Shown here: in pieces, positions 1-35,080 of the stretch | Position numbering within the stretch: position 1 is the first letter of the stretch | Layout of the letters: every line of letters starts with the position of its first letter | DNA from: Muribaculaceae bacterium | GTDB lineage: Bacteria; Bacteroidota; Bacteroidia; Bacteroidales; Muribaculaceae | DNA: 35,080 nt | Direction of reading: 5' to 3' | Assembly (NCBI GenBank): GCA_017454355.1 | Contig: JAFTDD010000098.1 | Location: forward strand, 1 to 35,080 | Made by a program: the position numbers and the translations under genes | The notes under the pieces: model-generated | What the model saw: only the letters and a program-made list of their open reading frames with translations | Databases searched by the model: none | What the model was told of the DNA's origin: nothing

Positions 1-150
1 AAATATTTTATTCACAGAAAATTATTACTAAAATTAATTTACGTGGATTTACGAAAATTTACGAGATATAATATTTTTTCGGGAATTTTCGATAATTTTC
101 GGAAATTTTCGTGAGCATATTCAAGGTTGCGGATTTTAGGATAATTTTAG
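1..150. repeat. AT-rich dispersed intergenic repeat, left window end
   Basis: Non-coding AT-rich stretch built from short TTTACG, TTTTCG and TTCGTG units. Bases 1-75, read on the minus strand, closely match the 67-base repeats at 34858-34924 and 35014-35080. Bases 85-142 match 34964-35013 directly, including the block TCAAGGTTGCGGATTTTAGG. No ORF is supported before base 301. The remaining 151-300 is also AT-rich; it has an AGACAGGAGAACAGGAG block that recurs near 33561, and a possible -7 element TATTTTTG at 289-296 just before the first gene. Confidence 0.7.
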
Positions 151-300
151 ACAGGAGAACAGGAGGTCAAGAGAACATGAGATTATTTTTAGATAATTTT
201 GGATAATTTATGAAGGCGGAAATCGTAAAAAATACGGTTATAATCGAAAAATTACTGTAAAATTTACGATTATGTCAGCAAATTTTACTATTTTTGGCCG

Positions 301-1380
301 ATGGAATTTCTTTATAATGACGTGATGCTGGCGGCGGCATGCTGCATGATAGTGATTGGCATCATTCTGGCTGCCGTCAAGACGCCCCAGGACGAGCCGG
401 CCGCCAAGTTCCGCGTGGCCAAGCACGCTATCACCGTTGCGGTGGTGGTGCTGGGCGCGCTCAACCTCGTGCAGATTGCTGTCGACCCGCAGGGTGACGT
501 GCATCGCTTGGGCGGCACGATCGCTCTGGCGGTGAGTTACCTGCAGGCGATGCTGTTCACTATGGCCGTGATGGTGCTCATTAAGCCCAACGAGGTGACC
601 GCCTGTCGGCTCACCGTCCACCTCACCGCAATCATCGCGGTGGACGTCGTGCTGCTTTCGGGCTTCTTGATGTTGCCGCGCGCGGTCTTCATTTATTTTT
701 ATGTGGCTGGTATATTGCTATATATCTGCCTGCTGATTTACTACTCGCGGTGGTATGTGACCTGTTACCGCCACTTTGTGCGACAGTTGGCGACATTCTA
801 CGAGGAAGACGAGATCGAGCGCGGACTGCGGTGGCTGAATGTTATCTTTTGGGTCGCCTTGGCCGTTGGAGTGCTGTCGTTGCTGATGCTCGTGGGCAGT
901 CGTGAGGTAGATTTGTGCCTTACGGTGGCTCTCGCGCTGTTCTACGCCCTGCTGGCGGCTTGCTTCATCAATTACGAACTCAGCGCCCACATCATCTTGC
1001 CGGTGCTTGCTATGGATGAGGCTGCCGAGGAAACCGTCGAGGACAACATTCCCCACCCCGACCGCCTGATGGCATGGATTGAGCGCGGCGGCTACCTCAA
1101 CACGTCGCTATCGGTCAAGGAGATTGCCGCCGAACTGGATATGTCGGTCAGCCAATTCCGCAGTTACTTCCGCAAGGTGACAAACGAGGACTTCCGCACC
1201 TGGCGAGTGCGCAAACGCGTGGAGCACGCTCGACGGTTGATGAGTGAGCACCCCGACTGGTCGGTGACGCGCGTTGCCCGCGAGAGCGGCTTCAACGACC
1301 GCAGTTACTTCTATCAGCAGTTCCTGCTTTACACCGGCGTTTCGGTCACCGACTACCGCAATTCCCTGCCCCACAACTGA
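301..1380 (+). CDS. Membrane-anchored AraC-type transcriptional regulator
   Basis: Predicted inner-membrane protein of 359 residues with a cytoplasmic DNA-binding tail. About seven hydrophobic segments lie between residues 8 and 228. An AraC/XylS helix-turn-helix domain follows at about 265-355, seen as LSVKEIAAELDMSVSQFRSY and then SVTRVARESGFNDRSYFYQQ, the two-helix layout typical of the family. Polytopic-membrane AraC proteins are common in Bacteroidales and are thought to couple a membrane signal to transcription, but the ligand is unknown. A possible -7 element TATTTTTG ends four bases before the ATG, so either the transcript is nearly leaderless or translation starts at Met9. The gene stands alone between repeat-filled spacers, so context gives no target. 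Confidence 0.85.
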   Translation: MEFLYNDVMLAAACCMIVIGIILAAVKTPQDEPAAKFRVAKHAITVAVVVLGALNLVQIAVDPQGDVHRLGGTIALAVSYLQAMLFTMAVMVLIKPNEVTACRLTVHLTAIIAVDVVLLSGFLMLPRAVFIYFYVAGILLYICLLIYYSRWYVTCYRHFVRQLATFYEEDEIERGLRWLNVIFWVALAVGVLSLLMLVGSREVDLCLTVALALFYALLAACFINYELSAHIILPVLAMDEAAEETVEDNIPHPDRLMAWIERGGYLNTSLSVKEIAAELDMSVSQFRSYFRKVTNEDFRTWRVRKRVEHARRLMSEHPDWSVTRVARESGFNDRSYFYQQFLLYTGVSVTDYRNSLPHN

Positions 1381-1400
1381 TTTCCCTGCTCCATCGCTTC

Positions 1401-1630
1401 TTTAAACACGGATTACCATCAATTATCCATTAATTTATGTCTCCCGTGAATTATCGTGAATGTTCGTGAATAAATTTTGATGATGATGAGTACAAGACTT
1501 CGTCTTGCGATACACAACCTTTTTTGTGAAATAATAAAATATTCACGGGAATTCACGAAAATTCACTGGAGAAAACAATAATTTATGGATAATTTATGGA
1601 AATTCGTGTTTAATATTAATCAGTGGGGTC
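1401..1630. repeat. Imperfect palindromic intergenic repeat
   Basis: The spacer holds two inverted arms of about 33 bases, near 1404-1436 and 1580-1612, both built on a TAAATTATCCAT-like core. Very similar arms lie inside the MITE-like element at 29333-29513. Between them is a hairpin repeat, GAC/GTC-type with a TTC loop, at 1491-1514; related copies are at 7199-7222 and 20057-20080. No gene is seen here. Confidence 0.6.
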
Positions 1631-1646
1631 AAATGCAGGGGGAGGG

Positions 1647-2546
1647 TCACCGGGCGGAGAGAAAGCGTGACGGAGTGGTGCCGGTCAGGCGTTTGAACAG
1701 GCGAGTGAAGTGCTGCGGGTATTCAAAGCCGAGCAGGTGGGACGTCTCGTTGATGTTATAGCCGCTCATGAGCAGGCTCTTGCCCTTGTTGATAACGTAA
1801 GCGTGGATGTGGGCGATGGCGGTGTGGCCGGTGGCCTTGCGCACGAGGTCGCCAAAGTAGTGGGGGGAGTAGGCGAGTTCCGCAGCACACCGCGTCACCG
1901 TTGGCAGTCCCTCGTCAAGTTGGCGCTCGTTGATGTAATATTGCTCGAGCAGCGCGTTGAAGCGTTTGAGCACATCGGTGGTGTCGGTGTCGTGGGGCGA
2001 CTGTTGTCGCTGATAGATGCGGTGGCAGTATTCGAGCAGCAGCCGCAGGTAGGCCAGCGTGACGCGCCGCAGCGCGGGCGAGTCGCCGTTCTCGCGCAGT
2101 TCACGCCGCAGTTGCTCGGTGAGTTGCGTGATGAGCAGCCACTCGCCGGGTGTCATCCGCAGGGCTTCGGTGGCGAAGTAAGAGAAAAACCGGTAGTCCG
2201 CCATGCGCTCCTCGAGGTCGCTGCCGTGGAGCAACGCCGGCGACCAGAGTACGACCCAGCCGCTGAGCGTGATGCGCTCGTCGTTGTCCTCGCTGCCGCC
2301 AATCTGCCCCGGGGCCACCGCGATAATCGACGCGTCGCTCACCTGCAGCGTCTTCATGCCGTAGGACAGCGACTTTGGAAACTCACGCTGGATAAAGAGG
2401 CCGTACACGCCGTAGTTGTTCAGGCTATGGCGAAATGGCTCCAACTCATCGTAGTGAATCACGTTCACGAGCGGGTGGAGCGACGGCGCGCCAACGTAGG
2501 CCGCATAGTCGTCAGGCTTATCAACTGTCAGTATTTTTCTGCTCAT
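1647..2546 (-). CDS. AraC family transcriptional regulator
   Basis: A soluble regulator of about 299 residues. Its last 100 residues form an AraC-type helix-turn-helix domain, seen in ELAYSPHYFGDLVRKATGH and later INETSHLLGFEYPQHFTRLF followed by the classic KRLTGTTPSRF ending. The N-terminal 180 residues would be the sensor domain. I chose the ATG at 2546 (MSRKILTVDK) over the one at 2591 because the extra 15 residues fall in repeat sequence. The gene is divergent from an iron-dependent alcohol dehydrogenase. In enterobacteria the AraC protein YqhC activates the neighbouring aldehyde reductase gene yqhD, so a similar role is plausible here by context. A promoter at 2726-2759 would give a leader of about 170 bases containing a dispersed repeat. 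Confidence 0.88.
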   Translation of the reverse strand: MSRKILTVDKPDDYAAYVGAPSLHPLVNVIHYDELEPFRHSLNNYGVYGLFIQREFPKSLSYGMKTLQVSDASIIAVAPGQIGGSEDNDERITLSGWVVLWSPALLHGSDLEERMADYRFFSYFATEALRMTPGEWLLITQLTEQLRRELRENGDSPALRRVTLAYLRLLLEYCHRIYQRQQSPHDTDTTDVLKRFNALLEQYYINERQLDEGLPTVTRCAAELAYSPHYFGDLVRKATGHTAIAHIHAYVINKGKSLLMSGYNINETSHLLGFEYPQHFTRLFKRLTGTTPSRFLSAR

Positions 2547-2571
2547 CGTTTCGTGCCTAATACTTCGGTGA

Positions 2572-2700
2572 ATTTTAGAGGTTAGCGTCAATTCACGTCT
2601 ATGACAACGTCAATTCACGTCTATAATAAAAAAATTGACGATAATAGACGTCGTTATAGACGAAAATAGACGCGAAACAATTATTTATAGCACTTTTTCA
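2572..2700 (-). repeat. Long dispersed repeat, copy A, in the leader of the AraC gene
   Basis: Read on the minus strand, this stretch aligns almost base for base with 16065-16240 on the plus strand: a GTGCTATAAATAATTGTTTC block, then GCGTCTATT/CGTCAAT units, then the mirror-image units ending in TGACGCTAACCT. The units are largely self-complementary. Both copies point toward the start codon of the gene that follows. Confidence 0.75.
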
Positions 2701-2725
2701 TTTTTTACCGAAGTAATAGGTGTCG

Positions 2726-2759
2726 CAAAGTTACAAAAAATCCCGATTTTGATAGCAAA
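2726..2759 (-). promoter_or_regulatory. Predicted Bacteroidetes promoter for the AraC gene
   Basis: On the minus strand, a -33 TTTG (2756-2759) and a -7 TAACTTTG (2726-2733) are separated by 22 bases. This fits the TTTG/TAnnTTTG consensus known for Bacteroides primary-sigma promoters. Confidence 0.55.
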
Positions 2760-2824
2760 AAAAGTAGAAAAACAGCAATAATTTCAATAAATCGGTAATA
2801 TTGGTAGAAATACGCGCCAAATGT

Positions 2825-2858
2825 GTTGCGCTCAAGTACGGTGCCGGCAGTATCTTTG
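2825..2858 (+). promoter_or_regulatory. Predicted Bacteroidetes promoter for the alcohol dehydrogenase gene
   Basis: A -7 element TATCTTTG at 2851-2858 is preceded at 22 bases by GTTG (2825-2828). Transcription would start near 2864, giving a leader of about 28 bases before the ATG at 2892. Confidence 0.6.
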
Positions 2859-2891
2859 CAGTGCGAAAACTAAACAAAAACAGAAAATATT

Positions 2892-4058
2892 ATGCTGGGT
2901 AATTTCACTTTTCACAATCCCACCAAGTTACACTTTGGTGACAAGGCCCTCGACAAACTGGGCGATGAGTTGAAGAACTACGGTCCCGTTGTGATGCTCG
3001 TCTATGGTGGCGGCTCAATCAAGCGCAACGGCATCTATGACCTCGTTATTGCCGAACTCGAGCGTGCCGGTAAACAAGTTGTCGAACTCTCGGGTGTCAT
3101 GCCCAACCCCACCATCGAGAAGGTGCTCGAGGGTGCCCACTTGGCACGTGAGCGCGAGGTTGACTTCATCCTGGGTGTGGGCGGCGGCTCCACCATCGAC
3201 TATTGTAAGGCGGTGGCCGGCAGTGCCCACTACGACGGCGACCCGTGGGAGTATTACTTCAAGAACTGGCAACCGATGACGTGCCGCTGGATTCCCGTTG
3301 GCTGCGTGCTCACCATGGCCGGCACCGGCTCGGAGATGGACAGTTGCTCGGTGATTTCCAGCCACAGCGAGAACCGCAAACTGTTCTACAACTTCCGCAA
3401 CCCGGACTTTGCCATCCTCAATCCGCGCTTCACCTTCACCGTGCCCAAGTATCAGATGGTGGCCGGCATCTACGACATCATGAGCCATATCCTCGAGCAG
3501 TATCTCTCGGGCACCGACGACAACACCAGCGACTACATCGCCGAGGGCCTCATGCGCTCGCTCATCGTCAGTTCGCGCAAGGCGCTTGTCAACCCCGAGG
3601 ACTACGAGGCCCGCTCCAACATCATGTGGACCGCCACATGGGCCTTGAACACTCTCATCGACCGCGGCAAGGCCACCGACTGGATGGTGCACATGCTCGG
3701 CCAGGCGGTAGCCGCCTTCACCGACGCTACCCATGGTCACACTCTGGCCGCGGTCAGCGGTGCCTACTACCGCCTGCTGCTCGACAAGTCGGCCGACGCA
3801 GTGGCTAAGTTCAAGCGGCTCGCCGTGACCGTGTGGAACGTGTGTCCCGACGGCAAGGACGATGCTGCTGTCGCCCTCGAGGGTCTCGAGACGATGGAGA
3901 AATGGATGCGCGAACTCGGTCTCGCGATGAATATCACCGACTGCGGCGCCAAGCCCGACCAGATTGAGGGAATGGCCGACGCGTGCCCCATCTGCCAGGG
4001 CGGTTACCACATTCTCACGCGCGACGAGGTTGTTGCTGTGCTTAAAGCCAGCCTCTGA
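2892..4058 (+). CDS. Iron-containing alcohol/aldehyde dehydrogenase (YqhD/BDH type)
   Basis: Cytoplasmic group III metal-dependent alcohol dehydrogenase of 388 residues, the usual length for the YqhD/butanol dehydrogenase branch. It is expected to reduce aldehydes with NAD(P)H. The nucleotide-binding region is seen as GVGGGSTIDYCKA (residues 95-107), followed by AGTGSEMD (143-150). Probable metal ligands are D195, H199, H267 and H281, matching the positions known in E. coli YqhD (D194, H198, H267, H281). The divergent AraC regulator and the promoter at 2825-2858 suggest regulated, perhaps aldehyde-responsive, expression. A long hairpin repeat starts just after the stop codon. The physiological substrate cannot be read from sequence. 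Confidence 0.93.
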   Translation: MLGNFTFHNPTKLHFGDKALDKLGDELKNYGPVVMLVYGGGSIKRNGIYDLVIAELERAGKQVVELSGVMPNPTIEKVLEGAHLAREREVDFILGVGGGSTIDYCKAVAGSAHYDGDPWEYYFKNWQPMTCRWIPVGCVLTMAGTGSEMDSCSVISSHSENRKLFYNFRNPDFAILNPRFTFTVPKYQMVAGIYDIMSHILEQYLSGTDDNTSDYIAEGLMRSLIVSSRKALVNPEDYEARSNIMWTATWALNTLIDRGKATDWMVHMLGQAVAAFTDATHGHTLAAVSGAYYRLLLDKSADAVAKFKRLAVTVWNVCPDGKDDAAVALEGLETMEKWMRELGLAMNITDCGAKPDQIEGMADACPICQGGYHILTRDEVVAVLKASL

Positions 4059-4069
4059 TTATGCAGGGT

Positions 4070-4123
4070 GGGGACGGTTCTTCTGTTTCAGCCGCGAAGC
4101 GGTGAAACAGAAGAACCGTCCCC
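4070..4123. repeat. REP-like long hairpin repeat
   Basis: Bases 4070-4090 and 4103-4123 are perfect 21-base inverted copies (GGGGACGGTTCTTCTGTTTC plus one base). A further CCGC/GCGG stem and a GAA loop lie between them, with one bulged base. No T-run follows, so it is not a standard terminator. GGGGACGGTTC-type palindromes are familiar as dispersed REP-like elements associated with Y1 (RAYT) transposases in many bacteria; no such gene is in this window. The rest of 4124-4276 shows only TTCGG-type AT-rich repeat sequence. Confidence 0.8.
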
Positions 4124-4276
4124 GTATTTTCGCAAGATGATTGAGCACCCAAGCCTATTTCAAACACAGGTTTTTGCGGGTGACCCAGTATTTTACGGAT
4201 TTTACGTGAGAATATTATTTTCGGGAATTTTCGGAGTTTTTTGGGTGATTGTGGCGGTTGTTCCGATTATTTTTAC

Positions 4277-4284
4277 TAACTTTG
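4277..4284 (+). promoter_or_regulatory. Predicted -7 promoter element of the tRNA pair
   Basis: TAACTTTG matches TAnnTTTG and lies 18 bases before the first tRNA. The -33 element is less clear; a GTTG ends at 4260. Confidence 0.5.
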
Positions 4285-4302
4285 CGGCGATTTTCAGCAA
4301 AG

Positions 4303-4377
4303 GGGCGCTTAGCTCAGTCGGTTTAGAGCACATGCCTTACAAGCATGGGGTCGGCAGTTCGAGCCTGCCAGTGCCCA
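4303..4377 (+). tRNA. tRNA-Val (anticodon TAC)
   Basis: Complete cloverleaf. The acceptor stem GGGCGCT pairs with AGTGCCC at 4370-4376. The D arm has AGCTCAGTCGG. The anticodon loop CTTACAA reads TAC, and the T loop is TTCGAGC. The discriminator base is A4377, and CCA is not encoded. ORFs overlapping this gene on either strand are spurious. Confidence 0.95.
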
Positions 4378-4414
4378 CCCCGGGCCGCCGCGCGGCGGCC
4401 GTGGAACACATAAC

Positions 4415-4499
4415 GCGCTTGTGGCGAAAATGGTAGACGCGCCAGACTTAGGATCTGGTAACGGAAGTTGTGTAGGTTCGAGTCCTATCAGGCGCACCA
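4415..4499 (+). tRNA. tRNA-Leu (anticodon TAG)
   Basis: The acceptor stem GCGCTTG pairs with CAGGCGC, followed by discriminator A and an encoded CCA (4497-4499). The anticodon stem CCAGA/TCTGG encloses CTTAGGA, reading TAG. A 13-base variable arm is as expected for a class II leucine tRNA. It lies 37 bases after the valine tRNA; the spacer holds an 18-base GC palindrome at 4383-4400. Confidence 0.95.
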
Positions 4500-4507
4500 C
4501 TTTAAGA

Positions 4508-4556
4508 AAGAGGGGTTAATTGACGGTTGGTTCTCAATTAGCGGCCTCTTGTTTTT
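4508..4556 (+). terminator. Predicted Rho-independent terminator of the tRNA operon
   Basis: AAGAGG (4508-4513) pairs with CCTCTT (4545-4550), an inner TTAATTGA/TCAATTA pairing extends the stem, and a run of five T follows at 4552-4556. It starts nine bases after the leucine tRNA. Confidence 0.7.
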
Positions 4557-4608
4557 ATGGACTGTTGTTGACCACAGCGACTACACGATAGGGTTGTGTA
4601 ATGGCATT

Positions 4609-5541
4609 ATGGGTTATCTTGGTGAGTTTATATCAATTGGGGTGGCGCTGTCGTGGACGGTGACGGCGCTGCTGAGCGAGTATGGCAGTCGTCGCATGGG
4701 CAACCTGACGCTCAACGTGATGCGAATGGCTCTCGCGCTACTGTGCTCGGGCATCTTGTTTTGGGCAGTCACCGGCTCGCCGCTGCCGGCCGTGGCCTCG
4801 AGTGAGGCTTACGGCTGGATGTTGTTGAGTGGAGTTGTCGGATATGTGATTGGTGATTACTGCCTTTTCCAATGTTATCTGATTATCGGGTCGCGTTTCG
4901 GTCAGTTGTTCATGACATTGGCTCCCGTGGTGGCCGCCGTGATGGCGTGGCTCACCCTGGGGCAGCGTGTGGGGTGGCAAGGCGCCGTGGCCATGGCGGT
5001 GACACTGCTGGGCATCGCAATCTCGGTGCTGGGACGCAGTGAGACCGGCAAGCACCGGCTGACGCTTAAGTTGCCGCTGTACGGCATACTGTTTGCTACC
5101 GGGGCGGCTGTGTGTCAGGGCGTGGGGCTGGTGCTGAGCAAAATCGGTATGAACCATTATGAGGCTACGCTTGCCCAACCTTGCTCATCATGGCTGCTGC
5201 CATTCTATGCCAATTTCTTCCGCTGTGTGGCCGGCGTGATCGGTTTCTCGTTGCTGTTGCGGTGGCGTGAGGGGTGGGCTCCGTTGCGCAAGGCGGTTGC
5301 TGACCGCGTGAGCATTACCACGGCCTCACTCACCACAATTTTCGGCCCGTTTATAGGCGTCGGCTGCTCGTTGCTCGCGTTGCAATATACCGGCGCGGGT
5401 GTGGCGAGCACCCTTATGGCACTCAGTCCGATTTTTATAATCGCTCCGTCGCGCTGGCTGTTCAAGCAGCCGGTGAGCATCGGCAGCGTCATCGGCGCTA
5501 TAATCTCGGTGGGTGGCGTGTCGCTATTCTTTCTGCTCTGA
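4609..5541 (+). CDS. EamA/DMT-family transporter
   Basis: Inner-membrane protein of about 310 residues with the ten-helix, two-repeat layout of the drug/metabolite transporter superfamily. Two EamA repeats are visible: residues about 5-140, ending in a loop with LGQRVGWQGAVAMAVTLLGI, and about 155-305, ending in FKQPVSIGSVIGAIISVGGV. I chose the ATG at 4609 (MGYLGEF) because the longer open frame runs back through the leucine tRNA. The substrate is unknown; family members export amino acids, nucleosides or other metabolites. The 3' end overlaps the convergent YitT-like gene by 18 bases. Confidence 0.85.
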   Translation: MGYLGEFISIGVALSWTVTALLSEYGSRRMGNLTLNVMRMALALLCSGILFWAVTGSPLPAVASSEAYGWMLLSGVVGYVIGDYCLFQCYLIIGSRFGQLFMTLAPVVAAVMAWLTLGQRVGWQGAVAMAVTLLGIAISVLGRSETGKHRLTLKLPLYGILFATGAAVCQGVGLVLSKIGMNHYEATLAQPCSSWLLPFYANFFRCVAGVIGFSLLLRWREGWAPLRKAVADRVSITTASLTTIFGPFIGVGCSLLALQYTGAGVASTLMALSPIFIIAPSRWLFKQPVSIGSVIGAIISVGGVSLFFLL

Positions 5542-6237
5542 GGCAGGCGATGGCATCTTGAACTCCATGACGATGTCTATCACCTTGCCCTCGATGAAGA
5601 TAACGATGATGGAGTAGATTGGCAGGCGGATGTCGCCAAAGGCGATGAGTGTGCTGAGTGTGATGAGGCCATCGACAATTATCACCAGGGTGCCGAGCGA
5701 GATTTTGGTGTATTTGTGCAGGATCATCGAGATGATGTCCGAGCCGCCGCTGGTGGCGCCAGAGCGGAAGATCATGCCGATTGCCACACCGTAGATGACA
5801 CCGGCCACAACGGTGTTGAGGAAGTAGTCGGGCATGAACCAGCCGCCGCCGTGAGGAACCTGCACCATCGACTGGCCGGCGGTGGCGCTGATGGCACCCT
5901 CATGAATCACCGGGTTATAGCCCCATGTGCTTTCCAACACAAATGTTGCCGCGAATATCATGATGGTCGACAGAATGGTCTTGAAACCGAACTTCGGCCC
6001 TAAAATCCATGTGCCGATGAGCAGCAGCGGCACGTCCATGCAGATGGCGTAAAGCGAAATCTTCCACGGCCACACGGTGTTGAACACGTTGCTCAGGCCG
6101 TAGGTGCCGCCGGGCGCCATCATATAGGGGTTGACAAACATCACGTCGCCGGCCGCAAAAAGGATGCTGCCCAGGGTGAGGAGGAAGTAAGAAAACAGTT
6201 CCTGCTTGAGTTTGCTGTTGGTTGAAAGAGTTGCCAT
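5524..6237 (-). CDS. YitT-family membrane protein lacking most of its C-terminal domain
   Basis: Polytopic membrane protein of 237 residues with about five to six hydrophobic segments. Family-typical sequence includes NPYMMAPGGTYGLSNVFN near the N-terminus and FRSGATSGGSDIISMIL in the middle. YitT (DUF161) proteins are usually about 280-290 residues and end in a soluble DUF2179 domain. Here the protein stops soon after the family's IFIEGKVIDIVMEF segment with a short polar tail, so that domain is essentially missing. The 3' end overlaps the convergent EamA gene by 18 bases, and the start lies inside the 3' end of the DUF3089 gene. Function in the family is not established. Confidence 0.82.
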   Translation of the reverse strand: MATLSTNSKLKQELFSYFLLTLGSILFAAGDVMFVNPYMMAPGGTYGLSNVFNTVWPWKISLYAICMDVPLLLIGTWILGPKFGFKTILSTIMIFAATFVLESTWGYNPVIHEGAISATAGQSMVQVPHGGGWFMPDYFLNTVVAGVIYGVAIGMIFRSGATSGGSDIISMILHKYTKISLGTLVIIVDGLITLSTLIAFGDIRLPIYSIIVIFIEGKVIDIVMEFKMPSPASEQKE

Positions 6238-7190
6238 TTGTTGTTATTCATTTTTTGGGTCACGCGCAGGGCGATGTTGTCGCGCAGTTGGTCGCGGTAG
6301 AGCCAGATTTCGCGCGAATGGTAGCAGCCTGTCTTGCCGATAATCGGCAAGACGTAGTCGGTGGCGGTGTAGCCGTCCACGAGCAGCAGGCCGGTGGTGG
6401 GGTCGAGGCGCACGGTGAGCGTGTCGGGGCTCTGGTCGGCAACCGGCAGCAGGGGAGACGGCTCGGTGATGAGCGAGGCCGGTGTGGCGTCGGTGCGCCA
6501 GTTGACGGGATTGATGGCGACGGCGTTGCCGCGGCCAAAGATTGCACACGAGTTGTCTTTGACCGAGTTATAGCAAATGGTGACGCCGGTATCGGCGGCA
6601 CCATTTGCCGCCACCAGGTTGGGATTTGACGCGACGTCCGCTGCGGTGATGTCTGTGCCGATGGCATAGGTGGCCACCAATCGGCTGCGAGTGACATCGT
6701 CCATCTCGCGTAGCAGTTGCAGGGCAATGATCGCGCCCTGGCTATAGCCGGCCAGCACAAAGGGGCGACCGCCGTTCAGGTTGTTGATATAGTGGGAAAA
6801 TGCCCGGCGCACATCGTCGGTTGCAACGGTCATTCGCTCTTGAAGACTATCACCGGCAAACGATTGCAGCGAGCACTGGCGGTAGTAGGGCGCATAGTAG
6901 TTGAGCGAGCCGCTGAGCAGTGTGTCAACTCCCAGCATTTCGGCGCGCATCGGCAGGCGGGTGCTGTCGTTATAGGTATCGGCGTGGTGTCGCATTGTGC
7001 CGTCGGCCGTGGCATAGTCGCCTGTCTCGGTCGAGATAATGTAAAATATATCGGCCGCCGCTTGCCTGTCTGTAATGTACCACTGGGTGGTGTCGCCATA
7101 GTCAGGCTCGGCAGGGATGGCGCCCTGGCGGCAGCCTGCGATAACCGTCATTAAAAACGCGGCGAGCAGTGTGTTGAGGAGAGGCTTCAT
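6141..7190 (-). CDS. DUF3089-type alpha/beta-hydrolase lipoprotein
   Basis: Predicted lipoprotein of 349 residues. The ATG at 7190 starts a signal peptide (MKPLLNTLLAAFLMTVIAGC) ending in the lipobox IAGC. The longer frame from 7223 only adds repeat sequence. Sequence of the DUF3089 family follows: FYIISTE, then the nucleophile elbow AGYSQGA with the probable catalytic serine, and late Asp/His candidates. These proteins look like serine esterases or lipases with unknown substrates. The last 32 codons overlap the start of the YitT-like gene by 97 bases in another frame; the natural end may have been near the lysine-asparagine stretch before it, and the tail looks like read-through. Same-strand order suggests co-transcription. 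Confidence 0.8.
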   Translation of the reverse strand: MKPLLNTLLAAFLMTVIAGCRQGAIPAEPDYGDTTQWYITDRQAAADIFYIISTETGDYATADGTMRHHADTYNDSTRLPMRAEMLGVDTLLSGSLNYYAPYYRQCSLQSFAGDSLQERMTVATDDVRRAFSHYINNLNGGRPFVLAGYSQGAIIALQLLREMDDVTRSRLVATYAIGTDITAADVASNPNLVAANGAADTGVTICYNSVKDNSCAIFGRGNAVAINPVNWRTDATPASLITEPSPLLPVADQSPDTLTVRLDPTTGLLLVDGYTATDYVLPIIGKTGCYHSREIWLYRDQLRDNIALRVTQKMNNNKWQLFQPTANSSRNCFLTSSSPWAASFLRPAT

Positions 7191-7198
7191 TGGAGGGG

Positions 7199-7222
7199 TA
7201 CGAGACTTCGTCTCGCAATACA
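7199..7222. repeat. Short hairpin repeat, GAGAC-TTC-GTCTC type
   Basis: CGAGACTTCGTCTCG forms a small stem with a TTC loop and is followed by CAATACAAA. Near-identical copies lie at 20057-20080 and, with AAGAC/GTCTT arms, at 1491-1514. Confidence 0.65.
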
Positions 7223-7244
7223 AAACAATTTCTAATGCTATAGC

Positions 7245-8162
7245 CTAGTTGTGACCCAGTTGACGCAGGAAATGGGGCGGAATGGGTGTTTCAAATTCCA
7301 TCGCCTGACCTGTGACCGGATGGCGGAAAGCCAACTTGACGGCGTGTAAACACAGGCGGGCGTCACGCGCTCTGTCCTCGCCGCCACCGTACTTGCCGTC
7401 GCCCACAACCGGATGGCCGATTGAGGCCATGTGGACGCGAATTTGGTTCTTGCGGCCGGTGGCAAGACGCAGTTCGACCAGAGTGCGACCCTCGCCTCGC
7501 TCCAGCACCCTCCACGATGTGGCGGCAAAACGATAGCCGGGGCGCTCGACCGGTGAACTGACAACTGTCATCGATGGAGTGTCCTTCAAGTAACTCTCCA
7601 CTTTGCCCTCGTCCTTTTCAATCACGCCCTCGACCACGGCAATATAGCGGCGGTCGTACACGCGCTCGTGCCAGCCGTCTTGCATCTGTTGCTGAATGTC
7701 AACGCTTTTGGCATACATCATCAGGCCGCTCGTGCGGCAGTCAAGCCGGTGTCCCACGTGGGCTGTGCAACGCTGGCCTGTGGCGGCGAAGTGCCTGTCG
7801 AGCAGCGACTTCATGTTCAGGCTATTGCGGCCGACGCCCATCGACAGCACGCCCGGTGCCTTGTCAACGACCACCAGCCAGCGGTCTTCAAAGGCGATGG
7901 CATAGTGTGGCGAGCGGTCGGCCGGCGTGGACTTGCCGCGGCGGATAACGATAGCATCGCCCTCGGCCACGGGAGTATCGACGTGAGTGGCCTGACGTCC
8001 GTTGACGCTCACAGCGCCGTGGCTCAGCAGCGACTTGGCCTTGTTGCGGCTGATGCCGTCAAGATGGCGCATCACCGCCTCGAGCAGCGTCGAGGCCGCT
8101 CGGGCGGTGAAGGCAGTGGTGCGGTCGCCGTCATGCGGCACGCGCGGATTGCTCTTTCCCAT
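7245..8162 (-). CDS. RluA-family 23S rRNA/tRNA pseudouridine synthase
   Basis: Cytoplasmic RNA-modifying enzyme of 305 residues. An S4-type RNA-binding region occupies about residues 20-75, with SRNKAKSLLSHGAVSVNG. The pseudouridine synthase fold follows, with the family signature GHRLDCRTSGLMMY, in which D141 is the expected catalytic aspartate. The late motif RKNQIRVHMASIGHPVVGD is also typical. It isomerises uridine to pseudouridine; which RNA position cannot be told from sequence. It sits 12 bases from dnaJ on the same strand. Confidence 0.93.
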   Translation of the reverse strand: MGKSNPRVPHDGDRTTAFTARAASTLLEAVMRHLDGISRNKAKSLLSHGAVSVNGRQATHVDTPVAEGDAIVIRRGKSTPADRSPHYAIAFEDRWLVVVDKAPGVLSMGVGRNSLNMKSLLDRHFAATGQRCTAHVGHRLDCRTSGLMMYAKSVDIQQQMQDGWHERVYDRRYIAVVEGVIEKDEGKVESYLKDTPSMTVVSSPVERPGYRFAATSWRVLERGEGRTLVELRLATGRKNQIRVHMASIGHPVVGDGKYGGGEDRARDARLCLHAVKLAFRHPVTGQAMEFETPIPPHFLRQLGHN

Positions 8163-8173
8163 AGTTCAATGAG

Positions 8174-9340
8174 TCAGTTGCCGAAGATGTGTCGCAGCCG
8201 AGCGAACAGTCCGTTTTTGACGCTCTCGCTGGGCTTGGCGTGACTGCCGCGCCCGAGCGTCTCCACGGCCCTGCGCTCTTCGCTGTCGAGGCTTTGGGGA
8301 ATGTAAACCATCACGTTGATCACCATATCTCCATTGCCGTAGCGCTGCAGGTGTGGCAAGCCCTTGTTCTTGAGACGCAACACCGTGCCGGGCTGCGTGC
8401 CCGGCTCGATGGTCACCAGCAACTTGCTGTTGATGCCCGGCACTTCCACCTTGCCGCCCAGGGTGGCGGTGGCGATGTCAATCATCAGGTTATAGACCAG
8501 GTCATCTTCCACGCGTCGCAGGTTGGCGTCGGGAGCCTCCTCAATTTCCACATAGAGGTCGCCGGGAATGCCGCCGCCTCGCGGCTCGTCGCCGTAGCCC
8601 TGCTTGGGCACTTGCATACCGTTGCGCACTCCGGCGGGAATTTTCACGCTCACCACCTCTTCATCGCGAGACAAACCGGAGCCGCCACACACGGGGCACT
8701 TCTCCTTGATGCGTTTGCCCGTGCCGCCACACGTGTGGCAGGTGGATTGCTGCTGCATCATCCCGAGCATGGTGCGCACCACGCGCGTTTCCACGCCGTG
8801 GCCGTGGCACGTGGGGCACGTCTCGAGGGCAGTGCCGTCCTTGGCGCCCGTGCCGCGGCACGCGTGGCACGAGTGGTGGCGCGGTATTTTTAATTTACGC
8901 TCCGTGCCGGTCATGATTTCGGCCAACGACAACCTGAGGTGGACAAGCAGGTCTTTGCCTTTTGTCTGCCTGCGGCCGCCGCCATAGTCGTCAAAGCCGT
9001 CGAAACCGCCAAAGCCTCCGAATCCTCCGCCGAAGAACTGGCGCAGGATGTCGTTGATGTTACCGGTGAAGTGGTATCCTCCGCCGGCGCCGTCGTCAAA
9101 GGCCGCGTGGCCAAATCGGTCATATTTTGCTCGCTTGTCGGGGTCGCTGAGCACCTCATAGGCCTCGGCGGCCTCCTTAAAGCGCTCCTCGGCCTGCTTG
9201 CGCTCGGCCTCGCTCTTGCCCTGCTGGCGGTCCGGGTGGAACTCAAGCGCGGCCTTGTGGTAGGCTTTCTTCAAGTCGGCAGCCGTCGCGTCGCGCTTGA
9301 CGCCCAGCACCTCGTAGTAATCTTTCTTTTGTTGTGCCAT
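8174..9340 (-). CDS. dnaJ: Chaperone protein DnaJ
   Basis: Full-length type I Hsp40 of 388 residues. Domains in order: J domain (about 6-75) with HPD at 35-37; a Gly/Phe-rich linker with GGGFGGFGGFDGFDDYGGG; a zinc-binding region with four CxxCxGxG repeats (CHACRGTG, CPTCHGHG, CHTCGGTG, CPVCGGSG); and the C-terminal substrate-binding domain. It stimulates the ATPase of DnaK and delivers unfolded clients. The ATG at 9340 (MAQQKKDYYEVLGV) is preferred over 9346. The next gene upstream on the strand is grpE, so the two cochaperones of DnaK are paired; dnaK itself is not in the window. Confidence 0.97.
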   Translation of the reverse strand: MAQQKKDYYEVLGVKRDATAADLKKAYHKAALEFHPDRQQGKSEAERKQAEERFKEAAEAYEVLSDPDKRAKYDRFGHAAFDDGAGGGYHFTGNINDILRQFFGGGFGGFGGFDGFDDYGGGRRQTKGKDLLVHLRLSLAEIMTGTERKLKIPRHHSCHACRGTGAKDGTALETCPTCHGHGVETRVVRTMLGMMQQQSTCHTCGGTGKRIKEKCPVCGGSGLSRDEEVVSVKIPAGVRNGMQVPKQGYGDEPRGGGIPGDLYVEIEEAPDANLRRVEDDLVYNLMIDIATATLGGKVEVPGINSKLLVTIEPGTQPGTVLRLKNKGLPHLQRYGNGDMVINVMVYIPQSLDSEERRAVETLGRGSHAKPSESVKNGLFARLRHIFGN

Positions 9341-9380
9341 AATCATTAAAAGTTATTTCGCACTTCGCACTTCGCACTTA

Positions 9381-9980
9381 TCACTGTCCCACGACAACCT
9401 TGGCGTGCCGCAGCACTTTGTCGTGGAGCATATAGCCGCGAGTGGTGGTGTCCACCACTTTGCCGCGTTGCTCCTCGCTCGCGGCCGGGAACATCGTGAT
9501 TGCCTCGTGCAACTCCGGGTCAAAGTCGGCGCCGGTCGAGTCGATTGGCGTCACACCCTGCTGGGCAAGGTATTTGATAAACTTCTCGTGAATGAGGTTA
9601 ACACCCTCGCGCAGCGCGTCAACATCTGTCGCGCTCGTCATGGCCTGGATAGCGCGCTCCACGTCGTCGATGACGGGTAACAACGCTTCCATCGCCTTGG
9701 ACGCGCCGCTCTTGATGAGTTCCTGCTTCTCTTTGAGGGTGCGTTTGCGGTAGTTGTCAAATTCGGCCATAAGCAGCAGGTAGGCCTTTTTTTGCGCGGC
9801 GAGTTCGGCTGTGAGTTTCTCCTCAACGGTGAGTTCGGGCTCCGGTTCGTCCTCCGGGGCGTTGTCGGCGTCCTCAACGTCGTGCTCAGTCTGTGCCTCG
9901 CTTTCTGCGGCATTATTGTCGCTTGTCGCGGTCTTGTCCTGCTGCTGCAGGTCTTCAATATCGATATCTTCTTTTGCCAT
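9381..9980 (-). CDS. grpE: Nucleotide exchange factor GrpE
   Basis: Cytoplasmic GrpE of 199 residues, the usual length. An acidic, low-complexity N-terminus (to about residue 50) leads into a long coiled-coil helix with LLLMAEFDNYRKRTLKEKQE, and then a beta domain ending HDKVLRHAKVVVGQ, the expected family C-terminus. GrpE releases ADP from DnaK and so resets the chaperone cycle. It precedes dnaJ by 40 bases on the same strand, a common arrangement. Confidence 0.96.
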   Translation of the reverse strand: MAKEDIDIEDLQQQDKTATSDNNAAESEAQTEHDVEDADNAPEDEPEPELTVEEKLTAELAAQKKAYLLLMAEFDNYRKRTLKEKQELIKSGASKAMEALLPVIDDVERAIQAMTSATDVDALREGVNLIHEKFIKYLAQQGVTPIDSTGADFDPELHEAITMFPAASEEQRGKVVDTTTRGYMLHDKVLRHAKVVVGQ

Positions 9981-10084
9981 AGTCTTTTATCTTTTGTTTG
10001 CGTGAAAAACGGTGACGGCGCCTTTGCGGCCCGCCCGCCACACATTATTATTGTCAAAAGGTGATATTCAAAAAGTGCGCCACT

Positions 10085-10909
10085 CTACATTTTCATGACA
10101 AAAGTGGCGTGACTGCCAAGTTGACGCGCCGTGTTGTCTGCCACTTTGTCGCTATCGAAGAGGCCGAACACTGAGCAGCCCGAGCCGCTCATCGCTGCAT
10201 AGCAGGCTCCACAGTCGAGCAGCGTGGCCTTTATTTGCGCCAGCAGCGGGTGTGCGGCCATCACGGTGGGCTCGAAGTCGTTTTTCACCGTGGCTTGCCA
10301 GCAGGGCAGGGGAGCGGCGATACGCTCGGCGAGCGGCACTGCCGGGCGAGCGGGCGTCACGCCCGAGTAGGCCTCGCGTGTGGAAACATACACCGCCGGC
10401 GCCACCAGCAGCAATGTCATACCGGCCAAACTGACGTCGACCGGCGTCAGCACATCGCCGATGCCGGTGGCCATCATCGGCCTGTTATAGACAAAAAACG
10501 GACAGTCGGCGCCCAACTTTACCGCCAGGGCGGCCAGTGCCTCATCGTCAAGAGCCAAGTCAAACATGCGGTTGAGCATCATCAGTGTGGCCGTGGCATC
10601 GCTCGAGCCGCCGCCCAAGCCGGCTCCATCGGGGATGTGTTTGTAGAGATGCATTTCCACGGGAGGCACGCCATGCACCTCGTGCATCAGCGCCCACGCG
10701 CGGTACACTAAATTTTTCTCCATCGGGCAGTCCACCTTGCGGCCGTGGCACTGCAGCGTGGCCCGGGCATCGGCGCGGGTCGGCACAATCTCCAGCGCGT
10801 CGTGCAGTGGGATGGGCATAAACAAAGTCTCGATATTGTGGTAGCCGTCATCGCGGCGCTCCACAATGTCGAGCCCCAAATTAATCTTGGCGTTAGGAAA
10901 AGTAATCAT
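10085..10909 (-). CDS. ispE: 4-diphosphocytidyl-2-C-methyl-D-erythritol kinase
   Basis: GHMP-family kinase of 274 residues acting in the non-mevalonate (MEP) isoprenoid pathway, where it phosphorylates CDP-methylerythritol. The N-terminus FPNAKINLGLDI with K8 is family-typical. The ATP-binding glycine loop PDGAGLGGGSSDATATL lies at 93-109, and the third GHMP motif AAMSGSGCSVFGLF is near the C-terminus. It lies about 100 bases from grpE. Upstream begins the AT-rich toxin-like island. Confidence 0.96.
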   Translation of the reverse strand: MITFPNAKINLGLDIVERRDDGYHNIETLFMPIPLHDALEIVPTRADARATLQCHGRKVDCPMEKNLVYRAWALMHEVHGVPPVEMHLYKHIPDGAGLGGGSSDATATLMMLNRMFDLALDDEALAALAVKLGADCPFFVYNRPMMATGIGDVLTPVDVSLAGMTLLLVAPAVYVSTREAYSGVTPARPAVPLAERIAAPLPCWQATVKNDFEPTVMAAHPLLAQIKATLLDCGACYAAMSGSGCSVFGLFDSDKVADNTARQLGSHATFVMKM

Positions 10910-10936
10910 TTTGACGATATTTAATGTCAGTAGTAA

Positions 10937-11107
10937 TCATTTATTATTTACTAATAAATTTGCAAAACTATAAGTAACTCCTGAAAATATTCGGTAATTC
11001 ATGAAAGCATATTTCTCGTGAATTAGTATCAATTGTTCTATACTCACCGCCGCGTCTACATAAAACGTGGTTGACAGGATTAATGCAATCATTACCAAAT
11101 ATTTCAT
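10937..11107 (-). pseudogene. Short signal-peptide ORF, probable remnant of an array gene
   Basis: A 56-residue open frame from the ATG at 11107. Its first 20 residues are a good signal peptide (MKYLVMIALILSTTFYVDAA), and the rest resembles nothing I recognise. The same start region recurs at 13000-13060, between two array genes, where it stops after about ten codons following the equivalent ATG. It is therefore best read as the 5' end of a deleted array member, left behind downstream of the last intact copy. Expression as a small secreted peptide cannot be excluded. Confidence 0.45.
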
Positions 11108-11137
11108 CACGGTAGGGTTCATAGATGTTGTTGTCAT

Positions 11138-12010
11138 CTACTTTTTACGCTTTCTGTATATGATTAGAGAGGCGGCAATTAAAGTTGTTATAATTGCTAT
11201 AACAATAAGTGGCCATTTTGAACAATATACATTCTCAATATTTTTGACGTCCTTTTCGGAAGTCGGAGGAGTGTCCGGTAGGCCAAGCGCACGCCGTCTA
11301 ATCAATTCGATATCTATGGCCGTGTCAGCAATTATCGAATCTGTTGAGTTCTTCTTATAGTATCTCCGCTCAGCCTCATACCAGTCTGCTTTCGCATCAA
11401 TACAAAATAAATCAACTTTTTTTACATGATGATTCAAAATTAAAACACGGCAAAGATACCAATCAGAAAAGTCCCCGTCACAAAGTTGTATTGCTTCGTT
11501 TGATTTTAGCCCATTTATGATGGCAATATTCCAATCTTGTATTATTCTAAACTCAAAACTATTTAATAAATCACCAATTTGAGAAGAGATTTTATATTGA
11601 TTGATTAAATCTTCGGTTTTAGTTTTTTGATTGACAACATATTTTGAGAAGCCGCTTATACAGAACCCGTTCTTAGATGACCAAATATACGCAAGGTATG
11701 ATATGGTATTCCCTTTCTCATAAATAAAAATTGTATCGGATTTGAGATCTATTTCTAAAAGAGAATCAATCCCTGACAATAATTTATGGCGGAGTAGCAG
11801 GTCCGGCCTTTGTGGCGGGCCGCCAATGTTCTTATTGATTGTATCTGTTGTGATATTGCCTTGGTTGCTCTTCAAATAACCTTCCTGTGCTAGTTCAACT
11901 CTATGGCAAATCTCTTCGAACAAACTATAGTTCGAAGCAAAACCCACATTAACTTCAAAAGCAAATAAGCAGATTGTCAAAAAAACTCTGGTTTGATAGT
12001 TGGCTCTCAT
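11138..12010 (-). CDS. Array paralog 1: signal peptide plus C-terminal membrane anchor, immunity-like
   Basis: A 290-residue protein of unrecognised family. A signal peptide ends near VGFAS (about residue 26). The middle carries motifs shared with its three neighbours: SDTIFIYEKG, AYIWSSKNGF, IIQDWN, CRVLI and WYEAERRYY. A conserved RRRALGLPD box and a polar linker lead to a single membrane helix (WPLIVIAIITTLIAASLIIY) and a basic RKRKK end. The predicted topology is a periplasmic domain anchored in the inner membrane. Position downstream of a toxin-like Rhs gene suggests immunity or inhibitor function, but this is inference. The last 83 bases are almost identical to those of paralog 3. Confidence 0.75.
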   Translation of the reverse strand: MRANYQTRVFLTICLFAFEVNVGFASNYSLFEEICHRVELAQEGYLKSNQGNITTDTINKNIGGPPQRPDLLLRHKLLSGIDSLLEIDLKSDTIFIYEKGNTISYLAYIWSSKNGFCISGFSKYVVNQKTKTEDLINQYKISSQIGDLLNSFEFRIIQDWNIAIINGLKSNEAIQLCDGDFSDWYLCRVLILNHHVKKVDLFCIDAKADWYEAERRYYKKNSTDSIIADTAIDIELIRRRALGLPDTPPTSEKDVKNIENVYCSKWPLIVIAIITTLIAASLIIYRKRKK

Positions 12011-12140
12011 ATAATAGTGAATTGAGTTTTTACCACAATTTAATAACTCTGTTATTCAGTCTTATATTGTATGGATATGATAATGAAATTGCTTAAAACC
12101 GGTATGGGGGTCGTCAAGATGAACCACATGTTGTTGGCGT

Positions 12141-12995
12141 CTACTTTTTACGCTTTATGTATATGATTACAGAGGCGGCGATTAAAGTTGTTATAATTGC
12201 TATAACAATAAGTGGCCATTTTGAGATGTTGCCTTTCTCGGGATCTTTGTTGTCCTTTTCGGAAGTCTGAGGATTGTCCGGTAGACCAAGCGCGCGCCTC
12301 CGTATCACATCGGTATCAAAACCTGTGTCAGTCTGTGCTGTATCACAAACACGATTCATGTGTTTGTATTTCTCATAGGCATCGCCCCAATCTATTGGAG
12401 GTGTGTAAGTTGTTGTTTCAACCGATAATATTTTCCCATTGTCAATAACAACTCGATTTACATAACAAGTTGATAAATATTCGCTACAGTGGTAGTCGAC
12501 TTTCTCAAGGTTTTGGATAAAAGTAGTGTCCCAGGATTCTATTATGCTTCTGAATTTGGATTCATTTGCCGAATCATCTACCTTATTAACTGAATACTTT
12601 GGAGAACTTGGGTCGTCATAATTGTAGGTAGACTCGATAAGAAAAGATTTTTCTTTATTCCAAACAAGTGCTTCGTATATTTCTGAATTTGATTGATGAA
12701 TATATAAAGTATCTCTCCTCGAGAAATGAAACCAATCAATGACTCCAATATCGCTTAATACCTCGAAGAAATAATCTGGAGTAGGGTTTGCTATCGTGTC
12801 TGATTGATAGACTCCGTCATCTGTTGTATATCCGATTTCAACAAAAGGACGGCTCTTAAGTTGGCTTTCCTTAATAGATAACAATATTCTATTAGAAAGA
12901 GGCTTCTCTCCACTATGAGAAACGGCACTTGCCAAAAAAGAATGTTCTGAACAAATTACGAGCAGAGCGAGTATGTATTTGAAATATCTTATCAT
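12141..12995 (-). CDS. Array paralog 2: signal peptide plus C-terminal membrane anchor, immunity-like
   Basis: A 284-residue relative of the flanking genes. A signal peptide ends near residue 24 (FLASAVS). Shared motifs are RDTLYIHQS, ALVWNKEKSF, SIIESWDTTF, NRVVI and DWGDAYEKY. RRRALGLPDNPQTSEKDNKD then precedes the same membrane helix and KRKK tail. The N-terminal half is strongly diverged from paralogs 1 and 3, while the C-terminal 60 residues are nearly the same. It is AT-rich relative to the housekeeping genes nearby. Its role is unknown; context suggests one of a set of immunity-like proteins. Confidence 0.75.
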   Translation of the reverse strand: MIRYFKYILALLVICSEHSFLASAVSHSGEKPLSNRILLSIKESQLKSRPFVEIGYTTDDGVYQSDTIANPTPDYFFEVLSDIGVIDWFHFSRRDTLYIHQSNSEIYEALVWNKEKSFLIESTYNYDDPSSPKYSVNKVDDSANESKFRSIIESWDTTFIQNLEKVDYHCSEYLSTCYVNRVVIDNGKILSVETTTYTPPIDWGDAYEKYKHMNRVCDTAQTDTGFDTDVIRRRALGLPDNPQTSEKDNKDPEKGNISKWPLIVIAIITTLIAASVIIYIKRKK

Positions 12996-13060
12996 TGTTT
13001 AATCAACGCAATCATTATCAAATATATCATCACGGTAGGGTTCATAGATGTTGTTGTCAT

Positions 13061-13894
13061 CTACTTTTTACGCTTTCTGTATATGATTAGAGAGGCGGCA
13101 ATTAAAGTTGTTATAATTGCTATAACAATAAATGGCCATTTTGAGAAGTTGTCATTCTTGGGATCTTTGTTGTCCTTTTCGGAAGTCTGAAGATTGTCCG
13201 GTAGACCAAGCGCGCGCCTGTTTATTGCTTCAATATCTACATCTTTACCTTTGTCTGTTGTAATTGAGTTTGAATCCGACTTTCCGTAATAACGCCGTTC
13301 TGCCTCCTCCCAATCTGCGTTTGGAACGATGCTGATGCAAGACACATTTTTTACTTGTGACCTTTTAATAATAACCCGGCAAAGGAAATGTGACGCAACA
13401 TCAAAATCGCAACTCCCTTTATTAATTGTAAGATGATGCATTAGTTCTAAATTCCATGATTTGATTGTTCTGAACATTGAAGTCCGGTATTGACCGGGTG
13501 AAATGGATTTTATTAGATAGTTATGCCTTTCAACAACTTGTTTGTCGCAAATAACGTTATCGTTGTATTCACGTTGTGGGAAAATCATAAACCCATTATA
13601 AGAGTTCCAAATATAACAACTTAGTGCGTTCTCATAAATGAACAGAGTATCGGAATTGTAATTTAACTTTAAGCGAGAGTCAATGTGGGACTCCATTCTA
13701 TATCGTTTGAATATAGACGGTAATGTATCGGCATACTCAACAAAACCTGTGTGTGTAGACATATATTTTTTTTCACTAATATAAACCATAGACCAGATTT
13801 TACTGAATACGTCTTGATTAGAGGCAAATGTATAATTAAATGTGTTTAATTCAAAAAATAGAATTAACGCAACGAGACGTTGTAAATAATACAT
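13061..13894 (-). CDS. Array paralog 3: signal peptide plus C-terminal membrane anchor, immunity-like
   Basis: A 277-residue member of the array. A signal peptide spans about 1-25 (ending YTFAS). Common motifs are NSDTLFIYEN, CYIWNSYNGF, TIKSWNLELM, LCRVII and DWEEAERRYYGKS. The NRRALGLPD box, linker, membrane helix and RKRKK end follow. Downstream of its stop there is a short copy of a signal-peptide start that breaks off before paralog 2 begins. This suggests that the array grew by tandem duplication with deletion. No named family is recognised. Confidence 0.75.
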   Translation of the reverse strand: MYYLQRLVALILFFELNTFNYTFASNQDVFSKIWSMVYISEKKYMSTHTGFVEYADTLPSIFKRYRMESHIDSRLKLNYNSDTLFIYENALSCYIWNSYNGFMIFPQREYNDNVICDKQVVERHNYLIKSISPGQYRTSMFRTIKSWNLELMHHLTINKGSCDFDVASHFLCRVIIKRSQVKNVSCISIVPNADWEEAERRYYGKSDSNSITTDKGKDVDIEAINRRALGLPDNLQTSEKDNKDPKNDNFSKWPFIVIAIITTLIAASLIIYRKRKK

Positions 13895-13939
13895 AGCATG
13901 AAACTATAAGTGTTGATTGCTGAGGCCCAGTAAATTAGG

Positions 13940-14500
13940 TTAAAATGCGCATGGGACTATAATAAACTCTATTGCCTTTATTTTTGTATTTGCAAAAACG
14001 ATGCGTGTAACCCACCATGGCCCATCAGAATCATACACATAGTTTGGTTTGGGTTTTGTGATTTGTTCTATGTTCCATGCCCTAATCTTTTTTATTAAAT
14101 TAGATGCCTGTGAGTTAGACATATAATCATTTGTAACCTTAATGTTGTTTTTTAGATTACTCAGGTTTCTCTCAATGATAGCATGGATTTTAACTGATTT
14201 CATTGAGTTCCATATTATGGCATAGTACTCCGAATCTTGTTCTCGTTCCATGACATATAATGTATCATTATTGCAAGCAATAAGGTCGTTTAGGGCTCCA
14301 CTTTCTTTTCTTATGCGATAAAGAATAAGAGGCGCATATTGAAGTAGAATGTTGTCGTAGGCATTGCCATTTTGGAATTTTTGACTTAAAGAGTCTTTTT
14401 GAACTTGCATAATTGCGGCATTAACCCTATCGATAGCATTCAAACTATCAACAGGATGATTATTAAACCACGATAATAAAGAAAAGATGAAGCACAGCAT
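13940..14500 (-). CDS. Toxin-adjacent array member without membrane anchor (candidate immunity gene)
   Basis: A protein of 186 residues from the ATG at 14500, which begins a signal-like hydrophobic stretch (MLCFIFSLLSW). The frame could also start at 14554, overlapping the Rhs gene by 37 bases. It carries the array's shared core motifs: NNDTLYVMER, YAIIWNSMKS, KIRAWNIEQI and WWVTRIVFANTKIKAIEF. It stops before the RALGLPD box and the membrane helix. It is the first gene after the toxin-like gene, the usual place for a cognate immunity gene. That it shares the core of the three anchored proteins suggests the core is the functional domain. No known immunity family is recognised. Confidence 0.65.
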   Translation of the reverse strand: MLCFIFSLLSWFNNHPVDSLNAIDRVNAAIMQVQKDSLSQKFQNGNAYDNILLQYAPLILYRIRKESGALNDLIACNNDTLYVMEREQDSEYYAIIWNSMKSVKIHAIIERNLSNLKNNIKVTNDYMSNSQASNLIKKIRAWNIEQITKPKPNYVYDSDGPWWVTRIVFANTKIKAIEFIIVPCAF

Positions 14501-14517
14501 ATTAATTATTCTCTGAA

Positions 14518-15459
14518 CTAAGGATTTAACATTAATTTTTGTTTCTTTTCCCAATAAGCACGTATATATGGGAATCTCATATTGATGGGATATTCAGGGG
14601 CCGGAATTCTACTAGTTTCAATTGGGAAAGAATAGTAAGAAGAATAGTATGCCCTATTTGGTATTTTATGCTCCTTACGAATAACATTCTCAACTTGGCA
14701 TGCGTAAATCTCGGCTTTTGGCACACTTCTTCCATCCGGCATGATAAACCACAAATTATTATCTTCGGTTCCGAGCCATTTGTCAATTATATGGGCGAAT
14801 TCGTGCGCCAAGCCTATAAAGGCCGGGCGATAAGAATCGTAGCCTTCACGCGGATAGTAAGTTAACCCGGCTCGGTTTCGTGTCGGATCCCATCTTACGG
14901 TATTATTGTTTGTGTCGGCTTCATTTCCGAGAGGGTCGCCATTTTCATCTAGTTTTACATACTCGACATCAACATATTGCCTTGAGTCGGCCAGAAAATC
15001 AACAAGAGCACAGCCAACAGGCCCCATGCGTAGTTGCTCCAGTGCCGCGGTCAGTTGGTTAATATAGTCGTTATAGTCATCGCTATGATATAAGTTTCCG
15101 CCCTTGTCATAGAATCCATAGGAGCCATCCAACCCCATTTTGAAGTAGTAGGCAACACCATTCATATAGGTGCGGATGATGTTGCCGGAGGGGTCGATGT
15201 AGCGCACGGGGTTGCCGCCGCACCATGCGTAGGGGCTGATGCCGTAATATCTCTCGCATTGGGTATCCATGGTGGGTGTGGAACCAATCAACGGGTCATA
15301 CATTCTCGCCTCGTTGTCCACCCAGTCCAGCCCGTTCATGCGGTCCAACTCCTTGCCGCCGTATTTGCGCGGCTGCACTCCAGTCGCTGCCGTTCTGTTA
15401 TTCATAAAAACGAGAATACCAGTAAGAAAGATTGTCTTCGCCATACGGGCTATTGACAA
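14518..15459 (-). CDS. Orphan Rhs/YD-repeat core fused to an M91-like metalloprotease tip
   Basis: A 313-residue frame. Residues 30-92 are the end of an Rhs-type repeat core (YGGKELDRMNGLDW, then ARMYDP, then YYGISPYAWCGGNPVRYIDP), which in full-length toxins marks the junction to the variable toxic tip. The tip contains LAHEFAHIIDKW with an HEFAH zinc motif (H219, E220, H223) and a later acidic region, VENVIRKEHKIPNR, that resembles M91/NleD-like effector tips. The long Rhs shell and delivery domains are missing, and the first 25 residues are not Rhs-like, so this is an orphan tip or a decayed toxin. Weakly Rhs-like codons continue upstream in another frame at 15431-15523. It leads the array of four paralogs. 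Confidence 0.7.
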   Translation of the reverse strand: MSIARMAKTIFLTGILVFMNNRTAATGVQPRKYGGKELDRMNGLDWVDNEARMYDPLIGSTPTMDTQCERYYGISPYAWCGGNPVRYIDPSGNIIRTYMNGVAYYFKMGLDGSYGFYDKGGNLYHSDDYNDYINQLTAALEQLRMGPVGCALVDFLADSRQYVDVEYVKLDENGDPLGNEADTNNNTVRWDPTRNRAGLTYYPREGYDSYRPAFIGLAHEFAHIIDKWLGTEDNNLWFIMPDGRSVPKAEIYACQVENVIRKEHKIPNRAYYSSYYSFPIETSRIPAPEYPINMRFPYIRAYWEKKQKLMLNP

Positions 15460-15578
15460 TTTTCATCTCATCGGCGATGCCGTTTGTTATTCTGCAGATG
15501 GCACCGCCCACAAAGATAGTTCTCACGATGAACTATGTGTTGAATGGTATTTATAAAAACTGGCAAATGTAGTGGAAT

Positions 15579-15893
15579 TCATTTCACGACCACTTTGCGG
15601 GACCATTGGTCGCCACACTTGACGATGTAGAACCCCTTGGGCAACTCGGCGCTCACGGTTTGGTCGGCGAGCACTTTGACAACCTTGAGCAATTGCCCCG
15701 TGATGGAGTAGACCCTGAATGTGGCCTCATGGCCGACCGATGAGAACACAATGCGACCGGTGCCACCCTGCACGCTCGGACCCGTGGTTACCTCCACGTG
15801 GTCAATCGCCTGCGGGCGGTTGTCGCTCGCTGCCAGTACGTTAGCCGTCATTCCGACTGCGCACACAGTTATTATCAACATCAGTCGTTTCAT
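15579..15893 (-). CDS. Small secreted protein ending in a T9SS type A-like sorting domain
   Basis: A 104-residue protein. The ATG at 15893 opens a clear signal peptide (MKRLMLIITVCAVGMTANVL). After a short linker, the last 70 residues look like a type IX secretion C-terminal sorting domain: FRVYSITGQLLK, then LPKGFYIVKCGDQWSRKVVVK with the typical GxYIV...R/K-V-V-V ending. There is almost no cargo between the signal and the sorting domain. It could be a remnant of a larger secreted protein or a genuine small surface protein. It lies upstream of the Rhs fragment on the same strand, 119 bases away. Confidence 0.7.
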   Translation of the reverse strand: MKRLMLIITVCAVGMTANVLAASDNRPQAIDHVEVTTGPSVQGGTGRIVFSSVGHEATFRVYSITGQLLKVVKVLADQTVSAELPKGFYIVKCGDQWSRKVVVK

Positions 15894-16064
15894 TTCAAGT
15901 GCAAAAGTAGTCTTTTTTTGCCAAAAAAGCAAACGATAACACAATTAATCGCAATTTTTAACGTTAATTGCACTTTGTTGCGTCGGTATTTAGACTGCGA
16001 AAGCGTCAAAAGGTTTACGCGGCGCAATATCCATGCCGGTCTGCACGTTAATTCTGTAAAAAAA

Positions 16065-16240
16065 TGAAAAGGTGCTATAAATAATTGTTTCGCGTCTATT
16101 CTCGTCAATAACAACGTCTATTTTCGTCAATTTTTAGAAATTATGTTCTTTTGTTTCTTTTGTTTCTTTTGTCCAAAATTATAAAGATAGACGGGAATTG
16201 ACGTTGTTATTGACGGGAATTGACGCTAACCTGTTTTAGA
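16065..16240 (+). repeat. Long dispersed repeat, copy B, upstream of the phosphoesterase gene
   Basis: Direct counterpart of minus-strand 2572-2700, with an extra insert of TTCTTTTG-type tandem units around 16140-16175. CGTCAATAACAACGTC (16103-16118) and GACGTTGTTATTGACG (16200-16215) are perfect inverted copies, so a large hairpin is possible. It ends 55 bases before the next start codon. The stretch 15894-16064 holds no gene that I can support. Confidence 0.75.
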
Positions 16241-16295
16241 AACATAATTTTACGGAAATTCACGGGAGATAATTAATATTTTACCGACTACCGAT

Positions 16296-18122
16296 ATGGA
16301 AACCTCAAGACACTTGCTGTTGTGGCTGATGGTGGCTGTGGCTTGCCTTGTGGCACGGCCGCAGCGAATCGCCGTGCTCAGCGACACTCACGTCAGCCCC
16401 GGCAACGCCAACGAGCAGCAGTTGCGGCTCGCCATTGATGAGATTAACGCTTCGCCATTCGATGCGGTGATTCATAGCGGTGACCTCACCAACCAGGGCG
16501 CAGACGATGAGTTGCGCAACATCAAGTCGCTGCTCGACGGCGTCCGTCACCCGCTTTACGTCGTGCCGGGCAATCACGAGAACAATTGGAGCCAGAGCGC
16601 GTGCAAAACGTTTAACGACCTTTGGGACAACGACCGCTTTGCGTTCACCGTCGACTCGCTCGTGGTGGTCGGCCTCAACTGCGGCCCGTTCATGAAGATG
16701 GGCGACGGCCACATCAAGCAGGAGGACCTCCATTGGCTCGACAGCACGCTGCGCGTCACGGTACGCCCCGGCATGAAGGTGCTCAGCGTGAACCATTACC
16801 CGCTGCTTGACGATTTGGATAATTACCGTGACTATGTGGACGTGTTGAAAAAATATCCTGTTATTACCCATCAGAACGGCCATTACCATCGCTGGCGCCT
16901 CTATGAGACCGATGGCGTGGCCGGCGTGATGGTGCGGGCCCTCGACATGGGCAACGGCGACTATGGTTATTCGATTCTCGACTATGACAGCCATCGCGGT
17001 GTGATGCAGGTGTTTGAGAAACGTATAGGACATGAGCCGGAGTTGCGATATGCCTATAAGGTCAACACCGATTTTGACAGCGCTCAGCCGCCGCTTGACC
17101 CGCCTGTGGTCGCTCCCGATGACCCGCGCGCGCGCCTTGTGGTGAACGGTGTGGCGTCGATTTTCACACGCGTGGCTGTTGATGAGCGCAACGTTTACTA
17201 CGGCACGTCGACGGGCGATGTGGTGGCAGTGGACAAGTTCAGCGGTGAACGTCGATGGCAGGTGCCTACCGAGTCGATGCTTTTCTCGAGGCCGGCAGTG
17301 GCGGGCAAGTGGGTTGTCGGTCCCACCGGCGACAGCCGCCTGCTATGGGTCGACAAAAAGTCCGGAAAGGTCGCCCATGAGCACAAGGCCGTCGGCCCCT
17401 ATGTGGCTGATGGCGTGGTGAAAGATGGCGTGCTCTATCAGGGAGGCTACAAGACCTTTGCGGCATGGGACGTGAAGCGACACCGCCTGTTGTGGCGTTA
17501 CGACAGCATTGACAACTATTGTCAGGCGGCTCCCGTTGTTGATGCGGGCGACGTCGTGTTTGGCGCGTGGGACACGCGCTTGCGCGTGCTCGACCGCCGT
17601 GACGGCCACCTGCGTTGGCAGTGGGACAACGGCCGTAGTGCCCGTTTGCTCAGCCCCGGCAACGTAGTGCCTATGGTCAACGGTGACCATGTGCTCATCG
17701 TTGCGCCGGACCGTGTCGCGACGTGCCTCGACCGTCGCGATGGCCGCCAAGTGTGGCGTGAGAAAAACGAATTGAAGGTGCGCGAGAGCCTCGGCAGCAG
17801 CGCCGACGGCACTGTGGCCTACGCCAAGACGATGGATGGCGAACTCATCGCGATGGATGCCACGGCGGGAGAGTACCGCCTGCTGTGGAAGGAGGACGCC
17901 GGCTTTGGCTACGAACACGCTCCGTGCCCCGTGCTTGAGCACCGCGGCCGCATCTACACCGGCTCGCGTCGCGGTATGGTCGCGGTCTTTGACGCCGCTA
18001 CCCACCGCCTGCTTTACCGCTTGCGCCTCGGCTCAAGCGAGGTGAACGGCTTCGAGGTTGACCAGGCTACCGGCAGCGTCTATTGCTCGCTCATCGAAGG
18101 CAAAATCTATAGACTCAACTGA
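16296..18122 (+). CDS. Secreted metallophosphoesterase fused to a PQQ-like beta-propeller
   Basis: A 608-residue exported protein. A signal peptide spans about 1-21. Residues 24-260 are a calcineurin-like phosphoesterase with its metal-binding blocks in order: LSDTHVSP (D30, H32), HSGDLTNQG (D63), PGNHENNW (N93, H94), NHYP near 167 and GHYHRW near 197. Residues about 280-608 form WD/PQQ-type propeller repeats (VVAVDKFSGERRWQVP, RVLDRRDGHLRWQWD, VATCLDRRDGRQVWREKN and others). The enzyme part should hydrolyse a phosphoester, perhaps a nucleotide or phosphodiester, in the periplasm or at the surface. The propeller could bind a ligand or partner. The promoter region is a dispersed repeat. Confidence 0.88.
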   Translation: METSRHLLLWLMVAVACLVARPQRIAVLSDTHVSPGNANEQQLRLAIDEINASPFDAVIHSGDLTNQGADDELRNIKSLLDGVRHPLYVVPGNHENNWSQSACKTFNDLWDNDRFAFTVDSLVVVGLNCGPFMKMGDGHIKQEDLHWLDSTLRVTVRPGMKVLSVNHYPLLDDLDNYRDYVDVLKKYPVITHQNGHYHRWRLYETDGVAGVMVRALDMGNGDYGYSILDYDSHRGVMQVFEKRIGHEPELRYAYKVNTDFDSAQPPLDPPVVAPDDPRARLVVNGVASIFTRVAVDERNVYYGTSTGDVVAVDKFSGERRWQVPTESMLFSRPAVAGKWVVGPTGDSRLLWVDKKSGKVAHEHKAVGPYVADGVVKDGVLYQGGYKTFAAWDVKRHRLLWRYDSIDNYCQAAPVVDAGDVVFGAWDTRLRVLDRRDGHLRWQWDNGRSARLLSPGNVVPMVNGDHVLIVAPDRVATCLDRRDGRQVWREKNELKVRESLGSSADGTVAYAKTMDGELIAMDATAGEYRLLWKEDAGFGYEHAPCPVLEHRGRIYTGSRRGMVAVFDAATHRLLYRLRLGSSEVNGFEVDQATGSVYCSLIEGKIYRLN

Positions 18123-18151
18123 GAATTCTAAGAGTTCTAAGAATTCTAAGA
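18123..18151. repeat. TTCTAAGA tandem tract
   Basis: Three GTTCTAAGA/ATTCTAAGA units directly after the phosphoesterase stop codon and 26 bases before the next start. Related TTCTTAGA tracts lie at 19191-19238 and 32551-32602. Confidence 0.6.
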
Positions 18152-18176
18152 AAACTTAACTAATTATCTAACGACA

Positions 18177-18713
18177 ATGATACAGAAGTGGAAAACCTTG
18201 AGTAGCAAGTATCTGATTCGGCGCCCGTGGCTCACGGCACGCGTCGACGAGGTGCAGTTGCCCGATGGACGTGTCAATCCCGAGCACTATGTGCTCGAGT
18301 ATCCCGACTGGGTGAACGTTCTCGCTATCACCACCGGCGGCCAATATGTGATGATACGTCAATATCGACACGCCTTTGACGATGTGCTCACCGAACTCTG
18401 CGCCGGTGTTGCCGAGGCCGGAGAGACACCCGAGCAGGCGGCTCGTCGTGAACTGCTTGAGGAGACCGGCTACGGCGGCGGACGCTGGTCGCTGCTGATG
18501 ACTATCGGGCAAAATCCGAGTATATGCAATAATATGACCTACTGCTTTTTGGCCGAAGGCGTCGAGCGCGTCAGCGACCAGCAACTTGACGCCGGCGAGG
18601 ACATTGAGGTCATGCTCATGAGCCGCGACGAGTTGCTTGGCCTGCTCACGCGCGACGAGATGAAGCAAGCCTTGATGGCCGCCCCCCTTTGGCGCCACTT
18701 CGCCTCAATGTGA
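18177..18713 (+). CDS. NUDIX hydrolase (ADP-ribose pyrophosphatase-like)
   Basis: Cytoplasmic hydrolase of 178 residues. The Nudix box is complete: G77-x5-E83-x7-R91-E92-L-L-E95-E96-T-G98. The surrounding layout (NPEHYVLEYPDWVNVLAIT, then QYRHAFDDVLTELCAG before the box) is that of the ADP-ribose/nucleotide-sugar pyrophosphatase group. It would cleave a nucleoside diphosphate linked to another moiety, with magnesium. The precise substrate is not readable. It follows the phosphoesterase gene by 54 bases on the same strand. Confidence 0.92.
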   Translation: MIQKWKTLSSKYLIRRPWLTARVDEVQLPDGRVNPEHYVLEYPDWVNVLAITTGGQYVMIRQYRHAFDDVLTELCAGVAEAGETPEQAARRELLEETGYGGGRWSLLMTIGQNPSICNNMTYCFLAEGVERVSDQQLDAGEDIEVMLMSRDELLGLLTRDEMKQALMAAPLWRHFASM

Positions 18714-18752
18714 TGTGGAACATAATGATTATCAAGTAATAATTGAAGAGAA

Positions 18753-18817
18753 TGTAGGGACACAATTTATTGTGTCCACGTGCTGCAGGGGTGGACACAA
18801 TAAATTGTGTCCCTACA
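18753..18817. repeat. REP-like perfect 27-bp inverted repeat
   Basis: Bases 18753-18779 and 18791-18817 are exact inverted copies, beginning TGTAGGGACACAATTTATTG. Each arm contains a smaller palindrome on GGACACAAT. The loop is 11 bases. GTAGGGAC-type double palindromes are widespread REPIN-like elements in bacteria. No T-run follows. Confidence 0.85.
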
Positions 18818-18881
18818 AAACGCCGATAATCAAGCTATTATCCACTTTTGTGACTTAAATTTGAGTAATTAGAGATTAGTG

Positions 18882-19106
18882 ATGACAACAGTAACATTTG
18901 ACTACTATATGCAGGGGGAGAGCGGCAGTGACACCTACCGCCTGCCCTCACGTGAGGCGGCGCTCGAGAAGTTTGCCGTTCTCAAGCGTCACATCGAGGC
19001 AGAGTTGCCACTCTCGCCGGACGGCATCGAACTCGTTGACGAGCCTGATTTCTATGGCTTCCGTGACACCGCCACCGGCAACTATCTGCGCGTCTACCTT
19101 GACTGA
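18882..19106 (+). CDS. Small hypothetical protein
   Basis: A 74-residue acidic, soluble protein that I do not recognise. I chose the ATG at 18882; a GTG lies one codon earlier. The sequence shows no signal peptide, membrane segment or Cys motif. It begins MTTVTFDYYMQGE and ends DFYGFRDTATGNYLRVYLD. Codon usage is GC-rich like the neighbouring housekeeping genes, and the frame is clean, which supports a real gene. It lies between the NUDIX gene and the SDR gene in the same orientation, after a REP-like hairpin. Confidence 0.6.
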   Translation: MTTVTFDYYMQGESGSDTYRLPSREAALEKFAVLKRHIEAELPLSPDGIELVDEPDFYGFRDTATGNYLRVYLD

Positions 19107-19120
19107 TTTCATCTCCAACC

Positions 19121-19154
19121 ATTGCCCTCAATCAAAATAAAATCACTACCTTTG
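19121..19154 (+). promoter_or_regulatory. Predicted Bacteroidetes promoter for the SDR gene
   Basis: ATTG (19121-19124) and TACCTTTG (19147-19154) are separated by 22 bases, matching the TTTG/TAnnTTTG pattern. Transcription would start near 19160, about 110 bases before the SDR start codon. Confidence 0.6.
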
Positions 19155-19190
19155 TAGCCGGATAATCAGAGAAACCATAAAGACAAAGAA

Positions 19191-19238
19191 AACTTAGACC
19201 TCTTAGGCATCTAAGATTTCTTAGACCTCTTAGACCTC
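19191..19238. repeat. TCTTAGAC tandem tract
   Basis: Degenerate nine-base units of CTTAGACCT/TTCTTAGAC type in the leader of the SDR gene, ending 33 bases before the ATG. The same unit fills 32551-32602. Confidence 0.65.
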
Positions 19239-19271
19239 AAAATTAACAGCGTGTAACTAAAGAATAGCAAT

Positions 19272-20048
19272 ATGGAAAACGGATATTTTGACTTGAAGGG
19301 GCGTGTGGCTATCGTCACGGGCTGCTCGACAGGCTTGGGCGTGCAGATGGCGCGCGCGCTGGCCAGCGCCGGATGTGCCATCGTGCCCGTAGCTCGCCGC
19401 CTCGACAAACTCGAGGAGGTGGCGGCCCGGCTGCGTGCCGACTTTGGCGTGGATGTGCTGCCGCTGCGATGCGACATCACGGACACCGCTATGGTCGACG
19501 ACATGGTGGGCAAGGTGCTCGAGCGCTTTGGCCGCATCGACATCCTCATCAACAACGCCGGCACCGGTGCCGTGGCGCCTGCCGAGGACATTACCGACGA
19601 TCAATTTATGAACGAGATGCAGATTGACCTCTTCGGCACCTTCCGTGTGGCGCGTGCCGTGGCTAAACGGGCGATGATTCCCGCCGGTTTCGGTCGCATC
19701 GTCAACATCGCGTCGATGTACGGCCTGGTGGGCAACAAAATCGCGCCCGCCTCGCCCTATCATGCCGCCAAGGGCGGTGTTGTGAACCTCACGCGCGCTC
19801 TGGCCGCTGAGTGGGGCAAGCACGGCATCACCGTCAACTCCATCTGCCCGGGCTACTTCGTTACGCCGCTCACGCGCGAGACGCTCGACAGCGACTGGTT
19901 CAAAGAGTATTCGCGCGGCGCGATCCCCATGGAGCGTTACGGTCACGAGGGAGAATTGGACACGGCTGCCCTCTTCCTCTGTTCGCCCGCCTCGACTTAC
20001 GTCACCGGAGTCGCCCTCCCCGTTGATGGAGGCTACACTTGCATCTAA
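19272..20048 (+). CDS. Short-chain dehydrogenase/reductase (SDR)
   Basis: Classical cytoplasmic SDR of 258 residues. The cofactor loop TGCSTGLG lies at 16-23, NNAG follows near residue 95, and the catalytic Ser and Tyr-x-x-x-Lys are in NIASMYGLVG and PYHAAKGG. The GITVNSICPGYFVTPLT segment and the C-terminal GVALPVDGGYTCI ending are typical of gluconate 5-dehydrogenase and 3-oxoacyl-ACP reductase-like members. It would oxidise or reduce an alcohol/ketone pair with NAD(P). The substrate cannot be fixed from sequence. It has its own predicted promoter. Confidence 0.92.
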   Translation: MENGYFDLKGRVAIVTGCSTGLGVQMARALASAGCAIVPVARRLDKLEEVAARLRADFGVDVLPLRCDITDTAMVDDMVGKVLERFGRIDILINNAGTGAVAPAEDITDDQFMNEMQIDLFGTFRVARAVAKRAMIPAGFGRIVNIASMYGLVGNKIAPASPYHAAKGGVVNLTRALAAEWGKHGITVNSICPGYFVTPLTRETLDSDWFKEYSRGAIPMERYGHEGELDTAALFLCSPASTYVTGVALPVDGGYTCI

Positions 20049-20056
20049 TAGTTGAA

Positions 20057-20080
20057 CGAGACTTCGTCTCGCAATATAAA
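20057..20080. repeat. Short hairpin repeat, GAGAC-TTC-GTCTC type
   Basis: Same unit as at 7199-7222, with CGAGACTTCGTCTCG followed by CAATATAAA. It sits in the 40-base gap between the SDR gene and the next start codon. Confidence 0.65.
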
Positions 20081-20088
20081 GCGAAACT

Positions 20089-21339
20089 GTGAAGATTAGA
20101 AATAGCGTGGTGTGCCTGCTGGTGGCGATGCTGCTGGTGGCGTTGGGTGCGGCGGCTCAAGAACTGGATTTCCTCAATGAGCACGCCAACCACATCACCC
20201 TCAATGGCGCCGACTGGGGGCCGCTGCGCTCCTCGCTCAGCCAGCCTCGTCGATGGCCCGGCGGCAAGTGGAGCGTGGTACACATCGGTGACAGCCATGT
20301 GCAGCCCGACCTGTTCACGGCGCCGGTGCGCCTGTCGTTGCAGGACCGGTGGGGTAACGGTGGGCGCGGCTTGCTGCCAGTGTTGCGACTTGCCGGCACC
20401 AATCAGCCCTACGACTACACGCTATCTTCCTCGCCCTCGCCGCGCTCGGTCAACAAACTGCTGTCACGCTCTTGGACGGCCGAGATGGGTCTTACGGGAG
20501 TGAGCGCTCACTATGCCGACAGTTCGTTTGTCACGCTTCACATCGCCGTCAGCGGCGATGACAACCGCTTCTCGCGTGTCACTGTGGTGCACGCTCCCAA
20601 TGGCGGCTATGAGACGGCTCGCGTTGATACCACCCAGGTGCTTGTGGCGCGCCACACCGGCGACTACACCTCGCGCGTAGATCTGCCGCAGGCCACCGGC
20701 GACGTTGACCTCACCGTGCCATGCGGCAGCAGTGACCTATGGGGGGCGCTGGTCGAGAACGACCGTCGTGGGGTGTTGGTTCACGCTATCGGCAACAACG
20801 GCGCCACCGCCTCCCATTATAACCGCATCGATGGCTTTGCCGCCCAAATCCATAGCGTGTTGCACCCCCAACTCATCATCATCTCGCTGGGTACCAACGA
20901 GGCCTTCGGCTCGCTCGACGGCGTGCAGGGTCAACTCGACCGATTGGTTACCTCCCTGCGACGAGATTGCCCCGGTGCCACGCTGCTGCTCACCACACCA
21001 ATGGAGTGTCACAAGCGAGTCTCGAAAAAGGTCACGCAACGCGTGCCTCGAGGTCGTGGCCGGCGCCGCCGCTACAAGACAATTACCAAGACTGTCACCT
21101 CATTTGCCGTTAATGCCGATGTGCGGCGCGTGCGCGACATCATCCTCGACTATGGCCGCAGGCATCATATCGCCACATGGGACTTATATGACATCGCCGG
21201 CGGCCGAGGCGCCGCCGCGCGATGGCTCGACGCCGGACTGATGAACACCGGCGACCACCTCCACCAGCTCGACAGTGGCTACGAGCTGCAGGGTATCCTC
21301 CTGGCCGACGCGCTCGTTGAGGCCTTGAGCGCTAAATAA
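20089..21339 (+). CDS. Secreted SGNH/GDSL-type hydrolase
   Basis: Exported protein of 416 residues. The only in-frame start is GTG at 20089, which opens a signal peptide ending near GAAAQ (residue 24). SGNH blocks are visible: HIGDSHVQPDLF with the nucleophilic serine, an N-containing block around AIGNNGATASH, SLGTNEAFG, and a C-terminal GDHLHQLDSGYE with the Asp-x-x-His pair. An insert between the first and third blocks (about 100-220) looks like a beta-rich accessory domain. Family members are periplasmic or surface esterases, often acting on acetylated glycans or peptidoglycan; the substrate is unknown. A basic stretch (PRGRGRRRRYKT) sits within the catalytic domain. Confidence 0.82.
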   Translation: MKIRNSVVCLLVAMLLVALGAAAQELDFLNEHANHITLNGADWGPLRSSLSQPRRWPGGKWSVVHIGDSHVQPDLFTAPVRLSLQDRWGNGGRGLLPVLRLAGTNQPYDYTLSSSPSPRSVNKLLSRSWTAEMGLTGVSAHYADSSFVTLHIAVSGDDNRFSRVTVVHAPNGGYETARVDTTQVLVARHTGDYTSRVDLPQATGDVDLTVPCGSSDLWGALVENDRRGVLVHAIGNNGATASHYNRIDGFAAQIHSVLHPQLIIISLGTNEAFGSLDGVQGQLDRLVTSLRRDCPGATLLLTTPMECHKRVSKKVTQRVPRGRGRRRRYKTITKTVTSFAVNADVRRVRDIILDYGRRHHIATWDLYDIAGGRGAAARWLDAGLMNTGDHLHQLDSGYELQGILLADALVEALSAK

Positions 21340-21527
21340 GCTGTCACTTGCCGGTGCCGCGCCACCAAGTGCTCTGAGATTTATTTGTCCTTATTGTCTT
21401 ATATTTATCTTTTGAATTAAAAGCTTGCCCTTATTGCCATTATTGTCTTCAAAACATTATTTCTTCCTCATTAACAGAAGGCAACACTGAAGACAAAAAA
21501 CTTTTTCCAGGATTTTTGGTGGCAACT
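21340..21527. other. Intergenic region without a gene
   Basis: AT-rich spacer. A weak stem (CACTT/AAGTG with an inner GGTG/CACC) follows the SGNH stop at about 21345-21371 but lacks a T-run. Repeated TTATTGTC/TTATTGCC words occur at 21395-21450. I see no open frame with coding character. Confidence 0.5.
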
Positions 21528-21559
21528 ATTGTGGCATTGAGAAAATTGTAGTAATTTTG
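21528..21559 (+). promoter_or_regulatory. Predicted promoter of the structured RNA
   Basis: ATTG (21528-21531) and TAATTTTG (21552-21559) are separated by exactly 20 bases, one of the best TTTG/TAnnTTTG matches in the window. Transcription would begin near 21566. The short frame from the TTG at 21557 starts before that point and is therefore unlikely to be translated. Confidence 0.65.
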
Positions 21560-21565
21560 CCAACG

Positions 21566-21860
21566 ACCAGTCAGTTCACTTTAGGGCGGGCGGGTCAAGA
21601 CATTGTTGTAAAGGACGTTACTGAACGTTTATCTCTGGTCTTCAAACTTCGCAACTTTGAACCACTTCCGGAGGAGCGGCAACGGCAACGTCCATGTCGA
21701 GGTGTATTTATCACCACTGCCTCGCGTTCTCATATTAGGACGAGAGATTGGTGTCTATACCACGACGTGGGCTGACTGCGTTGCTTACCTTGAAGTGGGG
21801 GCAACGCGAAGGCCTGAAGACGAGGTAAGCTGACAAGTACAGCAACCCACGTCTTTTTTT
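21566..21860 (+). ncRNA. Structured RNA of about 295 nt, 6S-like ncRNA or peptide-cluster leader
   Basis: The segment runs from a strong predicted promoter to a terminator-like stem with seven T residues, and contains no convincing coding frame. Several local stems are visible: ACGTT/AACGT near 21615-21630, TTCAAA/TTTGAA around 21640-21662, and CCACG/CGTGG near 21760. GACGTGGG (21764-21771) pairs with CCCACGTC (21846-21853) to close a 90-base domain. Inside it, GCGTTGC (21778-21784) can pair with GCAACGC (21801-21807), or GCTTACCT (21783-21790) with AGGTAAGC (21823-21830); the two overlap and are mutually exclusive. It could be a free RNA, for example the Bacteroidales 6S-type RNA, or a regulatory leader of the peptide cluster 48 bases downstream. 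I cannot assign a family from sequence. Confidence 0.55.
21764..21860 (+). terminator. Terminator-like closing stem of the structured RNA
   Basis: GACGTGGG and CCCACGTC (8 bp) are followed directly by TTTTTTT at 21854-21860. The loop is long and itself structured, so the terminator may depend on how the inner hairpins fold. Confidence 0.6.
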
Positions 21861-21908
21861 GTTATTGCCGAATCCGGGGAAGCTATAGGCAAAAATGGTA
21901 AAACGCTT

Positions 21909-22178
21909 ATGAAAAATAAAGCAAACAACGAGGAACTCCAGTCGCGCCGACAGTTCTTCAAGCGCGCGGCCAAGGGCGTCCTCCCCATCCTGGGAGCCGT
22001 GGTGCTGAGCTCTATGCCGTTAATCTCCAACGCGACCGAGAGTTGTAATTGCTACGGAACCTGCTATGGAACCTGCTACGGTGGGTGTCAAGGGTCGTGC
22101 GGTACGACCTGCTCCGGCAAGTGCATTGGATCTTGCAGCGGTACATGCCAAACATCATGCTATCGAGCTAACCGCTAA
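21909..22178 (+). CDS. CXXX-repeat peptide precursor 1 with Tat signal
   Basis: An 89-residue precursor. Residues 12-20 are a twin-arginine motif (SRRQFFKRA), followed by a hydrophobic stretch and a probable signal peptidase I site after SNA (about residue 42). The C-terminal core has 11 cysteines at 46, 48, 52, 56, 60, 64, 68, 72, 76, 80 and 84, so from C48 every fourth residue is Cys with Gly, Ser, Thr and Tyr between. This is the pattern of CXXX-repeat radical SAM target peptides. It heads a same-strand cluster with two more precursors, modification enzymes and tatAC. The structured RNA ends 48 bases upstream, and I see no separate promoter in that gap. Confidence 0.88.
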   Translation: MKNKANNEELQSRRQFFKRAAKGVLPILGAVVLSSMPLISNATESCNCYGTCYGTCYGGCQGSCGTTCSGKCIGSCSGTCQTSCYRANR

Positions 22179-22183
22179 GGCAA

Positions 22184-22223
22184 GGCTGGAGAGGATATAA
22201 TAAGATGTATATCCTCTCCGGCC
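22184..22223 (+). other. Intercistronic hairpin between precursors 1 and 2
   Basis: Bases 22184-22199 (GGCTGGAGAGGATATA) pair with 22208-22223 over 16 positions with one G-T wobble; the loop is eight bases. Only AATTAT follows, not a T-run. It may stabilise the upstream precursor message, or partially terminate to give more precursor 1 than downstream enzymes. Confidence 0.65.
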
Positions 22224-22252
22224 AATTATATGCTACTAACAATTATTGAAAA

Positions 22253-22501
22253 ATGAAACAGAAATGTAACAACGAAGGACTTCAGTCGCGCCGACAGTTC
22301 TTCAAGCGCGCCGCCAATCGCGTCCTTTCCTTTCTCGGAGCCGCACTGCTGTCCTCGATGCCGTTGATTTCAAACGCAGCCGAGAGTTGTAATTGCAACG
22401 GAACCTGCTATGGAACCTGCTATGGTGGGTGTCAAGTAGGTTGTGCTTCGTGCTGCTATGGCAATTGCGGCGGTACTTGTGAAGCTGCATGCAAGAATTA
22501 A
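22253..22501 (+). CDS. CXXX-repeat peptide precursor 2 with Tat signal
   Basis: An 82-residue paralog of precursor 1 with nearly the same leader (LQSRRQFFKRAA, then SSMPLISNA before the core). Core cysteines are at 46, 48, 52, 56, 60, 64, 67, 68, 72, 76 and 80. There are again 11, but one is shifted to give an adjacent pair at 67-68 that breaks the strict CXXX phase. One extra Cys is in the leader (C5). The leader identity suggests recognition by the same enzymes, and the divergence lies in the core. Gene duplication is evident from shared nucleotide blocks. Confidence 0.87.
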   Translation: MKQKCNNEGLQSRRQFFKRAANRVLSFLGAALLSSMPLISNAAESCNCNGTCYGTCYGGCQVGCASCCYGNCGGTCEAACKN

Positions 22502-22538
22502 TTCTATCGTTCTAACAACCAAGCAAAATAATAATCAA

Positions 22539-22973
22539 ATGAAAAAAACAATTCTACTTTTATTACTGTTGAGCGTTGGTTTTTGTGTCAATGCCAAACA
22601 ACCTTATACACTGCGATTTCAACAAAGAGATTGGCATCTTTGGTTTACTTTTGATCAGCCCAAAGATGGAGAGCAGACCCCTGGATGGGATATTGTTGTT
22701 TTCTTTGATGGAAACGACAATCCATACTATTATCAAGAAGAACTTGATGGGAAAAAGACAAGTATTAGACGTAATTATGGCGAACTTTCGTATCTTAGAA
22801 GCAAAGATGGAATTGATTATTACCAAGTCAGCATGCCATTTGAAATGTACAAACTAACTTTGGGCATTCACAAAAATAGAAAGCAGGTTACACTCATAGG
22901 AGAAGAAGATATGTCAGCAGTGCTAGGACAAGGCGAAAAAAGTGTTTCCATTGTAAATGGCTATCGTGATTAA
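22539..22973 (+). CDS. Unknown secreted protein inside the peptide cluster
   Basis: A 144-residue protein from the ATG at 22539, which starts a standard Sec signal peptide (MKKTILLLLLLSVGFCVNA). The mature part is beta-rich with many aromatic residues (FQQRDWHLWFTFDQP, WDIVVFFDG, NPYYYQEELDG) and has no cysteine. The frame is open further upstream, but that part overlaps precursor 2 and is not Tat- or Sec-like. Base composition is AT-rich compared with the flanking enzyme genes, so it may be a later insertion. I recognise no family. Position suggests an exported partner, carrier or self-protection factor for the peptides. Confidence 0.7.
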   Translation: MKKTILLLLLLSVGFCVNAKQPYTLRFQQRDWHLWFTFDQPKDGEQTPGWDIVVFFDGNDNPYYYQEELDGKKTSIRRNYGELSYLRSKDGIDYYQVSMPFEMYKLTLGIHKNRKQVTLIGEEDMSAVLGQGEKSVSIVNGYRD

Positions 22974-23098
22974 ATAACCCTTTTCCTATTCACTGTGAGT
23001 ACTGATATTCTCTCACGCCGAAAATTGCTCTTCGTTGTGCAAGTTTTTTGCACCAATTGTGATAACAGATGTACAAACTAATTAAAAGTCATTAATTT

Positions 23099-23410
23099 AT
23101 GAAAAATGAAATTCAATCGAGACGAGACTTCTTCAGGAGGGCGACAAAGTTGGTTCTCCCTATGATTGGGCTCACGATGATGTCTCCTATCATTGCTGCC
23201 TGTGGTGGGGATGAGCCTTCTGATGGCTCCTCGGGAGGAAGTTCCAAGGGTTGCTCTGGTTGTGCAAGTACTTGCACAACCGCTTGCGGTTTTAGCTGTA
23301 AGGCCAATGCTTCATGGAAACCGGCCTCATGCAAGACCGGCTGCAAAAGCGCATGCCTGTCAAGCTGCAAAACATCCTGCTATTCCTCGTGTAAGTATGG
23401 CAGCAAGTAA
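23099..23410 (+). CDS. CXXX-repeat peptide precursor 3, Tat signal with lipobox
   Basis: A 103-residue precursor with a twin-arginine motif (SRRDFFRRA, residues 7-15) and hydrophobic region ending IIAAC at residue 35, which fits a lipobox. It may therefore be a Tat-exported lipoprotein, unlike precursors 1 and 2. A Gly/Ser-rich spacer (37-51) leads to a core with 11 cysteines at 52, 55, 59, 63, 67, 78, 82, 86, 90, 94 and 98. This makes two CXXX blocks separated by a ten-residue spacer. Lys and Ser dominate between the later cysteines. It lies 38 bases before the radical SAM gene. Confidence 0.87.
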   Translation: MKNEIQSRRDFFRRATKLVLPMIGLTMMSPIIAACGGDEPSDGSSGGSSKGCSGCASTCTTACGFSCKANASWKPASCKTGCKSACLSSCKTSCYSSCKYGSK

Positions 23411-23448
23411 GTCATTGTTACTAATTGTTATTCGTATTATTATATTGT

Positions 23449-24687
23449 ATGCCCAAATCATCAGAGAAGGATCTAATTTATAAAAGCAGTGGCGATTGGC
23501 AGTCGGGGATGGCGAAGAACATCACGTTTATCGTCACGAAGGACTGCCAGCTGGCCTGCAAGTATTGCTATTTGGTCGGGAAGAACGAGAAGGAGCGGAT
23601 GTCGTGGCCTGTGGCCAAGGCGGCCATCGACTATATCCTCGACAACGAGGATAAGTTCCGCGAGCAGAGTGTCGTGTGGGACTTTATCGGTGGCGAGCCA
23701 TTCCTCGAAATCGAGCTGATTGACCGCATCTGCGACTATATCAAGGCTGAAATGTTCCGCCGCAACCATCACTGGTTTGATAGCTACCGCTTCTCGTTCT
23801 CGACCAACGGCATCAACTACCACACCGACAAGGTGCAGCAGTTCATCAAAAAGAACCATAGCCACCTCTCCATCGGCATCACCATCGATGGCACGCGGCT
23901 GAAGCATGACCTGAACCGCATATACAAGGGCGACGGTCCGGAACGCGGCAGCTATGACGATGTGGCGCGCAACATCCCGTTGTGGCTCGAGCAGTTCCCC
24001 GGTGGCGGCACCAAGGTGACCATCAGCAGCCCAGACATCCCTTACATCAATGAGAGCGTACTGCACCTCTACGGCCTGGGAATTCACGAGGTAAACATCA
24101 ACTGTGTGTTTGAGGACGTGTGGAAAGAGGGCGATGATAAACTGTTTGAGGACCAGTTGATGCAGCTGGCCGACGCCATCATTGACGGCGGCTACTACAC
24201 CGACTATGCCTGCTCGTTCTATAGCGAGAACATCGGCAAGCCACTAGACCCTGTGACGGAGAACCAGAACTGGTGCGGCGCGGGCAAGATGCTCAGCGTA
24301 GATGCCGCCGGCAATTTCTATCCGTGTACGCGCTTCGCGGCCTACTCACTGCGCAGCAAGCGTCCAATCATCATCGGCAACGTGCGTGACGGCATTGACG
24401 AGAACAAGCTGCGGCCGTTCCTTATGCTCGATCGACTGACACAGAGTCCGCCACAGTGCCTCGACTGCGAGGTGGCCAGCGGCTGCGCGTGGTGTCAGGG
24501 CGAGAACTACGACGCAGCGGCGACCCCCACCATCTTTCAGCGCGCCACGGCCATCTGCCTGATGCACAAGGCCCGCGTCAGAGCCAACAATTACTATTGG
24601 AACCGCCTATACCGCAAGCTCGAGCTGGAAGGTGAGCGCGAGCAATTTGAGAGCAATCACAGCGAAGTCAAACCCGATAACTGTTGA
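23449..24687 (+). CDS. Radical SAM/SPASM peptide maturase, CXXX-repeat type
   Basis: A 412-residue cytoplasmic enzyme. The ATG at 23449 (MPKSSEKD) is preferred over 23425. The radical SAM cluster motif is CQLACKYC (C33, C37, C40), with GGEP at 81-84. A C-terminal SPASM-like domain supplies C276, C293, C337, C340, C346, C349 and C370 for auxiliary iron-sulfur clusters. Such enzymes install thioether, carbon-carbon or similar crosslinks in ribosomal peptides. The architecture and neighbours match what NCBIfam calls radical SAM peptide maturase, CXXX-repeat target family; I could not confirm this by search. It follows three Cys-rich precursors and is seven bases ahead of the next gene, so it is probably translated with it. 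Confidence 0.9.
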   Translation: MPKSSEKDLIYKSSGDWQSGMAKNITFIVTKDCQLACKYCYLVGKNEKERMSWPVAKAAIDYILDNEDKFREQSVVWDFIGGEPFLEIELIDRICDYIKAEMFRRNHHWFDSYRFSFSTNGINYHTDKVQQFIKKNHSHLSIGITIDGTRLKHDLNRIYKGDGPERGSYDDVARNIPLWLEQFPGGGTKVTISSPDIPYINESVLHLYGLGIHEVNINCVFEDVWKEGDDKLFEDQLMQLADAIIDGGYYTDYACSFYSENIGKPLDPVTENQNWCGAGKMLSVDAAGNFYPCTRFAAYSLRSKRPIIIGNVRDGIDENKLRPFLMLDRLTQSPPQCLDCEVASGCAWCQGENYDAAATPTIFQRATAICLMHKARVRANNYYWNRLYRKLELEGEREQFESNHSEVKPDNC

Positions 24688-24694
24688 AAACGCC

Positions 24695-25636
24695 ATGCTG
24701 CAATACCTTATTATTCTGCTCGACGGGCAGAGCACCTCGTTCTGCCACCATGATGTTCCGGCCGGTGACAACAAGCTAATCAAGCCGGACATGCTGCGAC
24801 GAGCCATTCGATTCGCGATGATTGAGAACCTGACGATACAGTTCGTCTATCCGGCCACCGATTTGCCCGAGGAACACAAACACCTCATCGAGAGCATCGA
24901 CCATAGTAAGATTATGCCGGCGACTTCACCGTTGGCGGCCGAGGCCGATGTGATTGTGTTGAACAAGTGGGAGCAGGTCGTCGCTGATTGGCTCAACAAG
25001 GAAGTCGCCTACGTGATGCGCACTCCGCTCTCTGCTCTGCTTGAACATGAGGAGACTTTGGTGAAAGCACTTGCGACAGGAGTACGATTTAACGTCGTGC
25101 TCACCGACGTCGAGACCATGAGAGATGCCGGCCTGGAGAGATACAAGGCGTTTCTTGAAGTGGTTGCCGACCGAATGGTGGATGCCTACAAACGCGGTGT
25201 CTCACCGCAGACCAATCTGCTCACCGACCGTTTGGTGCTTACCGAGATGAACAACTGCGGCTCGGGCGACGCATCGCTCACCCTGGCACCCGACGGCAAA
25301 TTCTACGTCTGTCCCGCGTTCTACAACGATGGCAGCGAGGCGGTGGGCGACCTTGACAAGGGCGTGAGCATCCCCAACGCGCAACTATACAAGCTGAAGT
25401 GTGCCCCCATCTGCCGCGAGTGTGAGGCCTGGCAATGCAAGCGCTGCGTGTGGCTAAACCGCCACCTCACGCTCGAGGTGAATACCCCTGGGCGGCAGCA
25501 ATGCGTCATGGCCCACCATGAGCGCAATGCCTCGCGACAGTTGCTGATGGCTGTGAGGCAGCACGGCTCGTTTCTGCCCGAGACGGACATACCCGAGATA
25601 GACTATATTGACCCGTTTGACAACATCAAGAAATAA
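24695..25636 (+). CDS. SPASM-domain peptide maturase lacking the radical SAM core motif
   Basis: A 313-residue protein from the ATG at 24695. The N-terminal 180 residues contain a single cysteine (C17) and no CX3CX2C motif, so it is not a canonical radical SAM enzyme. The C-terminal part carries C188, C206, C236, C240, C243, C248, C251 and C270, spaced much like the SPASM cysteines of the preceding enzyme. It resembles the CXXX repeat peptide maturase family of NCBIfam in context. A plausible role is as a partner subunit that holds iron-sulfur clusters or presents the peptide. Its stop overlaps the next start codon (TAATG). Confidence 0.78.
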   Translation: MLQYLIILLDGQSTSFCHHDVPAGDNKLIKPDMLRRAIRFAMIENLTIQFVYPATDLPEEHKHLIESIDHSKIMPATSPLAAEADVIVLNKWEQVVADWLNKEVAYVMRTPLSALLEHEETLVKALATGVRFNVVLTDVETMRDAGLERYKAFLEVVADRMVDAYKRGVSPQTNLLTDRLVLTEMNNCGSGDASLTLAPDGKFYVCPAFYNDGSEAVGDLDKGVSIPNAQLYKLKCAPICRECEAWQCKRCVWLNRHLTLEVNTPGRQQCVMAHHERNASRQLLMAVRQHGSFLPETDIPEIDYIDPFDNIKK

Positions 25637-25920
25637 TGCATATGGAGAAGAAAATTGTCGGGCAAGTCACGCCCGAGGAGAGAGACGAGATTCAGTCCCT
25701 GTTTGAGCGACGCAATGGCTTGAATGAGTTGGCAAAAATCGTGACGGCGGACAATGCCGAACTTTACGAGAAACTCGTTGCCGACATGGGCACCACCGCA
25801 ACAAAATTCCAGCAATGGTGGAACACGATGGCCGCCAAGTACAACTGGGAGGGCATCGATGGCGGTAACTGGGAGATAAACTTCGTGACTTGCGATATTC
25901 TGCTTGTCGCTAACGAATAA
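25636..25920 (+). CDS. CXXX-repeat peptide modification system small protein
   Basis: A 94-residue soluble protein, starting at an ATG that shares one base with the upstream stop; a second ATG is two codons in. It is mostly helical and charged, with KIVGQVTPEERDEIQSLFER near the start and WWNTMAAKYNWEGIDGGNWE in the middle. It fits the size and character of the small family NCBIfam names CXXX repeat peptide modification system protein, which I recall but could not check. It may bind the precursor leader or bridge the two enzymes. TatA begins 11 bases after its stop. Confidence 0.75.
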   Translation: MHMEKKIVGQVTPEERDEIQSLFERRNGLNELAKIVTADNAELYEKLVADMGTTATKFQQWWNTMAAKYNWEGIDGGNWEINFVTCDILLVANE

Positions 25921-25931
25921 GATTACACGCC

Positions 25932-26177
25932 ATGATACTGATGATGATAGGCACCACCGAACTGGTGCTGATTGCCGGCTTGGCATTGCTGCTATTCGGC
26001 GGCAAAAAATTGCCCGAACTGATGAAAGGCATGGGTCAAGGCGTGCGCAGTTTCAAAGAGGGTATGAACGCGCCGACCGAGCAGCCACAACCCGAGGAGG
26101 GGGAAGCCCCCGCCGAGCCTTCAGAAGATAGAGAGGCCGAGTTAAGTGATGAGCCAAAAGGTGATGGACAGCAGTGA
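25932..26177 (+). CDS. tatA: Twin-arginine translocase subunit TatA
   Basis: An 81-residue single-span membrane protein. A short N-terminus leads into TTELVLIAGLALLLFGGKKLPELMKG in two parts: a helix at about 8-22, then the FGGKKLPEL hinge and an amphipathic helix to about residue 45. An acidic tail follows. These are the hallmarks of TatA/TatE. It forms the pore-like part of the Tat system, which exports folded proteins. No TatB is present, so a minimal TatAC system is likely. The 3' end overlaps tatC by 29 bases. Confidence 0.93.
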   Translation: MILMMIGTTELVLIAGLALLLFGGKKLPELMKGMGQGVRSFKEGMNAPTEQPQPEEGEAPAEPSEDREAELSDEPKGDGQQ

Positions 26178-27000
26178 CGATACACTGCTTCCACAAGCGC
26201 ATCAAGAAGGCATGATGACGATGGGTGAGCATCTCGACGTGTTGCGCCGGATGCTCATCCGCATTGTCATTGTTGTCATAGTGCTTGCCACGGCGGTGTT
26301 TTGCTGCAAGGAGTGGACGTTCAAGATGTTGCTCGCGCCTGGCAGCAGTGATTTTGTCACCTACACCGCCATTGAGCGGCTGTGTCGTGTTATCGGTTGG
26401 AAATTTCATTTCGAGCCGTTCCGCTTGACACTCATCAACACAGAACTATCCAGCCAATTCATAACGCACCTCACCACGTCAATCTATCTGGGGCTATTGG
26501 GAGCCTCGCCGGTGGTGATTGTTGAACTCATGCGTTTTATCATGCCGGCGCTCTATGACAACGAGCGACGCTATAGCTATGTGGTGGCGACGGCCGTTTA
26601 TGGACTTTTTGTCGCCGGAGTGCTGATGAGCTACTATATCTTGTTCCCATTTGCGTGCCGCTTCCTTGGCACCTATCAGGTGGACGAGAGCGTGCTCAAT
26701 CAAATCAATGTCGGAAGTTACATCTCGACGTTCACCACACTCACGTTTATGATGGGCATCGTTTTTCAGATACCCGTCATAGCGTTTGTCTTGGGAAAAA
26801 TGGGTGTGATTGATGCTGAACTGATGACGCGCTATCGCCGTCACGCCGCGCTGCTAGTGATGACCGTCGCGGCCATCATCACACCGCCTGACTTGATGAC
26901 GCTCATACTGGTGGCAGCGCCGATGTACGGCCTATACGAGCTCAGCGTCGTTATCGTGCGCCGCGTGTCACCTACTCCTGAAGATTTAATAGATACTTAA
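26149..27000 (+). CDS. tatC: Twin-arginine translocase subunit TatC
   Basis: A 283-residue polytopic membrane protein. The conserved start of the family is seen as MTMGEHLDVLRRMLIRIV (about 24-41), and six membrane segments follow. PVVIVELMRFIMPALYDNER and the late TPPDLMTLILVAAPMYGLYE segment are typical of TatC. TatC recognises the twin-arginine signal. The ATG at 26149 is used; a GTG precedes it, and Met6 is an alternative. Its position at the end of the peptide cluster, with three Tat-signal peptides upstream, suggests that it serves them, though it could also be the cell's general Tat system. Confidence 0.95.
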   Translation: MSQKVMDSSDDTLLPQAHQEGMMTMGEHLDVLRRMLIRIVIVVIVLATAVFCCKEWTFKMLLAPGSSDFVTYTAIERLCRVIGWKFHFEPFRLTLINTELSSQFITHLTTSIYLGLLGASPVVIVELMRFIMPALYDNERRYSYVVATAVYGLFVAGVLMSYYILFPFACRFLGTYQVDESVLNQINVGSYISTFTTLTFMMGIVFQIPVIAFVLGKMGVIDAELMTRYRRHAALLVMTVAAIITPPDLMTLILVAAPMYGLYELSVVIVRRVSPTPEDLIDT

Positions 27001-27006
27001 GTTACA

Positions 27007-27459
27007 CTATAAACTCAGGTATTTATTGACAAATTCTAAAGGAGAAAGAATTTCAATAGAGGATTGGTCGGCTTGGAAATAATCACGCAGGTTAATTGTA
27101 ACGAGAACTTCACATTTGTTTTGTAATGCGCACTGATATTGCAAGCTGTCTTCAACATCGTCAAATGCCACATCGGAGATACCAGTTACTATATGCTTCT
27201 TGTTAAGGTCGCCTACCCTCACAAGCGACAAAGTTGTGGATAACGCATCACGCAATTTCTCGGTCTGCTCAGGACGATGTATATTTTGACGCTTCAGCCC
27301 CATTCTGATTATGTACGTCAATGTGTAGATACAACCAACAGAAACAATAGCAGTCAACTTCCCTTCCTCAATAGCGGAGAGAATTCTGCTGACCGCCAAA
27401 TATTCTCGACGTTGCTCAAAATATTCCAGAAAAATATTTGTATCCAAAAATACTTTCAT
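27007..27459 (-). CDS. PIN-domain toxin (VapC-like)
   Basis: A 150-residue PIN-domain protein. It starts MKVFLDTNIFLEYF with the first acidic ligand D6, and has later acidic residues in FDDVEDSLQYQCA and a C-terminal VTINLRDYF. PIN proteins are magnesium-dependent ribonucleases, and paired ones act as toxins that cleave tRNA or rRNA. Its ATG overlaps the stop codon of the upstream antitoxin-like gene (ATGA at 27456-27459). The 3' end lies only six bases from the convergent tatC end. Confidence 0.85.
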   Translation of the reverse strand: MKVFLDTNIFLEYFEQRREYLAVSRILSAIEEGKLTAIVSVGCIYTLTYIIRMGLKRQNIHRPEQTEKLRDALSTTLSLVRVGDLNKKHIVTGISDVAFDDVEDSLQYQCALQNKCEVLVTINLRDYFQADQSSIEILSPLEFVNKYLSL

Positions 27460-27710
27460 TGCTGAGGTTCAGAAACAAGATTATATTTTTCGGTAATATA
27501 CTCTTCTATCAAATGCTCAGCATCTGAATGTGAGGATAGAATTCCGCAGAGGCTCTCATGCCGGTAATGTCGTTTAGGCGTTTTGACCGGATGCGCGGGA
27601 ACGTCCATTGAGACAAGACGCTGTGCGTATGCGGTTAATTGTTCTTGCAGCAAATCCAAACTATAGGATTGCGGAACAGTGACATGAATATTGATAACTG
27701 CTGTTGCCAT
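27456..27710 (-). CDS. Antitoxin-like partner of the PIN toxin
   Basis: An 84-residue protein upstream of, and overlapping by four bases, the PIN toxin gene. The N-terminus (MATAVINIHVTVPQSYSLDLLQEQL) could form a small DNA-binding or dimerisation fold. The C-terminus (SHSDAEHLIEEYITEKYNL) is helical and acidic, as in toxin-binding tails. The family is not recognised with certainty, and the assignment rests mainly on position. Its promoter lies at the edge of the adjacent IS element. Confidence 0.72.
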   Translation of the reverse strand: MATAVINIHVTVPQSYSLDLLQEQLTAYAQRLVSMDVPAHPVKTPKRHYRHESLCGILSSHSDAEHLIEEYITEKYNLVSEPQQ

Positions 27711-27732
27711 AGATTTATTCCGTTTTCAACCG

Positions 27733-27764
27733 CAAAGATACATAATTTATTTAAGTTTCGCAAG
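27733..27764 (-). promoter_or_regulatory. Hybrid promoter of the toxin-antitoxin pair
   Basis: On the minus strand, -7 TATCTTTG (27733-27740) is 20 bases from CTTG (27761-27764). The -7 lies outside the IS element, whereas CTTG is within its left inverted repeat. The IS end therefore seems to supply the -33 element. Confidence 0.5.
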
Positions 27765-27794
27765 TTCGTAACTTGCAAGAAAAAATTCAAAAAA

Positions 27795-27873
27795 ATCGGT
27801 ATAGGTCTTGCGTAATTCGCTAGAAATGAGTAATTTTGTGGTGAATTATAAACTGTAACTCCCCTATACCGAT
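27795..27873 (+). promoter_or_regulatory. Inverted repeat that would hide the transposase start in read-through RNA
   Basis: ATCGGTATAGG (27795-27805) is perfectly complementary to CCTATACCGAT (27863-27873), which covers the ATG at 27872. The transposase promoter (CTTG at 27807-27810, TAATTTTG at 27831-27838) lies between the arms, so only transcripts entering from outside contain both. Confidence 0.6.
27807..27838 (+). promoter_or_regulatory. Predicted transposase promoter
   Basis: CTTG and TAATTTTG are 20 bases apart. Transcription would start near 27845, giving a leader of about 27 bases that lacks the left arm of the flanking inverted repeat. Confidence 0.6.
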
Positions 27874-29312
27874 GAGCAAAATTACAACATTTCTTTCAGA
27901 CATGCAAGAGTTCTTCAGCGGAAACAGCGAAAACGCAGCAACACAGTCCATCTGCAATTCCCTTGCCAGTGTTCGCATGAGCGAGCGGCACACGCTTGAC
28001 GTGGAGAGCCGTCCGAACCAGGTCTATCGCCTTCTGGACGTGTTCCATTGTCTGCTGATGTGTCCGTTCTTTCTCGTGAAGAATGTGTCCGCTTTGGCGG
28101 CCTCGCCCCTGCATGACCTGATGGCGGCTTGCAAGGATGTATTCTACCGCTTTATGGAACGTTCTGACATTGACTGGCGTAAAGCGTTGTGGAACATCAC
28201 CCTGCAGATGTGGAACCGGATTTGCGTTCGCAGCGAGCACAACCTTGACGAGACCTGCCTGATAGTTGACGACACCGACCTTGACAAGACAGGGCACCGC
28301 ATTGAGCGTGTAGGCCGTGTGCATTCCCACCTGCTGCACAAGTCCGTGTTGGGCTTCAAGATGCTGTCGATGGCAGTTACGGATGGTTTCTCGCAGATGC
28401 TTCTGGATTTCGCCCTGCTCGGAGAGAAAGGCAAGAACGGCAAATACGGGATGAGCGACAAGGAACTGTCCCGTCGTCGCCAGCCAAAAAGAGCCGAGAA
28501 CTCATGTCACAGCCAGAGAGAGGCCGAGTATGACAAGAGCAAGATTGCACTTGTTATTGAGATGGTCAAGCGCGCCATCTACAAAAAGGTCAGATTCTCA
28601 TACCTGCTTGCCGACAGTTGGTTCGCATGCAAGGAACTGATACGGTTCATCCACACCCGGCGCGTCAAGTGTCATTTCCTGGGCATGATTAAGGTGGGCG
28701 AGCATGGCAGAACCAAATATGACGTGGGCGGGACGGCTCTTACCGCCGCCGCTGGTGGTCAAGCAGGGTAAAAAGCGCATGAAATATAGCAGACGGCACA
28801 GATGCCACTACATGGTCTATGACGCGGAATTCGGCGGCGTGCCGGTGAGGATATTCCTGGTCAGGCGGACAAGACACGGGCAGTGGAACGGACTCATCAC
28901 GACCAACACGCGACTTGAATTTCTGGACGCATGGAGAATCTACTCCAAACGTTGGACAATTGAAGTTGTCTTCAAGGACTGCAAACAGCATCTTATGCTC
29001 GGAAAATGCCAAAGTACGAATTTCGCCACACAGATCGCGGCAACGTCAATCTGTGCAATTCAATTCAACCTGCTATCCATGGCGAAAAGATTCATGGACT
29101 ACGAGACCATCGGCGGTCTTTTCAGGGAAATCTCGAAAGAGACACTCAAACAGTCTGTCGCACAACAACTTTGGGGCAAAGTTCAAGAAATGCTCACCGC
29201 TGTTGCTGAGGTTTGTGGGCTCGCCGATGAGGATCTCTATGATATCATCATCAATAAGACTGAACAAGTGGAGAACATGTTCGCCACTTTCAATCTAAAA
29301 CGTGCATGTTGA
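27872..29312 (+). pseudogene. IS4-family DDE transposase, frameshifted
   Basis: Two overlapping frames make one transposase of about 475 residues. The first (27872-28771) has the first catalytic Asp in IVDDTDLDKTG and the second in LLADSWFACKEL. The second (joining before 28770, ending 29312) has the catalytic Glu region, WTIEVVFKDCKQHLMLGKCQ, similar to the Y-R-E-K signature of IS4. The switch occurs near a GCC-repeat run around 28743-28755, where frame one ends in TALTAAAGG and frame two continues as LVVKQGKKRMKYS. No slippery heptamer is evident, so mutation is more likely than programmed frameshifting. Confidence 0.85.
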
Positions 29313-29332
29313 ACTTGCGAAACTTAAATAAT

Positions 29333-29513
29333 GAGCCCACTGCAAAAAGTCGCTGATTAATTATAAACACGAATTACCATGAATTATCCATGAATTTTTA
29401 TTCTAAATATTATAATTAAAATTAATAATTCATGAATAATTAATGGATAATTTATGGAAATTCATGTTCAAAAATTTTGTTGCGATAGATGTAATACTTT
29501 TTGCAGTGGACTC
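29333..29513. mobile_element. MITE-like element, 181 bp, with target duplication
   Basis: Terminal inverted repeats GAGCCCACTGCAAAAAGT (29333-29350) and its complement at 29496-29513 match at 17 of 18 positions. AATAAT flanks both ends (29327-29332 and 29514-29519). The interior is a near-palindrome of TAAATTATCCAT-type arms and codes for nothing. It sits exactly on the right end of the IS element. Confidence 0.75.
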
Positions 29514-29673
29514 AATAATTAATTTGAATCATGTGGTGTGGAGCATAAGTTTTCTTTTTCTGAGCTTTTCGATTTTCAAAGACCTATTGTAAAACAGTTA
29601 CACTTTTTCTGCCTGCAATTTGGCCTATACGCTGAGATTTCCAAGAGTTTTCAGAAATCTCAGAATTTTTTTG

Positions 29674-29681
29674 TACCTTTG
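29674..29681 (+). promoter_or_regulatory. Predicted -7 element for the topoisomerase IV gene
   Basis: TACCTTTG matches TAnnTTTG and would start transcription near 29688, about 13 bases before the ATG at 29701. The -33 region is T-rich (GTTTTC near 29647) and less distinct. Confidence 0.55.
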
Positions 29682-29700
29682 CATAGACTTTTATTTGACT

Positions 29701-32538
29701 ATGGCAATAGACGACATTGACAATATCCAAGCTCCCATCGAGGAGGATCCTGTGGAGAACCAGGCGGCCGACGATAGTCAGCCTCAGGAGCACAGCGCCT
29801 ATCACGTGCCGTCGGGTGGCGATATAACCGCGCGCGACAAGAAGTTGCACCTTAGCGGTATGTACGAGAACTGGTTCCTCGACTACGCTTCCTACGTTAT
29901 CCTCGAGCGCGCCGTGCCTCACATCGAGGACGGCTTCAAGCCCGTGCAACGCCGCATCATGCACGCCATGAAGGAGGCCGACGACGGCCACTTCAACAAG
30001 GTGGCAAACCTGGTGGGCCTCACCATGCAGTACCACCCCCATGGCGACGCGTCAATCTACAGCGCCCTCGTGCAACTCGGCCAGAAAGAACTGTTGGTTG
30101 ATACACAGGGTAACTGGGGAAATATCCTCACGGGCGATGGCGCCGCTGCCGGACGTTACATCGAGGCGCGACTGAGCGAGTTTGCCCTCGAGGTCGTCTT
30201 TAACGCTAAAGTCACCGACTGGGGCCTATCCTACGACGGTCGCAAGCGCGAGCCGCTCACGTTGCCCGCCAAGTTCCCGCTACTGCTGGCGCAAGGAGCC
30301 GAGGGCATCGCCGTGGGTCTCTCGTGCAAAATCCTGCCGCACAATTTCAACGAGATTATCGACGCCGCCGTGGCCTACCTGCGCGACGAGCCGTTCCGTC
30401 TCATTCCAGACTTCCAGACCGGCGGCTACATCGACGCCAGCCACTACAACGACGGCGAGCGCGGCGGCAGCGTGAGGGTGCGCACCAAAATTGAGAAACT
30501 TGACAACAAGACGCTCGTCGTCAAGGATGTGCCTTATGGCAAGACCGTGGGTACGGTTATCGAGAGCATTGTCAAGGCTGCCGAGCGCGGCAAAATCAAG
30601 ATCCGCAAGGTGGAGGACAACACGAGCGCCACCGCCGAGATTATTGTGCACCTGCAGGCCGGCACCAGCAGCGACATCGCCATCGACGCCCTCTATGCCT
30701 TCACCGACTGTGAGACCAGCATCTCGCCCAACTGCTGCGTCATCATGGACGAGAAACCGCAGTTCCTCACGGTGAGCGACGTGTTGCGCGCCAGTGTTGA
30801 CCGCACACGCGACATCCTGCGCAGCGAGTTGGAAATTCAACGTGGCGAGGCGCTCGAGCAACTCCACACCATCTCGCTCGAGAAAATCTTCATTCAAGAA
30901 CGCATCTATAAGGATCGCCAGTTTGAGCAGGCGCCGGACATCGACAGCGCGCTGGCTCACATCGACAAGCGCCTCGAGCCGTTCAAACCGTCGTTCTGGC
31001 GTGAGGTTACGCGCGACGACCTGCTGCACCTGCTCGAAATCAAGATGGGGCGCATCCTCAAGTTCAACGCCGACAAGGCCGACACGCAGATTGCCAACCT
31101 CAAAGAGCGTATCAACGACATCGACTATAGCATCGCCCATATCACCGACTACACTATCTCGTGGTATGAGGGCCTTAAGGCCAAGTACGGCGACCGCTAT
31201 CCGCGGCGCACTATTGTCCGCGAGTTTGACACAATCGTCGCTACCAAGGTGGCCGAGGCCAACGAGAAACTCTACATCAATCGCGCCGACGGCTTTATCG
31301 GCACGGGCCTCAAGAAGGATGAGTACGTGTGCAACTGCAGCGACATCGACGACATCATCATCTTCTATCGCGACGGCAAGTACAAGGTAATCAAGGTTGC
31401 CGACAAAATCTACGTCGGCAAGAACGTGCTTTACCTCAACGTGTTCAAGAAGGGTGATGACCGCACTGTCTATAATGTGCTCTATCAGGACGGACGCGGC
31501 GGTGCCGTGATGATGAAACGTTTTGCCGTGACGGGTATCACGCGCGACCGCGAGTATGACCTCACTCAAGGCAAGCCGGGCAGCAAGGTGGTGTGGTTCT
31601 CGGCCAACCCCAACGGAGAGGCCGAAGTGTTGCGCATCACCCTCAAACCCAAGTTCCGCCTCAAGGTGTTGCAGTTTGACGTCGACCTTGCCAATTTGGC
31701 TATCAAAGGCAAGCAGGCGCGCGGCAACCTTGTCACGCGCAATGAGGTGCACCGCATCTCGCTCAAGGAGCGCGGCGCGAGCACGCTCGGTGACCGCGAG
31801 GTGTGGTTCGACCCGGACATCCTGCGTGTCAATTACGAGCGACACGGGCGCTCGTTGGGCCTTTTCGGCGGCGATGACCGTATCCTCGTCATCATGAATA
31901 ACGGCGACTACTATACCACCACCGCCGAGGCCTCCAACCACTATGAGGAAGGTATCCTGCGCATCGAGAAATATGATGCCGACAAGGTCTGGACCGCCGT
32001 TCTTTTTGATGCCGACCAGGGTTATACCTATATCAAGCGCTTCACCCTCGAGGACAACCCGCGCAAGCAAAATATCCTCGGCGCGAACCCCGACTCGCGC
32101 CTGATTGCCCTCAGCGACGCGCCACTGCCGCGCTTCAAGGTGGAACTTGGCGGCGACGACGCTTGGCATGAGCCCATCGAACTGGATGCCGAGGAGTTTA
32201 TCGCCGTCAAGGGCTTCAAGGCCAAGGGCAAGCGCGTGACTAACTATAATGTGGCCACTGTCACCGAACTTGAGCCGCGTGAGTTACCCGAGCCTCCCGA
32301 AACTCCGGACCAACCTGACTCTGCCACATATCCTGTAGAGCCCGGTCTTGACCCGGCCGAGGGCGACGATGCCACCTCTAACTTGGCTGCGGCCACTCTC
32401 GGAACCGCCCCGTCCGCCGGCGGTGATGTAGGGCCTGGCCTTGGCCTGGCCGCAAGCGGAGAAATCGACCAGGAACAGGTGCGCGACAGTCTCACAGGCC
32501 AGCAACGCATCATCTTCGACGACCTCGACGACGAATAG
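29701..32538 (+). CDS. parC: DNA topoisomerase IV subunit A
   Basis: A 945-residue type IIA topoisomerase subunit. The ATG at 29701 follows the promoter; the longer frame has only a TTG start. The breakage-reunion domain includes FKPVQRRIMHAMKEADDGHF, YHPHGDASIYSALV and the catalytic tyrosine Y153 in AAAGRYIEARLSEF. The C-terminal half carries beta-pinwheel-like repeats, and the last 75 residues are a Pro/Gly/acid-rich tail. GNWGNILTGDGAAAG rather than GNFGSVDGDSPAA favours the ParC branch over GyrA. It decatenates daughter chromosomes together with ParE, which is not in the window. At the two positions often mutated in quinolone-resistant ParC (E. coli S80, E84) it has Ala and Ser. Confidence 0.93.
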   Translation: MAIDDIDNIQAPIEEDPVENQAADDSQPQEHSAYHVPSGGDITARDKKLHLSGMYENWFLDYASYVILERAVPHIEDGFKPVQRRIMHAMKEADDGHFNKVANLVGLTMQYHPHGDASIYSALVQLGQKELLVDTQGNWGNILTGDGAAAGRYIEARLSEFALEVVFNAKVTDWGLSYDGRKREPLTLPAKFPLLLAQGAEGIAVGLSCKILPHNFNEIIDAAVAYLRDEPFRLIPDFQTGGYIDASHYNDGERGGSVRVRTKIEKLDNKTLVVKDVPYGKTVGTVIESIVKAAERGKIKIRKVEDNTSATAEIIVHLQAGTSSDIAIDALYAFTDCETSISPNCCVIMDEKPQFLTVSDVLRASVDRTRDILRSELEIQRGEALEQLHTISLEKIFIQERIYKDRQFEQAPDIDSALAHIDKRLEPFKPSFWREVTRDDLLHLLEIKMGRILKFNADKADTQIANLKERINDIDYSIAHITDYTISWYEGLKAKYGDRYPRRTIVREFDTIVATKVAEANEKLYINRADGFIGTGLKKDEYVCNCSDIDDIIIFYRDGKYKVIKVADKIYVGKNVLYLNVFKKGDDRTVYNVLYQDGRGGAVMMKRFAVTGITRDREYDLTQGKPGSKVVWFSANPNGEAEVLRITLKPKFRLKVLQFDVDLANLAIKGKQARGNLVTRNEVHRISLKERGASTLGDREVWFDPDILRVNYERHGRSLGLFGGDDRILVIMNNGDYYTTTAEASNHYEEGILRIEKYDADKVWTAVLFDADQGYTYIKRFTLEDNPRKQNILGANPDSRLIALSDAPLPRFKVELGGDDAWHEPIELDAEEFIAVKGFKAKGKRVTNYNVATVTELEPRELPEPPETPDQPDSATYPVEPGLDPAEGDDATSNLAAATLGTAPSAGGDVGPGLGLAASGEIDQEQVRDSLTGQQRIIFDDLDDE

Positions 32539-32550
32539 AACCCTAAACGA

Positions 32551-32602
32551 AATCTAAGATTTCTTAGACTTCTTAGATTTCTTAGACTTCTTAGATTTCT
32601 TA
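32551..32602. repeat. TTCTTAGAT/TTCTTAGAC tandem tract
   Basis: About five nine-base TTCTTAGA units, alternating T and C at the last position, preceded by one inverted unit (AATCTAAGA). It fills most of the gap between parC and the next gene, ending 22 bases before its ATG. Confidence 0.7.
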
Positions 32603-32624
32603 GCCGATAGAGATATTGTTAACA

Positions 32625-33476
32625 ATGAGGCGTTTTCTACTTGCGATAATTGCGGCAATAGCCTTGATGGCGGGTGCCGAACCAAGTGATACAGTGGCGC
32701 AGGCTTTGCGGCCGGCGCGGCGGGTGGTGGAACTCACCGCCGGCGGTGCCGTCGTGCTCGACAGTTACCTCTCGCCGGTGCGCTATCGCGGCTGGACCAC
32801 CGGTCTGCGCTACGAGCATTTGCAGACGACCGGCTTCGCCCCGCAGCGCTGGATACGGCAACTCACGGTAGGCGCCGGCTACGCCCTCGTTCACAACCCC
32901 GCGCGTAGCGGCAACAAGATGCATGTGCTCGACCTGGCCGCCTCGTGGACCCTCATGCGGCGCTGGCGACTCCGTCCGGCATGGCAACTTGCCCTCGGAC
33001 CGATGATTGACGCCGATGGGGGAGCGGTCTATAATCCGAGTGGCAGCAACAACGTCGTCAGCGCGCGTGCCCGTGTCAGCCTCGGTGGCGCCGTGCGAGC
33101 CTCGTTTGCAACCCGTTTGGCCGGTCGACCGCTCTTGCTTACCGCCCACTTCGCTCTGCCGGTGATAGGCATTTGGTTTTGTCCTGACGGCTATGAGAGT
33201 TACTATGAGATTTACCTGGGTAACCGCCGCGGCCTCGTTCACCCGGCATGGTGGGGCAACCGTTTCGATGCAAATATCACGGTTGGTGCCGACTGGCAGT
33301 TGGGCGGCACAATCCTCCGCTTGGCCTACCACGGCCACTTCGAGACTGCCGCATGCCGTGGCCTCGACACTCGCCATGTGCGCCACACCGTGGGCATCGG
33401 CCTCGGAGGCGACTTCGTCACCCTCTCCTCGCACCACCGCCTGAGCGACGCCGCCACGATTATTACCGCGCATTAA
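32625..33476 (+). CDS. DUF3316-like outer-membrane barrel protein
   Basis: A 283-residue exported protein. The ATG at 32625 (MRRFLLAIIAAIALMAGAE) starts a signal peptide; an in-frame TTG lies three codons before. The mature chain is rich in alternating hydrophobic strands with aromatic ends (RYRGWTTGLRYEHLQTTG, LTAHFALPVIGIWFCPDGYE, YYEIYLGNRRGLVHPAWWGN), consistent with a small beta-barrel. The region resembles DUF3316 proteins known from Bacteroidales, whose role is unknown. It follows parC but is separated by a repeat tract, so co-regulation is uncertain. Confidence 0.72.
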   Translation: MRRFLLAIIAAIALMAGAEPSDTVAQALRPARRVVELTAGGAVVLDSYLSPVRYRGWTTGLRYEHLQTTGFAPQRWIRQLTVGAGYALVHNPARSGNKMHVLDLAASWTLMRRWRLRPAWQLALGPMIDADGGAVYNPSGSNNVVSARARVSLGGAVRASFATRLAGRPLLLTAHFALPVIGIWFCPDGYESYYEIYLGNRRGLVHPAWWGNRFDANITVGADWQLGGTILRLAYHGHFETAACRGLDTRHVRHTVGIGLGGDFVTLSSHHRLSDAATIITAH

Positions 33477-33493
33477 CCGCGTCCGCCTTTCAT

Positions 33494-33685
33494 GAGCGCA
33501 CCGCGAAAAGTTGCGGTATATTTTTTTAACATGAATATTCATTAATTAGTCATTAATTTTAGACAGGAGAACAGGCGTTTATAGGAGAACAGGAGATTTT
33601 TTTGTAAATGATTAATGAGTATTAATGGATATTTATGTTTAAAAACAACTTGCGGTATGAGACTATTCACTTCTGCAGTGGACTC
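33494..33685. repeat. Degraded relative of the MITE-like element
   Basis: The left end GAGCGCACCGCGAAAAGT and right end ACTTCTGCAGTGGACTC are imperfect inverted copies and resemble the termini of 29333-29513. Inner arms (AACATGAATATTCATTAAT and a counterpart near 33612-33645) continue the symmetry. An AGGAGAACAGGAG block lies between. No clear target duplication is seen. Confidence 0.5.
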
Positions 33686-33716
33686 TTTTATATATTGATT
33701 GGAAATCTTTTATAAC

Positions 33717-34730
33717 GTGTTGGTTAGAAAAATTCAATTGTGTTTTGGCCTGCTCGCGGCAGTATTGTCGCTTGGGGGATGCCATTCGCCGGGCGATTGG
33801 AACAATGACCCGCGCGGCAACTTCGAGGCGCTCTGGAGCGAGGTGGACCGCCACTACTGCTTCTTTGAGTATAAGGATGTGGACTGGCAGGAGGTGCACG
33901 ACCGTTACGCCGTGCGCGTCCATGACGGCATGAGTGACTATGAACTGTTTGACTTGTGCGGGGCAATGCTGCGCGAGTTGCGCGACGGCCACGTGAACCT
34001 AATCGCGCCGCACGACGTGTCGCGCTATTGGATTTGGGAGCGGCGGCCTGTCAACTACGATGAGCGCGTTGTCGACGAGTTCTACCTCAACTTCGACTAT
34101 CGCCGTGCCTCCGGCATCAAATATGCCGTACTCACCTCCAACATCGGCTATATGCACTACGGCGACTTTTCTGTCGCTGTTGGCGAGGGCAATCTTGACC
34201 ATGTGCTCAACTACCTCTCGACGGCCGATGGCCTCATTATCGACGTGCGAGGCAACGGCGGCGGATTGCTCACCAACGTGCAGACTCTTGTGGAGTGCTT
34301 CCTTGACGAGCGCACCAGGGCGGGCTCCATCAGCCACAAGACCGGCAACGGCCACAGTGACTTCTCGGCTCCTTACGACTACTATTTCGAGCCGCCGGTG
34401 AACCATATCCGCTACAACAAACCAGTGATAGTGCTCGCCAACCGCGGTTCCTATAGCGCCACCAACAATTTCGTGTCAATCATGAAGTCGCTGCGGCAGG
34501 TCACCGTCGTGGGCGACACCACCGGCGGCGGCTGTGGTCTGCCATTCACCGGCGAACTGCCCAACGGCTGGCACGTGCGCCTCAGTTCCGCGCCCATCAC
34601 CGGACCCGATGGCCGCCTCACCGAGTGGGGCGTCGCGCCGGACTCGGTCGTCACCATGACGCCGGCCGATGCCGCCGCAGGCCGCGACCCCCTGCTCGAC
34701 ACTGCCATCAGCCTCTTGACTTCGCACTAG
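33717..34730 (+). CDS. S41-family peptidase lipoprotein
   Basis: A 338-residue predicted lipoprotein. No ATG is available; GTG at 33717 gives VRKIQLCFGLLAAVLSLGGC, a good signal peptide with lipobox LGGC (C22). TTG codons at 33699 and 33720 are alternatives. A tail-specific-protease fold follows: an N-terminal helical part, LRDGHVNL, then IIDVRGNGGGLLTNVQTLV and the serine motif ANRGSYSATNNFV. The usual lysine of the Ser-Lys dyad, expected in a GKG-like loop, is replaced in GDTTGGGCGLP, so the mechanism may follow the tricorn/TSP variant, or the protein may be inactive. The substrate is unknown. Confidence 0.85.
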   Translation: MLVRKIQLCFGLLAAVLSLGGCHSPGDWNNDPRGNFEALWSEVDRHYCFFEYKDVDWQEVHDRYAVRVHDGMSDYELFDLCGAMLRELRDGHVNLIAPHDVSRYWIWERRPVNYDERVVDEFYLNFDYRRASGIKYAVLTSNIGYMHYGDFSVAVGEGNLDHVLNYLSTADGLIIDVRGNGGGLLTNVQTLVECFLDERTRAGSISHKTGNGHSDFSAPYDYYFEPPVNHIRYNKPVIVLANRGSYSATNNFVSIMKSLRQVTVVGDTTGGGCGLPFTGELPNGWHVRLSSAPITGPDGRLTEWGVAPDSVVTMTPADAAAGRDPLLDTAISLLTSH

Positions 34731-34857
34731 TTTCTATCTCGAAAATTCTCGAAAATAATATTATCTCCCGTGAATTTCCGTGAATTTCCGTGAACCTAAA
34801 TTTCGCAACTCGGTATTTCTCTCTCGAAAATTCTCGAAAATTTCCGAAAAAATATTG

Positions 34858-35080
34858 TATCTCGTAAATTTTCGTAAATCTACGTAAATTTAATTTGGGC
34901 GATAATATTCTGTGAATAAAATATTTACGACAATTTACGCAAATATACGAGAAAATTATTTTCGATAATTTTCGGAAATTTTCGTGGGAATTTTCAAGGT
35001 TGCGGATTTTAGGTATCTCGTAAATTTTCGTAAATCTACGTAAATTTAATTTGGGTGATAATATTCTGTGAATAAAATAT
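34858..35080. repeat. 67-base direct repeat pair and AT-rich repeat region, right window end
   Basis: Bases 34858-34924 and 35014-35080 are direct copies differing at one base (GGGC versus GGGT). The spacer 34964-35013 matches bases 85-142 of the window. An inverted copy lies at 1-75. From 34731 to 34857 there are further TTCTCGAAAA and CCGTGAATTT units. I see no gene. Confidence 0.75.

What the first reader, a model, noticed from the sequence alone, without database searches (positions are those of the whole stretch)
21909..27000. Tat-coupled, radical SAM-modified cysteine-repeat peptide system
The sequence shows three peptides with twin-arginine signals (SRRQFFKRA, SRRQFFKRA, SRRDFFRRA) and Cys-rich CXXX cores, a radical SAM/SPASM enzyme, a SPASM-only partner, a small CXXX-system protein, tatA and tatC. 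The genes from the radical SAM enzyme to tatC are nearly contiguous. Known families: radical SAM/SPASM enzymes crosslink ribosomal peptides, and Tat exports folded proteins. Inference: the peptide is crosslinked in the cytoplasm, where radical SAM chemistry works, and then moved folded through Tat because a crosslinked core could not thread through Sec. Most ribosomal peptide clusters rely on ABC exporters, and none is visible here.
Basis: partly seen in the sequence, partly recalled or inferred. Interest (0 to 1): 0.92.

Follow-up and report, generated by a model that had tools for sequence, protein, structure and literature searches.

The report
Tat-exported cysteine-repeat peptide system
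A gut bacterium carries a gene set that probably cross-links cysteine-rich peptides inside the cell and sends them out already folded through a private copy of the Tat export channel, a route I did not find tied to this kind of peptide in the papers I could search.

Summary
Three precursors (21909-22178, 22253-22501, 23099-23410) carry SRRxFF twin-arginine signals and C-x3-C cores; beside them lie a TIGR04115 radical SAM maturase, its TIGR04119 partner, TIGR04116, tatA and tatC. tatA+tatC follow the maturase in 51 of 64 related loci with at least 4 kb downstream; 140 of 150 nearby C-array ORFs carry RRxF[FL], against 6 of 4,920 control ORFs. 49 of 53 CXXX-linked TatC proteins share one clade apart from housekeeping TatC. 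In 8 of 30 positive genomes of the family the linked TatC is the only one found. Six loci (about four lineages) with the same maturase but precursors lacking RR show no tatAC and each has an ABC exporter. 26 of 140 leaders look like Tat lipoproteins, 25 with acidic residues behind the lipid cysteine, suggesting surface display. The protein families were already named; the dedicated Tat coupling, the LP motif inside the Tat signal and the exporter swap I found in no paper searched. Cross-link chemistry, Tat dependence and function are untested.

The parts
21909..22178 (+). Precursor 1, 89 aa: Tat signal SRRQFFKRA...VLPILG, signal peptidase I-like SNA-T site (by eye), C-x3-C core
   Evidence: Sequence; TIGR04117 53.7 bits, cut-off 50
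22253..22501 (+). Precursor 2, 82 aa: SRRQFFKRA, VLSFLG (no Pro), C-x3-C core
   Evidence: TIGR04117 43.8 bits, below cut-off
22539..22973 (+). Small predicted secreted protein of unknown function between precursors 2 and 3; no Pfam match at E <= 0.01, no tblastn match at E <= 0.1 in 100 related loci; probably not part of the system
23099..23410 (+). Precursor 3, 103 aa: SRRDFFRRA...VLPMIG, lipobox-like IAAC followed by GGDE (by eye), C-x3-C core
   Evidence: TIGR04117 30.8 bits, below cut-off
23449..24687 (+). Radical SAM/SPASM peptide maturase (the listed ORF opens at TTG 23425; ATG at 23449 is the likelier start)
   Evidence: TIGR04115 624.7 bits; only solved structure matched at E <= 0.001: CteB-type 5wgg, E 2.7e-20
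24695..25636 (+). Maturase partner: degenerate radical SAM fold without CX3CX2C, with 8 invariant Cys in 53 aligned rows
   Evidence: TIGR04119 207.4 bits; alignment; AlphaFold2 pLDDT 91.0, best PDB match 5why E 2.8e-10
25636..25920 (+). Small CXXX-system protein
   Evidence: TIGR04116 97.1 bits; AlphaFold2 pLDDT 93.1, strand + two long helices + two strands, no PDB match with E <= 0.001
25932..26177 (+). tatA (ATG at 25944 equally possible)
   Evidence: TIGR01411 58.3 bits, PF02416
26146..27000 (+). tatC of the CXXX-linked clade (ATG at 26149 possible)
   Evidence: TIGR00945 159.7 bits, PF00902 199.1 bits; tree

Best explanation
A signal-peptide RiPP system with its own Tat channel. The precursor's leader does two jobs: the conserved K-x-x-LP[IV]LG stretch is read by the maturase complex (radical SAM enzyme + degenerate radical SAM partner + small protein), and SRRxFFK plus the hydrophobic stretch is a Tat signal. 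In the cytoplasm the maturase puts cross-links, most likely Cys thioethers, into the C-x3-C core. The folded core then leaves through the neighbouring TatA-TatC pair, a paralogue apart from the housekeeping Tat, and is released by signal peptidase I (precursors 1 and 2) or lipidated and probably displayed on the cell surface (precursor 3 type). Shown by sequence: the genes, the RR signals, the conservation, the separate TatC clade, the swap to ABC exporters when RR is absent. Inferred: the cross-links, the order of steps, Tat dependence, recognition by LP, cleavage or lipidation, surface display.
For: tatA+tatC directly downstream in 51 of 64 loci with >=4 kb downstream (60 of 80 in all); RRxF[FL] in 140 of 150 C-array ORFs and RR with other hydrophobic residues in 5 more; control 6 of 4,920. 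In the family, 27 of 30 maturase-positive genomes have TatC at the locus. Two or more TatC in 19 of 30 positive against 4 of 168 negative genomes, 3 of those 4 being CXXX remnants or a locus cut by a contig end (Fisher 2.6e-15, kinship not corrected). TatC clade: 49 of 53 linked rows plus one from a remnant locus, SH-aLRT 96. In 8 of 30 positive genomes the linked TatC is the only one found. Six of six RR-less loci have an ABC exporter and no tatAC hit; of the other 96 loci one had an ABC gene within 6 kb. Leaders: 138 of 140 RR leaders have [LIVM]P 7-9 residues after RRx[FL]; the RR-less leaders of L183, L184, L185 keep KTLPG, those of L180, L270, L277 do not; 0 of 6 distinct other Tat proteins has the motif. 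Fusions (maturase-partner in L180, L270, L277; partner-small in L181; maturase-small in L274) argue for one complex.
Against: No experiment: neither cross-link nor Tat dependence is shown. 13 of 64 loci keep RR but have no linked tatAC; 5 RR genomes of the other set without linked tatAC all have a TatC elsewhere, so a private Tat is not essential. Tat can also move short unfolded peptides (recalled), so Tat use does not prove a folded core. Four of 53 linked TatC lie outside the clade, so recruitment may have happened more than once. Precursor 2 lacks the Pro of the LP motif. Three of the six ABC cases are one family, and in L270 a lanthipeptide cluster with its own ABC gene is next door. G711 has Tat-type proteins other than CXXX.
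Confidence: 0.77

Rival explanations
1. The cores are metal-binding, metallothionein-like domains; the maturase does some other or minor modification, and Tat exports metal-loaded folded peptide.
For: 22% Cys, 16% Gly, 16% Ser cores; bufferins, other signal-peptide RiPPs, bind copper (PMC12452194, passages and Discussion).
Against: The conserved radical SAM maturase scores next to PapB, QhpD and SCIFF families and CteB, which make thioethers; metal transporters or regulators in the loci were not searched for.
Confidence: 0.15
2. The linked tatAC is a general second Tat system that happens to sit beside the cluster; the CXXX peptides are not its main cargo.
For: 13 of 64 loci do without it; G711, where only the linked TatC was found, has two other Tat proteins over the TIGR01409 cut-off (83% complete genome).
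Against: Of the 8 family genomes with only the linked TatC, 7 show no Tat signal over the TIGR01409 cut-off, a rather insensitive test; remnant loci keep pieces of partner, small protein, tatA and tatC together; no tatAC hit in the six RR-less loci.
Confidence: 0.09
3. Peptides cross the membrane by Sec; the RR is decorative and modification is not coupled to export.
For: SPase I-like and lipobox sites follow, as in Sec signals.
Against: RR in 145 of 150 C-array ORFs and linked tatAC; 40 of 40 maturase-positive genomes have a TatC while 28 of 198 genomes of the family have none at E <= 1e-15.
Confidence: 0.05

Closest known systems
NCBIfam CXXX-repeat system (TIGR04114, TIGR04115, TIGR04116, TIGR04117, TIGR04119)
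   Same: Maturase, partner, small protein and precursor 1 match over their cut-offs
   Different: I found no paper that describes the system, its product, or a link to Tat (46 and 47 seen as capped listings); whether the NCBIfam entry text mentions Tat could not be read here
Bufferins and other MNIO-modified RiPPs with Sec signal peptides (PMC12452194)
   Same: RiPP precursors with a true signal peptide instead of a plain leader; Cys cores; the authors report preliminary results that the signal peptide is part of the recognition sequence
   Different: Different enzyme (MNIO) and Sec, not Tat; 'twin-arginine' and 'tat' occur 0 times in its text
DAG-RiPPs (PMC12636315, abstract and one section read)
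   Same: RiPP made into a lipoprotein, in Bacteroidota among others
   Different: MNIO enzyme; 'tat', 'twin-arginine' and 'radical SAM' occur 0 times
qhp operon: QhpC/QhpD/QhpE/QhpF (PMC7876137, passages)
   Same: Radical SAM thioether cross-linking in the cytoplasm, then export; the RR-less CXXX locus L180 has a QhpE-like protease (111 bits, below cut-off 165) and an ABC exporter
   Different: qhp uses a protease and an ABC exporter; the window has tatAC
Ranthipeptides (PapB family; CteB)
   Same: PapB is the second-best family of the maturase (187.9 bits); CteB-type 5wgg is the nearest solved sequence
   Different: Below PapB's cut-off of 340; cores are C-x3-C arrays, while PapB substrates use C-x3-D (recalled)

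Membership tests
NCBIfam CXXX-repeat radical SAM system | TIGR04115 maturase over cut-off | tested here: met
   624.7 bits, cut-off 350
NCBIfam CXXX-repeat radical SAM system | TIGR04119 partner and TIGR04116 small protein | tested here: met
   207.4 (cut-off 150) and 97.1 (50) bits
NCBIfam CXXX-repeat radical SAM system | Target peptide TIGR04117 | tested here: met
   Precursor 1 53.7 bits (cut-off 50); precursors 2 and 3 43.8 and 30.8, below it
RiPP | Encoded precursor beside its modifying enzyme, with conserved leader and variable core | tested here: met
   Leaders conserved, cores variable (34-277 residues, median 64) in 140 leaders, which were picked for having RR
RiPP | Post-translational modification demonstrated | not testable with these tools
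   Needs mass spectrometry
Ranthipeptide (PapB family) | PapB-family maturase over cut-off | tested here: not met
   187.9 bits, cut-off 340
Tat pathway substrate | N-terminal S/T-R-R-x-F-F/L-K signal, hydrophobic stretch, cleavage or lipobox site | tested here: met
   All three precursors by sequence; family statistics. The TIGR01409 model itself scores precursor 1 at 12.7, below cut-off 16.7, and does not list 2 and 3
Tat pathway substrate | Export lost without TatC | not testable with these tools
   Needs a mutant
DAG-RiPP (RiPP lipoprotein) | Signal peptidase II lipobox on a RiPP precursor | tested here: inconclusive
   Precursor 3 has IAAC by eye; 26 of 140 family leaders have a lipobox by pattern (a looser rule gave 28), a few doubtful; no SignalP run

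The most novel reading that the evidence does not exclude
The C-x3-C array is turned into a continuous ladder of cross-links every four residues, making a stiff, protease-proof rod that is displayed on the outside of the cell; because it is already rigid it needs Tat or an ABC pump, never Sec, and the Tat signal itself doubles as the enzyme's recognition leader. The same kind of maturase and the same arrays are used by phages as parts of their tails, where lysis replaces export. This would be a general cross-linked building material with interchangeable release routes (Tat, ABC, lysis).
Probability: 0.25. Interest if true: 0.92.

Novelty: new variant of a known kind. Interest (0 to 1): 0.77.

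Why it matters
A recent survey calls Sec signal peptides rare among bacterial RiPP precursors and says there must be a mechanism to avoid export before the modification is in place (PMC12452194, passages and Discussion). A Tat signal, which serves folded cargo, would answer that in a natural way, and here the channel comes with the cluster. Species whose only detected Tat channel is this one would offer a clean system for asking what Tat checks. The swap between tatAC and an ABC exporter inside one maturase family lets the link between signal and exporter be tested directly.

Tried and rejected
Chance RR motifs: rejected by the control. Linked tatAC as the ordinary housekeeping pair: rejected by the second tatC on contig C50, beside genes that look like NADH dehydrogenase subunits by eye, and by the tree. 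TIGR04116 as a RiPP recognition element: the model is a helical hairpin with short strands and no PDB match reaches E <= 0.001, so not supported. Papers: searches returned no paper; one search listed 25 of 45 papers, none relevant by title and start of abstract (20 not seen); one search listed 5 of 6, on other systems; some searches listed 15 of 128, 15 of 497 and 2 of 2. PMC10352776 (RiPP mining in Bacteroidales) holds 'twin-arginine', 'tat' and 'cxxx' 0 times (passages). Haft and Basu 2011 was seen only as a reference. Genomes of other phyla could not be centred on; one plasmid, phage records and IMG/VR contigs were the only view beyond the phylum.

Known limits: the search for related loci kept 80 of 348 relatives, all 75% identical or more, so they are close kin; L095/G632 and L108/G711 have identical maturases, so the two sets overlap. 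Single-TatC claims rest on draft genomes 83-99% complete. The 140 leaders were chosen for RR, so their RR frequency says nothing; LP and the other positions do. In one search eight C-array ORFs were dropped before the count of 150 (6 on the other strand, 2 more than 5.1 kb away). The TatC tree used 53 of 81 linked rows: every second genome contigs locus was left out and identical rows were merged. The TIGR01409 search is insensitive: the CXXX precursors it lists score below its cut-off. The ABC search used three exporters from the RR-less loci themselves, bit score over 60, same strand, 6 kb; some loci have shorter flanks. I took to be the same 198 genomes, as their listed handles agree.
Full report
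What is there. The window holds, on the + strand, three precursor genes, a radical SAM maturase, its partner, a small protein, tatA and tatC. The precursors read SRRQFFKRA, SRRQFFKRA and SRRDFFRRA, then a hydrophobic stretch, then C-x3-C cores. NCBIfam names the maturase TIGR04115 (624.7 bits), the partner TIGR04119 (207.4), the small protein TIGR04116 (97.1), TatA TIGR01411 and TatC TIGR00945; precursor 1 passes TIGR04117 and the other two match it below the cut-off. The own genome has a second tatC, beside frames that look like NADH dehydrogenase subunits by eye. The three TIGR04117 matches with E under 1 in this genome, which is 89% complete, all lie at this locus.

Conservation. A scan of genome contigs kept 80 of 348 related loci. 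In 51 of the 64 with at least 4 kb downstream, tatA and tatC follow directly; 60 of 80 in all, and 7 of the 20 without have less than 2.5 kb downstream. Of 150 same-strand C-array ORFs within 5.1 kb of the maturase, 140 have RRxF[FL], 5 have RR with other hydrophobic residues (RRxLF, RRLLI), and 5 have none: one chance ORF, one with a displaced frame, two without leader and one short ORF. Eight further C-array ORFs (6 on the other strand, 2 too far away) were dropped before that count. Control: 6 of 4,920 array-free ORFs of 60-300 aa on both strands, two of which are one decayed precursor seen in two near-identical loci. Outside the family the system is sparse: over the cut-off in 6 of 198 genomes of the order and 6 of 395 of the phylum, the window's own included in each.

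A private Tat channel. In 198 genomes of the window's family, 30 have TIGR04115 at E <= 1e-80. All 30 have a TatC, and in 27 it is at the locus; 140 of the 168 others have a TatC (Fisher 0.0098). Two or more TatC occur in 19 of 30 and 4 of 168 (Fisher 2.6e-15; kinship not corrected). Of those 4, G668 and G675 hold CXXX remnants, G654 a CXXX locus cut by a contig end, and G674 two housekeeping types. In 8 of the 30 (G647, G655, G666, G672, G711, G725, G751, G756; 83-99% complete) the linked TatC is the only one found. In 7 of these 8 no Tat signal passes the TIGR01409 cut-off; G711 has two that do. In a tree of 103 TatC rows, 49 of 53 linked rows and one row from a remnant locus form one clade (SH-aLRT 96), apart from housekeeping TatC of positive and negative genomes; the window's TatC lies inside it. 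The four linked rows outside are from L154, L188, L142 and L138; L154 and L138 have long branches. On the maturase tree, loci without linked tatAC are scattered among those with it, as repeated loss would give; the five RR genomes without linked tatAC that I checked (G603, G628, G632, G236, G454) have a TatC elsewhere. Of the 10 positive genomes outside the family, 4 (G173, G055, G151, G039) have linked tatAC.

The natural experiment. Four loci of other families in the phylum have the same maturase but precursors without RR (L180, L183, L184, L185; the last three are one family). None has a tatC hit within 6 kb; each has an ABC exporter close by. Two more, an Anaerococcus prevotii plasmid (L270) and an IMG/VR contig (L277), show a fused maturase-partner, a short Cys-repeat precursor without RR (by eye), an ABC gene and no Tat hit; in L270 a lanthipeptide cluster with its own ABC gene follows. 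That is 6 of 6 loci, about four lineages; among the 96 other loci only L096 had an ABC gene, 5.9 kb away. L180 also has a QhpE-like protease (111 bits, below its cut-off of 165), so this locus is laid out like the qhp operon, in which a cross-linked peptide is cut by QhpE before export through the ABC pump QhpF (PMC7876137, passages). Tat plus signal peptidase would replace both.

The leader. In 140 distinct RR leaders, position +13 from the first Arg is Pro in 95% and +12 Leu in 85%; 138 of 140 have [LIVM]P 7-9 residues after RRx[FL]. Window precursor 2 lacks the Pro. Six distinct other Tat proteins from the same genomes lack the motif, whereas the RR-less leaders of L183-L185 keep KTLPG; those of L180, L270 and L277 do not. 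I infer that LP is part of what the maturase reads. For bufferins the authors report preliminary results that the signal peptide is part of the recognition sequence (PMC12452194, Discussion).

The core. Cores have a median of 64 residues, 22% Cys; 2,156 of the 2,450 neighbouring Cys pairs in the 15 commonest spacings are exactly four apart. 26 of 140 leaders have a lipobox by pattern; of the six residues behind that Cys 44% are Asp or Glu, against 5% behind the first Cys of the others, and 25 of 26 against 30 of 114 have at least one. Such acidic patches resemble the surface-export signal of Bacteroidetes lipoproteins (recalled). Precursor 3 is of this kind by eye.

The enzyme. The maturase's next families after TIGR04115 are PapB (187.9 bits), CcpM, quinohemoprotein (QhpD) and SCIFF maturases, all below their cut-offs, and its nearest solved structure is 5wgg; PapB, QhpD and SCIFF enzymes make thioethers, by their family names, PMC7876137 for QhpD, or recall for PapB. 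The partner models as a radical SAM-like fold (pLDDT 91.0; 5why E 2.8e-10) without the CX3CX2C motif and with eight invariant Cys. The small protein is confidently modelled but no solved structure matches at E <= 0.001. Gene fusions join maturase and partner (L180, L270, L277), partner and small protein (L181), and maturase and small protein (L274), so they likely form one complex.

A second use. In IMG/VR contigs 30 of 61 loci with a related maturase also have C-x3-C array ORFs, 35 in all, none with RR. In 8 of 8 contigs that I picked for arrays and long flanks, tail fibre, minor tail or baseplate families lie close by. This is why my boldest reading treats the arrays as a building material rather than a signal or toxin.

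What is new. The families have been named; I found no paper on the system (only open-licence papers are held, and two of these listings were capped). The dedicated Tat channel, the motif inside the Tat signal and the exporter swap are new as far as those searches reach; the phage-tail arrays were not searched for in papers. Cross-links, Tat dependence and function remain to be shown.

Noticed in passing
L274-L334 (IMG/VR); L288:6247-9233, L279, L282, L289, L291, L299, L319, L332: Phage contigs encode TIGR04115-type maturases (two scored: L288 654 bits, L274 465 bits) next to proteins with up to 57 C-x3-C units and no RR signal: 30 of 61 loci have such arrays. In 8 of 8 contigs scanned (picked for arrays and long flanks) tail or baseplate families are near; one of the 10 proteins had no match. 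Possibly cross-linked tail parts.
   Followed up: partly
L288:12748-14025: A reverse transcriptase gene (PHROG 1423) lies beside the phage tail module with the CXXX arrays; a diversity-generating element is possible.
   Followed up: no
14518-15459 (-) and 11138-13894 (-): In a stretch of about 36% GC, an RHS-like C-terminal end (by eye) with a Peptidase_M91 effector match (51.9 bits) is followed by three tandem, by eye related, proteins without Pfam matches, possibly immunity proteins.
   Followed up: partly
27007-27710 (-): PIN-domain protein (PF13470, 53.5 bits) with a small gene in front, probably a toxin-antitoxin pair, right after tatC.
   Followed up: partly
27872-29312 (+): Transposase in two overlapping frames (DDE_5 and DDE_Tnp_1 matches), probably a disrupted insertion sequence.
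   Followed up: no
L272 (MT837480.1): An unverified record labelled 'Bacteriophage sp.' from human faeces holds a whole CXXX-Tat gene set: RR precursor, maturase, partner, small protein, tatA, tatC.
   Followed up: partly
L269, L268, L257: Decaying CXXX loci: L257 keeps a piece of the partner with small protein, tatA and tatC but no maturase; L269 small protein and broken tatA/tatC; L268 a tatC fragment with an RR precursor.
   Followed up: partly
L144, ORF starting 961 bases before the maturase, 317 aa: A CXXX array appears fused behind a longer domain in a Tat lipoprotein-type precursor.
   Followed up: no
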